From an uncultured Lachnospiraceae bacterium (GTDB taxonomy: Bacteria; Bacillota; Clostridia; Lachnospirales; Lachnospiraceae), in NCBI GenBank assembly GCA_947627645.1, contig CANQWV010000003.1, positions 1-50,167 on the forward strand: DNA of 50,167 bases. The letters are read 5' to 3'. The notes below the pieces were generated by a model, which had not been told where the DNA came from, ran no database searches, and worked only from the letters and a program-made list of their open reading frames with translations. The position numbers were made by a program, and so were the translations under genes. Positions 1-50,167 of this stretch are shown here, in pieces. The first letter of the stretch is position 1. Every line of letters starts with the position of its first letter.

Positions 1-1364
1 TGCGTCTATATGACATACTTGCAACTCTCCCTTGCCGGCAGTCGGCGAGGCTTTTGTGCGGTTATATCTACGCGAGCGCCGGGGAGGGAGAATCCACGCA
101 GGATCTGGTCTTTGGCGGGCACAATCTACTGGCTGAGAACGGACACATCCTGGCGCAGTCCTCGCGGTTTTCGTGCGGGGTGACCTGCACGGAGTTCGAC
201 GTCGCGCGGCTGCGCGAGGAGCGGCGCAGGATGACGACCTTTGTACCGGATGAGGACGCGGCGTACGAAAAGTGCCGGTTTGTGCTGAAGGAGAAGGAGA
301 CGAAGCTGACGCGCAGCTTTGATCCGTACCCCTTTGTGCCTTCGGGCAAGGCGGACAGGGACAGGCGCTGCGAGGAGATCCTGACAATCCAGGCGATGGG
401 GCTGAAGAAGCGGCTGCAGCACACGGGAGCGCAGTGCGCGGTGGTCGGCATTTCCGGCGGGCTGGATTCCACGCTGGCGCTGCTTGTCATGACGAAGGCG
501 TTTGACCTTCTGGGGCTTCCGCACAGCCAGATGACAGCGGTGACGATGCCCGGCTTCGGGACGACGGACCGCACGTATCACAACGCCTGCGAGCTGACGC
601 GCAGACTGGGCGCGGAGCTTTTTGAGGTGGACATCCGCGCGTCGGTGAATCAGCATTTCAGAGACATCGGGCAGGATCCGTCCGCGCACGACGTGACCTA
701 TGAAAACTGCCAGGCCAGGGAGCGCACTCAGGTGCTCATGGATCTTGCGAATAAAAAGGGCGGGCTGGTGATCGGCACCGGCGATATGTCGGAGCTTGCG
801 CTCGGCTGGGCGACCTACAACGGCGATCATATGTCGATGTACGGCGTCAACTGTTCTGTGCCGAAGACGCTGGTGCGCCATCTCGTGCGCTACTACGCGG
901 ATTCCTGCGGCGACGAAGCGATCAGCCAGATTCTCCGGGATGTGCTGGACACTCCGGTGAGTCCGGAGCTGCTGCCGCCGGAGAACGGAGAGATCTCGCA
1001 GAAGACGGAAGACCTCGTCGGTCCCTACGAGCTGCATGACTTTTTCCTCTATTATTTGATGCGTTTCGGCTATCCGCCCGCGAAGATATTCCGCGCGGCG
1101 AAGCTCGCGTTCGCTGGAAGCTACGGCGAAGAGACCATTCTCAAGTGGCTGAAGATCTTTTACAGGCGCTTTTTCAGTCAGCAGTTCAAACGCTCCTGTG
1201 TGCCGGACGGCCCGAAGGTCGGAAGCGTCGCGCTCTCACCGCGCGGCGACTGGCGTATGCCGAGCGATGCGTGCGCCCGGGTCTGGATGGGGGAGCTGGA
1301 ACACATTTGCATCCAGCCAGCCGGGGGCGAGCCGCACAGACAGAAGAAGATACGAAATGCCTGA
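1..1364 (+). CDS. nadE: Glutamine-dependent NAD(+) synthase, 5'-truncated
   Basis: Makes NAD from deamido-NAD, ATP and glutamine in the cytoplasm. The reading frame is open to the left edge of the window, so the start lies outside; the TTG at 54 is not a real start because coding-like sequence continues upstream. What remains is the end of the N-terminal nitrilase-type amidase domain (the AGEGEST and FGGHNLLAENG segments) and the whole C-terminal synthetase domain. That domain carries the ATP-pyrophosphatase P-loop SGGLDST at about 453-473 and the downstream GTGDMSELALGW motif. Family members are about 640 residues; roughly 450 are visible here. The gene ends with TGA and is followed by a strong intrinsic terminator, so it is separate from the sugar locus downstream. 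Confidence 0.93.
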   Translation, partial: RLYDILATLPCRQSARLLCGYIYASAGEGESTQDLVFGGHNLLAENGHILAQSSRFSCGVTCTEFDVARLREERRRMTTFVPDEDAAYEKCRFVLKEKETKLTRSFDPYPFVPSGKADRDRRCEEILTIQAMGLKKRLQHTGAQCAVVGISGGLDSTLALLVMTKAFDLLGLPHSQMTAVTMPGFGTTDRTYHNACELTRRLGAELFEVDIRASVNQHFRDIGQDPSAHDVTYENCQARERTQVLMDLANKKGGLVIGTGDMSELALGWATYNGDHMSMYGVNCSVPKTLVRHLVRYYADSCGDEAISQILRDVLDTPVSPELLPPENGEISQKTEDLVGPYELHDFFLYYLMRFGYPPAKIFRAAKLAFAGSYGEETILKWLKIFYRRFFSQQFKRSCVPDGPKVGSVALSPRGDWRMPSDACARVWMGELEHICIQPAGGEPHRQKKIRNA

Positions 1365-1400
1365 TCGCAGGCGCTGCCGTTGAGCGTGACATAAAATCGA

Positions 1401-1432
1401 AAAAACAGGTCCTGGCAGGCCTGTTTTTTTTG
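1401..1432 (+). terminator. Intrinsic terminator after nadE
   Basis: A GC-containing hairpin with arms AACAGG and CCTGTT is followed by a run of eight T. It lies 37 nt after the nadE stop codon. Confidence 0.85.
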
Positions 1433-1453
1433 TCAAAAAATTGCATTTCAGCC

Positions 1454-1482
1454 GCAATATTTAATCAAAGAATAGCAATATT
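1454..1482 (+). promoter_or_regulatory. Direct-repeat operator candidate (AraC-type spacing)
   Basis: The octamer GCAATATT occurs at 1454-1461 and again at 1475-1482, a 21-bp period, ending 4 bp before the -35 box of the sugar-locus promoter. Two same-orientation half-sites two helical turns apart next to the -35 is the usual arrangement for AraC-family activators. The AraC gene at 17257-18198 is a plausible partner; this is inference. Confidence 0.5.
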
Positions 1483-1486
1483 CGAA

Positions 1487-1515
1487 CTGACAATAACCAT
1501 TTGAAATTGTATAAT
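1487..1515 (+). promoter_or_regulatory. Sigma-A promoter of the sugar-uptake locus
   Basis: -35 CTGACA (1487-1492), 17-bp spacer, -10 TATAAT (1510-1515). Expected transcription start is near 1522, about 70 nt before the first gene's start codon. Confidence 0.75.
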
Positions 1516-1590
1516 ATGACTTTATAGAAGAGAATTTTGGCGATCCGTATGTGAAAAATGCGGGTGCGCTTAGCTGTCTGGAGGAGCCAC

Positions 1591-4539
1591 ATGAGAAATT
1601 CTGCTAAAAAAATCATCGCAGGTGCTGCAATCGTACTGGCAATAGCGATAGTTGTTTTTGTGCTGTTGCAGGACAGGACGCAAAATTTCAGCGATAAATA
1701 TGCAGGGTACGACCTTGCCAGCGACGTTGCGGGTATGGAGCGCGAGGGTACCTACACGAAGTATCTGGCGCAGCACGCAGACGCCGCCTATCCGGATGAG
1801 GACGTGGAGATCGATCTGTTCGACTATACGTCGGAGGGCGAGGTGGAAGGGTGCGCGGATTATGAGGGAGCCGAGAAGGCGCTCTACACAGGCGCGGGCT
1901 CCACGGTGACCTGGGAGGCGGAGGTCGAAAAGAGCGGCTTCTATAATCTGTACATGGAATACTTTGCGCCGGAGTCGAGGGGCGTTGCGGTGGAGCGCGC
2001 GGTCTATGTGAACGGCGAGCTGCCGTTTGAGGATGCGAAGAACATTGCCTTCACGAGAATCTGGCACGACGGCGGAGAGGTGAAGGTGGACAACCAGGGC
2101 AACCAGATCCGCCCGACGCAGGTGGAGTCCTACGAGTGGCAGGGCGCGTACTTCCGCGACGACATGGGCTATATCACGGAGCCATATCTCTTCTATATGG
2201 AAAAGGGAAAGAACGAGATCATGCTCTCGGCCGAGAACGAGCCGGTGGCGCTGAAGCGTCTGACCCTCACGGCGGTGAAGAGCATTGCCTCTTACGAAGA
2301 ATATCTTGCGGCGCAGCCTGCTTCCAATGCGACGGACGAGGGGCTGAACTACACCCAGATCGTGCAGGGCGAGGATTCGACCTACCGCTCGGAGTCGTCG
2401 CTCTACGCGAAGTACGACCGCTCGTCGCCGTCGACGCAGCCGAACAGCGTGACGAAAACCGTTCTGAACTATGTGGGCGGCGAGGCCTGGAGAAGCCCGG
2501 GACAGTGGGTCGAGTGGGAGTTCGAGGTGCCGGAGGACGGCTACTACAACATCATGGTGAAGGGTCGCCAGAACTATTCGCGCGGAAACGTATCCGGCAG
2601 AACGGTGTACATAGACGGGGAGATCCCGTTTGAGGAGATGAAGGGCATCTTCTTTGACTACAGCAACGGCTGGAACTGTAAGCGGCTGGCCGACGAGGAG
2701 GGCGAGCCCTACAAGTTCTATCTGACGGCAGGTACGCACACGATCCGCCTCGAGGCGACCCTGGGCGGCGCAGGCGCGATCCTCGAGGAGCTGGAGGATT
2801 CAATCTTCCGTCTGAACCAGATCTACCGGAAGGTGCTCGTGTACACGGGCGCGACGCCGGACAAATACAGAGATTACAACATCCATCAGGTATATCCTGA
2901 GGTCATGCAGGCGATGGATCTGGAGTCGAAGCGGCTCTACAAGATTGTGGACGACATGGTCGCCTACAGCGGACAGAAGGCGGACAGCATCGCGTCGGCT
3001 CAGACGGTGGCCCAGCAGCTGGAGCGCTTCGTGAAAAAGCCGCAGCAGATCACGCTGGAGTTTACTACCTTCAAAGACAACATCACGGCGCTGGGAACGG
3101 CGTCCCTGAATATGAGTTCGACGATGCTGGATATCGATTATCTGGCCATCACGGGCGAGAACGCGAAGCCCCCGAAGGACACGGAGCCGGTGTTCGCGCG
3201 GATCTGGCATGAGATCAAATCGTTCGCCGCATCCTTTGTGGTTGACTACGACGCGGTCGGCGATGTCTACGAGGACACGGACGACGTCGTCAAGGTGTGG
3301 GTGCTCACCGGGCGTGACCAGGGCACGATCCTCAAGTCGATGGTCGACGACACCTTCACGCCGCAGAGCGGGATCAAGGTGAATGTGGAGATCGTGGCGC
3401 CCGACGCGCTGCTGAACGCGGTCGTGGCGGGCAGAGGGCCGAACGTGGTGCTCTCGGTCGGCGCGGACCAGCCGGTCAACTACGCGCTGCGTAACGCGGT
3501 CGAGGATCTGTCCCAGTTCGAGGATCTCGGCGAGGTGCTTAAGCACTATGAATCCAGCTCCTACGATCAGTACCGCCTGGATGACCACATCTACGCGATA
3601 CCGGAGACGCAGACCTTCAACGTCATGTTCTACCGCAAGGACGTGCTGGAGGAGCTCGGGCTTGAGATTCCGAATACCTGGCAGGAGCTGATCGAGATGC
3701 TTCCGACCATCCAGGGCAACAATATGTCGGTGGCGCTTCCGACGGCTGCGGGCAGCAGCACCACGGCCACGCCGAGCACGGCGGTCGCGTCGACTGCTCC
3801 GGATCTTTCGATGTACTTCAGCCTGCTGTTCCAGTACGGCGGCGATCTTTACAACGAGGCCGGCACGGTGACGACCGTGAACGACGAGGCGGGCGTGAAG
3901 GCGTTCGACGATTACACGAGATATTTCAACGATTACGGAATTCCGACGATCTACGACTTCGTGAGTCGCTTCCGCTCCGGCGAGATGCCGATCGGCGTGA
4001 TGGCTTATTCGAGCTACAATACGCTGATGGTATCGGCTCCCGAGATCCGCGGCCTGTGGGACTTCACCCTGATCCCGGGCACGGAGCGCAAGGACGAGAA
4101 CGGCAAGACCTACATCGACCGCTCGGACATGATCACGGGCAGCGCGACCATGATGATCAAGACCGAGGAGGAACAGCTGCGGAACAATTCCTGGGAATTC
4201 ATGAAATGGTGGGCGGACACGGATACGCAGGTGCGGTTCGGCCGCGAGATCGAGGCGCTGCTCGGTTCCTCCGCGCGCTACGCGACAGCCAACAAGGACG
4301 CGTTCTCAAGGCTGGCCTGGAGCGCGGACGATATCGAGGTGCTGACGGCGCAGTGGGAGCAGACGAAGGGTATCCGCGAAGTGCCCGGCGGCTACTACAC
4401 GGGACGTCACATCACAAACGCGATCCGCAAGGTTATCAACGAAAAGACTGACGCGCGTGAGACCATCATCGACTACTCGATCACGATCGACGAGGAGATC
4501 ACGAAGAAACGGATCGAGTTTGGATTGCCGACGGAATAA
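1591..4539 (+). CDS. Membrane-anchored extracellular solute-binding protein with carbohydrate-binding-like modules
   Basis: Captures a carbohydrate outside the cell for the permeases encoded next. I place the start at 1591 because GGAGGAG sits 6 nt upstream; an in-frame ATG at 1558 has no such site. The N-terminus has a basic stretch then a hydrophobic helix (about residues 9-28) without a lipobox cysteine, so it is a membrane anchor or uncleaved signal. Residues about 50-230 and 255-410 are two similar beta-rich modules with the look of CBM6/CBM35-type domains. From about residue 560 to the end is a family 1 (MalE-like) binding protein fold. At 982 residues it is about twice the usual size for this family. 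Small gaps to the two permease genes indicate one operon. The exact sugar is unknown; the neighbouring glycosidases suggest beta-glucan or xylan oligosaccharides. Confidence 0.82.
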   Translation: MRNSAKKIIAGAAIVLAIAIVVFVLLQDRTQNFSDKYAGYDLASDVAGMEREGTYTKYLAQHADAAYPDEDVEIDLFDYTSEGEVEGCADYEGAEKALYTGAGSTVTWEAEVEKSGFYNLYMEYFAPESRGVAVERAVYVNGELPFEDAKNIAFTRIWHDGGEVKVDNQGNQIRPTQVESYEWQGAYFRDDMGYITEPYLFYMEKGKNEIMLSAENEPVALKRLTLTAVKSIASYEEYLAAQPASNATDEGLNYTQIVQGEDSTYRSESSLYAKYDRSSPSTQPNSVTKTVLNYVGGEAWRSPGQWVEWEFEVPEDGYYNIMVKGRQNYSRGNVSGRTVYIDGEIPFEEMKGIFFDYSNGWNCKRLADEEGEPYKFYLTAGTHTIRLEATLGGAGAILEELEDSIFRLNQIYRKVLVYTGATPDKYRDYNIHQVYPEVMQAMDLESKRLYKIVDDMVAYSGQKADSIASAQTVAQQLERFVKKPQQITLEFTTFKDNITALGTASLNMSSTMLDIDYLAITGENAKPPKDTEPVFARIWHEIKSFAASFVVDYDAVGDVYEDTDDVVKVWVLTGRDQGTILKSMVDDTFTPQSGIKVNVEIVAPDALLNAVVAGRGPNVVLSVGADQPVNYALRNAVEDLSQFEDLGEVLKHYESSSYDQYRLDDHIYAIPETQTFNVMFYRKDVLEELGLEIPNTWQELIEMLPTIQGNNMSVALPTAAGSSTTATPSTAVASTAPDLSMYFSLLFQYGGDLYNEAGTVTTVNDEAGVKAFDDYTRYFNDYGIPTIYDFVSRFRSGEMPIGVMAYSSYNTLMVSAPEIRGLWDFTLIPGTERKDENGKTYIDRSDMITGSATMMIKTEEEQLRNNSWEFMKWWADTDTQVRFGREIEALLGSSARYATANKDAFSRLAWSADDIEVLTAQWEQTKGIREVPGGYYTGRHITNAIRKVINEKTDARETIIDYSITIDEEITKKRIEFGLPTE

Positions 4540-4576
4540 AATAGAAAAGCCGTGATTCAGAAAGGAAAGGCAGAAG

Positions 4577-5515
4577 ATGAGAGAATATATCAGAAAGTAT
4601 TTTGTGCTGCGGAAGCACAAGACGGCGGTGGCCCTGAAAAAGGCGAAGCGCAGCAAAATGTGCTATCTGTTTCTGGCGCCCTACGCCATACTGTTCACTA
4701 TGTTTTACATACTGCCGGTGATCACCTCGATCTTTTTCAGCTTTACCTACTACAACATTCTGGAAAGCCCGAGGTTCATCGGATTGCAGAACTACATCAG
4801 CCTGATCCTGGAGGACGATATCTTCCTTACCAGTATCAAGAACACGTTCCTGATCGCCGTTATCACCGGCCCTCTGGGCTATATGATGTCGTTCCTGTTC
4901 GCCTGGCTGATCAATGAGCTTCCGCGCTGGATCCGCAGCGTCGTGGTGGTGATCTTCTACGCGCCCTCGATCGCGGGCAACCTGTACGTGATCTTCTCGG
5001 TGTTCTTCCGCGGCGACGCGTACGGCTATGTGAATGCGTTTCTGATGAACGCCGGCATCATCAACGAGCCGATCCTGTGGTTTATCGATCCGAAATATAT
5101 GCTTCCGGTCTGTATGCTCGTCATTCTGTGGATGAGCCTTGGCACGGGCTTCCTGTCCTTTGTGGCCGGCCTGCAGGGCGTGGACCGAACCCAGTTCGAG
5201 GCGGGCTATATGGACGGCGTCAAGAACCGCTGGCAGGAGCTCTGGTACATCACGCTGCCAAATATGAAGCCGATGCTGATGTTCGGCGCCGTCATGTCGA
5301 TCACGCAGGCGTTCGGCGTGTGCGACGTCACGATGGCGCTCTGCGGATACCCGAGCACGGACTATGCGGCGCGCACGGTCGTGACGCACCTGTTCGACTA
5401 CGGCTATTCGAGGTTTGAGATGGGCTACGCGTCCGCGATCGCGACCTTGCTGTTTTTGATCATGATTTTGTGCAACAAGGCAATCCAGAGTATGTTGAGA
5501 AGAGTAGGGACCTGA
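4577..5515 (+). CDS. Sugar ABC transporter permease (MalF/LplB type)
   Basis: Integral membrane subunit of a carbohydrate importer, 312 residues, with a cytoplasmic basic N-terminus followed by about six hydrophobic segments. The EAA loop that docks the ABC ATPase is recognisable near the C-terminal third as EAGYMDGVKNRWQELWYITL. It lies between the binding-protein gene and a second permease, separated from the latter by a single base, so it is almost certainly translated from the same transcript. No ATPase gene is present nearby, so a shared MsmK/MsmX-type ATPase must be supplied from elsewhere. Confidence 0.9.
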   Translation: MREYIRKYFVLRKHKTAVALKKAKRSKMCYLFLAPYAILFTMFYILPVITSIFFSFTYYNILESPRFIGLQNYISLILEDDIFLTSIKNTFLIAVITGPLGYMMSFLFAWLINELPRWIRSVVVVIFYAPSIAGNLYVIFSVFFRGDAYGYVNAFLMNAGIINEPILWFIDPKYMLPVCMLVILWMSLGTGFLSFVAGLQGVDRTQFEAGYMDGVKNRWQELWYITLPNMKPMLMFGAVMSITQAFGVCDVTMALCGYPSTDYAARTVVTHLFDYGYSRFEMGYASAIATLLFLIMILCNKAIQSMLRRVGT

Positions 5516-5516
5516 T

Positions 5517-6422
5517 ATGAGCAAAGTCAAAGTGAGAAAAAAAGAAAAAGAAATCGTATACCGCAAGAAGCTGATCCGCAGGAGAAAGCCGAACCGTTCC
5601 ATTTTCGGGGATCTGGCCCTGTACCTGTTTCTGGCTTTTATGGGGGTCATCATGGTCTTCCCGATCGTGTATGCCGTCAACAGCGCGCTGAAGCCGCTGG
5701 ATGAGCTGTTCATGTTCCCGCCGAAGATCTTCGCGATCAATCCGACGTTCGACAACTTTTCGGATCTGTTCGTGACGATGGGAAAGTCGTGGGTGACGTT
5801 CTCGCGTTACCTGTTCAACACGGTGTTTATCACCTTTGTCGGCACGGCCGGGCATCTGCTCGTGGCGTCGATGGGCGCGTTTGTGCTGGCCAAATATGAT
5901 TTCCCGGGCGGCAGCACGTTCTTCAAACTGGTCACCGTGGCGATGATGTTCAGCGGATATGTCACGGCAATCCCGAACTACCTGATCATCAACGCCCTGG
6001 GCTGGGTCGATACCTACTGGGCGATCGTCATTCCGGCGTTTGCGTCGCCGATCGGACTGTTCCTGATGAAGCAGTTCATGGAAGGACTGCCGACGGCGCT
6101 GATCGAGGCGGCAAAGATTGACGGGGCGAACGAGTGGAAGGTATTCTCCAGCATCGTGATGCCGAACGTAAAGCCGGCGTGGATGACGCTGATCATTTTC
6201 CAGGTGCAGGCGCTCTGGAACAACAAGGCGGCGACCTTTATCTACTCGGAGGAGAGGAAGACGCTCGTATATGCGCTCCAGCAGATCCAGAACGGCGGTA
6301 TCGCGAGGACCGGGCAGGCCGCGGCGGTGCTCGTGGTCGTCATGATCGTTCCGATCCTGATCTTTGTGTTCTCCGAGAGTCAGATTCTGGAGACAATGGC
6401 AAGCTCCGGCTTGAAGGATTAA
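5517..6422 (+). CDS. Sugar ABC transporter permease (MalG type)
   Basis: Second membrane subunit of the first importer, 301 residues. The N-terminus is strongly basic (many Lys/Arg before the first membrane helix), followed by six predicted helices. The EAA loop reads EAAKIDGANEWKVFSSIVMP, close to the CUT1-family consensus. The start ATG is one base after the stop of the partner permease, consistent with translational coupling. The family (CUT1) transports mono- and oligosaccharides. Confidence 0.9.
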   Translation: MSKVKVRKKEKEIVYRKKLIRRRKPNRSIFGDLALYLFLAFMGVIMVFPIVYAVNSALKPLDELFMFPPKIFAINPTFDNFSDLFVTMGKSWVTFSRYLFNTVFITFVGTAGHLLVASMGAFVLAKYDFPGGSTFFKLVTVAMMFSGYVTAIPNYLIINALGWVDTYWAIVIPAFASPIGLFLMKQFMEGLPTALIEAAKIDGANEWKVFSSIVMPNVKPAWMTLIIFQVQALWNNKAATFIYSEERKTLVYALQQIQNGGIARTGQAAAVLVVVMIVPILIFVFSESQILETMASSGLKD

Positions 6423-6438
6423 CTTGGCGAGGTGTCAT

Positions 6439-7986
6439 ATGAGAAGAAGGATAACAAGAGCCTTAGGGCTTGCGCTTAGCACGGCGTTGCTTGCGGGCGG
6501 CGCGATGGGGCTGACCGCCCACGCGGAGAAGGGCTATACCTACTGCTATGATTACTGGGGCGACGTGCAGTATTCGCCGGACGCATACGAGACGGTGAAT
6601 GTGTTTACGTCGGAGGAGCTCGGCCTGGATGTGAAGCTGAGCTCGCCGCAGGGGATGTTTGTGTCGGGGGACAGCATCTACGTGTGCGACACGGGGAACA
6701 ACCGTATCCTGGAGTTTACAAGGAGCGACACGGATTCCATCAAATTCGTGCGCAGCATCGACAGCATCCAGGGAGACACGGATGTGACGGCTTTCAATTC
6801 CCCGACGGATGTGGCGATCAGCGAGGACGGCTATATGTACGTGGCGGATATGAACAACAACCGCGTGGTGAAGCTGGACATGGCCGCCAACTATATCATG
6901 GAGTTCACGAAGCCGGACGACGTGACCTTCGACCAGTCGATCAGCTTCATTCCGACGAAGCTCGCGGTCGATACGGCGGGCAGGGTCTACTGCATCGCGA
7001 CAAACGTCAACAAGGGACTCATCAAATACGAGAACGATGGAACATTTGCGGGCTACATCGGCGCGACGCCTGTCACCTATGACTGGGTGGACTACATCTG
7101 GAAGCGCCTGGCGACGCAGGAGCAGAGGGCGAACATGGAAAACTTCGTCCCCACTGAGTACGACAACATCTATATGGATTACGAGGGCTTCATCTACGCC
7201 TGCACGACGAACGTCAGCGAGGAGGAGGTCGACGCGGGGACGGCGACCCCGATCCGGCGGCTGAACATGCTCGGCAGCGATATCCTCGTGCGAAACGGCG
7301 AATGGCCGGTGGCGGGCGACCTCTACATCGGGTCGGGCGGAGGCTACTCGGGCCCCTCGCTGTTTACCGACATCACGGCGATGGACAACGACGTGTACAT
7401 CGGGCTGGACAAGATGCGCGGCAGGCTTTTCACCTACGACGACCAGGGGCGGATGCTCTACTGCTTCGGCGGCAACGGAAGCATGAACGGATATTTCAAG
7501 CAGCCGGCAGCCATCGAACACATGGGACACGACCTGCTCGTGCTCGACACGCTGGACTGCAGCATCACGCTGTTTTCACCGACCGAGTACGGCAACCTGA
7601 TCTTCGACGCGATCGAGCAGTTCCAGGACGGCTTCTACGAGGAGTCGGGGGAGAGCTGGCAGGCGGTCATGGACCTGAACGGCAATTATGACATGGCCTA
7701 TATCGGTATCGGCCGCTCGCTTCTGAGACAGAAGAAATATCACGAGGCCATGGATTATTTCCGACTGAAATATGACGAGGACAATTATTCCAAGGCATAC
7801 AAGCAGTACCGGAAGGAATGGGTCGAGGATCACATCGTACCGATCTTCCTGATCGTGTTCCTCCTGCTGGCGGTTCCGCTTGTGATCGGCAGGATCCGGC
7901 AGACCAAGCAGGAGATCGACCGCGCGGACATCTTCAAGCCTGGGATGATCGCGGATTCCGAGGCCGGGGACGGGAGGCAGCAATGA
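6439..7986 (+). CDS. Secreted/membrane NHL-repeat protein with TPR-like segment and C-terminal anchor
   Basis: Function unknown. I choose the ATG at 6439 because the preceding in-frame TTG (6424) lacks a better ribosome site and the ATG begins a normal signal peptide (MRRRITRALGLALSTALLAG). After the signal come NHL-type beta-propeller blades, seen in the repeated pattern of SPQGMFVSGDSIYVCDTGNN and SPTDVAISEDGYMYVADMNN. A helical TPR-like stretch around residues 400-460 follows (ESWQAVMDLNGNYDMAYIGI, then LLRQKKYHEAMDYF), and a single membrane helix near residue 475 ends in a short cytoplasmic tail. The propeller is therefore outside the cell. It sits between the permeases and a Yip1-family gene, which overlaps it by 4 nt, so it is probably an accessory part of the importer or a sugar sensor. 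Confidence 0.78.
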   Translation: MRRRITRALGLALSTALLAGGAMGLTAHAEKGYTYCYDYWGDVQYSPDAYETVNVFTSEELGLDVKLSSPQGMFVSGDSIYVCDTGNNRILEFTRSDTDSIKFVRSIDSIQGDTDVTAFNSPTDVAISEDGYMYVADMNNNRVVKLDMAANYIMEFTKPDDVTFDQSISFIPTKLAVDTAGRVYCIATNVNKGLIKYENDGTFAGYIGATPVTYDWVDYIWKRLATQEQRANMENFVPTEYDNIYMDYEGFIYACTTNVSEEEVDAGTATPIRRLNMLGSDILVRNGEWPVAGDLYIGSGGGYSGPSLFTDITAMDNDVYIGLDKMRGRLFTYDDQGRMLYCFGGNGSMNGYFKQPAAIEHMGHDLLVLDTLDCSITLFSPTEYGNLIFDAIEQFQDGFYEESGESWQAVMDLNGNYDMAYIGIGRSLLRQKKYHEAMDYFRLKYDEDNYSKAYKQYRKEWVEDHIVPIFLIVFLLLAVPLVIGRIRQTKQEIDRADIFKPGMIADSEAGDGRQQ

Positions 7987-8639
7987 CGGTTTCATTGAAA
8001 AGGAAAGAGAAATTTGAAAACTACATAGGATCCCTGAAGTTTTCCCTTTACTGCATCACTCATCCGTTTGACGGTTTCTGGGATCTGACCCACGAAAAGC
8101 GGGGGAGCATCGCGGCGGCGAACACGATCCTCATTCTGACGCTGCTGGCGCGCATCCTCAAGCTCCAGTTCACCAGCTTTCTCTTCATCAGGGTGTACTG
8201 GCCGGAGATCAACATTTTCCTGTACATCGCGAGCGTTGTGTTCCCGCTCGCCCTGTGGACCATCTGCAACTGGGGACTGACCACGCTGTTCGACGGCAAG
8301 GGAAGGCTCTCGCAGGTGTATATGGCGACCTGCTACGGGATGACGCCGTATCCGCTGATCCAGTTTCCGCTGATCATCTTCAGCCATTTCGTGACGGTGG
8401 ACGAGGCAGAGTTCTATACGGTCTTAAGCGCGATCTCCCTCGTCTGGGCGGCGGCGCTGATCCTGGTTGCCATGTCGCAGATCCATGAGTACAAGATGAG
8501 CCAGACGATCTTGGCCGTCATCGCGACCGGTTTCGGAATGCTTGTGATGATCTTCATCCTCCTGCTGTTCTTCAGTATGATCAGCCAGGGCGTGGCATAC
8601 TTTATCTCGATCGGCAAGGAGATTTTGTTCCGAATATGA
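7983..8639 (+). CDS. Yip1-family integral membrane protein
   Basis: 218 residues, with about five hydrophobic helices in the Yip1 pattern and a basic soluble N-terminus. The start overlaps the stop of the NHL gene in an ATGA, indicating coupled translation. Bacterial Yip1 proteins have no established biochemical role; this one recurs with NHL, DUF5696 and CUT1 permease genes in Clostridia and Paenibacillus, from memory of such loci. I infer a membrane partner for the neighbouring NHL protein. Confidence 0.7.
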   Translation: MTVSLKRKEKFENYIGSLKFSLYCITHPFDGFWDLTHEKRGSIAAANTILILTLLARILKLQFTSFLFIRVYWPEINIFLYIASVVFPLALWTICNWGLTTLFDGKGRLSQVYMATCYGMTPYPLIQFPLIIFSHFVTVDEAEFYTVLSAISLVWAAALILVAMSQIHEYKMSQTILAVIATGFGMLVMIFILLLFFSMISQGVAYFISIGKEILFRI

Positions 8640-8688
8640 CGATCACCTTTGAGAGTCAAAGAGGCTGAATAAATAGGAGATACAGAAT

Positions 8689-11265
8689 ATGAAGTCTTCG
8701 ATGGGAAAGATAATCAAAAAAATGATAGGGCCGGTCATTCTTCTGGCGCTTGTTCTCGCAGGCTTTCTTTTCATGAAATACTACAAGCCGGCGGAAGATG
8801 AGCCGCAGGTGATCGAGACGAAGACCTACTCAGGCGACGTCAAGACGGCTGTCCTGGAGAACGACGATCTTCTCTTTGAACTGGATCCGGACACCACGCA
8901 GTTCACCGTCACGGATAAGAAGAACGACAAGGTATGGTACTCCAACCCGCCGGACGCAGACAAGGATCCGCTGGCGCTCAAGCTGGACAAATCTCAGCTG
9001 AAGTCCACACTGTTGCTCACCTACAGCACAACGAACGGCGTAGACACCCTTTTCAACAATTTCGACTATAGCATTGACGCGGGCTCCTACGAGATCGAGC
9101 AGGGCGAGGATTATGTGAAGGTCTATTACTCGATCGGCAAGTTCGAGGAGAAATTCGTGATCCCGACATCCCTGTCCCTGGAGCGGATGGATGAGCTGAC
9201 CGAAAAGATGGACAAGAGCAAGGCGAAAAAGGTGCGGGGCTACTATAAGAAATACGACATCGACAATCTCGGCAAGAAGGACAACAAGGAAGAGCTTCTT
9301 GCGCAGTACCCTTCTCTGGCAGATGCGCCTCTGTATGTCCTGAGAGATTCGGCGAGCGATAACGTAAAGCGCATGATCGCCGAGAATTTCGCGGAGGCGG
9401 GTTATACCTACGAGGATTACCTGGCGGACTCGGGCGAGTCAGAGGAGGGCGAAGCCTCCGAGCTGCCCGTGTTCAATGTAAACGTCATCTACCGTCTGGA
9501 CGGCAACAAGCTGACGGTCGAGGTGCCGATGGAGGAAATTGAGTATCGGGAGAACTATCCGATCTACTACCTGACCGTGCTTCCCTACTTCGGAGCGGGC
9601 GGAACGGAGGACGAGGGCTATCTGCTGGTGCCCGAGGGCGGCGGCGCGCTCATCAATTTCAACAACGGAAAGGTGGCGCAGAACAGCTACTACGCGAACC
9701 TGTACGGCTGGGACTACGCGCAGTACAGAGAAGCGGTCGTGCATGAGACGAACACCTATTTCAATGCGTTTGGAATCGCCAACAACGGCTCCTCCTTCCT
9801 GTGTGTGCTGGAGGACGGCGCTCCCTACGCGGGCATCAACGCCGACATCAGCGGAAAGACGAACAGCTACAACTCCGTATCGGCGCAGTACACCATGCTT
9901 CACCGGGAAGTGTACGAGATGGGCGACCGCTATGAGAGCAAGATCTATATGTACGAGGACGCGCTTCCGAAGGAGCCGCTCGTGCTGAGCTATTATTTCC
10001 TGGAGTCGGACAGCTACGCGGATATGGCGAACGCCTACCGCGGCTATCTGCAGAACGAGTATGGAGAGCTTTTCACGGAGAAGGTAGAGGACGGCGAGAC
10101 GCAGATTCCTACGGTGGTCGAGATCGTCGGCGCTGTGGACAAGGTGAAGCAGATCGCGGGCATCCCGGTGTCGAGGCCGCTGGCGCTCACCACCTTTGAC
10201 GAGGCAAAGGATATCATCGGAGATCTCCTGCAGGACGGCATCGGAAATATGAGCGTGAAGCTCTCCGGCTGGTTCAACGGCGGCGTGCAGCAGAAGATCC
10301 TCACGAAGGCGAAGGTGCTCTCGGAGCTGGGCGGAAAGAGCGATCTGAAAGAGCTTACGGCGTACGCGAAAGAGAACGGCGTGGATCTGTATCTGAACGG
10401 CATCACGAATTATGCGTATGACAGCAATATCCTGGACGGCTTCCTCACGTTCACGCAGGCGGCGCGCTTCGCGAGCAAGAAGGTGGCGGAGATCCATCCG
10501 TACAATACGGTGACCTACAACGCGAGGGAAGGGCAGGAGCCGCACTATCTGCTCAAGGCTTCGCTGATCTCGAAAATGGTCGACAATCTTGTAAATGCGG
10601 CGGACAAATATGGGGCGAATGTTTCCTTCGAGGACGTCGGCGTGGATCTGAGCTCGGACTTCAACAAGAAGACGCCGGTTTCGCGGCAGAGCGAGCTGAA
10701 CGCGCAGGTAGAGCAGATGCAGGCAATCCGCGACGGCGGAAAGAAGATCATGATCAATATGGGCAACGACTATGCGGTGGCCTACAGCGATATCGTGACG
10801 AACATGAACCTGCGCGGCTCGGATTATACCATACTGGATACTTACGTTCCCGTCTATCAGATGGCGCTCCACGGCTATGTGGATTATACCGGAGAGCCGC
10901 TGAACCTGACGCAGAACGAAGAAGAGGAGCTGCTTCTGTCGGCCGAGTACGGCGCGGGACTTGCGTTCACGCTGATGGACGAATCCGCGTTTACCCTGCA
11001 GAACACGCTCTATACGGAATATTTCGGGGCGGAGTATGAGACCTGGCACGACCGGATGCTGGAGATCTACGAGCGCTACAACAGCGAGCTCGGCCACACC
11101 TTCACCCAGAGGATGACGGGCCATGAGAAGCTTTCGGAGACGTTCTCCTGCACGGAATATGCGGACGGCACGAAGGTGTATGTGAACTATGGATACGACT
11201 CGGTGAAGACACCGGAGGGCAAGACGCTTGCGGCGAGGGATTATCTGGTACAGAAAGGATCTTGA
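8689..11265 (+). CDS. Large membrane-anchored extracytoplasmic protein, DUF5696-like
   Basis: 858 residues of unknown function. An N-terminal hydrophobic helix (about residues 10-26) anchors a long extracytoplasmic region. The first half is beta-rich. The second half, from about residue 490, has alternating beta strands and helices with glycosidase-like acidic and aromatic residues (for example SFEDVGVDLSSDF), resembling a TIM barrel. The order and sequence character match what I know as DUF5696 proteins found beside sugar ABC transporters. A clear ribosome site (AGGAGA) precedes the ATG at 8689. It could be a glycan-processing or glycan-binding subunit; no catalytic residues can be assigned from sequence alone. 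Confidence 0.65.
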   Translation: MKSSMGKIIKKMIGPVILLALVLAGFLFMKYYKPAEDEPQVIETKTYSGDVKTAVLENDDLLFELDPDTTQFTVTDKKNDKVWYSNPPDADKDPLALKLDKSQLKSTLLLTYSTTNGVDTLFNNFDYSIDAGSYEIEQGEDYVKVYYSIGKFEEKFVIPTSLSLERMDELTEKMDKSKAKKVRGYYKKYDIDNLGKKDNKEELLAQYPSLADAPLYVLRDSASDNVKRMIAENFAEAGYTYEDYLADSGESEEGEASELPVFNVNVIYRLDGNKLTVEVPMEEIEYRENYPIYYLTVLPYFGAGGTEDEGYLLVPEGGGALINFNNGKVAQNSYYANLYGWDYAQYREAVVHETNTYFNAFGIANNGSSFLCVLEDGAPYAGINADISGKTNSYNSVSAQYTMLHREVYEMGDRYESKIYMYEDALPKEPLVLSYYFLESDSYADMANAYRGYLQNEYGELFTEKVEDGETQIPTVVEIVGAVDKVKQIAGIPVSRPLALTTFDEAKDIIGDLLQDGIGNMSVKLSGWFNGGVQQKILTKAKVLSELGGKSDLKELTAYAKENGVDLYLNGITNYAYDSNILDGFLTFTQAARFASKKVAEIHPYNTVTYNAREGQEPHYLLKASLISKMVDNLVNAADKYGANVSFEDVGVDLSSDFNKKTPVSRQSELNAQVEQMQAIRDGGKKIMINMGNDYAVAYSDIVTNMNLRGSDYTILDTYVPVYQMALHGYVDYTGEPLNLTQNEEEELLLSAEYGAGLAFTLMDESAFTLQNTLYTEYFGAEYETWHDRMLEIYERYNSELGHTFTQRMTGHEKLSETFSCTEYADGTKVYVNYGYDSVKTPEGKTLAARDYLVQKGS

Positions 11266-11267
11266 TT

Positions 11268-12173
11268 ATGAAGAAGCGCAAAAAATACACAGGGCTTGAG
11301 AGAAGAAAGGCGATATCGGGATATCTGTTTATCTCGCCGTTTATCATTGGCTTTCTGGCCTTCATGGTGGTGCCGCTGTTCCAGTCGCTTTACATGAGCT
11401 TCTGCAACGTGCAGGTGAGCCCGGAGGGCATCACAAATTCCTACGTCGGCCTGAGCAACTACATTCAGGCGTTCACGGTCGACACCGAGTTCAACCGGCT
11501 GCTGGTGGAGGAGATCTCGAGGATGTGCATCAACTCCGTCGCTATCATGGTGTTCAGCTTTTTTGTGGCGCTGATCCTCAACCAGAAGTTCAAGGGCAGG
11601 GCGCTCGTGAGGGCAATCTTCTTCCTTCCGGTGATCCTCTCGTCGGGCGTGATCCTCGGCGTAGAGACGGACAACGCGCTGCTCGCGAGCGTACAGAGCA
11701 TGGTGGAGGAGACGACCAATGTGTCGAGCGTGAGCGACACCCTGCAGACGATCCTGATCACCTCAGGAATCGGCGCGAGAGCCTTTGAGACCGTGTTCGA
11801 CATCGTGGACGGCATCTACGACGTCGCCATCGCGTCAGGGATCCAGATCATCATCTTCCTGTCCGGCCTGCAGACGATCTCCGATAGTATGTATGAGGCG
11901 GCCTCCATCGAGGGCTGCACGGCATGGGAGAGCTTCTGGAAGATCACGTTCCCGATGGTAAGCCCTTTGTTCCTCGTGAACTGGGTCTACACGATCGTGG
12001 ACTTCTGTATGCGTTCTGATAACGAGCTGATCGAGAAGATCAGCGAGCAGATGATCGCTTATATCAATTATGGCTTTGCCTCGGCGATGTCCTGGGTCTA
12101 TTTCGTGGTGATACTCAGCATCATAGGCATAACCTCGTTACTTATCTCGAAGGGGGTATACTACTATGACTAA
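11268..12173 (+). CDS. Sugar ABC transporter permease, second importer
   Basis: CUT1 permease of 301 residues with a basic N-terminus and six helices. Its EAA loop begins EAASIEGCTAWESFWKITFP. I take the ATG at 11268 as start, just after the DUF5696-like gene's stop and 6 nt behind an AAAGGA ribosome site. Compared with the first permease pair it has an extra polar stretch between the helices (about residues 125-185, rich in Ser/Thr/Val/Glu), unusual for MalF-type proteins this short. The following permease overlaps it by 8 nt. Confidence 0.85.
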   Translation: MKKRKKYTGLERRKAISGYLFISPFIIGFLAFMVVPLFQSLYMSFCNVQVSPEGITNSYVGLSNYIQAFTVDTEFNRLLVEEISRMCINSVAIMVFSFFVALILNQKFKGRALVRAIFFLPVILSSGVILGVETDNALLASVQSMVEETTNVSSVSDTLQTILITSGIGARAFETVFDIVDGIYDVAIASGIQIIIFLSGLQTISDSMYEAASIEGCTAWESFWKITFPMVSPLFLVNWVYTIVDFCMRSDNELIEKISEQMIAYINYGFASAMSWVYFVVILSIIGITSLLISKGVYYYD

Positions 12174-13173
12174 AGCCAGGGCTGCAAAGCGCATGAAAGG
12201 AAGCTTCTGGGAGCGCAACAAGCTGTCGGAAGGATATCTGCTGAAAAAAACGATCTACGATTTCGTCTATAAGATCGCCCGCGCGGCGCTTTTGTTCGGA
12301 ATGTGCTTCCTGATCCTTCAGCCGATCCTGATGAAGATTTCCGTGAGCTTTATGGAGGAGCGCGACCTGTACAACCCGATGGTCATCTCAATCCCGGAGC
12401 ATTTTACGACGGCGAATTATCAGCTGACGGCGCAGTTTATGTCATACGGAAAGTCGCTGGTCAACACGCTGATCGTCTCGCTCACGATCGCCCTGCTGCA
12501 GATCACGGTGAGCACGCTGGTGGGCTACGGTTTTGCGCGCTTTAACTTCCCGCTCAAGAAGTTCTGGTTCGCGTGCGTGATCCTTGTGATCGTGATCCCG
12601 CCGCAGACAATCTCCACGTCACTGCACCTGCATTTCCGCTACTTTGATATTTTCGGGATCTTCAAGGCGCTGACGGGGGAGGCGCTCAACCTGCGCGGCT
12701 CGGTGCTTCCGTACTATCTGATGAGCGCGGGCTGTATGGGCTTAAAGAGCGGCCTGTACATCTATATGATACGGCAGTTCTTCCGGAACATTCCGAAAGA
12801 GCTCGAGGAGGCGGCCTACGTGGACGGCTGCGGCACGCTGAAGACCTTCGTGCGCATCATGCTGCCGGACGCGAAGCCGATCCTGACGTCCTGTTTCCTG
12901 TTCTCTTTCGTATGGCAGTGGACGGACAATTTTTATTCCAAGATGTTTCTCGGCAATATCAGCCTGCTCGCCAAAGAGCTCGCGGTCGTGGCGGACCGTA
13001 TGGACGCCTGGGTGGTCAACACCCTGAAGATCCCGGGCGGCGCGTCGGTGGGCTACACGAACTGTATCGTCTCGACCGGCACGCTGATGGTGATCGTGCC
13101 GCTGCTGATCCTGTATCTCTTCGCGCAGAAGGGCTTCGTCGAGAGCATCAGCAGCTCGGGGATCAAGATGTAG
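12166..13173 (+). CDS. Sugar ABC transporter permease (MalG type), second importer
   Basis: 335 residues, six predicted membrane helices after a basic, about 40-residue cytoplasmic leader. The EAA loop reads EEAAYVDGCGTLKTFVRIML. The start overlaps the preceding gene by 8 nt, showing translational coupling. Its likely binding protein is the gene at 13368, reached across a 194-nt structured spacer. Confidence 0.88.
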   Translation: MTKARAAKRMKGSFWERNKLSEGYLLKKTIYDFVYKIARAALLFGMCFLILQPILMKISVSFMEERDLYNPMVISIPEHFTTANYQLTAQFMSYGKSLVNTLIVSLTIALLQITVSTLVGYGFARFNFPLKKFWFACVILVIVIPPQTISTSLHLHFRYFDIFGIFKALTGEALNLRGSVLPYYLMSAGCMGLKSGLYIYMIRQFFRNIPKELEEAAYVDGCGTLKTFVRIMLPDAKPILTSCFLFSFVWQWTDNFYSKMFLGNISLLAKELAVVADRMDAWVVNTLKIPGGASVGYTNCIVSTGTLMVIVPLLILYLFAQKGFVESISSSGIKM

Positions 13174-13190
13174 TGTTTCGCGAAAGCAAT

Positions 13191-13311
13191 GAGCCGTGCA
13201 GAGACGATGGAACGGGAAATGCCTGCTTGCAGGCAATTTCACGAGACAGCGGCTCTATAGGGCGAACGCCCGCGACCGAGGAAAGCCGCAGGCTTTTCGA
13301 GGCTGCACGGC
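13191..13311 (+). other. Multi-hairpin structured element, possible RNA or interspersed palindromic repeat
   Basis: An outer stem pairs GCCGTGCAG (13193-13201) with CTGCACGGC (13303-13311). Inside are three hairpins: GCCTGC/GCAGGC extended by GAAAT/ATTTC (13216-13240), GGGC/GCCC with a GAAC loop (13260-13271), and GAAAGCC/GGCTTT (13281-13296). A competing stem GAGCCG (13191-13196) with CGGCTC (13250-13255) would exclude the outer stem. It lies between the last permease and the second binding-protein gene. Confidence 0.6.
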
Positions 13312-13321
13312 AATAAGAACG

Positions 13322-13344
13322 ATATATAACACCGTGTTATATAT
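13322..13344 (+). repeat. 23-nt perfect palindrome upstream of binding-protein gene
   Basis: Arms ATATATAACAC (13322-13332) and GTGTTATATAT (13334-13344) are perfect inverted repeats around one C, 24 nt before the start codon and next to a strong AAGGAGG ribosome site. It may be an operator or a 5' mRNA-stabilising hairpin. Confidence 0.6.
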
Positions 13345-13367
13345 ATATTTTAAAAGGAGGATGAAAC

Positions 13368-14813
13368 ATGAAAAGAAAAACTTTAAACAGAGTACTGACA
13401 GCTTCCATGGCTGCGGCGGTGGCGGCCAGCATGATGGGCGGCGCTCTCACTGTATCGGCGGAGGATGAGGAGTATGTAGCTCTCACGGATGAGAACGGCA
13501 ACGTCTACGACCTCGGCGGCATGGAGATCGTGATCCGCGACTGGTGGAGCGCGGGCGACGAGATCGAGAACGTCACGGACGACTACAGCGAGGCTCGTCT
13601 GGACTATGCGAACTGGGTGCAGGAGACCTACAACTTTACCATTAAGCAGATCGCGATCAGCGACTGGGGTTCCACACCAGAGGATTACCTGAACTATGTG
13701 ACCTCGGGCGGCGACGACGAGAACTACGTATGGATCCTGAGATCCGGTCCGGAGTTCGTATCCGCTATGGCCAGTGGGCTGATGTACGATCTGTCCACGC
13801 TGGACTGCCTCGACTTCACGGAGGAGAAGTGGACGAGGAACGGCGTGCATGAGCTCTGCTCGAAGGGCGACGCGATCTACGGCTGCAGCCCGTCGATCCC
13901 GGAGCCGCGCGGAGGTATGTATTTCAATAAGAGGCTGGTCGAGGAGGCCGGCATCAACCCGGATGACATTTACCAGTGGCAGAGAGACGGCGAGTGGACC
14001 TGGGATAAGTTCGAGGAGGTCTGCGAGCAGATTAACGCCGACACGGACAACGACGGCGTGATCGATCGCTGGGCGATGGTTTCGGATGAGTCCGAGATGA
14101 AGAATGAGGCCGTATGGTCCAATGGCGGTGAGTTCATCGGTATGGAGGACGGCAAGTATGTGAACAAGACCGAGTCCGAGGAGACATTGACGGCTCTGAA
14201 CTGGGCGCTTGACATGATGGCGAAGTACAACTATAAGCCGGAAGGCTCTGAGTGGGATTGGTGGAAGACCTCCTTCCCGGCAGGCGACGCGGCGTTCATG
14301 GTTGGCCAGGCTTACCTTGCGGCGAACGAGCTGAAGGATATGGAAGACGACTTCGGTTTCGTCTGCTTCCCGATGGGCCCGAGCGCAGAGTATTACACGA
14401 ACGTTTACACCGACAACATCTATGCGATTCCGGCCTGCTATGACGCAGACAAGGCCTGGAAGATCGCGTTCGCGCTTGACGCTTACACGGATCTGGTACC
14501 GGGCTACGAGGATTACAACGACAGACTGACCGGCTTCTACGACACCTTCCGTGACATGGAGTCCGTGGACGAGACGATCGAGATCCTCTGCAACAACGGC
14601 TTTACTACCTATCATGACATGATCCCGGGCCTGTCCTATGGCGAGCAGTTCCTGTGGAACGTAAATGCGGACAATCCTCCTGCAGCGGCAGCGGAAGCTG
14701 TGAGAAACCTGTGGCAGGGTTATCTGGACTACGCGAACGGCGATTCGGACGTGATGCCGGTAGAGACCGAGGCAGAGACGACAGCTGCAGAGACCGAGGC
14801 GGCTGCTGAGTAA
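13368..14813 (+). CDS. Secreted extracellular solute-binding protein, family 1
   Basis: 481 residues. A Sec signal peptide ends near residue 28 (GGALTVSA then EDEE) and has no lipobox cysteine, so unlike most Gram-positive binding proteins it is not predicted to be a lipoprotein. The body has the family 1 binding-protein pattern, with GGMYFNKRLVEEAGINPDDI and a Trp-rich ligand cleft region. The C-terminus is a low-complexity acidic tail of Glu, Thr and Ala. A near-ideal ribosome site (AAAAGGAGG) precedes the ATG, suggesting high expression, and the structured leader upstream may set its level relative to the permeases. Confidence 0.85.
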   Translation: MKRKTLNRVLTASMAAAVAASMMGGALTVSAEDEEYVALTDENGNVYDLGGMEIVIRDWWSAGDEIENVTDDYSEARLDYANWVQETYNFTIKQIAISDWGSTPEDYLNYVTSGGDDENYVWILRSGPEFVSAMASGLMYDLSTLDCLDFTEEKWTRNGVHELCSKGDAIYGCSPSIPEPRGGMYFNKRLVEEAGINPDDIYQWQRDGEWTWDKFEEVCEQINADTDNDGVIDRWAMVSDESEMKNEAVWSNGGEFIGMEDGKYVNKTESEETLTALNWALDMMAKYNYKPEGSEWDWWKTSFPAGDAAFMVGQAYLAANELKDMEDDFGFVCFPMGPSAEYYTNVYTDNIYAIPACYDADKAWKIAFALDAYTDLVPGYEDYNDRLTGFYDTFRDMESVDETIEILCNNGFTTYHDMIPGLSYGEQFLWNVNADNPPAAAAEAVRNLWQGYLDYANGDSDVMPVETEAETTAAETEAAAE

Positions 14814-14821
14814 TCGGGAAC

Positions 14822-14850
14822 AAGCCGAAAGTTTTCTTGTCGCGGCTTTT
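14822..14850 (+). terminator. Probable intrinsic terminator after binding-protein gene
   Basis: Arms AAGCCG (14822-14827) and CGGCTT (14843-14848) with a 15-nt loop, followed by a short T run. The stem is weak. Confidence 0.5.
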
Positions 14851-14865
14851 AAAGTATGCTATCAT
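14837..14865 (+). promoter_or_regulatory. Candidate promoter for the GH5 gene
   Basis: -35 TTGTCG (14837-14842), 17-bp spacer, -10 TATCAT (14860-14865). The transcript would begin near 14872, at the hairpin described next. Confidence 0.5.
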
Positions 14866-14868
14866 GGA

Positions 14869-14892
14869 AAGAGGGGGAGTGCTCCCCCTCTT
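14869..14892 (+). other. Perfect 11-bp hairpin in the GH5 leader
   Basis: AAGAGGGGGAG pairs exactly with CTCCCCCTCTT across a TG centre. With only three T after it, it could be a second terminator or, if the promoter at 14837 is used, a 5'-end hairpin protecting the GH5 mRNA. Confidence 0.55.
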
Positions 14893-14958
14893 TCTGCAGG
14901 TCAGGGCTTAGCCTGCGCCGGGCAGAAAGAGAAAAGTAACAGGGAGGTACATAGGCAT

Positions 14959-16308
14959 ATGAGAAAGAGTAAGAAGAATTTGCTGATGTTGGCCGCGGCT
15001 GCGGCGCTGGCGGTCGCTGCTGTCCCGGGCTTCAGCCAGGCGAGCGAAGACATGACAGAGATTACGTCAGAAGAGACGGATGCAGCGATAGTCTCCGGGG
15101 AGGAGACGGAGCTGCCGGTTCTCACCGTGGAGGACGTGGAAGTGCTGACAGAAGCCGATGGGGAGGCAGACGTGGCGCTCTATGCGGAAGCTGCGGACGC
15201 GTCGGCTTCAGAGACAGAAGAGGATACAGCGGCAGCCCCCGGGGCGGACGTCCCGACGGCGGCGGAGGTGCTCGCACAGATGAACGTCGGCTGGAATCTT
15301 GGAAATACCTTTGACGCCTGGGGTTCGCCGGACGTGATGGGAAATGAGACCTACTGGGGCAACCCGAAAACCACGAAGGAAATGATCGACGCGGTGCGTA
15401 CGCAGGGCTTCAACACGCTGCGAATCCCGGTCACCTGGGCGCAGAGCGTCGGCGAGGCGCCGGATTACACGATTGACGGCGAATGGCTCGACCGAGTGGC
15501 AGAGGTGGTGGATTACGCCTACGACGAGGGGATGTTCGTCATTATCGACACACACCATGAGCCGGACTTCTGGCTTGTGCCGCAGCCGGAGAATGCGGAG
15601 GAGATCAAGGCGGAGCTTGTCGCGATCTGGGCGCAGCTCTCTGAGCGTTTTGCGGATTACGATTATCATCTGCTGTTCGAGGGCATGAACGAGCCGAGGA
15701 CTAAGGGCAGCGAGAAGGAATGGGCCGGCGGAACGGACGAAGAGCGCGCCGTGGTGAACGAGTTGAATCAGGCCTTTGTGGATACGGTGCGCGCGGCCGG
15801 AGGCAACAACGCGACGAGAAGCCTGATCATCTGTCCTTACGGGAATTCGGTGACTTACAACAGCATTCAGCAGCTCGAAGTACCCGATGACAAATACGTG
15901 ATGGTGTCGGCGCATCTCTATACGCCTTACTATTTTACCTACGAGCCGGAGGGACAGAGCATCAACGGGTGGGACGGCACGCTCAAGAAGGACATTATCT
16001 CGAACGTCGACCTGCTCAAGCGGCATTTCTTAAGCAAAGACATCCCGGTCATCGTCACGGAGTTCGGCGCGGTCAACAAGACCTACAAGGACGCGGACGG
16101 GAACGAGGTGTCGAACACGGAGCAGGTGCTGAAATGGCTTGCCGACTATATGGAGGTCATGAACCGTTTCGGGATCAAATGCATCTGGTGGGACAACGGC
16201 AACTACAGCGGCGACGGTGAGAAGTTCGGGATTTTCGACCGGAAGAACTGCAGCTGGTATTCGCAGGAGATTGCGGACGCGCTGATCCAGTGCGCGCAGC
16301 AGGAGTGA
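14959..16308 (+). CDS. Secreted GH5 family endo-beta-glucanase
   Basis: Cuts internal beta-glycosidic bonds of cellulose-like or mixed-link glucans outside the cell. 449 residues: a signal peptide ending around residue 30 (GFSQA), a roughly 65-residue acidic Ala/Glu/Thr linker, then a GH5 barrel starting at GWNLGNTFDAWG. The catalytic acid/base is Glu245 in NEPR and the nucleophile is Glu368 in VTEFG; the family's HH pair appears in IDTHHEPDFW. The motif set fits subfamily GH5_4, which includes enzymes on cellulose, xyloglucan and mixed-link glucan. No carbohydrate-binding module or sortase signal is seen. It is followed 32 nt later by a U32-like gene. Confidence 0.92.
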   Translation: MRKSKKNLLMLAAAAALAVAAVPGFSQASEDMTEITSEETDAAIVSGEETELPVLTVEDVEVLTEADGEADVALYAEAADASASETEEDTAAAPGADVPTAAEVLAQMNVGWNLGNTFDAWGSPDVMGNETYWGNPKTTKEMIDAVRTQGFNTLRIPVTWAQSVGEAPDYTIDGEWLDRVAEVVDYAYDEGMFVIIDTHHEPDFWLVPQPENAEEIKAELVAIWAQLSERFADYDYHLLFEGMNEPRTKGSEKEWAGGTDEERAVVNELNQAFVDTVRAAGGNNATRSLIICPYGNSVTYNSIQQLEVPDDKYVMVSAHLYTPYYFTYEPEGQSINGWDGTLKKDIISNVDLLKRHFLSKDIPVIVTEFGAVNKTYKDADGNEVSNTEQVLKWLADYMEVMNRFGIKCIWWDNGNYSGDGEKFGIFDRKNCSWYSQEIADALIQCAQQE

Positions 16309-16340
16309 GACGGATTCTGTCATGAGAGGAGGACGCCCGG

Positions 16341-17252
16341 ATGAGGGAAGTTTACTGGCACCTGCCTGGCTTTTGCAGCTTCCGGCTGCTGAACCAGGTG
16401 ATACTCAATCTGATGAAGGACTATCCGGATAAATTCCGCGAGGGATACCGGGTTGGTTCTGTGTACGGGACGTTTCCGGGCGCGATCTGGAACGGCGGGC
16501 GCACGGTGCTGGGCTTTGCAGGAAAGCAGGAAATCGAGTCGGTGCTGAAGCTTTACAACAGCAGGGGTGTGCCGGTGCGCTTTACCTGGACGAATACGCT
16601 CCTGGAGGAGAAGCACGTGTACGACACCTACTGCAATCTCATCATGCGCCTTGCGGACAACGGCCTGAACCAGGTGCTCGTGAACTCTCAGGCGCTTGAG
16701 GATTACATCCGGCGGGAGTACCCGCGCTATCCGATCATCTCCTCCACGACCAAGCGGATCACCGAACTGGACGCGCTGAGGAAGGAGCTGGAGGGCGATT
16801 ATCGGCTGGTCGTGCTCGACTATGACCTGAACCACAATGAGGAGGTTCTCTCGGAGCTTGCTCCCTGCGCGGACCGCATCGAGCTTCTGGTCAATGAGGT
16901 GTGCTATCCGGACTGCCCGAAGCGGGCGGAGCATTACCGGCAGCAGTCGCAGCTGCAGCTGGAGTTTGACACGGAGACCAACTTCCCCTGCCCGAACCGT
17001 TCGCGCAGCCGGAAATTTTCGGAGTGCAGGACGAGGCCTGCCTTTATCTCCAACGAGGAGATCGGTTCCTACATCGACCGGGGATTCGTGAATTTCAAGA
17101 TCGCCGGGCGTGGTATGCCGATCGAATATCTGGTGGAATCGTATGTGTATTTTCTGGTAAAGGACGAGGACAGAGACTATATCAAGGGGAAGATCAACCG
17201 GCTGCTGCAGCAGTTTCGGGAGGCGGCGCTGCGCAAAAAGGGCCTCCGCTAG
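16341..17252 (+). CDS. U32-peptidase-like protein, paralogue 1
   Basis: 303 residues, no signal peptide or membrane helix, so cytoplasmic. It begins well (GAGGAGG 9 nt before the ATG). It is a clear paralogue of 20028-20984: both share an FPxxxWNGGR motif, a TWTN or TYTN motif, an SSTTK or SSTCK strand, VVLDYDLN or VVLDYNLN, and a cysteine cluster (CYPDCPKRAEHYR here). That Cys-x3-Cys-Pro-x-Arg pattern resembles the core of U32 proteins such as UbiU/UbiV and RlhA, which bind an iron-sulphur cluster on a TIM barrel. The rest is too divergent to name a reaction. It sits directly behind a secreted glycosidase and convergent with the AraC gene (4-nt gap). Function unknown. Confidence 0.6.
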   Translation: MREVYWHLPGFCSFRLLNQVILNLMKDYPDKFREGYRVGSVYGTFPGAIWNGGRTVLGFAGKQEIESVLKLYNSRGVPVRFTWTNTLLEEKHVYDTYCNLIMRLADNGLNQVLVNSQALEDYIRREYPRYPIISSTTKRITELDALRKELEGDYRLVVLDYDLNHNEEVLSELAPCADRIELLVNEVCYPDCPKRAEHYRQQSQLQLEFDTETNFPCPNRSRSRKFSECRTRPAFISNEEIGSYIDRGFVNFKIAGRGMPIEYLVESYVYFLVKDEDRDYIKGKINRLLQQFREAALRKKGLR

Positions 17253-17256
17253 TTTT

Positions 17257-18198
17257 TCAGCCGCGCCGGTGGGAAAGCGGATTGAGTTTATTATTCTTTT
17301 CGCGGTATTCGGTCGGAGAGCAGTGCTTCTGCTGGCGGAATACCCGGTTGAAGGTGGGAATGCTCGGAAAGCCGGAGCGCATCGCGATCTCCGCGATGGA
17401 GAGCCCGGGCTGCTCCAGAAGTTGCTCCGCGGCCTTGATCCGAAGATGCATCAGATAGCTGCAGAAGGTGTAGCCTGTATACTGTTTGAAAAGCCTTGAG
17501 AAATAATATTTGCTGAAGCCTGTGGCGGCGGCAGCGTCTTCGAGGCGGAAATCCTCTGTGAAATGTTCGTCGATGTATTCCATGACGCTGTTGAATTTGC
17601 TGATGTATTCCTGCTGTTTGTAGCTGCTCGCATTGGAAAAAGCGTTCATACTGTTCAGCTGATTTTTGCCGAGCATGACAAACAGGTTCATCAGCAGGGA
17701 GAATACGGAGAGTTCATAGAGCGGGCTCTTGCTGAAATATTCCGTGCATATCTGCATGAGCGTCTGGTATGTGTCGTTGTAGACGTGAGGGAACGCCGCC
17801 TTTGTGATGTGCAGCGGCGAGGCAAGCAGCGTCGAAAGCTCCGAGAAGCCATGGATGGATGCGATCGAAGAAATATCAAACAGGTAGATGAAACGCGTGC
17901 CGGAATCCGGGGCTGTGAGTGAGTGGAGCGCCCCAGAAGGGATGATCAGAATGTCGTCGGGCATGAGATGATAAGCTTTGCCCTCGACCATTACGTCGTA
18001 CCAGTTTTCCACGGGCACAATGATCTCGAGATCCGTGTGCCAGTGCGTGTCAAAGGGCTCAATCTGGACGTTGCGCCAGATGCGGATCGCGCAGCTTCCC
18101 TGATGCTGTACGATCTCGTGATCCTTTTCCACCACGCGCTCGCCGGAGAAATCGTTGTTCGCCGTGTAAAAGTCGATCGTTTCGTTTTTCACATACAT
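17257..18198 (-). CDS. AraC-family transcriptional regulator with cupin sensor domain
   Basis: Transcription factor of 313 residues. The N-terminal half is a cupin fold of the AraC ligand pocket (HWHTDLEIIVPVENW, then DDILIIPSGALHSL). The last 100 residues hold two helix-turn-helix motifs (AAAATGFSKYYFSRLFKQYT and IAEIAMRSGFPSIPTFNRVF). I start it at 18198 (MYVKNETIDFY); a frame extending to 18369 exists, but its extra 57 residues look unlike a protein domain and run into the GH10 upstream region. It is divergent from the GH10 gene and likely controls the surrounding sugar genes, perhaps through the direct repeat at 1454-1482. Confidence 0.88.
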   Translation of the reverse strand: MYVKNETIDFYTANNDFSGERVVEKDHEIVQHQGSCAIRIWRNVQIEPFDTHWHTDLEIIVPVENWYDVMVEGKAYHLMPDDILIIPSGALHSLTAPDSGTRFIYLFDISSIASIHGFSELSTLLASPLHITKAAFPHVYNDTYQTLMQICTEYFSKSPLYELSVFSLLMNLFVMLGKNQLNSMNAFSNASSYKQQEYISKFNSVMEYIDEHFTEDFRLEDAAAATGFSKYYFSRLFKQYTGYTFCSYLMHLRIKAAEQLLEQPGLSIAEIAMRSGFPSIPTFNRVFRQQKHCSPTEYREKNNKLNPLSHRRG

Positions 18199-18415
18199 AC
18201 GCCCCGTTTCTATGACAGATATGTGCAGGCCAGCGCCGAACGGGCCATAAGGCTTTCGCAGAATATGGCGATCTGGCTGACTGCTGATGACGCAGGAAAG
18301 CGAATGCCGGTTTTGGCATTGGCCGCAGCGCCGTTTGGCTTTCTTTGCCGTCATCTTATCACAATTCACTCAAAAAGTAAAATGCTATCGAAACTATGGA
18401 TAAGAGGAGCCACTT

Positions 18416-19882
18416 ATGAGAAGAAGATTTCTGCGCGCGGCAGCCTGGATACTGACGGCAGCCGTGCTGACAACGGGCGGCGTCGCGGCCGCCGCGGAGG
18501 AGACGCCGCAGACAGAGGAGACAGCTGCGCAGGCGACGCAGACAGAAGAAGCGTCTGCAAAGGAGGAGCTGCAGACAGAAGAAGAACTTGTGAAAGAAGC
18601 GCCGCAGACAGAGGAAGCGTCTGTAAAGGAGGAGCTGCAGACAGAAGAGAAAACTGCGGAAGAGGCAAAGCAGGCAGAAGGGGAGGATGAGGAAGTGCGC
18701 CTGAAGGATGCGGTAACGAAGGAGCTGGGCTGCTATGTCGGCGCGGCGGTCACGGGACAGGAGATCAACAACCGGAGAGTGTGGGAGATCATCACGACGC
18801 ATTTCAACGCTGTGACCCTCGGCAATGAGCTGAAGCCCGACGCGCTGTTCAATTACAGCAACGCCGTCTGCCCCGGCACGGAGGAGGCTGAGCTGAACGG
18901 TGAGACGATCTCCGTGCCGAAGATCAATTTTTACAAGGCGGAGAATATGCTGGACAAGATCCTGATGTGGAACAGACAGAACCCGGACGATGCGCTGAAG
19001 GTGCGCGGACACGTGCTCGTGTGGCATTCTCAGACGCCCGAGTGGTTTTTCCATGAGGACTACGACAAGCAGAAGCCTTACGTGGACAAGGAGACGATGA
19101 ACAAGCGCCTGGAGTGGTACATCCGCACGGTGCTGACGCATTTCACGGGGGAGGACAGCGAGTATAAGGATCTGTTCTACGGCTGGGACGTCGTAAACGA
19201 GGCGGTGAGCGACGCTACGGGAACCTACCGCTCCGACCAGGAGAATCCGGACGAGCCTCTTTCGAACGACACGCATGGCAATAATTCGAGCTGGTGGCAT
19301 ATTTATCAGAGCAATGAATTTATCCTGAATGCGTTTGTCTACGCGAACAAATACGCGCCGGCCGGTCTGGAGCTCTATTACAACGATTACAATGAGTGCT
19401 CGGGACAGAAGATGGCAGGCATCCTGGAGCTGCTGCGCGCGGTGAAAGAGACCGAGGGTGCGCGCATCGACGCGATGGGAATGCAGGGACATTACAACAT
19501 GGATTCGCCGAATTATTCGGAGATCGACATGGCGATCCGTATGTATGCCAGGGTCGTGGACAACGTGCAGATGACGGAGCTGGACATGAAGGCGAGCGAG
19601 GACTACGACGGCAGCCCGGAGTCGAAGGAGAAGGAATTCGAGAAGCAGGCGAAGCGCTACGGAGCGATCTACTGGGCGCTCAAGTCTGCCAACAGCGAGG
19701 ACGACGTCAACATCACGTCGCTCACCTTCTGGGGGACGGCGGATCACCTTTCGTGGCTGCAGAGCCGTTCCAACGTCGGAGGCGGCAACACCACGGGGCT
19801 TCCCGAATGCCCGCTGCTTTTCGACGAGCACTATGAGAAAAAGCCCGCGTTCTACGCGTTTGTGGGAAAGGACAGCGAGTAA
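18416..19882 (+). CDS. Secreted GH10 endo-beta-1,4-xylanase
   Basis: Hydrolyses xylan backbone outside the cell. 488 residues: signal peptide (to about residue 26, ending VAAAA), a roughly 75-residue acidic linker made of 11-residue repeats, then a GH10 barrel. Barrel landmarks are NAVTLGNELKPDALF, VRGHVLVWHSQTPEWFF, the acid/base Glu262 in VVNEAVSD, YYNDYNE, and the nucleophile Glu388 in MTELDM. The start is supported by GAGGAG 6 nt upstream. No binding module is present. It is divergent from the AraC gene and is followed after 145 nt by the second U32-like gene. Confidence 0.94.
   Translation: MRRRFLRAAAWILTAAVLTTGGVAAAAEETPQTEETAAQATQTEEASAKEELQTEEELVKEAPQTEEASVKEELQTEEKTAEEAKQAEGEDEEVRLKDAVTKELGCYVGAAVTGQEINNRRVWEIITTHFNAVTLGNELKPDALFNYSNAVCPGTEEAELNGETISVPKINFYKAENMLDKILMWNRQNPDDALKVRGHVLVWHSQTPEWFFHEDYDKQKPYVDKETMNKRLEWYIRTVLTHFTGEDSEYKDLFYGWDVVNEAVSDATGTYRSDQENPDEPLSNDTHGNNSSWWHIYQSNEFILNAFVYANKYAPAGLELYYNDYNECSGQKMAGILELLRAVKETEGARIDAMGMQGHYNMDSPNYSEIDMAIRMYARVVDNVQMTELDMKASEDYDGSPESKEKEFEKQAKRYGAIYWALKSANSEDDVNITSLTFWGTADHLSWLQSRSNVGGGNTTGLPECPLLFDEHYEKKPAFYAFVGKDSE
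18539..18670 (+). repeat. 33-nt tandem repeat in the GH10 linker (4 units)
   Basis: Four consecutive 33-nt units encode 11-residue repeats starting QTEE; units 1 and 3 (QTEEASAKEEL, QTEEASVKEEL) are nearly identical in DNA. Units lie at 18539, 18572, 18605 and 18638. Confidence 0.85.
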
Positions 19883-20027
19883 GGATGGACTGAATATAGT
19901 CTTTGGGAAGGTTTTGCCAGGCGGCTGAGCAGAGATGCTCTGGACATGGCAGTGTTAGAAACTTCTGTCTGCTGAAGCTGCGAGTGGACAGAGACAGCTT
20001 ATGATACTATGGAGGCATTGAAGCAAT

Positions 20028-20984
20028 ATGAAAATAAAATTTCATCTTCCTGGTCTGCGCTTTAATTACCCGCTGAATATGATGCTCTGCAGCATGATGA
20101 AAAAATATCCGGAATTCTTCCGCCCGGACGTGGAGATCGGATCGTTCTTCGGGGAATTTCCTACCTCGCGCTGGAACGGCGGGCGCTTCAGCAACGGCGA
20201 CCAGTGCGACGCGGGTTTTATCCAGAGTGTGATCCGCACGGTCAATGCGCAGGGCATCCCGATCCGTTATACCTACACGAATCCGCTGCTGCACGAGAGC
20301 GACCTGAAGGATGAATACTGCAATTTCTGCATGAAGGCGGCGGACAACGGCATGAACGAGGTGCTGGTCGTCTCCCCGGTGCTCGAGGAGTATATACGAA
20401 AAAATTATCCGGGCTACAAGATCAACAGCTCTACCTGCAAGGAGATACGGACGATTGACGCCGTGAACGAGGAGCTGGAGAAGGACTACAACCTGGTGGT
20501 GCTCGACTACAATCTGAACAATCAGTTCGAACTGCTGGAGAAGATCAGGGACAAGGCGCGCTGCGAGGTTCTTGTGAACGCCTGCTGCGTGCCGAACTGT
20601 CCGCGGCGCGGCGAGCATTACCGCGCGATCGCGAAGCAGCAGGAGATCGTGCTTAAGAACCGGAAGCTTCCGCCGGGAAAGCAGCTCCCGATGAAGGGCT
20701 GGCAGTGCGCGTACGGAGATAAGAATACCTTCTACACGATCCAGGATTATCCCACCTTCATCTCGCCCGACGATGTCTACGAGAAATACGTGCCGATGGG
20801 CTTCTGCAATTTCAAGATTGAAGGGCGCACCGCCAATCTCTTCGGCCTGATCGACAAGTACGCCCATTACCTGATGAAGCCCGAGCGCAGGGACGAAGGC
20901 AGGCTGATGCTCACCCTGAACCTGCAGCAGAGCAAGATCATCACGGTGAATATGCCGAGGAAAAGCGAGTGGAGGAAGCCGTGA
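20028..20984 (+). CDS. U32-peptidase-like protein, paralogue 2
   Basis: 318 residues, cytoplasmic, homologous along its length to the protein at 16341-17252. The shared cysteine core here is CCVPNCPRRGEHYR, and a later Cys (KGWQC) is matched by one in paralogue 1, so a metal or Fe-S site is plausible. Conserved features also include FPTSRWNGGR, YTYTNPLL, a YCNF helix and FCNFKIEGR near the C-terminus. It follows the GH10 gene as paralogue 1 follows GH5, which suggests the glycosidase/U32-like pair was duplicated or that the proteins have a role tied to carbohydrate use. It lies 67 nt before the response-regulator gene. Function unknown. Confidence 0.6.
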   Translation: MKIKFHLPGLRFNYPLNMMLCSMMKKYPEFFRPDVEIGSFFGEFPTSRWNGGRFSNGDQCDAGFIQSVIRTVNAQGIPIRYTYTNPLLHESDLKDEYCNFCMKAADNGMNEVLVVSPVLEEYIRKNYPGYKINSSTCKEIRTIDAVNEELEKDYNLVVLDYNLNNQFELLEKIRDKARCEVLVNACCVPNCPRRGEHYRAIAKQQEIVLKNRKLPPGKQLPMKGWQCAYGDKNTFYTIQDYPTFISPDDVYEKYVPMGFCNFKIEGRTANLFGLIDKYAHYLMKPERRDEGRLMLTLNLQQSKIITVNMPRKSEWRKP

Positions 20985-21051
20985 GGGGAGACAGATACAA
21001 AGGGAACGCAGTCATACAGAAGCCTGGCATGGATAAAAAGGTGGGACAGAA

Positions 21052-21756
21052 TTGATTCGAATTGCGGTAGTTGACGATGAAAAGGAATGTCTGGAGAGGA
21101 TGGACGCCTATCTCGACCGTCTCTCTGAATATAAGCTTGAGCGTTTTCTCACCACGAGCGCGGAGGAGCTGCTGGAAAAGAGCCGGGCAGGCGTGTGCTT
21201 TGATCTTGTGTTTCTCGACATCGAGATGGGGAGCATGACCGGGATCGAGGCGGCGAAGCAGATCAGCGGGGGCGGCAGCGGCCCGCTGATCATTTTTACG
21301 ACTGCGCACAGCCAGTACGTCAAAGAGGCGTTTTACGTAAACGCGTTCCAGTATATGTTCAAGCCAATAGAATTTGAAGATTTTCGCTACGAATTCGAGC
21401 GAGCCGCGAACGCGGTGCAGCGCAGGAACCGCAGCTTTGAGGTCGGCCGCGGGCATGAGAAGGTTCTGCTGAAGTGTTCTGATATTTTCTATATCGAGAC
21501 GAGGGACAGACATCTCGTAGTGAAGACGGCGGACCGCGAGCATCTGTACAACGGAGCGCTCAGAGAAGCGGAACGGCAGCTTTCCGGGTACGGCTTCTCG
21601 AAGGCGGAGCAGGGAATCCTCGTGAACCTTGGCCATGTGCGGAAGCTGGAGCCGACGCGGGTGGAGCTGGACAACGGGGAGACAAAATTTGTCAGCCGGC
21701 GTATGTACAAGTCGTTTCTCTCGGATCTGAACATATACCTTTCGCGAAATCAATAG
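21052..21756 (+). CDS. LytTR-family response regulator (AgrA/AlgR type)
   Basis: Cytoplasmic regulator of 234 residues. The receiver domain begins right at the N-terminus (MIRIAVVDDEKECLE), with phosphoacceptor Asp56 in FLDIEMG and the conserved Thr and Lys downstream (FTTAHS, MFKPIEF). A LytTR DNA-binding domain occupies about residues 130-230 (IFYIETRDRHLVVKT). The start codon is TTG, supported by AAGGTGGG upstream and by the canonical receiver N-terminus. The gene precedes a GHKL sensor kinase, its evident partner; no peptide-pheromone gene is recognisable nearby. Confidence 0.92.
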   Translation: MIRIAVVDDEKECLERMDAYLDRLSEYKLERFLTTSAEELLEKSRAGVCFDLVFLDIEMGSMTGIEAAKQISGGGSGPLIIFTTAHSQYVKEAFYVNAFQYMFKPIEFEDFRYEFERAANAVQRRNRSFEVGRGHEKVLLKCSDIFYIETRDRHLVVKTADREHLYNGALREAERQLSGYGFSKAEQGILVNLGHVRKLEPTRVELDNGETKFVSRRMYKSFLSDLNIYLSRNQ

Positions 21757-21884
21757 CCTTGCCAGATGGACACATTTGCCGCTTGGCGAGGTAATGATGA
21801 GTTTAGTGGCAAAGCGCACTATGGTGGATAACCCCGGATGTGGGAGATTGCTTATTTTTGTAGAAATACGATGGAGAATCAGCC

Positions 21885-23360
21885 ATGAATCTTATGCGAA
21901 CCATAGCGAACCTGTTCGGCTGCATGATGAGCGTATATATCGCGTATGTCTACTGCGAGGCGTTCCTTCCGGGCAAACCCCGCGACGCACGCGCACGGGA
22001 GATCCGCTTCGCGGCGTATACGATCTGTCTGGCGGGCGTGTTCTTCGTGGAGTCACTTCCGCTGCGGATGCTGCTCGCGGTGTGCTGGATCGTTCTGCTT
22101 ACGTACTGCTATGAATGCTCCTTCCCAAAGCGTGTCTACTCGGCGCTGATCGTCTGCGTGGTCTCAAATATTGCCGAGGTGCTGACGGGAGTCACGACGG
22201 TCACGCTCCTGGGAATTGACATCAACGCGGTTCGTGATTCGGATTTCCTTTACAGCGTGAACGTCTTCGCGAGCAAGCTGATCGGACTTTTGCTGGTGAG
22301 GGTCATTTTGATCTTTGCGAAAAAGAACCGGGAGAGAAAGGACAACGGATACTCGGCCGCGCTGCTGGTGGTCGCTTTGTTTATTCTGTTCCACATGGCG
22401 TTTTTCCTTCAGGCGACGCTCGAGGTCTACTCGGTCGGGAGAAATATCCTGGCGGTGGCCTCCATGCTGCTGATGGCCGGCGCTATGGTCGCCGTGTTCG
22501 TTCTCAACAATCGCCAGACGAGGTTTCGGGAATATCAAAGCCGTTTGAACGAGATGGAAAACCGTTACAGCCTGCAGGTCAGAAATTATGAGAACCTGCG
22601 GGACAACGCGCGCGTGGCAGGCAGAAATGTCCATGACGTGAAGGAGTTTGTGCTGGCGGTCAGTTCCTGCCTGGAGCAGGGGCGGATTGACGAGGCGAAA
22701 GAGCGGCTGGACGAATACAGCGAGGGCCTGGCCCGGACGTCCGCCAGCTCGTCGGGTTCGCCTACGGTGGACGCCCTGATCGGCGCCAAGAAGGAAGAAA
22801 TGGAAGCGCTCTGTCCGGACAGGCATATCTCGGTAGTGCTGGGCGGAAACCTGCCCATCGACGAGATCGACCTGTGCATCCTGCTCGGAAACGCGCTTGA
22901 CAACGCGATCGAGGAGAGCAGGCGCATCGCTGACCCGACGGCGCGCTCGATCGAGGTGCGCGTGCTGCCGGGCGCGGGCGGCCTCTCGATCTTCGTGCGA
23001 AACAGGATGGCGGCAGACGAGGGGGCAGGCGATGTGCGCGCCGATACGCCGGAGCATGGAAAGGGCGTCGGTGCGGCAGAGCCGAAATACAGAAGAGGCG
23101 TCGGTGCGGCAGAGCCGAAGTATGGAAGTGGCACCGATGCGGCAGGGCTGAAATACGGAAGCGGCATCGGCGCGGCAGGGTCGAAACACGGTGTCGGAAT
23201 CCGCGCAAAAGTGGATTTATTCAGAAGCCGGAAGGATGATCCGCTTGCCCACGGCTTCGGCATCGGGAATATGCGGGCGATCTGCGAAAAATACGGCGGC
23301 AGCCTGGAAATCGAGAAGCGCGGCGGTTATTTTGAGCTGAGCGTGTTCCTGCCGGAGTGA
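21885..23360 (+). CDS. GHKL-family sensor histidine kinase (AgrC-like)
   Basis: 491 residues. The first about 205 form six membrane helices. A coiled-coil follows, then the phosphoacceptor motif with His250 in NVHDVKEF, then the ATPase domain with N-box LLGNALDNAIEESRR and G-box HGFGIGNMRAICEKYGG. It pairs with the LytTR regulator upstream. The ATP-lid loop between N-box and G-box is swollen by four-plus 11-residue repeats (GKGVGAAEPKY and variants), absent from ordinary members. A paralogue lacking the ATPase domain follows at 23624. The stimulus is unknown. Confidence 0.88.
   Translation: MNLMRTIANLFGCMMSVYIAYVYCEAFLPGKPRDARAREIRFAAYTICLAGVFFVESLPLRMLLAVCWIVLLTYCYECSFPKRVYSALIVCVVSNIAEVLTGVTTVTLLGIDINAVRDSDFLYSVNVFASKLIGLLLVRVILIFAKKNRERKDNGYSAALLVVALFILFHMAFFLQATLEVYSVGRNILAVASMLLMAGAMVAVFVLNNRQTRFREYQSRLNEMENRYSLQVRNYENLRDNARVAGRNVHDVKEFVLAVSSCLEQGRIDEAKERLDEYSEGLARTSASSSGSPTVDALIGAKKEEMEALCPDRHISVVLGGNLPIDEIDLCILLGNALDNAIEESRRIADPTARSIEVRVLPGAGGLSIFVRNRMAADEGAGDVRADTPEHGKGVGAAEPKYRRGVGAAEPKYGSGTDAAGLKYGSGIGAAGSKHGVGIRAKVDLFRSRKDDPLAHGFGIGNMRAICEKYGGSLEIEKRGGYFELSVFLPE
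23058..23189 (+). repeat. 33-nt tandem repeat inside the sensor kinase ATP lid (4 units plus partial)
   Basis: Units begin at 23058, 23091, 23124 and 23157, each 11 codons (GKGVGAAEPKY, RRGVGAAEPKY, GSGTDAAGLKY, GSGIGAAGSKH), with a decaying fifth unit at 23190. Confidence 0.88.
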
Positions 23361-23370
23361 AAGCGGGAAA

Positions 23371-23576
23371 AACGAGAAACAGAGTTGAAATGAGAGGCCA
23401 GGCGGAACGAGAAGCAGAGCGGAACGAGAAGCAGAGTGAAACGAGAAACCGAGCAAAACGAGGAACCGAGCGAAATGAGAGACCGGGCGGAACGAGAAAC
23501 CGAGCAAAACGAGAAACAGAGTTGAAATGAGAGACCGGGCGGAACGAGAAGCAGAGCAAAACGAGAAACAGAGTGA
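23371..23576 (+). repeat. 17-nt tandem array, 12 units, between kinase paralogues
   Basis: Twelve head-to-tail units, consensus close to AACGAGAARCMGAGCRR; units 2 and 10 are 18 nt. Units 9-10 closely resemble units 1-2, suggesting higher-order duplication. It is purine-rich on the plus strand, without spacers, starts 10 nt after the sensor-kinase stop, and fills most of the gap to the next gene. Confidence 0.9.
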
Positions 23577-23623
23577 AACAGGAACGGGAAAAGGCGGATG
23601 AAGACCTGCCTGGGAGGTGTGGC

Positions 23624-24499
23624 ATGAATACAGCGCGGATTATAACAGAGCTTTTCGGCTGCCTGGGTTCGGTCGGAATCTCCTGTATCTACTGCGAGGC
23701 AGTTCTCCCAAAGAGAAGCTGGAGCGTTCTTCGCGTGTGGGTCGTTCGCTGCGCGGCGTATCTGCTCTGTCTGGCAGGTTCCTTCCTCGTGGCGTCGACC
23801 CCGGTCAGGGCAGTGCTCATGGAGCTCTGGATCGTTCTGCTCACCTGCTGTTACGAGTGCAGCATTCCGAGGCGCATCTATACGGTGCTGGTGATTTCCG
23901 TGCTGGGGGATATCGCTGAGGTCGCGACGATGGTTCTCACGGTCACGATTTTAGGGATCAGCATGGACCTTATCGCGGACTCCGTGGCTGTGTACGCCGC
24001 GAACGTCTTCGCGAGCAAGCTGCTGTATCTTCTGCTTGTGCGTTTTCTTCTGTTCTGCACAAGAAAGGACCGGGCTCCCGGGGATGGCGGCTACTCGGCG
24101 TCTCTGCTGATTGTTTTTGTGTTTATCATGTTCCACATGGGATTCTTTCTGCGCGCGACGCTTGATGTCTATTCGGTCAGGGGAAACATTCTGGCGATCG
24201 CCTCCATGCTGCTGATGAGCGCGGCCATCGTCGCCGTGTTTTACCTGGGCAACCGGCAGGCGAAGCTCCGCGAATACTGGAAGCGGCTCGACGAGATGGA
24301 AAAGCGCTACCGTATGCAGGTCAAAAGCTACGAGGAGCTGAGGGACAGCGTGCAGGCCGCGGGCAGAAACGTCCACGATGTAAAAAATTTTGTGCTGGCT
24401 GTGCGTTCTTACCTTGAGCAGGGCAGGATCGACGAGGCGAAAAGGAAATTGGATGAGTACGCAGGCCATATCTCTGATCCGCCGGAAAAGAGAGCTTAA
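23624..24499 (+). CDS. Truncated GHKL sensor kinase paralogue lacking the ATPase domain
   Basis: 291 residues, closely similar to the first 290 residues of the kinase at 21885: the same six membrane helices (ELFGCLGSVG, YCEAVLP) and phosphoacceptor His251 in NVHDVKNFVLAV. It then ends at EYAGHISDPPEKRA, exactly where the ATP-binding domain should start. No N-box or G-box remnant is visible in the 211 nt downstream. The start at 23624 is set by GGGAGGT 7 nt upstream. It may be a decayed kinase or a sensor that heterodimerises with the full-length one and is phosphorylated in trans; the intact reading frame slightly favours function. Confidence 0.8.
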   Translation: MNTARIITELFGCLGSVGISCIYCEAVLPKRSWSVLRVWVVRCAAYLLCLAGSFLVASTPVRAVLMELWIVLLTCCYECSIPRRIYTVLVISVLGDIAEVATMVLTVTILGISMDLIADSVAVYAANVFASKLLYLLLVRFLLFCTRKDRAPGDGGYSASLLIVFVFIMFHMGFFLRATLDVYSVRGNILAIASMLLMSAAIVAVFYLGNRQAKLREYWKRLDEMEKRYRMQVKSYEELRDSVQAAGRNVHDVKNFVLAVRSYLEQGRIDEAKRKLDEYAGHISDPPEKRA

Positions 24500-24593
24500 C
24501 GACAAACTGAACGCACAGAAGCGGCGGACAGACTCTGAGCCCAGCGCGTATATACCGAATACGCAAGGGAAATGACCGAATCGTCCGAAGCCG

Positions 24594-24622
24594 TTGAAAG
24601 CACAAAAAGATTTCGCTATTAT
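24594..24622 (+). promoter_or_regulatory. Sigma-A promoter of the FN3-like gene
   Basis: -35 TTGAAA (24594-24599), 17-bp spacer, -10 TATTAT (24617-24622), about 90 nt before the ATG at 24711. The rest of 24500-24710 shows nothing else. Confidence 0.6.
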
Positions 24623-24710
24623 CTTTCTGCAAAGAGGAACTGTCATTCTATCCGGGAGATCTGTGCTGTGGATTTTCTGGAAAGGAAGGGATCAAAGGAG
24701 GACAATAGCG

Positions 24711-25658
24711 ATGAAGAAATGGTTAAGAAACCTGACGACAGCATGCTTTCTGGCGTTATTTGCCGGTCTGGCAGCCGCCCCGGCGGGAGTGTCGGCGTAC
24801 GGCCTGACGCAGTCGAACCCGAGCGCGGATTCGATCACGGTAAGCTGGGAGCCGGAGGAGGATGCGCTCGCCTATCATGTCTATGCCGGGGAGGATTACG
24901 CGGCTGCCGCGCTGGTGCGGGATCTGCCGGCATCGGCGACTTCAGTGACGATTCCCGGGCTTAAGCCGGGGACGGAGTATTATGTCAATGTCAAATACGA
25001 TGAGAGGTCGTACAGTGGAGGGATCAATACTTATTCCGTCGGCAGTGATGATCTCAGGACGATGCCTGCCAAGGTAGCAAATGTTCATGAGACGCAGTGG
25101 TACTATTTTGCGAAATCTTTCACTGTTGAGTGGAGCAGACAGACAGGCGCCGACGGCTATGAGTACAAGATAACAAAGAGCAATGGCAAGAAGGTTGCCG
25201 CGGGGGTTGAGGATTCGAAGTATACTTATTTTTTAAGTTATTCTAAAAAAGTGTCGAATTCTATGATCTATGTGGTTCAGGTACGCTCTTACGCCACGAT
25301 CTGCGGGAAGAAGTATTACGGCGACTGGTCGGACAAGTGCTACTGCTTTACGCAGCCGAGGCTCAAGTCCGCAAAGGTGTCCGGGAACAAGCTCGTGGTT
25401 AAATGGGGGAAAGTCACCGGCGCGACCGGATATGAGATCTATGTTTCCACCAATCCGAAAAAGGGCTACAAAAAGGTAAAGACCGTCGGGAAAAATGCGT
25501 CTTCTGCGACGATCGCGAAATTTAAAAAGAAAAAGTTTTCAGGGAAAAAGAGCTATTATGTCTATGTCCTGACTGTCAAAAAAGTAGGAAAGCATAAGAA
25601 TACCAGCGGAAGAGTATACTACTGGAACACGAAGAATTCCAGTGACAGTTATTTCTAA
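24711..25658 (+). CDS. Secreted fibronectin type III-like protein
   Basis: 315 residues, start at 24711 behind AAAGGAGG. The signal peptide (MKKWLRNLTTACFLALFAG) ends near residue 29 (GVSA). Three beta-sandwich repeats of FN3 type follow: DSITVSWEPEEDALAYHVYA, then SFTVEWSRQTGADGYEYKIT, then KLVVKWGKVTGATGYEIYVS. There is no catalytic module, no anchor and no cell-wall signal. The C-terminal part is very lysine-rich. Such stand-alone FN3 proteins occur widely in gut Clostridia, without an assigned role. It is monocistronic, with its own promoter and terminator. Confidence 0.8.
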   Translation: MKKWLRNLTTACFLALFAGLAAAPAGVSAYGLTQSNPSADSITVSWEPEEDALAYHVYAGEDYAAAALVRDLPASATSVTIPGLKPGTEYYVNVKYDERSYSGGINTYSVGSDDLRTMPAKVANVHETQWYYFAKSFTVEWSRQTGADGYEYKITKSNGKKVAAGVEDSKYTYFLSYSKKVSNSMIYVVQVRSYATICGKKYYGDWSDKCYCFTQPRLKSAKVSGNKLVVKWGKVTGATGYEIYVSTNPKKGYKKVKTVGKNASSATIAKFKKKKFSGKKSYYVYVLTVKKVGKHKNTSGRVYYWNTKNSSDSYF

Positions 25659-25716
25659 AGGCGGCTTCGGCGACAGAGGTGAACGTAAACAAATCAGAAA
25701 TGTCGAAACAGAGACA

Positions 25717-25778
25717 GGGATGCCCGAAGGGCGCTTGCCCGGCAAAGACCGGACGGCTGCTCTAGGGCATCCTTTTTT
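25717..25778 (+). terminator. Intrinsic terminator with branched stem after FN3 gene
   Basis: GGATGCCC (25718-25725) pairs with GGGCATCC (25765-25772), followed by six T. Between the arms is a smaller GGGC/GCCC hairpin and a CCGG-rich loop. Confidence 0.8.
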
Positions 25779-25842
25779 GCACAGACCCGCGAGAGGAAAA
25801 ATTTGCTGCTGCCGCAGCACGCGGACCGCGCAGCGAGCAGGG
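25779..25842 (+). repeat. Dispersed repeat, copy A
   Basis: Shares CAGACCCGCG, TTGCTG, CCGCAGCACGCGGA and CGCGCAGCG blocks in order with copy B at 36527-36589. Each copy lies just after a terminator and before a gene on the same strand. Confidence 0.7.
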
Positions 25843-25874
25843 AAAATCCGCGCTGCTCGATCGTAAACCCCGCG

Positions 25875-25903
25875 TACTATTTTCATTCCCTTGTTCATAA
25901 GAT
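25875..25903 (+). promoter_or_regulatory. Candidate sigma-E promoter for the CotS-like gene
   Basis: TACTATT, 14-bp spacer, CATAAGAT: close to the mother-cell sigma-E consensus (KMATATT, 14-15 bp, CATACANT). It lies about 190 nt before the start codon, leaving a leader that holds a 36-nt repeat. Confidence 0.4.
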
Positions 25904-25965
25904 AGAAAGAACGTGGCCGAGGACAGCCGCGAGACGGGCAGCAGCTGCGGCGCAGCGGCAGACGG

Positions 25966-26073
25966 ACACAGGCTATGGGCGGCGTAACGACCTGCGGTCG
26001 GACACAGACTTTGAGCAGCGTAATGACCTGCGGCCGAAATAGACCTCGGGCGGCATAACGACCGGCGGCTGCA
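25966..26073 (+). repeat. 36-nt imperfect tandem repeat, 3 units
   Basis: Units at 25966, 26002 and 26038 share GCGTAACGACC or variants, then TGCGG; units 1 and 2 are most alike. This fills the leader of the CotS-like gene. With the terminator and repeat A it accounts for most of the 434-nt gap 25659-26092. Confidence 0.75.
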
Positions 26074-26092
26074 GCAGAAATGGGGGAACGGT

Positions 26093-27079
26093 ATGAACGA
26101 CAGAGCTTTGAAGGTACTGGAACAATACGATCTGGAGATCACGGGTACCAGGCGGGGCAGAGGCTCTTACATCTGCGAGACAACGCAGGGACTGCGGATT
26201 CTGAGCGATTACACGGGATCGGAGAACAAAGCGTTGTTTCAGAACTGCGTGATGGAAAAAATTCGCAGGGGCGGATATGAAAAGGTAGACGTCATCATCC
26301 CGAACCGCGAGGGCGCTCTGATCTCCCGGGACTGGGAGGATAATAAATATGTCGTCAAGGAGTGGTACACGGGGCGCGAGTGCGACACGGCGAGCGAGAG
26401 CGAGATTCTCTCGGCTGTGAGCAATCTGGCAAAGCTGCACAGGCTGATGCGTCTGGATGCCGCTTCGGAATTTCACCAGAGCTTTACCGCGCAGGAACCG
26501 CTTGCGGAGATCCGGGCGCAGAACGCGGAGCTGAAGAAGGTGCGCTCTTTTATAAGGAAAAAGAACACAAAATGCGAGTTTGAGCGGCTGTTCCTGAACG
26601 ATTACGCAAGATATTTCGAGCAGGCGCAGCAGGCGGAGCGGGAGCTTGCCGGCATGGAGTCAAGGACGAAAGCTCTGCTCGAAAATAACCGGGGCAGCGT
26701 GTGTCACGGCGACTATAATCATCACCATATCCTGATGACAGGCTGCGGCGTCGCGACGACGAATTTTGAGTGCTGCCGTTTCGACCTGCAGATCAACGAT
26801 CTCTACCGCTTCATGCGCAAGATTCTCGAGAAGCACAACTGGGATGTGAAGCTGGGGATGCGTATGCTCGATTACTATTCGCAGGTGCGTACGCTTTCGG
26901 CGGACGAGCGCAGGCTTCTCTATGTGAAGATGCTGTACCCGGAAAAATTCCGCAAGCTTGCGAACTATTATTACGGCAGCAACAAGGCCTGGATCTCCGG
27001 GCGCTTCCTCGACAAGCTGGAAAACCTGAACCGACAGGAGGAAATGCGGAATAATTTTGTAAAAATGCTGGAAAGATAG
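26093..27079 (+). CDS. CotS-family spore coat kinase-like protein
   Basis: 328 residues of the aminoglycoside-phosphotransferase-like fold, cytoplasmic (mother cell, on the spore surface in relatives). The catalytic loop is HGDYNHHHIL at about residue 205, followed by the metal-binding region NFECCRFDLQINDLYRFMRK, as in CotS, CotI and YutH. The Asp that normally follows the second motif (DFD/DWE type) is replaced by FECCRFD, as in many CotS proteins. B. subtilis CotS proteins are coat components made under sigma-E/sigma-K control; an upstream sigma-E-like promoter agrees. It is the last GC-rich gene before the AT-rich island. Confidence 0.8.
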   Translation: MNDRALKVLEQYDLEITGTRRGRGSYICETTQGLRILSDYTGSENKALFQNCVMEKIRRGGYEKVDVIIPNREGALISRDWEDNKYVVKEWYTGRECDTASESEILSAVSNLAKLHRLMRLDAASEFHQSFTAQEPLAEIRAQNAELKKVRSFIRKKNTKCEFERLFLNDYARYFEQAQQAERELAGMESRTKALLENNRGSVCHGDYNHHHILMTGCGVATTNFECCRFDLQINDLYRFMRKILEKHNWDVKLGMRMLDYYSQVRTLSADERRLLYVKMLYPEKFRKLANYYYGSNKAWISGRFLDKLENLNRQEEMRNNFVKMLER

Positions 27080-27194
27080 TTTCACTCTTCCTAGCTTTAT
27101 GCGTAAACTCGAGATCTTTTAAAATTTGAGAATAGTAATTTACGGTACCTTTATGATAAATTAAAATAGCAGTTTAGTTGTAATACATTGAGAA

Positions 27195-27719
27195 GTGAGC
27201 ATGATTAGCCATGCAGAAGCCATACGGCCGCATCGGCGAGTTTCCGGGCTGATTGCTAAGACTAATGAGAAGTATGAGGCTTTGCTGAGTGTTAAGAGAG
27301 ACGAAGTTGCTGAAATCGTCCGGCAGGGAATGCAGGATGTCCATCAGCTTGCCAGTGAAGCTCGCGATGCGCGCGACCTGCTTTGTCAGGCGGATGATTT
27401 CTTTGCAGAGAAACGCGATGCGATCTAGTTGGAGAAATCCTTGATCGATCTTGATGCAATGATTACGCGGGTACTGACATACAAGGATAATATCTGCCGC
27501 AGGATGGAGATGAGGATTTCTGATGAAAACCATCCTGTTACGCCTGTGGAAGACGGTCAGCCTGCAGTAAAGCCCAAGAAGATTACGACGGTTCGTCGTT
27601 ATGACCTCTGTTCCGTGAAGCGTTTGCAGTCGCGAGAGGATGTTGATAAATATGTCGAGAGCATCAAGGAGAAGCTGATACAGACACTTGCGGACTGTGA
27701 TGGGATTCAGATCAGTTAA
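27195..27719 (+). pseudogene. brxC: BREX brxC remnant (3' end), interrupted by TAG
   Basis: A single frame runs from 27195 to 27719 broken by one TAG at 27426-27428. The joined product is mostly helical (NEKYEALLSVKRDEVAEIVR, then LLCQADDFFAEKRDAI, stop, LEKSLIDLDAMITRVLTYKD) and ends VKRLQSREDVDKYVESIKEK then LIQTLADCDGIQIS. This looks like the extreme C-terminus of BrxC/PglY, the large BREX P-loop ATPase of about 1200 residues, whose last segment has an 'EEDVDxYlexlkexL' helix and a short final strand. The Walker domain and about 85% of the gene are missing, and a TGA lies just upstream in frame. Its position ahead of a pglX remnant supports the reading. It was identified from memory of the family, not by alignment. 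Confidence 0.55.
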
Positions 27720-27800
27720 GCTCATTATGCTGAAAAGCTGAAAACATTATAAGCATAGACTATACGAATGAACATTGCACTCAGATTTTAAAGAGAGAAA

Positions 27801-27843
27801 TTGTCCCAAAATGCTTGACATTTGTCCCACCCGTATTTATAAT
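27801..27843 (+). promoter_or_regulatory. Consensus sigma-A promoter overlapped by a 21-bp direct repeat
   Basis: -35 TTGACA (27815-27820), 17-bp spacer, -10 TATAAT (27838-27843): a perfect match to consensus. TTGTCCCA occurs at 27801-27808 and 27822-27829, 21 bp apart, flanking the -35 box and entering the spacer, where a bound protein would block polymerase. It drives the IetAS-like pair. Confidence 0.85.
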
Positions 27844-27878
27844 CAAAATAGGAAAAACATAATATGGGGGACGAGACT

Positions 27879-28925
27879 ATGAAGAAGCAAAACGTTATTA
27901 ATCTTGTGAAATATCATGTAGAACAGAATAATGCCGCTTTTGTTTCGGAAGTGGCAAAAATAGCCAGAGAATTTGATGCCAACGGTGACTATGAGGTAGC
28001 GCAATATTTGATGGATCTGGTATCAAATGCAAACGTTTATGTTCCGCAGGCGAACTATCGCAATCTTCAGTTTCTGGAGAAACTGGATTATTCATCGAAC
28101 CCACTATTACTTCCAAACATCATTGAAGAGGATGTTATAGGGATTGTGCGGTCAATCAAGAATAAAACAGGCATGTCTAAATTTCTCTTCTTTGGGATGC
28201 CGGGTACGGGCAAGACAGAATCCGCCTATCAAATTGCCCGCTTGCTTGAAAGAGATATTCTTTCGGTGCATTTGGAGGAATTGATCGACAGCAGACTGGG
28301 AGAAACATCAAAGAATGTGGCCAGACTGTTCGACGAGATCAATCATCTGCGCTATGACAAGGTTATCGTTATATTTGATGAGTTGGATGCCTTGGTTCTG
28401 AATAGAAACAGCGCAAATGATCTCCGCGAGATGAGCAGGGTAACATCCACTTTCCTGAGAGAATTGGATACTTTGAGCAATCAGATTGTCCTGATTGCCA
28501 CGACAAATATGATTGAGAGCTTTGACAAGGCATTGTTAAGAAGATTCGACGCGGTTGTTTCCTTTGACAAATACTCCAAAGAGGATCTTATTGAAATCTC
28601 GGATGCTCTGCTTACTTCCTGTATAAAGAAAGCGGCGAATTCCCGCCAGGATCTGAGGCTGTTTCATAAAATACTAAATAAAGCATCGGACATTCCATGC
28701 CCCGGAGATATGAAGCAGATTATCAAAACATCCATTGCTTTTAGCGACGAAACCAGTGAATATGATTATTTGAGAAAGATTTATCTCGCATTAAACGGCA
28801 ATCCGAAGAAAGTAGATATTCAGGAACTTTCAGAGCAGGGATTTACCACGAGAGAGATTGAGATACTGGCGCGGGTTCCCAAGAGCAGTGTATCGCGCAG
28901 GCTTAAAGGAGGGGCTGTCAGATGA
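27879..28925 (+). CDS. ietA: AAA ATPase of an IetAS-like defence/addiction pair
   Basis: 348 residues. The start at 27879 is preceded by GGGGGA with good spacing; an in-frame ATG at 27864 lies within the leader. An N-terminal helical region leads to an AAA+ domain: Walker A GMPGTGKT (residues 106-113), Walker B VIVIFDELDAL, sensor 1 IATTN and arginine finger LLRRFD. The C-terminus carries a helix-turn-helix-like segment (GFTTREIEILARVPKSSVSR). The next gene, a subtilisin-type protease, overlaps it by 4 nt. AAA ATPase plus subtilase is the IetAS architecture, first described as a plasmid stability system in Agrobacterium and later listed among anti-phage systems. By analogy this protein should restrain or activate the protease, and its C-terminal motif could let it repress its own promoter; both are inference. 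Confidence 0.8.
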   Translation: MKKQNVINLVKYHVEQNNAAFVSEVAKIAREFDANGDYEVAQYLMDLVSNANVYVPQANYRNLQFLEKLDYSSNPLLLPNIIEEDVIGIVRSIKNKTGMSKFLFFGMPGTGKTESAYQIARLLERDILSVHLEELIDSRLGETSKNVARLFDEINHLRYDKVIVIFDELDALVLNRNSANDLREMSRVTSTFLRELDTLSNQIVLIATTNMIESFDKALLRRFDAVVSFDKYSKEDLIEISDALLTSCIKKAANSRQDLRLFHKILNKASDIPCPGDMKQIIKTSIAFSDETSEYDYLRKIYLALNGNPKKVDIQELSEQGFTTREIEILARVPKSSVSRRLKGGAVR

Positions 28926-31186
28926 ATCATTTATTAGAGATAAAACTCCCATACAATCATAGGAATCGATCAGACTCGACTTTTGTTGCAAACTTGAAAG
29001 CGGATGGTGAAGCAACGGTTGAAAAGATTCAACAGCTACAGGAAAATTTAAGAGCAATAGTCAGATATTATGAGTCTGTGACGCAATATCTGGAAGGTTA
29101 TCTGATTGATGTAAACTATAATGACATCATTGCAAAGACAAAAAGAATAAGAGAATTGCTCAAACCGGCCGGGAAACAGACAAATGACATAGTAGTAGGA
29201 GCTCGTTTCTCGGATGCGCCGGAGGGACAGGAAAACCACATCATCACTTATTATGTGGATAGGAAAACCATCGACGGCACGCTTGAGAAGTTGGAAGAGA
29301 CAAAACGATTTCTGAGGGAGAGACTGGGCGGTAGGGCAATACCGGGAAATTTTAATGAAACAGAGAAAAAAAAAGATTTTTTAGATTACACAGGATATAT
29401 TTTGCCTAAAAGCGGTATCCGCAATATGATCGTCGACTGCTCTGTGGTGGAATCCATGTCTGTCCCGGATGTAACTGCGGACTCAAAAAGAGACTCCTTT
29501 TTGGTCACCTTTTTCCAGACAGAAATTACACTATCTGAAATGTTGGAGAAACTTGGCATAGATCGTTATCAGTTTCCCTATGTATTTTATGGGAGAGACA
29601 CAATTTCAGTAAGCTGGGATTTGTATCAGGTCCTGCAGGAGAGAGTTCCCTACATGATTTCAATGATCTCTTCAGATCTGTCGAAATTGACATGGGAGAC
29701 ATTTGATAAATCAGAGCAGGAGCATGAACGGGACATTCCCAAGCCGTCGAACGAGCCGACGATAGGCGTTATTGACAATCTGTTCGATGAAGGGGTTTAT
29801 TTTTCGGAGTGGGTCGAGAATACAGACTATCTGGATGAATTTGAGCCCATCGGGGGAAAAGATGTTTCGCGCGATCACGGTACGGAGGTGACGTCTATCA
29901 TTGTGGATGGACCCAGTCTGAATCCATGGCTTGACGATGGCTGCGGCAGGTTTAAGGTACGGCATTTCGGTGTGTCTGTAGACAGAATATCAGTTCCGCG
30001 TTTCGTGAATAAGATAAAAAAAATAGTGAATGACAATCCGGATATTCATGTGTGGAACTTATCACTGGGAACAGAGGATGAAGTGTCAAAAAACTTTATC
30101 TCATACGACGGCTCTGTGTTGGACGAGCTGCAGTCAAGTAAAAACATCATTTTTGTTGTATCAGGGACAAATGACAACCGCAGTGTGAAAAATGATATGC
30201 TTAGGGTCGGTTCTCCTGCGGATTCTCTGAATGCAGTGGTGGTCAATTCGGTAAAACGCAATAACCTGCCTGCCTCTTACACTAGAAAAGGAACGATTTT
30301 ATCCTTTTTTAATAAGCCGGATGTGTCCTATTATGGGGGAGACTACGAAGAAGGCGAGAGGATACAGGCGTGTTCTTCGAGAGGTATAGAAAAAGTATAT
30401 GGCACGTCGTTTGCTGCGCCTTGGATCGCCAGAAAGCTGTCCTTTCTGATTGATATTATGGGATTCTCCAGAGAAGTGGCAAAGGCGCTGCTTATAGATT
30501 CTGCAGCCGGCTGGGATTTTAAAACGTCAACATATAAGATTCAGGATCAGGTCGGATATGGCATTGTCCCGATTAAAATATCGGATATTCTGGAATCGAG
30601 GAACAACGAGATAAGATTTGTTTCGTATGGCACAGTAAGCTCTTATACTACTTCGAATTATACGATACCGGTTCCACGGGATTCCGACAACAAATATCCC
30701 TTTATTGCACGGGCAACCCTGTGCTATTTCCCACAGTGCTCCAGGGCGCAGGGAGTGGATTATACGTCAAGGGAATTATCACTGCGCTTCGGGCGTGTGG
30801 ATGAAGATGGGAAAATTAAGGATATTAATGAAAATGTCCAGGATGAAGAGGGACATGCTGTGGACGAACGCAAATCGCGCAGGGAGTTCAGAAAGTGGGA
30901 GAATACAAAATTTATATCCAAAGTCTTAAAGAAAAACCAAGCTCTAAAATCATATGACGAACGGTTGTGGGGAATAGACATAACCTCGAAAGAACGGCTG
31001 AGCAGTTTCATGACTTCAAACTTAAATTTCGGGGTGGTCGTTACGCTTCGCGAGATCAGAGACGTCAACAGAATACAGGACTTTATCATGGCATGTACAC
31101 TGAGAGGTTGGATTGTTAATGAGATAGAGATTGAGAACAGACTGGCTCTTTATAACAAGAATCAGGAAGAGATAAAGTTCGACTAA
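28922..31186 (+). CDS. ietS: Subtilisin-like S8 protease of an IetAS-like pair
   Basis: 754 residues, no signal peptide, so intracellular, which is unusual for a large subtilase and typical of IetS. A roughly 270-residue N-terminal extension precedes the S8 domain. The triad is complete: Asp285 in GVIDNLFDEG, His319 in DHGTEVTSI, Ser496 in GTSFAAPW, with the oxyanion Asn in VSGTNDN. A C-terminal beta-rich domain of about 190 residues follows. The ATG overlaps the ATPase stop (ATGA). The intact triad and frame argue that the pair is functional although the surrounding BREX genes are dead. The probable role is abortive killing or antiviral proteolysis triggered by infection. Confidence 0.82.
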   Translation: MNHLLEIKLPYNHRNRSDSTFVANLKADGEATVEKIQQLQENLRAIVRYYESVTQYLEGYLIDVNYNDIIAKTKRIRELLKPAGKQTNDIVVGARFSDAPEGQENHIITYYVDRKTIDGTLEKLEETKRFLRERLGGRAIPGNFNETEKKKDFLDYTGYILPKSGIRNMIVDCSVVESMSVPDVTADSKRDSFLVTFFQTEITLSEMLEKLGIDRYQFPYVFYGRDTISVSWDLYQVLQERVPYMISMISSDLSKLTWETFDKSEQEHERDIPKPSNEPTIGVIDNLFDEGVYFSEWVENTDYLDEFEPIGGKDVSRDHGTEVTSIIVDGPSLNPWLDDGCGRFKVRHFGVSVDRISVPRFVNKIKKIVNDNPDIHVWNLSLGTEDEVSKNFISYDGSVLDELQSSKNIIFVVSGTNDNRSVKNDMLRVGSPADSLNAVVVNSVKRNNLPASYTRKGTILSFFNKPDVSYYGGDYEEGERIQACSSRGIEKVYGTSFAAPWIARKLSFLIDIMGFSREVAKALLIDSAAGWDFKTSTYKIQDQVGYGIVPIKISDILESRNNEIRFVSYGTVSSYTTSNYTIPVPRDSDNKYPFIARATLCYFPQCSRAQGVDYTSRELSLRFGRVDEDGKIKDINENVQDEEGHAVDERKSRREFRKWENTKFISKVLKKNQALKSYDERLWGIDITSKERLSSFMTSNLNFGVVVTLREIRDVNRIQDFIMACTLRGWIVNEIEIENRLALYNKNQEEIKFD

Positions 31187-31220
31187 ACGGGATAGCAGTT
31201 GGTACAAAGGAGCAGAGAGA

Positions 31221-32367
31221 ATGAATAAGCGCGATTCAACGTTTCGCAATGTGGGCGCGGAAAGAGCTGATTGCTCAGGTTTCACAGAGGGCTTATCAGT
31301 ATGATATCACCGAGGAGGACTGCAGTGATTATAATGCGGTAAGAAGCTGTATAGCGTTATCAAAACATGATTGGGACTCTTTTGAAATCTCATGGGATTT
31401 CAAATGTCATCCCTTAGTTCATAAAGCTCTTAATGTTATGGAGGCTTTTAAACAATGGCAAAACGAATGTGATATCCGATATAGTCAGCTTAAAGCAAAC
31501 GAAGAAGAACTCAACCGTATTTTCATCAATATATATGGGTTTCAGAACGAGGTGACGTTGGAGGTAGAGGACAAGGATGTAACAATATATCATGCTAATG
31601 CTGGACGAGATATTCGGTCGTCGATTTCCTATGCTGTTGGCTGCATACTTGGGCGTTATTCACACTATACAGAAGGATTCCTTTATACTGGTGGACTATG
31701 GGATTATGGGACTATTGTTGAAAGAATAAGTGATTCGGCAAGACAGAATGGATATGAATTATGGAATCCTTCTGCATTGTTTTTACCCGATATAGATAAC
31801 ATAATCCCTATATGTGATGATGATTACTTTGAGGATGACATTACAGGGCGTTTTGTAAAGTGGGTGGAAGTTGTTTACGGTAAAGAAACATTAGAGGAAA
31901 ATTTGAAATTCATTGCAGATGCTCTTGGAGGTAAGGGTTCTTCGCGTGAGGTTATCCGTAGTTATTTTCTCAATGATTTCTATGCCGACCATCTTAAAAT
32001 ATATCAGAAACGACCGATTTACTGGCTCTTTGACAATGGTAAGAAGAACGGATTCAAGGCATTGATTTATATGCACCGTTATCAAAGCGACTTGCTTGCG
32101 CGGATGCGCACAGATTATGTTCACGAGCAACAGGAGCGTTACCGCACCCAGCTAAAGCATATTGGTGATGCAATGGTCTCCGCTTCTGCATCGGAGCGTG
32201 TAAAATTAGCGAAGCAACAGAAGAAGTTTCAGGATCAGGCGCTTGAATTACAGAGGTACGAGGAAAAGATACACCATCTGGCAGACCAGAATATTAAGAT
32301 TGACCTTGACGAAGGAGTAAAACATAATTATGCTTTGTTTGAGGAAGTATTGGCAAAAATTAAATAG
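31221..32367 (+). pseudogene. pglX: BREX pglX remnant: frameshifted start, catalytic middle deleted
   Basis: The ATG at 31221 begins MNK, but one extra base near codon 4 shifts the frame; the next frame continues AIQRFAMWARKELIAQVSQR and AYQYDITEED, the usual PglX N-terminus. After about 40 residues the sequence jumps to what is normally the last third of PglX (SCIALSKHDWDSFEISWDF, AVGCILGRYS, NIIPICDDDYFEDDITGRFV, LNDFYADHLKIYQKRPIYWL, HRYQSDLLARMRTDYVH, LADQNIKIDLDEGVKHNY). The SAM-binding and NPPY catalytic motifs of this roughly 1200-residue adenine methyltransferase are gone, so it cannot methylate DNA. The junction lies near AVRS. Downstream of the frameshift the 372-residue frame is open and might be translated from an internal ATG at 31249, perhaps as a target-recognition fragment. 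Confidence 0.85.
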
Positions 32368-32383
32368 TAGGGAGGCGTAAAGC

Positions 32384-33490
32384 GTGTCTATCAAATCAAT
32401 TAGTGTTACTAACGTGATGGTATTTCAGCGCCAGCTGCGGAAAAACAACGGTGATCCAAAGATTGGGGAATTGGTTTCAGGCGACAGATTGTGTGATGCA
32501 TTTAAGCTGAACTTTTCTGATGGAATCAATGTCATTATTGGAGAAAATGGAATTGGAAAGACAACGCTGCTTAAGATGATTTATGCAGCGACACAGTGGT
32601 CGATTGAAAAGACAGATGTTGGAAAGACAGATAAATTTATAAAGTTTTTTTCCAACAATTTAAAAGACAGTGATATGCTTAAAAATCCTGACTATAACGA
32701 AGATTACTGTGCTTTTGAGGTGTCTGATGGGGAACATACTTTTACCTATAGCCTCTCTCACAAAGGTTTCTTCAATTTGGATGATTGGCTGGGCTTGAAT
32801 ATTCAATCTGTCTTTATTCCCACAACTGAAATGTTGTCGCATTCTAAAGGATTTTTGGCGTTGAATCAAAAATATGGTAATTTGCCGTTTGACGGGACAC
32901 AGGTGGATATCATTGTTAATGCATCTTTACCAGAAGTAAGAGAAGTATCGCTAAGCTTAAAATTAATCCTTGAAAAACTTAGCACTGCAATAGATGGCGA
33001 GGTTATACAGGAGGATGATGTCTTCTACGTGCTGAAAAAAGATGGACGAAAGGTAGATTTTTCATTGGAAGCTGAGGGCTTTCGTAAGTTGGGACTTTTG
33101 TGGAAGCTTATTCGAAATGGACTTTTGGAAGAAAGAACGATTCTGTTGTGGGATGAGCCAGAAGCAAACTTGAATCCGGAACTATTCCCTTTGGTTGCAG
33201 AAATTCTGTTGGAGTTGCAAAAAAATGGTGTTCAAGTTTTTCTTGCTACACATAATTATAACTTTGCAAAATATTTGGAAATATTTCGTTCCGATAAAGA
33301 GCAGGTTCAGTTTCATAACCTGTATAAAGGGACTTCTGAGCTTCCTGAAAGCCTAAAGAAATCATTTTCAGACCATAATCAGAGAGAAGATGAGGTATAC
33401 AGTACCTCTGCCTACACATTGGAAGATCTTGGCCCAAATCATATCATGTCGGCAGATATGGATTTGATGGATAGAGTATATGAGCTGTGA
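32384..33490 (+). CDS. RecF/OLD-like AAA ATPase of a two-gene module
   Basis: 368 residues, GTG start behind GGAGG. Walker A is GENGIGKT at residues 53-60 (preceded by GINVII). The late Walker B with signature-like run is ILLWDEPEANLNPEL, and the H-loop is LATHNYNF. The domain order matches the small AAA_21-type ABC ATPases that accompany nucleases or toxins in defence loci (compare PtuA, AriA, GajA). No coiled-coil arm of SMC length is present. It is followed 12 nt later by a small nuclease-like gene and sits between the pglX remnant and a pglZ-like stub, as accessory genes do in BREX islands. The frame is intact, so it is likely functional. Confidence 0.8.
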   Translation: MSIKSISVTNVMVFQRQLRKNNGDPKIGELVSGDRLCDAFKLNFSDGINVIIGENGIGKTTLLKMIYAATQWSIEKTDVGKTDKFIKFFSNNLKDSDMLKNPDYNEDYCAFEVSDGEHTFTYSLSHKGFFNLDDWLGLNIQSVFIPTTEMLSHSKGFLALNQKYGNLPFDGTQVDIIVNASLPEVREVSLSLKLILEKLSTAIDGEVIQEDDVFYVLKKDGRKVDFSLEAEGFRKLGLLWKLIRNGLLEERTILLWDEPEANLNPELFPLVAEILLELQKNGVQVFLATHNYNFAKYLEIFRSDKEQVQFHNLYKGTSELPESLKKSFSDHNQREDEVYSTSAYTLEDLGPNHIMSADMDLMDRVYEL

Positions 33491-33502
33491 GGTGTTGTCG
33501 TG

Positions 33503-34012
33503 ATGAACATATTTACAGAGGAAAATGGTGTGTATTGTATTAACTGTTCTAAAGCCGTCTGGGCGACAAATGGAATTCACGCGGCATATCACAATGCTGG
33601 CTTGAGGCTTTCAGATGTTGATTTTGTCATTGAAAATGAGGATATATTGTTGCTAATGGAGTATAAAAACGCTAATGTACCAAATGCTGTTCAACCGACG
33701 AGTTTTCACCCAGAAGACGAAGATAAAATTAATAAAGTTTCTAAGAAATATTATGATTCTCTCCACTATCTGGCTCTTTTAGGAAAGAATAAACCTAAGT
33801 GTTTCGTGTATGTTGTGGAGAGCGTTTATGGCGATGCTGTTTTGCGCCGTAGAGTACGTGCACGTTTGAAGGCTAAATTGCCGTTCACTTTACAAGAGCA
33901 CTTATCAAGCGGCACTGCCCTTATTGAAGCTGTGGATGTGTTATCCATAGAAGAATGGAACAATGATCCAGTCTACGGAAACTATCCGATTATGCCTGTT
34001 AGCACTACATAG
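33503..34012 (+). CDS. Small PD-(D/E)xK nuclease-like partner of the ATPase
   Basis: 169 residues, cytoplasmic. A GTG three bases upstream is an alternative start; GAGGTG fits the ATG at 33503. The region around residues 36-58 reads SDVDFVIENEDILLLMEYKN: an Asp (38 or 40) about 13 residues before Glu53-Tyr-Lys55 on a hydrophobic strand, the arrangement of a PD-(D/E)xK active site. An Asn/His-rich helix and basic segment (RRRVRARLKAKL) follow. I do not recognise a named family. Being next to an ATPase of the PtuA/AriA type, it could be the effector of an ATPase-gated nuclease system. Confidence 0.55.
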   Translation: MNIFTEENGVYCINCSKAVWATNGIHAAYHNAGLRLSDVDFVIENEDILLLMEYKNANVPNAVQPTSFHPEDEDKINKVSKKYYDSLHYLALLGKNKPKCFVYVVESVYGDAVLRRRVRARLKAKLPFTLQEHLSSGTALIEAVDVLSIEEWNNDPVYGNYPIMPVSTT

Positions 34013-34094
34013 TATAGTATGATTTTATAAAGCAGCTATGCGTTACATGATGTACTTGTAAAGCGGAACACTAGATAAAGTTTCAGCAAACAGG

Positions 34095-34175
34095 ATGGAT
34101 GCCAATAGAGTAGCACAAAACTTAAATGAAATGTTTGCAAAGCGAATAAATATTAGAAAGATAGTTCCTTTTTAG
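34095..34175 (+). pseudogene. pglZ: Possible pglZ N-terminal stub
   Basis: A 26-codon frame, MDANRVAQNLNEMFAKRINI then RKIVPF and TAG. The 'xxLNExF...RxIV' pattern is how BREX PglZ phosphatases begin, just before a conserved FWYD. Its place after pglX and the accessory pair matches BREX gene order. It is short, so the assignment is tentative. Confidence 0.35.
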
Positions 34176-34184
34176 AAATTTTCG

Positions 34185-34193
34185 TGATATGAT
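34185..34193 (+). promoter_or_regulatory. Extended -10 promoter for pgm
   Basis: TG, one base, TATGAT (34188-34193), with no good -35. It starts only 9 nt after the end of the BREX debris, so the core gene's own promoter marks the right island boundary. Confidence 0.5.
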
Positions 34194-34231
34194 AGACGCA
34201 ACGAGAAATTAGGAGGAACAGGAGGTTTACC

Positions 34232-35968
34232 ATGGAAGACTACAGAAAAGCATATGAAGAGTGGCTGACGAACCCGCACTTCGACGAGGCGACAAGGGCG
34301 GAGCTGAAAGCAATCGAGTCGGATGAGAATGAGATCCGCGAGCGCTTCTACACGGAGCTCGAGTTCGGCACGGCGGGTCTGCGCGGCATCATCGGCGCGG
34401 GCACGAACCGCATGAACAAGTACGTGGTGCAGAAGGCGACGCAGGGGCTGGCGAACTACATCCTGAAGCAGGATAAGCCAAACAAGAGCGTGGCGATCGC
34501 CTACGATTCCCGCAGGATGTCGCCGGAGTTCGCGGACTTCGCGGCGGAGACGCTGGCGGCCAACGGCATCAAGGCTTATGTGTTTGAGTCGCTGCGCCCG
34601 ACGCCGGAGCTGTCGTTCGCGGTGCGGGAGCTTGGCTGCATCGCGGGCATCAACATCACGGCGAGCCACAACCCTCCGGAGTACAACGGCTACAAGGTCT
34701 ACTGGGAGGACGGCGCGCAGATCACTCCGCCGCACGACACCGGGATTATGGCGGAGGTGAAGGCGATCACGGACTACACCGCGGCGAAGACGATGAGCAG
34801 GGAGGATGCGGTCAAGGCAGGCCTTTACGAGGTGATCGGGGAGAAGATTGACGACGCGTTCATCGCGCAGCTCAAGAGCCGTGTGCTCCACCCGGAGACG
34901 ATCGCGCAGGAGAGCAAAAATCTCAAGATCGTCTACACGCCGCTGCACGGCACGGGCAACCTTCCGGTGCGCCGCGTGCTGAAGGAGCTTGGCTTCGAGC
35001 ACGTGTACGTGGTGCCGGAGCAGGAGAAGCCGGACGGCGAGTTCCCGACCGTCAGCTATCCGAACCCGGAGGCGGAGGAGGCGTTCACGCTTGGGCTGAA
35101 GCTCGCGAAGGAGATCGACGCGGACCTTGTGCTCGCGACCGATCCGGACGCGGACAGGCTCGGCGTGCGCGTGAAGGATGCGAAGACCGGCGAATACCAC
35201 ACGCTGACCGGCAATATGTCGGGCTGCTTGCTGGCGGACTATGAGATCGGCCAGACGAAGGCGGTGAAGGGCCTGCCGGACGACGGCGTCCTGATCAAGA
35301 CGATCGTGACGACGAACATGGCGGACGCAATCGCGAAGTATTATGGGACAGGCCTCATTGAGGTGCTGACCGGCTTCAAATACATCGGGCAGCAGATCCT
35401 CGGCTTTGAGAAGAGCGGCAAGGGCACATACCTCTTTGGCTTCGAGGAGAGCTACGGCTGCCTGATCGGTACGCACGCGCGCGACAAGGACGCGATCGTC
35501 GCCTCGATGGCGCTCGCGGAGGCTGCCGCGTTCTACAAGGCGCAGGGCAAGACGCTCTGGGACGCGATGGTCGAGCTGTATGAGCGCTACGGCTATTACA
35601 AGGACGACATCAAGACGATCACGCTCAAGGGTATCGAAGGGCTTCAGAAGATCCAGGAGATCCTCGAGACGCTGCGGAAGAACGCGCCGAAGGAGATCGG
35701 CGGGTATCAGGTGACGGCAGTGCGCGACTACAAGGCGGATACGATCACAGATCTTGCGACGGGAGCGGTGAAGCCGACCGGCCTTCCGGCCTCCAACGTG
35801 CTCTATTACGAGCTGACCGACGACGCGTGGCTTTGCGTGCGCCCGTCCGGCACGGAGCCGAAGGTGAAGTTCTACTACGGGATCAAGGGCACATCGCTTG
35901 CGGACGCGGATGAGAAGTCGGCGGCGCTCGGAGAACAGGTGCTCGCGATGATCAACGAGATGCTGTAA
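34232..35968 (+). CDS. Phosphoglucomutase / phosphomannomutase family enzyme
   Basis: Interconverts glucose-1-phosphate and glucose-6-phosphate for glycogen, cell-wall sugar and glycolytic use. 578 residues, the normal length of the bacterial PgcA type. The phosphoserine is Ser145 in TASHNPPEYNGYK, the metal loop is ATDPDADRLGV, the sugar-binding loop is FGFEESYGC and the phosphate-binding loop is RPSGTEPKVKFY. Strong AGGAGG sites precede the ATG. GC content jumps back to the genomic level here, so this is the first core gene right of the island. Confidence 0.93.
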   Translation: MEDYRKAYEEWLTNPHFDEATRAELKAIESDENEIRERFYTELEFGTAGLRGIIGAGTNRMNKYVVQKATQGLANYILKQDKPNKSVAIAYDSRRMSPEFADFAAETLAANGIKAYVFESLRPTPELSFAVRELGCIAGINITASHNPPEYNGYKVYWEDGAQITPPHDTGIMAEVKAITDYTAAKTMSREDAVKAGLYEVIGEKIDDAFIAQLKSRVLHPETIAQESKNLKIVYTPLHGTGNLPVRRVLKELGFEHVYVVPEQEKPDGEFPTVSYPNPEAEEAFTLGLKLAKEIDADLVLATDPDADRLGVRVKDAKTGEYHTLTGNMSGCLLADYEIGQTKAVKGLPDDGVLIKTIVTTNMADAIAKYYGTGLIEVLTGFKYIGQQILGFEKSGKGTYLFGFEESYGCLIGTHARDKDAIVASMALAEAAAFYKAQGKTLWDAMVELYERYGYYKDDIKTITLKGIEGLQKIQEILETLRKNAPKEIGGYQVTAVRDYKADTITDLATGAVKPTGLPASNVLYYELTDDAWLCVRPSGTEPKVKFYYGIKGTSLADADEKSAALGEQVLAMINEML

Positions 35969-36001
35969 AAATGGAAAAATGCTTTAAAATCAAGGAAATC
36001 C

Positions 36002-36030
36002 TTGACAAATCGGGCTTATCATTATATAAA
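36002..36030 (+). promoter_or_regulatory. Strong sigma-A promoter of the HU gene
   Basis: -35 TTGACA (36002-36007), 17-bp spacer, -10 TATAAA (36025-36030). The roughly 90-nt leader contains a GGTTCG/CGAACC stem before the ribosome site. Confidence 0.8.
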
Positions 36031-36128
36031 TAGTTACAGGGCCAGGGCGAAGGAGCTCTCGGTTCAGTAAGATACCAGGGTTCGTATAGTATGAGAACGG
36101 CGAACCGGATTCAGAGGAGGAAATTATA

Positions 36129-36401
36129 ATGAATAAAACAGAATTAGTTGCGGCAATTGCAGAGAAGACAGAGCTGTCCAAGAAGGATGCGGAGAAGGCT
36201 CTGAAGGCTTTCACGGATGTAGTTGCTGAGCAGCTCAAGAGCGGCGAGAAGGTTCAGCTGGTTGGTTTTGGTACATTCGAGGTTAGCGAGCGCGCTGCAA
36301 GAGAGGGCAGAAATCCGCTTACCGGCAAGAAGATGGAGATCAAGGCTTCCAAGTCCCCGAAGTTTAAGGCAGGAAAGGCTCTGAAGGATCAGCTGAACTA
36401 A
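36129..36401 (+). CDS. hup: HU-family DNA-binding protein
   Basis: Nucleoid protein that bends and compacts DNA. 90 residues, the standard length. It starts [20 protein letters not shown] and contains the beta-arm region [20 protein letters not shown] with the Arg-x-Gly-Arg-Asn-Pro tip that intercalates into DNA. AGGAGG lies 8 nt upstream. It has its own strong promoter and a strong terminator. Codon use differs from its neighbours (more GTT, GCT), as expected for a very highly expressed gene. Confidence 0.97.
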
Positions 36402-36480
36402 GCGCTATATTTTGGGACAGGCCTGCGGAGTCTGCAACTGTGGAGGCAGGTTGGTTCCGGAGATAAGAGTATAAAGGCTT

Positions 36481-36516
36481 ATGGGCTGCTGCAGGATCTG
36501 CAGCAGCTCATTTTTT
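36481..36516 (+). terminator. Intrinsic terminator after HU
   Basis: A 14-bp stem built on GCTGCTGCAG/CTGCAGCAGC with a GAT loop, flanked by ATG/CAT pairing and followed by six T. Confidence 0.92.
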
Positions 36517-36526
36517 CTCATGTTAT

Positions 36527-36589
36527 GTGCAGACCCGCGTGAGGTATCTTGCTGGCAGCCGCAGCACGCGGATCGCGCAGCGGGCAGGG
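36527..36589 (+). repeat. Dispersed repeat, copy B
   Basis: Matches copy A at 25779-25842 in order (CAGACCCGCG, TTGCTG, CCGCAGCACGCGGA, CGCGCAGCG, GCAGGG). It lies 10 nt after the HU terminator and 23 nt before the rqcP start codon. Confidence 0.7.
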
Positions 36590-36612
36590 CGAAAAGAAAG
36601 AAGGAATGATTT

Positions 36613-36852
36613 ATGAGACTGGACAAATATCTGAAGGTGTCGAGGCTGATCAAGCGCCGCACCGTGGCGAATGAGGCCTGTGATGCAGGCCGTGTTCTGG
36701 TGAATGGCAAGCCGGCAAAGGCGTCTGTGCCGGTGAAGGAGGGCGACCAGATTGAGATACAGTTTGGCGGCAGAACCGTGAAGGTAGAGGTGCTCTCTGT
36801 ACAGGAGACCGTCCGCAAGGAGGAGGCCGCCGAGATGTTCCGTTATCTGTGA
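36613..36852 (+). CDS. rqcP: S4-domain RNA-binding protein RqcP (YabO/Hsp15 family)
   Basis: 79 residues, essentially one S4 domain: MRLDKYLKVSRLIKRRTVAN followed by GRVLVNGKPAKASVPVKEGD. In B. subtilis RqcP (YabO) works with RqcH on stalled 50S subunits to add C-terminal alanine tails. The gene order yabO-yabP-yabQ-divIC-spoIIE is kept here, apart from a reverse-strand insertion just downstream. The start is preceded by GAAGGA. Confidence 0.93.
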   Translation: MRLDKYLKVSRLIKRRTVANEACDAGRVLVNGKPAKASVPVKEGDQIEIQFGGRTVKVEVLSVQETVRKEEAAEMFRYL

Positions 36853-36884
36853 CCGGCCTGTTTCCGGCTTAATCTGCCAGAAAA

Positions 36885-36927
36885 GCGCCCCGGAGGATCT
36901 TATGGAAAGCAAGATCTTCCGGGACGC
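36885..36927. terminator. Bidirectional terminator between convergent genes
   Basis: A 17-bp stem (left arm from GCGCCCCGG, right arm ending GGGACGC) with one mismatch and one wobble. The AAAA before it gives a T run on the minus strand; the plus-strand side has only a weak T-rich tail. Confidence 0.75.
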
Positions 36928-36981
36928 TTCCTTTATGCAGTCTTCCTTTCGCTTCCGAAGATCCGGCGCTTAAGGAATCTG

Positions 36982-37746
36982 TCAGAAGAGCAGCGTGGAG
37001 AGATAGTAGGATGTGGTATCCTCCAGCTTGGTATACTTGTCAATGTAGGTGATTCTGATGTAGGTTGGCGCAACCGCCTCCTTTGTCCAGTAGCGGTTAT
37101 AGTAGTAGTCGTCAGGAGCGCCGTCAGTGTAGGAATAGGTGTACGGCGTCTGGCTGAGGGTAACCTTCGCGTTGTTCTTGATCGCCGTGTAAACCATTTC
37201 TGAATCGCTTCCATCCTCTCCGATGTTTACCTTGTACTTCCCGACTTCGATCTTCTTCAGCTTGTAGCCCTTATTCATGACTACTTTGACCTTGCCGGAT
37301 TTTTTGCCTGTGAAGTTATTGTAGTCATATAATTTGCCTCCAAAGGTAAATTTTTTCACCGGAGAATCGTTCTTGGCGAAAACGGTGATCGACGCCTTGG
37401 TCTTTACGCTGCCGGCCGCGTCCAGGATATCAAACTTCAGCGTATACTTTCCCTGCTTCTTTGCGTACAGAGTGATGCTGCACTCGTTTCTCTCCATGGT
37501 TCCGTTGTGCTGGGAGACATTGGTGTGCGTCAGCTTGGCCTTAAGGTTCTTGTTTGTCGCCTTTATGTTGGCGATCTGGTCGCCGACGGCATCCAGCGTT
37601 ACGGACACAGTGCTGGTAGAAAGCGGATAGACGCGGATCTTCTTCGGGTATGTGGCGGCCGACGAAGTGATGCAGCTTCCAAACATAAGGACAGACATTG
37701 TAAAGATGGTTGCAAGTAACAGGAAAAATTTCTTTGTAGTTTTCAT
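36982..37746 (-). CDS. Secreted protein of unknown function
   Basis: 254 residues, start at 37746 with GGAGGG 8 nt upstream. The signal peptide (KKFFLLLATIFTMSVLMFGS) is followed by CITSSAAT; the Cys could be a lipobox-like site, but a signal peptidase I site after SSAA looks as likely. The mature part is beta-rich with Ig-like character (KQGKYTLKFDILDAAGSVKT), Lys-rich, and ends in a Tyr-rich stretch (YYYNRYWTKEAVAPTY). No family recognised. It is on the opposite strand in the middle of the otherwise conserved yabO-yabP cluster, with its own promoter, so it is an insertion relative to the ancestral order. Confidence 0.75.
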   Translation of the reverse strand: MKTTKKFFLLLATIFTMSVLMFGSCITSSAATYPKKIRVYPLSTSTVSVTLDAVGDQIANIKATNKNLKAKLTHTNVSQHNGTMERNECSITLYAKKQGKYTLKFDILDAAGSVKTKASITVFAKNDSPVKKFTFGGKLYDYNNFTGKKSGKVKVVMNKGYKLKKIEVGKYKVNIGEDGSDSEMVYTAIKNNAKVTLSQTPYTYSYTDGAPDDYYYNRYWTKEAVAPTYIRITYIDKYTKLEDTTSYYLSTLLF

Positions 37747-37795
37747 AGATATTCCCTCCTTTATTTGTTTTCTTTTCGGCAAAAACTACGGACTT

Positions 37796-37824
37796 ATTAT
37801 AATCTATGCATACAGTAACCGCAA
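37796..37824 (-). promoter_or_regulatory. Sigma-A promoter of the reverse-strand secreted protein
   Basis: On the minus strand: -35 TTGCGG (37824-37819), 17-bp spacer, -10 TATAAT (37801-37796), about 50 nt before the start codon. Confidence 0.65.
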
Positions 37825-37950
37825 GAAATTTTTACCGGCGCTGTTCCCAAAAATTTTATGAAAAAACTTTTGCCGGCTCTGTCAGGCGCGTGTGAGGGGC
37901 ATGGCGGATCGTGCGCCCACAGCATTGCCGCCCCGGCGCGCGGCCATATG

Positions 37951-37979
37951 GCATATGCGGGCGGCCGTTCTCATAGAAT
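37951..37979 (+). promoter_or_regulatory. Candidate sigma-E promoter of yabPQ
   Basis: GCATATG, 14-bp spacer, CATAGAAT, one mismatch in each box from the sigma-E consensus. In B. subtilis yabP and yabQ are sigma-E genes. Start point would be about 25 nt before the yabP ATG. Confidence 0.6.
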
Positions 37980-38010
37980 AGAAAGAAAGCGGTATGTGGC
38001 GGAGTGCAGT

Positions 38011-38289
38011 ATGGAAGAGAAAAAGAATGGGAGACCGCACAGTATTACGTGGAACGACAGAAAGGCGGGGAATGTCACCGGAGTGACGGATGTTCTTTCG
38101 TTCGACGAAAATTCCGTTGTGCTTCAGACGGAACAGGGAACGCTTACCGTGAAGGGGCGGGATCTCCACATCGGCAGGCTGATGCTGGATCAGGGAGAGG
38201 TGGAGATGGAGGGCTGTATGGACAGCCTGACCTATTCGGGCGCCAGCCCGGCGAAAAAAGGGAGTCTCGCCAGGAGGCTCTTTCGATGA
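38011..38289 (+). CDS. yabP: Sporulation protein YabP
   Basis: 92 residues. The frame is open upstream to 37858, but that part is promoter and lacks a ribosome site; GGAG 6 nt before 38011 fixes the start. The body matches YabP/YqfC (VTGVTDVLSFDENSVVLQTE, then GTLTVKGRDLHIGRL), a small beta-rich protein needed for spore coat/cortex development in the mother cell. Its stop overlaps the yabQ start. Confidence 0.88.
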   Translation: MEEKKNGRPHSITWNDRKAGNVTGVTDVLSFDENSVVLQTEQGTLTVKGRDLHIGRLMLDQGEVEMEGCMDSLTYSGASPAKKGSLARRLFR

Positions 38290-38723
38290 TGAGCGAGGTC
38301 ATACAGCAGGAAACAGTCGTGTTCCTGCTGTCCGTGCTTCATGGAGCCGGGCTTACCCTTTGTTACGACCTGCTCCGGGCGCTGCGCAGGGCAATCCCCC
38401 ATGGTCTGGCCGCAGTCTCCGCCGAGGATTTTCTGTTCTGGCTCGCAGCGGGATTTCTCACCTTCTGCCTTGCCTTTTTCTACACGGACGGCGTGATCCG
38501 CGGTTATGTGGCGGTGGGGATCGCGCTGGGCGTGACTTTATACCATTTTTCGCTCAGCGGCCTGGTCGTCCGGCTTCTTTCGCGGCTGTTTTTGCTGATA
38601 AAGCGGTTTTTCTGTGTAATTGTGCGCTTCCTGTCGTGGCCGGTGAAAAAAACCTGTCATTTTTGGCAGAAAATAATTGAAATTATAGGAAAAAGCGGTT
38701 ACAATGTATTTATGAAAAAATAA
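38286..38723 (+). CDS. yabQ: Spore cortex biosynthesis membrane protein YabQ
   Basis: 145 residues with about four hydrophobic helices and a basic C-terminus. The N-terminal motif LLSVLHGAGLTLCYDLLRAL is the YabQ signature region. The start ATG (38286, or 38289) overlaps the yabP stop codon, so translation is coupled. In B. subtilis YabQ is a mother-cell membrane protein required for cortex assembly. Confidence 0.85.
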   Translation: MMSEVIQQETVVFLLSVLHGAGLTLCYDLLRALRRAIPHGLAAVSAEDFLFWLAAGFLTFCLAFFYTDGVIRGYVAVGIALGVTLYHFSLSGLVVRLLSRLFLLIKRFFCVIVRFLSWPVKKTCHFWQKIIEIIGKSGYNVFMKK

Positions 38724-38735
38724 GGGGTAACTGTC

Positions 38736-39038
38736 ATGGCCAGAGAGAGAAAGAGACCAAGCAGCAGCAATAGAAGGGGAATGGTTGCGATTGCTGCAGT
38801 AGTCCTGGTTCTGCTTGTGGTGCTTCTTGTCCAGAGCCAGAAGCTGATCATACAGAATGAGCGCTTTCAGCAGCAGAAGAGCGACCTGGAGCAGCAGATC
38901 CGGGATGAAGAGCTGCGCGCGGAAGAGATTGAGAAGCTGCCGGACTATGTGACTTCCAGGGAATACATTGAGAAGGTCGCCAGAGAAAAGCTCGGCTTAG
39001 TCTACGAGGATGAGATCCTGTTTCAGGCGGAGAATTAG
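38736..39038 (+). CDS. divIC: Septum formation initiator, DivIC/FtsB family
   Basis: 100 residues, single-pass membrane cell-division protein: basic N-terminus, one helix (about residues 16-33), then a coiled coil (IIQNERFQQQKSDLEQQI) and the conserved YIEKVAREKLGLVYEDEILF segment. It works with DivIB and FtsL in the septal complex. It lies 12 nt after yabQ in the conserved cluster and is followed by a terminator. Confidence 0.92.
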   Translation: MARERKRPSSSNRRGMVAIAAVVLVLLVVLLVQSQKLIIQNERFQQQKSDLEQQIRDEELRAEEIEKLPDYVTSREYIEKVAREKLGLVYEDEILFQAEN

Positions 39039-39050
39039 CGGACTGGTGTG

Positions 39051-39092
39051 GAGGGTGTCGCGGAGAAACAATCCTGCGATACTCTTTTTTTG
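39051..39092 (+). terminator. Intrinsic terminator after divIC
   Basis: Imperfect stem pairing GAGGGTGTCGC with GCGATACTC, followed by seven T. Confidence 0.75.
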
Positions 39093-39118
39093 ATTCTTTT
39101 TTGCGGGCGTACAAGGAT

Positions 39119-39151
39119 TTGACACATATCGCGTCTGAGATAAGCTATACT
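39119..39151 (+). promoter_or_regulatory. Spo0A-type spoIIE promoter candidate with 21-bp spacer
   Basis: TTGACA (39119-39124) and TATACT (39146-39151) are 21 bp apart, too far for ordinary sigma-A use. TTTGACA at 39118-39124 differs by one base from the Spo0A box read in reverse (TTCGACA). The long spacer plus a 0A box at -35 is the layout of B. subtilis spoIIE/spoIIG promoters. Confidence 0.5.
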
Positions 39152-39214
39152 ACGCGTAAACGGCGGCCGACGGTGAAACGCCGTGCTGCCGCAAAGAACA
39201 GGGGAGGATTCGAT

Positions 39215-40693
39215 ATGTGTGCATTGACAGTGTCTGGCTCGGGTTTGGGGGCCTGGGCCGCAGTGCGGGCAAGGATACCCGCTGGAAGGCGCGCGCCGCA
39301 GAAATACGGCGAGGTTTTCTATCCGTGCCCGGAGAAAGAGCAGCTGGAGCAGTATGCGGAGGCGTTCTACGGTTTGTCCAGGCTGTTTCAGGCGATGCCC
39401 TGCCAGAAGGAGCGCCTGGGGGACGTAGACCTGGAGAAGCTGTTCTGTGAGGTAAGAGAGCAGGTCTGCACGGGCTGCAGCCGGATGTGCGGCTGCTGGG
39501 AGGAAAGATATTTTGACAGCTGCCAGGTTTTTTATGATATGTTTGAGGGGCTGCGCGGGGAGGGGGAGCTCTCCAGGGCTGTCAGGGAGCGGCTGGAGGA
39601 GCAGTGTATATTCCCGGAGCTGCTGACCCGGACGATGTGTGAGTGTTATGGACAGGCTCGGGCCGATCTGATGTGGAGCAACCGGATGCTGGAGCAGCGC
39701 ACGGCGGCCGGAGAGCAGATTTTCCAGACGGCAGAGCTGCTGCGGCGGATGGCGGATGGGTTTGCGGGCGCGCCGGGACGCGAGGAGCGGATCCGGAAAA
39801 AACTGAGGCGGGAGCTCCGGTATTTTGATGTGGAGCTTCGGAATATCCGTGTCTTTGTCTGCGAAGGGGCGAGAACGGAAATATATCTTCTCCTCCGGGC
39901 GGACAGGCACGCGTGCGTCTCCGCGAAGACGATCGCGGAGGTTTTGTCAGAGTGCTGCGGGGAGAAGATGCGGCCCGCGTGGAACTGCCGGGCCGCGGTG
40001 GGCGACCAGCCGGTCAATTTCCACTTCGTGCCGGATACGAAATATCAGATTTTCTGTGGGATATCCAGGATCACGAAGGCCGGGGAGATGGTTTCCGGGG
40101 ACAATTACGCCTTTCTCCAGAAGGACAGCGGAAAGGTCGTCATGAGCCTGGCCGACGGCATGGGCTCCGGGGTGGAGGCGTGCCGGGAGAGCGAGAAGGT
40201 GATCGAGCTTCTGGAGCAGTTCCTGGACGCAGGCTTCCCGCAGGAGACAGCCGTGCGCATGATCAATTCCTGTATCCTGCTGCAGAACCAGAGCCAGATG
40301 TTTTCAACGATTGATCTGTGCATGGTCGACCTGTACAATGCAGGCTGCGACCTGATCAAATCCGGCGCGGCCTCCACGTTCCTGTACCAGGGAAATGAGA
40401 TCGAGGTGATCTCGTCGGGCGGCTTTCCGGCGGGCGTTATGCAGCAGTCGGATTACGAGAGTATGCACCGGCAGCTCGGCGCGGGGAGCAGCATCGTCAT
40501 GATGACAGACGGGGTGCTGGAGGCTTTGCCGCCGGAAGAACGCGAACGGCAGATGGCGGAGCTGATCGGCAGGTGCGCCACGAAAAACGCGAAGGAGTAC
40601 GCAAGGCGGCTGATGGAGAAGGTCTATCTGATGCAGAAGCTGCAGGCGAAGGATGATATGACGATTCTGGTCGGGACGGTCTGGGAAAAGTGA
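39215..40693 (+). CDS. spoIIE: SpoIIE-type PP2C serine phosphatase without membrane segments
   Basis: 492 residues. The start at 39215 has GGGGAGG 7 nt upstream; the frame upstream to 39101 crosses the promoter. SpoIIE dephosphorylates SpoIIAA to release sigma-F in the forespore. The C-terminal PP2C domain is clear: VSGDNYAFLQKDSG, MSLADGMGSG, MMTDGVLEA and AKDDMTILV carry the metal-binding Asp residues. The middle region has a Cys cluster (CTGCSRMCGCW). The ten-helix membrane domain of the usual roughly 800-residue protein is missing; the first 60 residues are short and basic. Gene order (divIC before, tilS after) confirms identity. Confidence 0.88.
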   Translation: MCALTVSGSGLGAWAAVRARIPAGRRAPQKYGEVFYPCPEKEQLEQYAEAFYGLSRLFQAMPCQKERLGDVDLEKLFCEVREQVCTGCSRMCGCWEERYFDSCQVFYDMFEGLRGEGELSRAVRERLEEQCIFPELLTRTMCECYGQARADLMWSNRMLEQRTAAGEQIFQTAELLRRMADGFAGAPGREERIRKKLRRELRYFDVELRNIRVFVCEGARTEIYLLLRADRHACVSAKTIAEVLSECCGEKMRPAWNCRAAVGDQPVNFHFVPDTKYQIFCGISRITKAGEMVSGDNYAFLQKDSGKVVMSLADGMGSGVEACRESEKVIELLEQFLDAGFPQETAVRMINSCILLQNQSQMFSTIDLCMVDLYNAGCDLIKSGAASTFLYQGNEIEVISSGGFPAGVMQQSDYESMHRQLGAGSSIVMMTDGVLEALPPEERERQMAELIGRCATKNAKEYARRLMEKVYLMQKLQAKDDMTILVGTVWEK

Positions 40694-40819
40694 GTGGAAT
40701 ACCGCAGGAGGACGCCGGGAGGACGGCAGGGCGGATAGACATTGCGCAGTGAAGCATGGGGGCGTGCTGAACAAGAACCTGCAAAGAGGGTACGAAAATC
40801 GGTTTTGGAGGAGGCAGAA

Positions 40820-42487
40820 ATGCGCGGCATTTTTGAGACAATAAGACAATATCATATGATTGACCAGAAAATGCGCGTGGTTGCAGGCGTCTCCGGAGGG
40901 GCGGACTCGGTCTGCCTGCTCTACGTTCTGTGCGAGTACCGCAGGCAGACGCCGTTTGAACTGTATGTTGTGCACGTGGAGCATGGACTGCGCGGTGAAG
41001 AGAGCCTTGCGGATGCCAGGTTCACGCAGGAGCTGTGCGGAAAGCTCGGCGTGCCCTGCCGCGTCGTGCCTGCGCAGGTGGAGCGGGTCTCACAGGAAGA
41101 AGGGATCTCTGTCGAGGAGGCCGGGCGCAGGGAGCGATATCGGATTTTCCGGGAGATCAAGGAGGAATGCGCGGCGCAGCGGATTGCGGTCGCCCACAAC
41201 CAGAACGACCAGGCGGAGACGGTGCTCTGGAATCTGGCGCGGGGGAGCGGCCTGAGAGGGCTTGGCGGAATGTCTCCGGTGCGGGACGACATTATCCGTC
41301 CGCTTTTGTTCACGAGCCGGGAGCGGATTGAGCAGATTCTGGCGGAGGCCGGGCTTGGCTGGCGGACGGACCGAACGAATCTGCAGCAGGATTACACGAG
41401 AAACCGCATCCGCCTTTCAATCCTTCCGCAGATGGAGCGGGAGCTGAATACGCGGGCGGCGGAGCATATCGCGGACGCTGCCGGTAGGCTGAAGCGGGTG
41501 CAGGAGTATCTGGATCTGGTGACGGATTCCGTGGAGGAACAGTGCATCCGGCGCGAACGTGATTCGGTCTGTGTCAGCTTACAGGCGCTTCGCGCTCAGG
41601 ATGGGCTGATTCAGGAGGAACTGCTGCGGCGGGCGGTGTCGCTGTGCGGCGGCCTGAGAGATTTCGGAGATGTACATCTTCGGGCACTCCTGCATCTGTG
41701 CACGCTGGACTGCGGCAGGGAGATCAGCCTGCCGGGGCGGCTGCGCGCGGTGAGGGAGGCTGGCATTCTGCGGCTTTGCCCGGCACAGGAGAATGACCTT
41801 CTGCGGCTGCGTTCGGCAGGGAAAGCTGACGTTTTACAGACGCATACGGCTCAGGAGAGCGATCTGTCGCAGCTGAAAGGAAAGAATGGGGCTGCCTGGG
41901 TCAATCTGAGGGCGGAACTGTCACCTGGGACAGAAGTGTATGAGATTAAGGTGCCAGAGGCGGGGAAATTGCAGGCGGCGCAGCATGAGCCGGGGTTGGG
42001 AGCGCCGGAGGCGGATGCACAGACACAGGCAGGGGAAGACGGCCAGTCCGGCAGCCTTTGCATATGCGGCTGGAGCGTGAGATACGAGTTTTTGGAAAAT
42101 TCCAGGGAGCTGATGGGACAAATTGTAGAAAAAAAGTATACGAAATGGCTTTCTTGTGATACAATAAACGATGATGTTCTGTCGCTCCGCACAAGGAAGC
42201 CCGGGGATTATCTGATCGTCAACCGGGACGGCGGAAGGAAAAAGCTGAAGGATTACCTGATCGATCAGAAGATTCCGAGGGAACAAAGAGACCGGCTTCT
42301 GCTGCTGACAGCCGGGCCGTATGTGCTCTGGGTGGTCGGACAGCGCATCAGCGAGGCGGCAAAGGTTACAGAAGATACAAAGAGAGTTTTGAGAGTACAG
42401 GTGGAGGAAGTTCTGAAAGTACAGGCGGAGGAGGGAGTACATGAAGGAAAAGATACGGATCCTGCTGACGGAGCAGGAAGTCAATGA
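40820..42487 (+). CDS. tilS: tRNA(Ile)-lysidine synthetase
   Basis: Converts C34 of the CAU-anticodon tRNA-Ile to lysidine, using ATP. 555 residues from the ATG at 40820 (GGAGGAGG upstream). The PP-loop is SGGADS at residues 25-30; the dimerisation/TilS_C region near the end contains LRTRKPGDYLIVNRDGGRKK then LKDYLIDQKIP. It is about 90 residues longer than typical because of two low-complexity stretches, one with a 33-nt period (41783-41881) and one Gln/Ala/Glu-rich. The 3' end contains a 24-nt duplication (VLRVQVEE, VLKVQAEE) and overlaps hpt by 47 nt. Confidence 0.92.
   Translation: MRGIFETIRQYHMIDQKMRVVAGVSGGADSVCLLYVLCEYRRQTPFELYVVHVEHGLRGEESLADARFTQELCGKLGVPCRVVPAQVERVSQEEGISVEEAGRRERYRIFREIKEECAAQRIAVAHNQNDQAETVLWNLARGSGLRGLGGMSPVRDDIIRPLLFTSRERIEQILAEAGLGWRTDRTNLQQDYTRNRIRLSILPQMERELNTRAAEHIADAAGRLKRVQEYLDLVTDSVEEQCIRRERDSVCVSLQALRAQDGLIQEELLRRAVSLCGGLRDFGDVHLRALLHLCTLDCGREISLPGRLRAVREAGILRLCPAQENDLLRLRSAGKADVLQTHTAQESDLSQLKGKNGAAWVNLRAELSPGTEVYEIKVPEAGKLQAAQHEPGLGAPEADAQTQAGEDGQSGSLCICGWSVRYEFLENSRELMGQIVEKKYTKWLSCDTINDDVLSLRTRKPGDYLIVNRDGGRKKLKDYLIDQKIPREQRDRLLLLTAGPYVLWVVGQRISEAAKVTEDTKRVLRVQVEEVLKVQAEEGVHEGKDTDPADGAGSQ
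41783..41881 (+). repeat. Degenerate 33-nt tandem repeat in tilS (3 units)
   Basis: Three 11-codon units: AQENDLLRLRS, AGKADVLQTHT, AQESDLSQLKG. Units 1 and 3 are recognisably related; unit 2 is diverged. Confidence 0.55.
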
Positions 42488-42971
42488 GGAGATTGCCAGG
42501 ATGGCGGCGCGCATCAGCGAAGACTACGCGGGCGAGAATGTGCATCTGATCTGTGTGCTCAAGGGAAGCGTTTTTTTTACCTGTGAGCTTGCAAAGCGTA
42601 TCACGGTGCCGGTGACGCTGGATTTTATGTCGGTCTCCAGCTACGGCAACGGCACGGAGTCGTGCGAAAACGTGAGGATCAACAAGGATCTGGACGAACC
42701 GCTGGATGGAAAAAATGTGCTTGTGGTTGAGGACATCGTGGATTCCGGGCGCACGCTTTCGTACCTCATGGATAATCTGAGATCGCGGAATCCCAGATCT
42801 CTGCGGCTGTGCACGCTGCTCGATAAGCCGGACCGCCGTGTGACGGATATTAAAGTGGACTATACCGGGTTTGTGATCCCGAACGAGTTTGTGGTGGGTT
42901 ACGGGCTGGATTATGCCCAGAAGTACCGGAACCTTCCGTTTGTCGGGATTGTGGAATTCGTGGAGGAATAG
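42441..42971 (+). CDS. hpt: Hypoxanthine phosphoribosyltransferase
   Basis: Salvages hypoxanthine (and guanine) to nucleotide using PRPP. 176 residues, the usual size. The PRPP loop is VLVVEDIVDSGRTLSYL, the flexible loop SVSSYGNGTES, and the C-terminal VVGYGLDYAQKYRNLPFVG binds the purine. The start lies 47 nt inside tilS in another frame, with GGAGGAGGGAG ahead of it, so it is likely coupled to tilS. The tilS-hpt-ftsH order matches B. subtilis. Confidence 0.95.
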   Translation: MKEKIRILLTEQEVNEEIARMAARISEDYAGENVHLICVLKGSVFFTCELAKRITVPVTLDFMSVSSYGNGTESCENVRINKDLDEPLDGKNVLVVEDIVDSGRTLSYLMDNLRSRNPRSLRLCTLLDKPDRRVTDIKVDYTGFVIPNEFVVGYGLDYAQKYRNLPFVGIVEFVEE

Positions 42972-43183
42972 CTTCCGGACGCGCCTGCGCGCAGAGCCGC
43001 TGAGATTGATATCGCGGGGGCTGTGGATTGATTATACCTGCGCGGCGTGGGGCGGGTAAGACAGCTGTGCGGGTCTGTGGATCTATCTGTGCGGCGCAGA
43101 GCAGGTTGGATCCTTGCATGAGTCCGCGAATCACATTTGTGAGGATACGAAGCAGATCGGATAGAAAAGGAGATGAACATTCA

Positions 43184-44992
43184 TTGAACAGAAACGCCAA
43201 AGGAATGGTATTTTATCTGGTCGGGATCCTGGTCATCGTGCTTCTGGTGCTCACGTTCCGGGACAGGCTGGAGGAAAGCCAGACATGGAACAGCCGTGAG
43301 CTCGAGGAATCCCTGGAGCGCGGCGAGGTGGTCCAGATCCAGATTACGCCGAACAAGGAGGTGCCGACCGGCGTGCTCCGCGTGGTGCTCTCCACCGGAG
43401 AGATCAAATATGTCAACGTCACGGATGTGCGTGTGGCGGAGGAGGAGCTGAAGGAGTACGGCGACGTCTCGGTCGAGGTAGAAGAGGTGATGCGGGACAG
43501 CGTATTCCTGACCTCTATCCTGCCGGTGCTGCTGATGGGCGTGCTGCTGGTGTTCTTCTTCAGCATGATGAACCGCCAGGCGGGCGGCGGCAACGCCAGG
43601 ATGATGAATTTCGGGAAGAGCCGCGCGCGCATGGTGACGCCGGACGCGAAGCGGGTGACCTTCAAGGAGGTTGCCGGGCTGAAGGAGGAGAAGGAGGATC
43701 TCGAGGAGATCGTTTCTTTCCTGAAGGAGCCGTCAAAATTTCTGCAGGTGGGCGCGCGGATCCCCAAGGGCGTGATTCTCGTGGGGCCTCCGGGCACCGG
43801 CAAAACGCTGCTTGCAAAGGCGGTCGCGGGCGAGGCGGGCGTCCCGTTTTTCAGCATTTCCGGCTCTGACTTTGTGGAGATGTTTGTCGGCGTCGGCGCG
43901 TCGCGCGTCAGAGACCTCTTCGAGGAGGCGAAGAAGCACCAGCCCTGCATCGTGTTCATCGATGAGATCGACGCGGTGGCCAGGCGCAGGGGCACGGGCA
44001 TGGGCGGCGGCCACGACGAGAGGGAGCAGACGCTCAACCAGCTTCTTGTGGAGATGGATGGCTTTGGCGTGAACGAGGGCATTATCGTGATGGCGGCGAC
44101 GAACCGCGTCGACATCCTCGACCCGGCGATTCTGCGCCCGGGGCGCTTTGACCGGCAGGTGGCTGTGGGACGGCCCGACATCAAGGGAAGGGAAGAGATC
44201 CTGCAGGTGCACTCGAAGGGCAAGCCGCTGGCGGACGACGTCGACCTTTCTGAGGTGGCGCGCACGACGGCGGGCTTCACAGGGGCCGACCTGGAGAATC
44301 TGATGAACGAGGCGGCGATCTATGCCGCGAAGGAGCAGCGCGTCTACATCCGCCAGGCGGATATCCAGCGTGCGTTCGTCAAGGTCGGGATCGGTGCGGA
44401 GAAGAAGAGCCGCGTGATCTCCGAGAGCGAGAAGCGGATCACGGCGTACCACGAGGCGGGCCATGCGATCCTGTTCCATCTGCTGCCGGAGGTCGGGCCG
44501 GTGCACACGATCTCGATCATCCCGACCGGGCGCGGCGCGGCAGGCTACACGATGCCGCTGCCGGAGAAGGATGAGATGTTCAACACGAAGGGCAAGATGA
44601 TGCAGAATATCATCGTCAGCCTCGGCGGCCGCGTGGCGGAGGAGCTCGTCATCGGCGACGTGACGACAGGAGCATCCCAGGACATCAAGCAGGCCACGGG
44701 CATTGCCCGCGCGATGGTGACCAAGTTCGGTATGTCCGAGAAAATCGGTCTGATCAACTACGACCACGAGGATGACGAAGTGTTCATCGGGCGCGATCTG
44801 GCGCACACGAGATCCTACGGCGAGGAGATCGCTTCCCTGATCGACCAGGAGGTCAAGCGCATCATCGACGAGGCGCATGAGAAGGCGCGCGAGATGATCA
44901 AGGCAAACGAGGCTGTGCTGCACGCCTGCGCGAAGCTTCTGATTGAGAAGGAAAAGATCGGGCGCGAGGAGTTTGAGGCGCTGTTTGCATAG
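43184..44992 (+). CDS. ftsH: ATP-dependent zinc metalloprotease FtsH
   Basis: Membrane AAA+ protease for quality control and sporulation. 602 residues from a TTG start at 43184, with AAAGGAG 11 nt upstream; the ATG at 43205 is an alternative. Two membrane helices (residues about 8-22 and 107-127) flank the extracytoplasmic domain. Walker A is GPPGTGKT at 201-208, Walker [10 protein letters not shown], the second region of homology [10 protein letters not shown], and the zinc site HEAGH at 423-427. The C-terminus stops soon after the protease domain. It is the last gene of the conserved yab-ftsH cluster. Confidence 0.95.
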
Positions 44993-45013
44993 CGGGGGTT
45001 CCCGGGGAGACCG

Positions 45014-45057
45014 CGTCTTCTTCCGGCCAGACTCTGCAGGGGACGGAAGACAAGACG
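45014..45057 (+). terminator. Hairpin after ftsH, possible terminator
   Basis: CGTCTT plus CTTCCG pairs with CGGAAG and AAGACG (12 bp with a 2-nt bulge). The T run is poor, so termination may be partial. Confidence 0.4.
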
Positions 45058-45162
45058 GTTTGCGTATGCTCTGAGTGGGAATGACGTGACTGCTTGTGTG
45101 CAAATCAGACAAAAACAGACTACCATTTTTGTGAAATTTGTGCACACTTATTTGGAACCCGG

Positions 45163-45171
45163 TGCTATAAT
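45163..45171 (+). promoter_or_regulatory. Extended -10 promoter in the ftsH-GH13 gap
   Basis: TG, one base, TATAAT (TATAAT at 45166-45171). No matching -35. Just upstream, GTGTGCAAAT and a near inverted copy (ATTTGTGCACAC) may form an operator. Confidence 0.6.
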
Positions 45172-45177
45172 ACCAAC

Positions 45178-45266
45178 CGTAAACCCCCAATACATTATAG
45201 TTTTGCTACACCCAATTTAAGAGAGATACCTTCTCAGAAAGGGACAGCCGTGCGGCTGTCTTTTTT
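45178..45266 (+). ncRNA. Candidate small RNA (about 90 nt)
   Basis: Bounded by the extended -10 promoter above and a clean terminator: GACAGCCG (45243-45250), TG, CGGCTGTC, then six T. No reading frame with a ribosome site fits inside. A small GAGA/TCTC hairpin lies before the terminator. It could instead be the attenuated leader of the GH13 gene. In the 528-nt gap 44993-45520 the only other signal is a GC-rich hairpin near 45338-45360. Confidence 0.45.
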
Positions 45267-45520
45267 CGTGTGTCGGGATGCTTTGCCGGGGTTTTGCGGG
45301 GCGGAGACGCCGCCAGGGCAGGGCATTCAAAACCTGACCGGCGTTGCGAAGGCCGGTCTGGTCGTTTGAAACACAATTGAAAGCTGCGAAGGCGAAATAT
45401 GATTAAGAGTTACGATGGTCAGGATTTGAGACAGTTGGCGAGAGCTGTAAAACGAATTAACGGTTGTGAAAATTCCGGATTTAGTATAGAATGAAATACA
45501 AGACGAATCAGGAGGGCAGT

Positions 45521-47623
45521 ATGGATCAGAAGACGAAATCTCTTATACAGAAAGTGAAGTATGTTCTTCTCATGCGTCCGGTGTTCAACATGGGGGCGCT
45601 GTTCAGCGACGAGACGGAGAACTATGTGTCCCCGATGGAGCCGAAGCCCGGGGACATGGTGACGATCCGGCTTCGCACGCTGCGTGACAACGCGGACGCG
45701 GTTTATTTCATCAGCGGGGCGACCAAGGAGCTCATGGAGCTTGAGTGCAAGGAAGGGCGCTTCGACTATTACACGATTCAGATCAGGATGGGCGATGAGC
45801 CGGTCTACTATTATTTTGAAATACAGGACGGCCAGTTCCGCTGCTTCTACAATAAGTGCGGGGTGTCCAGGGATCTGCAGCAGAGCAAGGCGTTCTGTCT
45901 GTGCCCCGGCTTTTCGACGCCGGACTGGGCCAAGGGAGCGGTCATGTACCAGATCTTTACGGATCGTTTCTGCAACGGGGATCCGTCCAACGATGTTGAG
46001 ACGAATGAGTATATCTATATCGGCGAGGGCACGAGCAGGGTGACGGACTGGGGCAAGCTCCCGGCGGAGATGGGCGTGCGGGAGTTCTACGGCGGAGATC
46101 TGCAGGGCGTGCTCGACAAGCTGGACTATCTCCAGGAGCTCGGCGTTGAGGTGGTCTATTTCAACCCGCTGTTTGTCTCGCCGTCGAATCACAAATATGA
46201 TATCCAGGACTATGATTATATTGACCCGCATTTCGGGAAGATCGTCCGCGACGAGGGCGAGCTGGTGCGCGACTGGGAGCGCGGCAACCGCGGCGCGACG
46301 CGCTATATCAACCGTGTGACCGGGCTCGACAATCTGGAGGCGAGCAATCAGCTCTTTATTAAATTGGTGGAGGAGCTCCATAAGCGGGGGATGCGGGTAA
46401 TCCTGGACGGCGTGTTCAACCACTGCGGTTCTTTCAACAAATGGATGGACCGCGAGCGGATCTACGAACACCAGCAGGGCTATGAGAAGGGGGCCTTTGT
46501 CTCGCAGGACAGCCCGTACCGCTCGTTCTTCCATTTTCAGAATGAGCACGAGTGGCCCTACAACCCGTTCTACGACGGCTGGTGGGGGCACGATACGCTG
46601 CCGAAGCTGAATTACGAGGAGTCGCCCGACCTTGAGCGCTACATACTGGAGATTGCGAAGAAATGGGTGTCGCCGCCCTTCAATGTGGACGGCTGGCGGC
46701 TTGACGTGGCGGCTGACCTCGGAAGCAGCCCGGAGTACAATCATGAGTTCTGGCGCAAGTTCCGCAGGACGGTCAAGGAGGCCAACCCGGACGCGCTGAT
46801 CATCGCCGAGCACTACGGCGACCCGGGCAGCTGGCTCGGGGGCGACCAGTGGGATACAGTCATGAACTATGACGCGTTCATGGAGCCGCTCACCTGGTTT
46901 TTCACCGGCATGGAAAAGCACAGCGACGACTTCCGGCCGGATCTTCTGGGGAACGCGGACAGCTTTATCGGGGCGATGCGCTATCACATGGCAAGCTTTA
47001 TGGCGCCGTCTCTTCAGGTGGCGATGAACGAGCTGTCAAATCACGATCATTCGCGTTTTCTCACGCGCACGAACCACAAGGTTGGGAGGATCAACACGCT
47101 CGGCAGCGACGCGGCGGGACAGGACATCCGGCCGGAGATCATGCGCGAGGCGGTTGTCATGCAGATGACCTGGCCGGGCGCTCCGACGATCTACTACGGA
47201 GACGAGGCTGGAGTCTGCGGTTTTACCGACCCGGACAACCGGCGGACTTATCCCTGGGGCAGGGAGGATGCGCAGATGCTCGCGTTCCACAGGGCGGCCA
47301 TAGCCATGCACAAAAAATATCCGGTGCTGAAGCGCGGTTCGCTGAAATTCCTGTTCGGGGACTACAACTGTCTGGCGTACGGCAGATTTGACCGGGAGAC
47401 GCAGATTGTGGTCGCGTTCAACAACAACGATGAGGAGAGGGAAATCCGGATCCCGGTGTGGCAGATCGGCGCGGACAATCATCAGGTGATGGAGCGGATC
47501 TTCTGCACCGACGCGCAGGGATACAACGAGGAGCGGGTCGTTTACCCGGTGCATTCGGGTGAGATCAATATTTTGCTTCCGCCGACTTCCGCGGCAGTGC
47601 TGCTGGCGGTATTGGCGGATTAG
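45521..47623 (+). CDS. GH13 alpha-amylase family enzyme (neopullulanase/cyclomaltodextrinase type)
   Basis: Intracellular alpha-glucan hydrolase, 700 residues, no signal peptide. The ATG at 45521 is chosen for its GGAGGG site; an ATG at 45491 lacks one. An N-terminal beta-domain (about residues 1-130, CBM34-like) precedes the GH13 barrel. The barrel has YQIFTDRFCNGD, GMRVILDGVFNHCG, nucleophile Asp395 in GWRLDVAAD, acid/base Glu430 in IIAEHYGD and Asp509 in NHDHSRF. This layout fits enzymes that cleave imported maltodextrins, cyclodextrins or pullulan fragments. TTGTGA and TAGAAT spaced 17 bp just upstream (45463-45491) are a possible promoter. Confidence 0.88.
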   Translation: MDQKTKSLIQKVKYVLLMRPVFNMGALFSDETENYVSPMEPKPGDMVTIRLRTLRDNADAVYFISGATKELMELECKEGRFDYYTIQIRMGDEPVYYYFEIQDGQFRCFYNKCGVSRDLQQSKAFCLCPGFSTPDWAKGAVMYQIFTDRFCNGDPSNDVETNEYIYIGEGTSRVTDWGKLPAEMGVREFYGGDLQGVLDKLDYLQELGVEVVYFNPLFVSPSNHKYDIQDYDYIDPHFGKIVRDEGELVRDWERGNRGATRYINRVTGLDNLEASNQLFIKLVEELHKRGMRVILDGVFNHCGSFNKWMDRERIYEHQQGYEKGAFVSQDSPYRSFFHFQNEHEWPYNPFYDGWWGHDTLPKLNYEESPDLERYILEIAKKWVSPPFNVDGWRLDVAADLGSSPEYNHEFWRKFRRTVKEANPDALIIAEHYGDPGSWLGGDQWDTVMNYDAFMEPLTWFFTGMEKHSDDFRPDLLGNADSFIGAMRYHMASFMAPSLQVAMNELSNHDHSRFLTRTNHKVGRINTLGSDAAGQDIRPEIMREAVVMQMTWPGAPTIYYGDEAGVCGFTDPDNRRTYPWGREDAQMLAFHRAAIAMHKKYPVLKRGSLKFLFGDYNCLAYGRFDRETQIVVAFNNNDEEREIRIPVWQIGADNHQVMERIFCTDAQGYNEERVVYPVHSGEINILLPPTSAAVLLAVLAD

Positions 47624-47829
47624 GGCAGGGCGCACGATTTTCAAGAAATAGAGCCGTATTTCGGTTGCCGGCCGGGCAGGTTCTGTATATGATATAAAAT
47701 AAAACGGCAATGCCGGCGGGATGAGCCGCTGCTTTTCCGGAGGTCTTGCGGCAGGGCGATGCTCTGCCCGGGACGGCGCTGGAAGGGTCTGCAGGGCATC
47801 GGCTGGAAAGGAAAGGGGTTTTATCAATT

Positions 47830-48885
47830 ATGAATATAGTAGTCCTGGCTGGGGGAATCAGCACGGAGCGCGAAATCTCGATCGTGTCGGGAACGATGGC
47901 GTGCAGGGCGCTGCGCGGGAAGGGACACCGGGCGATTCTGGTGGATGTATATTGCGGGGACAGCCGGATTTCTGCCGCGGCGGACGGGCAGGGCGCGGAT
48001 TCCCGTCTGTTCCCCGAAGCGTACGACGTGGATGCGGCGGCGGCGTATATGCGTTCCTTCGACGGTCAAATCGAGAGCATGAAACGGACGCGCCGGGAGT
48101 TCTTCGGGCCGAACGTGCTCGCGCTGTGCGAGGCGGCGGACGTCGTGTTCATGGCGCTGCACGGCGAGGACGGCGAGGGCGGCAAGGTGCAGGCGGTGTT
48201 TGACCTGATGGGAATCCGCTATACCGGTTCCGGGGCGCTCGGAAGCGCGGTCGCGATGGACAAGGAGCTTTCCCGGAAGCTGTTTGCGGCGGACGGCATA
48301 CCAGTCGCGGCTGGCATTGTCCTGCAGAGAGGAGAAGCGCATGGGCCTGCGGCCGAAAACGGGGTCGGGCTTCCCTGCGTGGTGAAGCCGTGCTGCGGCG
48401 GTTCCAGCGTCGGCGTGGAGATCGCGCGGACCGAGGAAGAATATGAGCGGGCGCTTGAGACGGCGTTCGGCTATGAGAGAGAGGTTGTCGTAGAGCAGTA
48501 CATCGAGGGCCGCGAGTTCTCGGTCGGCGTGGTCGAGGGAAAAGCCTATCCGGTCATCGAGATCGCGCCTCTGGTCGGTTTCTACGACTACAAGAATAAA
48601 TACGAGGCCGGTTCCACGATTGAGACCTGCCCGGCAGAGCTGGAGGCGGATAAGACCGCCGAGATGCAGCGCTATGCGGAGCTGGCGTACCGCACGCTGA
48701 AGCTGCAATGCTATGCGCGGATGGACTTCATGATGGCGAAGGACGGCAGCCTGTACTGCCTCGAGGCAAACACGCTTCCCGGCATGACGCCGACGAGCCT
48801 GCTTCCGCAGGAGGCGGCGGCGCTTGGCATGGACTTTCCGGCATTGTGCGAGCATCTGATCGAGGTGTCGGTGCGCGGGCTTTGA
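47830..48885 (+). CDS. ddl: D-alanine--D-alanine ligase
   Basis: Joins two D-Ala with ATP for the peptidoglycan stem peptide. 351 residues starting MNIVVLAGGISTEREISIVS. The ATP-grasp fold shows VVKPCCGGSSVGV, EQYIEGREFSVGV and the metal/phosphate site MDFMMAKDG then LEANTLPGMTPTSL. The lid residues have the Lys-Tyr pair (KNKYEAGST), typical of D-Ala-D-Ala rather than D-lactate ligases. A purine-rich AAAGGGG lies about 12 nt before the ATG. It is followed by murF, the next enzyme in the pathway. Confidence 0.93.
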   Translation: MNIVVLAGGISTEREISIVSGTMACRALRGKGHRAILVDVYCGDSRISAAADGQGADSRLFPEAYDVDAAAAYMRSFDGQIESMKRTRREFFGPNVLALCEAADVVFMALHGEDGEGGKVQAVFDLMGIRYTGSGALGSAVAMDKELSRKLFAADGIPVAAGIVLQRGEAHGPAAENGVGLPCVVKPCCGGSSVGVEIARTEEEYERALETAFGYEREVVVEQYIEGREFSVGVVEGKAYPVIEIAPLVGFYDYKNKYEAGSTIETCPAELEADKTAEMQRYAELAYRTLKLQCYARMDFMMAKDGSLYCLEANTLPGMTPTSLLPQEAAALGMDFPALCEHLIEVSVRGL

Positions 48886-49019
48886 CAAAAAGGCAGAAAT
48901 GTGGCATCAGGGCGGGGCGTGCTGAAGCGTGGCCGGGAGATTGCACTGTGCCTGGAATGGTGAAAATAAATGGAATGGAGTGGAATCCGAAAAATCGGAT
49001 GGAAAAGGATGCGGAATAT

Positions 49020-50167
49020 ATGAAAGGTTTGACTCTGGAACGGATCGCGCAGGCGTGCGGCGGGACATACATAGGCAGAAAAGAAGATCTGGGGCGTGAG
49101 ATCACGGCGATCACGACGGACAGCCGTAAGGCGGAGGCCGGCGGCCTGTTTGCGGCGATCAAGGGAGAGCACGTGGACGGCCACGACTTTATCCCTTCTG
49201 TGTTTGCGCAGGGGGCGCTGGTCGTGCTCGGGGAGCGGGAGCCCGCAAAGCTGCAGGCGCAGCCGGGAACAGAAGCTGCGGTGGCTGCGGCCGGCGAGAG
49301 CAATCCCTCCGGGCTGTCGGGCAACTATATCCTTGTGCCGTCGACGGTCGAGGCGCTCGGGGCGATCGCGCAGTGCTATCTGGAAGAGCTGCAGATCCCG
49401 GTGGTCGGGATTACGGGCAGCGTCGGCAAGACGAGCACGAAGGAGATGATCGCGGCGGTGCTGGCGCAGAAGTACAACGTGCTGAAGACTGCCGGGAACT
49501 TTAACAACGCGCTGGGGCTTCCGCTGACGGTCTTCCGCCTGCGGGAAGAGCACGAGATCGCGGTGCTCGAGATGGGGATCAGCCATTTCGGGGAGATGCA
49601 CGAGCTGGCGAAGATCGCCAGGCCGGACATCTGCGTGATCACAAACATTGGAGAGTGCCACCTGGAATTCCTGGGCGACCGGGACGGCGTGCTGCGCGCG
49701 AAGTCTGAGATTTTCGACTTTCTGCGCCCGGACGGCCATGTGATCCTGAACGGGGACGACGACAAGCTGGCGCAGATTTCAGAAATAAAAGGAATCCGGC
49801 CGGTATTTTTCGGGCTTGGCAAAGAGACGACGGCTGCCGGAGAGCGCGAAAGCGGAGAGACAGCGGCTGCCGGAGAATGTGAAAGCGGAGAGACAGCGGC
49901 TGCCAGAGAATGTGCAAGCGGAGAGACAGCAGCTGCCGGAAAGTGTGAAAGCGGAGAGACGACGGCTGCCAGGGAGCGCGGGAATAGCAAAGAGACAGAG
50001 AGCGCCGGGGCGAATGCGCGGGGCGGAAAGAATGAAATCTGGGCGGATCGTATTGAGAAAAAGGGCCTGGACGGGATCGCCTGCCAGATCCACACCGCGC
50101 AGGGAGCGTTCCCGGTGCAGATTCCGCTTCCGGGGCTTCATATGGTGCGAAACGCGCTCGCAGGAAC
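49020..50167 (+). CDS. murF: UDP-MurNAc-tripeptide--D-Ala-D-Ala ligase, 3'-truncated by window
   Basis: Adds the D-Ala-D-Ala made by Ddl to the cell-wall precursor. The frame is open to the window end; about 380 residues are visible. The start ATG at 49020 begins MKGLTLERIAQACGG; an in-frame ATG at 48999 is possible. The N-terminal UDP-binding domain (ITTDSRKAEAGGLFAAIKGE) is followed by the ATP loop GSVGKTSTKE, NFNNALGLPLT and MGISHFGEM. Between the ILNGDDD strand and the WADRIEKKG strand lies a roughly 70-residue insertion made of 11-residue repeats that ordinary MurF lacks. Confidence 0.93.
   Translation, partial: MKGLTLERIAQACGGTYIGRKEDLGREITAITTDSRKAEAGGLFAAIKGEHVDGHDFIPSVFAQGALVVLGEREPAKLQAQPGTEAAVAAAGESNPSGLSGNYILVPSTVEALGAIAQCYLEELQIPVVGITGSVGKTSTKEMIAAVLAQKYNVLKTAGNFNNALGLPLTVFRLREEHEIAVLEMGISHFGEMHELAKIARPDICVITNIGECHLEFLGDRDGVLRAKSEIFDFLRPDGHVILNGDDDKLAQISEIKGIRPVFFGLGKETTAAGERESGETAAAGECESGETAAARECASGETAAAGKCESGETTAARERGNSKETESAGANARGGKNEIWADRIEKKGLDGIACQIHTAQGAFPVQIPLPGLHMVRNALAG
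49821..49985 (+). repeat. 33-nt tandem repeat inside murF (5 units)
   Basis: Units at 49821, 49854, 49887, 49920 and 49953 encode 11-residue repeats such as GETAAAGECES and GETAAARECAS. Units 2-4 are about 90% identical in DNA. Confidence 0.92.

Follow-up and report, generated by a model that had tools for sequence, protein, structure and literature searches.

An uncultured Lachnospiraceae bacterium carries, in the 50,167-nucleotide stretch of contig CANQWV010000003.1 analysed here (the window), the wreck of a type 1 BREX operon whose core genes are gone or broken, while both of its inner two-gene modules, IetAS and HEC-02, are intact. We regard it as almost certain that the BREX carrier is dead and its passengers whole. 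The features of the locus are listed below.

Features of the BREX remnant and its cargo (positions in the window)
Feature	Position	Strand	Remarks
Left copy of 19-bp imperfect direct repeat (16/19)	27063..27081	+	island edge, at stop codon of upstream host gene
Left flank, host gene to BrxC remnant	27080..27207		not BREX
brxC 3' remnant	27208..27719	+	one-base deletion near 27248; TAG at 27426-27428
ietA promoter and putative operator	27802..27843	+	TGTCCC 27802-27807 and 27823-27828; TTGACA 27815-27820; TATAAT 27838-27843
ietA, AAA ATPase	27864..28925	+	ATG 27879 is the start common to homologues; C-terminal HTH-like motif
ietS, S8 (subtilisin-like) serine protease	28922..31186	+	Asp/His/Ser triad intact
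pglX 5' stub	31222..31335	+	two-base deletion after codon 3
pglX 3' remnant, last 343 codons	31336..32367	+	joined in frame to stub by ~2352-bp deletion
HEC-02A, ABC-type (OLD/PtuA-like) ATPase	32384..33490	+	starts 16 bp past stop of pglX remnant
HEC-02B, small PD-(D/E)XK-like nuclease (predicted)	33500..34012	+	PADLOC profile match
pglZ 5' stub, ~16 codons	34095..34142	+	N-terminal profile; PglZ starts of relatives
Right copy of direct repeat	34148..34166	+	at chromosome junction

The BREX fragments and their cargo are bounded by host genes at 26093-27079 and 34232-35968. Fragments of only three genes of the six-gene type 1 core (brxA, brxB, brxC, pglX, pglZ, brxL) are present, and no brxA, brxB or brxL was found in the locus, which is a BREX remnant and no longer a BREX system. 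Deletions have removed the bulk of brxC, the central part of pglX and almost the whole of pglZ, and what is left of the three genes is broken by three small lesions; the four cargo genes are whole. The first-pass annotation had placed the three fragments in the canonical order brxC-pglX-pglZ; profile searches and DNA alignment support both the order and the common orientation, and similarity to BrxC, PglX and PglZ was detected by one method or the other. In the rest of this genome, an 88% complete draft, neither a second PglX copy nor a PglZ domain was found.

Downstream of the in-frame TAG, the brxC remnant matches the PADLOC BrxC profile (E 4e-8, positions 1093-1189 of 1190) and the NCBIfam model (2.8e-4), the latter at 19 bits, far below its 400-bit cut-off but in keeping with a fragment; upstream of the TAG, the profile searches gave no BrxC match. 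Alignment to the intact brxC of a genome of the same genus (G007) shows homology from 27208 through the stop codon. The remnant and its TAG thus stand as first proposed, but not the start at 27195; the reading frame originally assigned began out of frame because of the one-base deletion. The pglX remnant is open from an ATG at 31249 to 32367 (372 codons) and matches PglX strongly (PADLOC, E 4e-135; NCBIfam BREX-1 methyltransferase, 4e-121, 406 bits, cut-off 500). Its residues 1-37 correspond to the N-terminus and residues 38-380 to the last third of the protein, with the main profile match spanning positions 841-1170 of 1174. Relative to an intact relative, the gene lacks two bases after codon 3 and an in-frame internal stretch of about 2352 bp; the methyltransferase domain is lost between residues 37 and 38. 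The frameshift and catalytic deletion originally described are therefore both real.

The 26-residue open reading frame put forward as a possible pglZ stub had no match in the profile libraries. Scored with a profile built from 31 PglZ N-termini, it ranked first among the window's 1511 six-frame segments (E 1.8e-4; next-best segment 0.12), and at its likely start the PglZ of L202, MDANRITQDLKEKFA, is identical to MDANRVAQNLNEMFA in the window at 10 of 15 positions. The proposal holds for about the first 16 codons but not for the remainder, which overlaps the chromosomal junction. A reading of the stub as spurious, because of the repeat at the edge, was rejected when the PglZ starts of relatives reinstated these codons. 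The repeat itself may be the scar of an integration event or microhomology that arose by chance. We considered and rejected a role of the 128-bp left flank as a BREX leader: it trails the same host gene in G366 (80% alike) and, by eye, in G009, for which the DNA search listed no match; against the BREX contig of G007, the only BREX locus compared, no match was listed.

Both gaps hold the intact modules claimed for them, an IetAS-like pair between brxC and pglX and an ATPase with a nuclease-like partner between pglX and pglZ. IetA and the adjacent IetS match their PADLOC profiles (2e-41 over residues 9-348 of 353, and 1e-57 over residues 261-741 of 754), and IetS aligns with its nearest relatives across all 754 residues. 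The Walker A and B motifs and the Arg finger of IetA are present, as are the IetS catalytic residues; IetS matches Pfam Peptidase_S8 at 99.8 bits, and its Asp-His-Ser triad is invariant in 20 sequences. The scores of 111.7 and 133.5 bits stay below the NCBIfam IetAS equivalog cut-offs of 510 and 900 bits. HEC-02A, with catalytic residues present, and the adjacent HEC-02B, with putative ones, match PADLOC profiles over essentially their full lengths (1e-98, residues 1-367 of 368; 8e-69, residues 1-168 of 170). A search of solved structures gave no match at 0.001 for IetS and a single chance-level match for HEC-02B, and viral contigs yielded one IetS relative and no HEC-02B relative. Although IetA matches occur in 380 of 391 genomes, most are other AAA proteins: of the matches listed, just 10 from genomes other than the window's own span almost all of IetA. 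The HEC-02A tally of 253 of 299 genomes likewise counts other ABC ATPases.

Survival of the cargo might be neutral, the decay being young, the deletions having missed the cargo by luck and the cargo being next to go. We consider this unlikely. The decay is indeed not old, because the last 343 codons of the PglX remnant still form an open frame and the BrxC remnant has only two lesions, and two other dead loci hold damaged cargo, with a truncated PDC-S02 in L216 and an AlbA lacking about 80 N-terminal residues in L276. However, when three deletions of these sizes were placed at random on an 18-kb model locus, the four cargo genes all escaped in 0.25% of 200,000 trials, a post hoc estimate with the layout taken from relatives. 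Two other genomes of the genus also show the pattern, with an intact module between BREX fragments (HEC-02 in G359; Septu in G003, with dN/dS of 0.105 and 0.153 against living L230), bearing out the original suggestion that the carrier decayed while its passengers stayed open. (The list of broken pglX genes comprises 24 reading frames, four of these frames at locus ends, in 20 loci; we studied L182, L216 and L276 from it, plus L177, and the others count neither way.) Furthermore, changes at near-invariant positions are in excess in the PglX remnant (13 of 149 broken, where none of 60 intact PglX exceeds 9) but not in IetA (2 of 88), IetS (1 of 152) or HEC-02A (4 of 167), figures that some relatives reach. 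HEC-02B, with 4 of 43, equals the worst of 7 relatives, and the BrxC end offers just 8 such positions. Recent selection on the window's own cargo is unmeasurable by dN/dS because synonymous sites against relatives are near or past saturation; the PglX remnant has a pairwise value of 0.057, which matches the low level of the cargo and shows the same limit.

The PglX remnant could itself be a functional protein, an orphan specificity domain rather than debris. The in-frame deletion leaves it with 372 open codons, all three disabling lesions fall in the other ~224 remnant codons (chance 0.06), and an in-frame brxA'-'pglX fusion of 415 residues arose independently in Bacterium 1XD21-70 (L216). Nevertheless, the loss of conserved positions exceeds that in each of the intact homologues, the natural pglX start codon is out of frame, and the pglX remnant of L276 is closed before its end, making this reading improbable. 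An open but unconserved stretch fits better with a translated spacer that would spare HEC-02 from polarity.

Comparison with living BREX loci, as the first-pass annotation had suggested, found these modules in the corresponding gaps. IetAS lies between brxC and pglX in two species (L174/G007 and L203), and the pglX-pglZ gap holds HEC-02 in two (L176/L272 and L217). The window's proteins are 84-86% (IetA) and 76-79% (IetS) identical to those of living L174/L204 and L203, and its HEC-02A is 76% identical to that of L176/L272 and 39% to that of L217 over residues 140-368. Reading frames of at least 100 residues occur in 26 of 82 brxC-pglX, 62 of 78 pglX-pglZ and 8 of 68 pglZ-brxL gaps, and in none of 73 brxA-brxB or 75 brxB-brxC gaps; cargo slots are thus position-specific. 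The window's modules very likely descend from cargo in the same slots. The alternative, that they were never BREX cargo and arrived later, side by side, in an island already holding BREX fragments, draws on their mobility: retrieved stretches that show no BREX gene contain IetAS (L189, L193) or HEC-02 (L190, L192), and the modules also lie upstream of brxA (L175 and L064, respectively). It is very improbable, as living operons of this genus show the same order and the same gaps, a single 1.7-kb alignment with G001 (70% DNA identity) takes in both the pglX 3' end and HEC-02A, and in G007 the IetAS block adjoins the BrxC end. An assembly artefact is scarcely credible: the genome is a draft (234 contigs, 88% complete), but the island lies inside a 50-kb contig with conserved-order host genes on both sides and intact cargo frames.

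Paired TGTCCC boxes, 20-21 bp apart, surround the promoter in 28 of 29 distinct ietA upstream regions, the window included (19 of 20, with the window's own, plus 10 of 10 further regions, one a repeat). These counts exclude ietA matches starting past residue 12 and regions with fewer than 100 upstream bases, and the first also excludes matches of 40% identity or less. The conserved C-terminal motif of IetA is helix-turn-helix-like, judging from conservation, sub-threshold Pfam matches and a low-confidence model (pLDDT 50). Together, boxes and motif make IetAS look self-regulated and independent of the BREX promoter; autoregulation of ietA through this putative operator is somewhat favoured. 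Operator conservation and motif are new here; neither appears in the available portions of PMC5006074 and PMC8562856.

The whole is probably best explained as follows. A type 1 BREX operon like those of G007 and L203, between two host genes, would have held IetAS in the brxC-pglX gap and HEC-02 in the pglX-pglZ gap; judging from relatives, brxA, brxB and brxL were once present and went with the same deletions. IetAS would be transcribed from its own consensus promoter, independently of BREX, with the antitoxin IetA repressing it through the paired boxes, and losing ietA by itself would release the protease toxin IetS. HEC-02, with no promoter gap of its own, may be expressed by transcription that continues from ietA through the open pglX remnant. 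Addiction to IetAS, phage defence that they still give, or both may have kept the passengers. The damaged cargo of L216 and L276 counts against this explanation, as does a broken HEC-02A copy in G007. IetAS homologues are proven toxin-antitoxin pairs of an AAA ATPase antitoxin and an S8 protease toxin (PMC5006074, PMC8562856), encoded by adjacent genes in IetAS, SgiAT and mycoplasma A132-T133 alike; the window's proteins (353 and 754 residues) are close in size to the mycoplasma pair (353 and 757), and the window's pair differs from all three in being nested in a BREX remnant. These homologues favour addiction for IetAS, one of the two modules, but it is weakened in that the mycoplasma pair can be deleted jointly (PMC8562856) and SgiAT shows no post-segregational killing from its own promoter (PMC5006074). 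Addiction as the main reason for keeping IetAS is possible, at slightly less than even chances.

Extra defence genes inside type 1 BREX operons, as in the window, are known: BrxU sits between brxC and pglX on pEFER (PMC8565348), an ATPase-DUF4435 pair is nested in the BREX locus of StySA (PMC9009780), and BREX loci contain OLD-type ABC ATPases paired to HNH, PD-(D/E)XK or PIN nucleases (PMC12839542). A HEC-02-like pair inside BREX is thus probably not new. HEC-02 is a PADLOC candidate system for which we saw no functional test; it is found here inside living and dead BREX loci. Published nested genes are described as auxiliary or backup effectors in BREX loci, whereas in the window the BREX core has been destroyed and the nested modules alone remain whole; nested nucleases in BREX are known, but our literature search found no published case of a dead BREX carrier whose passengers live on. 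Nested nucleases have been argued to help BREX (PMC12839542), and helpers would have no reason to persist without it, a point against the explanation above; survival without BREX argues for the nested modules as tenants. As the pattern recurs in one genus with living counterparts, the choice between helpers and independent tenants can be tested.

We tentatively suggest that BREX operons may be carriers with fixed passenger slots around pglX, in which IetAS, as a self-regulated addiction cassette with a conserved IetA operator, would let passengers outlive the carrier, the pglX 3' end serving as an open translated spacer through which the second passenger is expressed from the promoter of the first. 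The locus itself sets apart two ideas that tend to be lumped: a defence island can lose its main system yet keep the nested ones. The putative ietA operator offers a direct handle on the control of this toxin-antitoxin defence family, and, if the suggestion is true, dead BREX loci would be a regular source of free-standing defence modules.

Library profiles recognised two pieces of the dead locus, the end of BrxC and a fragment of PglX. Alignment with the intact BREX operon of the same-genus genome G007 (L174) places the start of the brxC remnant opposite nucleotide 3079 of 3591 of the intact gene; the remnant has lost one base and carries a TAG. In pglX two bases are missing after codon 3, and there is an internal in-frame deletion of ~2352 bp. 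The PglZ start was the best of 1511 window segments against an N-terminal profile from 31 sequences (E 1.8e-4), and 10 and 9 of its first 15 residues are identical to PglZ of L202 and L205, respectively, two loci of the same BREX lineage. In the span between the two flanks brxA, brxB and brxL are absent, because only short gaps remain besides these pieces and the two cargo pairs, IetAS and HEC-02.

Coordinates of features in the window and in related loci
Sequence	Positions	Feature
Window	27080-34175	AT-rich island segment with the dead BREX locus
Window	27080-27207	Noncoding sequence resembled in L178 and L003
Window	near 27248	Missing base, brxC remnant
Window	27426-27428	TAG, brxC remnant
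Window	27802-27843	TGTCCC box pair and ietA promoter
L178	1-408	Resembling stretch, found by search
L003	1-235	Resembling stretch, found by eye
L174	641-3407	CBASS set (SAVED-HNH effector, cyclase, E2)
L182	462-5580	BREX-Septu remnant
L188	~8539-8955	Broken HEC-02A
L216	9770-11017	brxA-pglX fusion

The window is the entire contig C3 of an 88% complete draft genome of 2.73 Mb in 234 contigs. In 1-kb bins, G+C content is 39-44% across 27001-34000 (seven bins) vs 48-63% in the rest of the window. The segment is flanked on each side by a host gene, and each edge bears a copy of an imperfect 19-bp direct repeat. The two host genes are adjacent in same-genus relatives: 19 of 29 fetched loci (L003-L031) contain both, spaced by at most 325 bp in 18 and by 793 bp in one (G007), and in the remaining 10 the second gene lies outside the fetched stretch, some of these stretches stopping at a contig end. 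Noncoding sequence 3' of the host gene in L178 and L003 resembles that at the island's start; a terminator-like hairpin then comes and both contigs stop there. These contig ends hint at another island at the same site.

Living loci hold the same cargo in the same gaps. G007 (L174, a record that also appears as L204) has the gene order brxA-brxB-brxC-IetA-IetS-pglX, and L203, from an Eisenbergiella draft genome, reads brxB-brxC-IetA-IetS-pglX-AlbA-pglZ-brxL. A CBASS set lies 3' of pglX in the G007 operon, followed at the contig end by a transposase-like sequence (read by eye). HEC-02 occupies the other gap in L176/L272 (brxA-brxB-brxC-pglX-HEC-02A-HEC-02B-pglZ-brxL) and, in a more distant form, in L217. 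A position upstream of brxA was also seen, for IetAS in L175 and for HEC-02 in L064. No living locus among those examined bears both modules. Cargo was scored as same-strand ORFs of ≥100 aa, in gaps with both core neighbours present in order, and was found in 0/73 brxA-brxB, 0/75 brxB-brxC, 26/82 brxC-pglX, 62/78 pglX-pglZ and 8/68 pglZ-brxL gaps. After removal of repeated pglX, the sets comprised 77 of the 80 loci kept by the named-genome scan and 47 of 58 others; since similarity of PglX decided which loci entered the named set (80 of 253 relatives), these numbers reflect mainly this BREX branch. In the literature, BrxU is located between brxC and pglX (PMC8565348), the StySA BREX locus has an ATPase-DUF4435 pair described as gained after BREX and a pglZ allele polar on brxL (PMC9009780), and the Hma system is the subject of PMC8565338. 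Nested nucleases, including OLD-type ABC ATPases with PD-(D/E)XK nucleases, are described in BREX of at least 4363 taxa and interpreted as auxiliary or backup effectors (PMC12839542).

As a measure of constraint we counted differences at positions at least 95% conserved in the other sequences. The PglX remnant has 13 changes among 149 such positions; of 60 intact PglX, none has more than 9. Changes number 2/88 in IetA (a level reached by 3/19 relatives), 1/152 in IetS (12/19), 4/167 in HEC-02A (4/6), 4/43 in HEC-02B (1/7) and 0/8 in the BrxC end. By these counts PglX is relaxed and IetA, IetS and HEC-02A are not; HEC-02B, level with the worst of its seven relatives, is placed in neither group. 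Pairwise dN/dS between the window and G007 (IetA 0.067, IetS 0.097, PglX remnant 0.057) fails to separate cargo from remnant, because synonymous changes are close to or beyond saturation. In a post hoc calculation, deletions were placed at random, three at a time and with the sizes seen in the locus; 0.25% of trials left the four cargo genes untouched.

Within the scanned region ietA alone has a 12-of-12 promoter match, in a scan that was overall at chance (20 sites vs 17.5 expected). Around this promoter there are two TGTCCC boxes 21 bp apart, the sole exact pair with that spacing in the window. Paired boxes lie upstream of 19 of 20 distinct ietA genes, window counted (16 exact), and 0.0 pairs were expected from 200 rounds of shuffles preserving base composition. 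A further 10 of 10 nearly whole ietA genes, one from a repeat genome, also have them, giving 28 of 29 distinct upstream regions with a spacing of 20-21 bp; the 27 carrier loci beyond the window include L175, L189, L203, L204 and L284-L293, and the only region lacking the pair is on the viral contig L282. The boxes are probably a conserved operator of the IetAS family. A limited search of titles and abstract starts found, among the matches listed, no publication on an IetA operator; an earlier report is possible, for example in the 2009 pTiC58 work. The C-terminal region of all listed IetA proteins contains T-x-R-(E/D) and then KS-x-x-x-R, whose S and R are invariant (20/20). The best sub-threshold Pfam matches there, for the window and L282 proteins, are HTH families (E 0.07-0.12), and a low-confidence model predicts two helices at the window motif. 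The antitoxin IetA would repress its own gene. HEC-02A starts 16 bp past the stop of the pglX remnant, a spacing from which we infer that HEC-02 may be transcribed by read-through from ietA. SgiAT, which resembles IetAS of pTiC58, works as a toxin-antitoxin pair, but under its own promoter it caused no post-segregational killing in a plasmid test (PMC5006074); for a mycoplasma pair, deletion of the antitoxin only is described as lethal and the double deletion as not (PMC8562856).

The same literature search found, among the matches listed, no publication on cargo that survives in a dead BREX locus. The dead loci described here are the ones inspected closely, not a census. In G359 (L177), of the same genus, HEC-02A/B are intact between a PglX 3' fragment and a BrxL fragment; pglZ is missing, and the contig ends upstream, so that the brxA-C region is out of view. 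In G003 (L182), also of this genus, intact PtuA/PtuB (Septu) lie between PglX and PglZ fragments, with other genes on both sides. The two proteins share 95.4% and 94.4% identity with the same-gap Septu pair of the living locus L230 (dN/dS 0.105 and 0.153; DNA 93% identical over 2.6 kb). By eye, the G003 remnant sits between response regulator-like and histidine kinase-like genes. Outside the genus, L276 (Murimonas intestini) has full-length PDC-M14A/B amid brxA, pglX, pglZ and brxL fragments, and an AlbA shortened by ~80 residues at the N-terminus. In L216 (Bacterium 1XD21-70) brxA and pglX are fused in frame, pglZ and AlbA are full length and PDC-S02 is damaged. The L216 fusion, upstream of the cargo and pglZ, joins the first ~70 brxA codons to the last 345 of pglX, a second in-frame deletion leaving the pglX 3' end open. 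On G007 contig C16 (L188) only the first 125 residues of an HEC-02A remain, 87% identical to their counterpart in the window, and the fetched 20 kb contains no BREX gene. This broken copy shows that cargo modules decay too; cargo outlives the BREX core often, not always.
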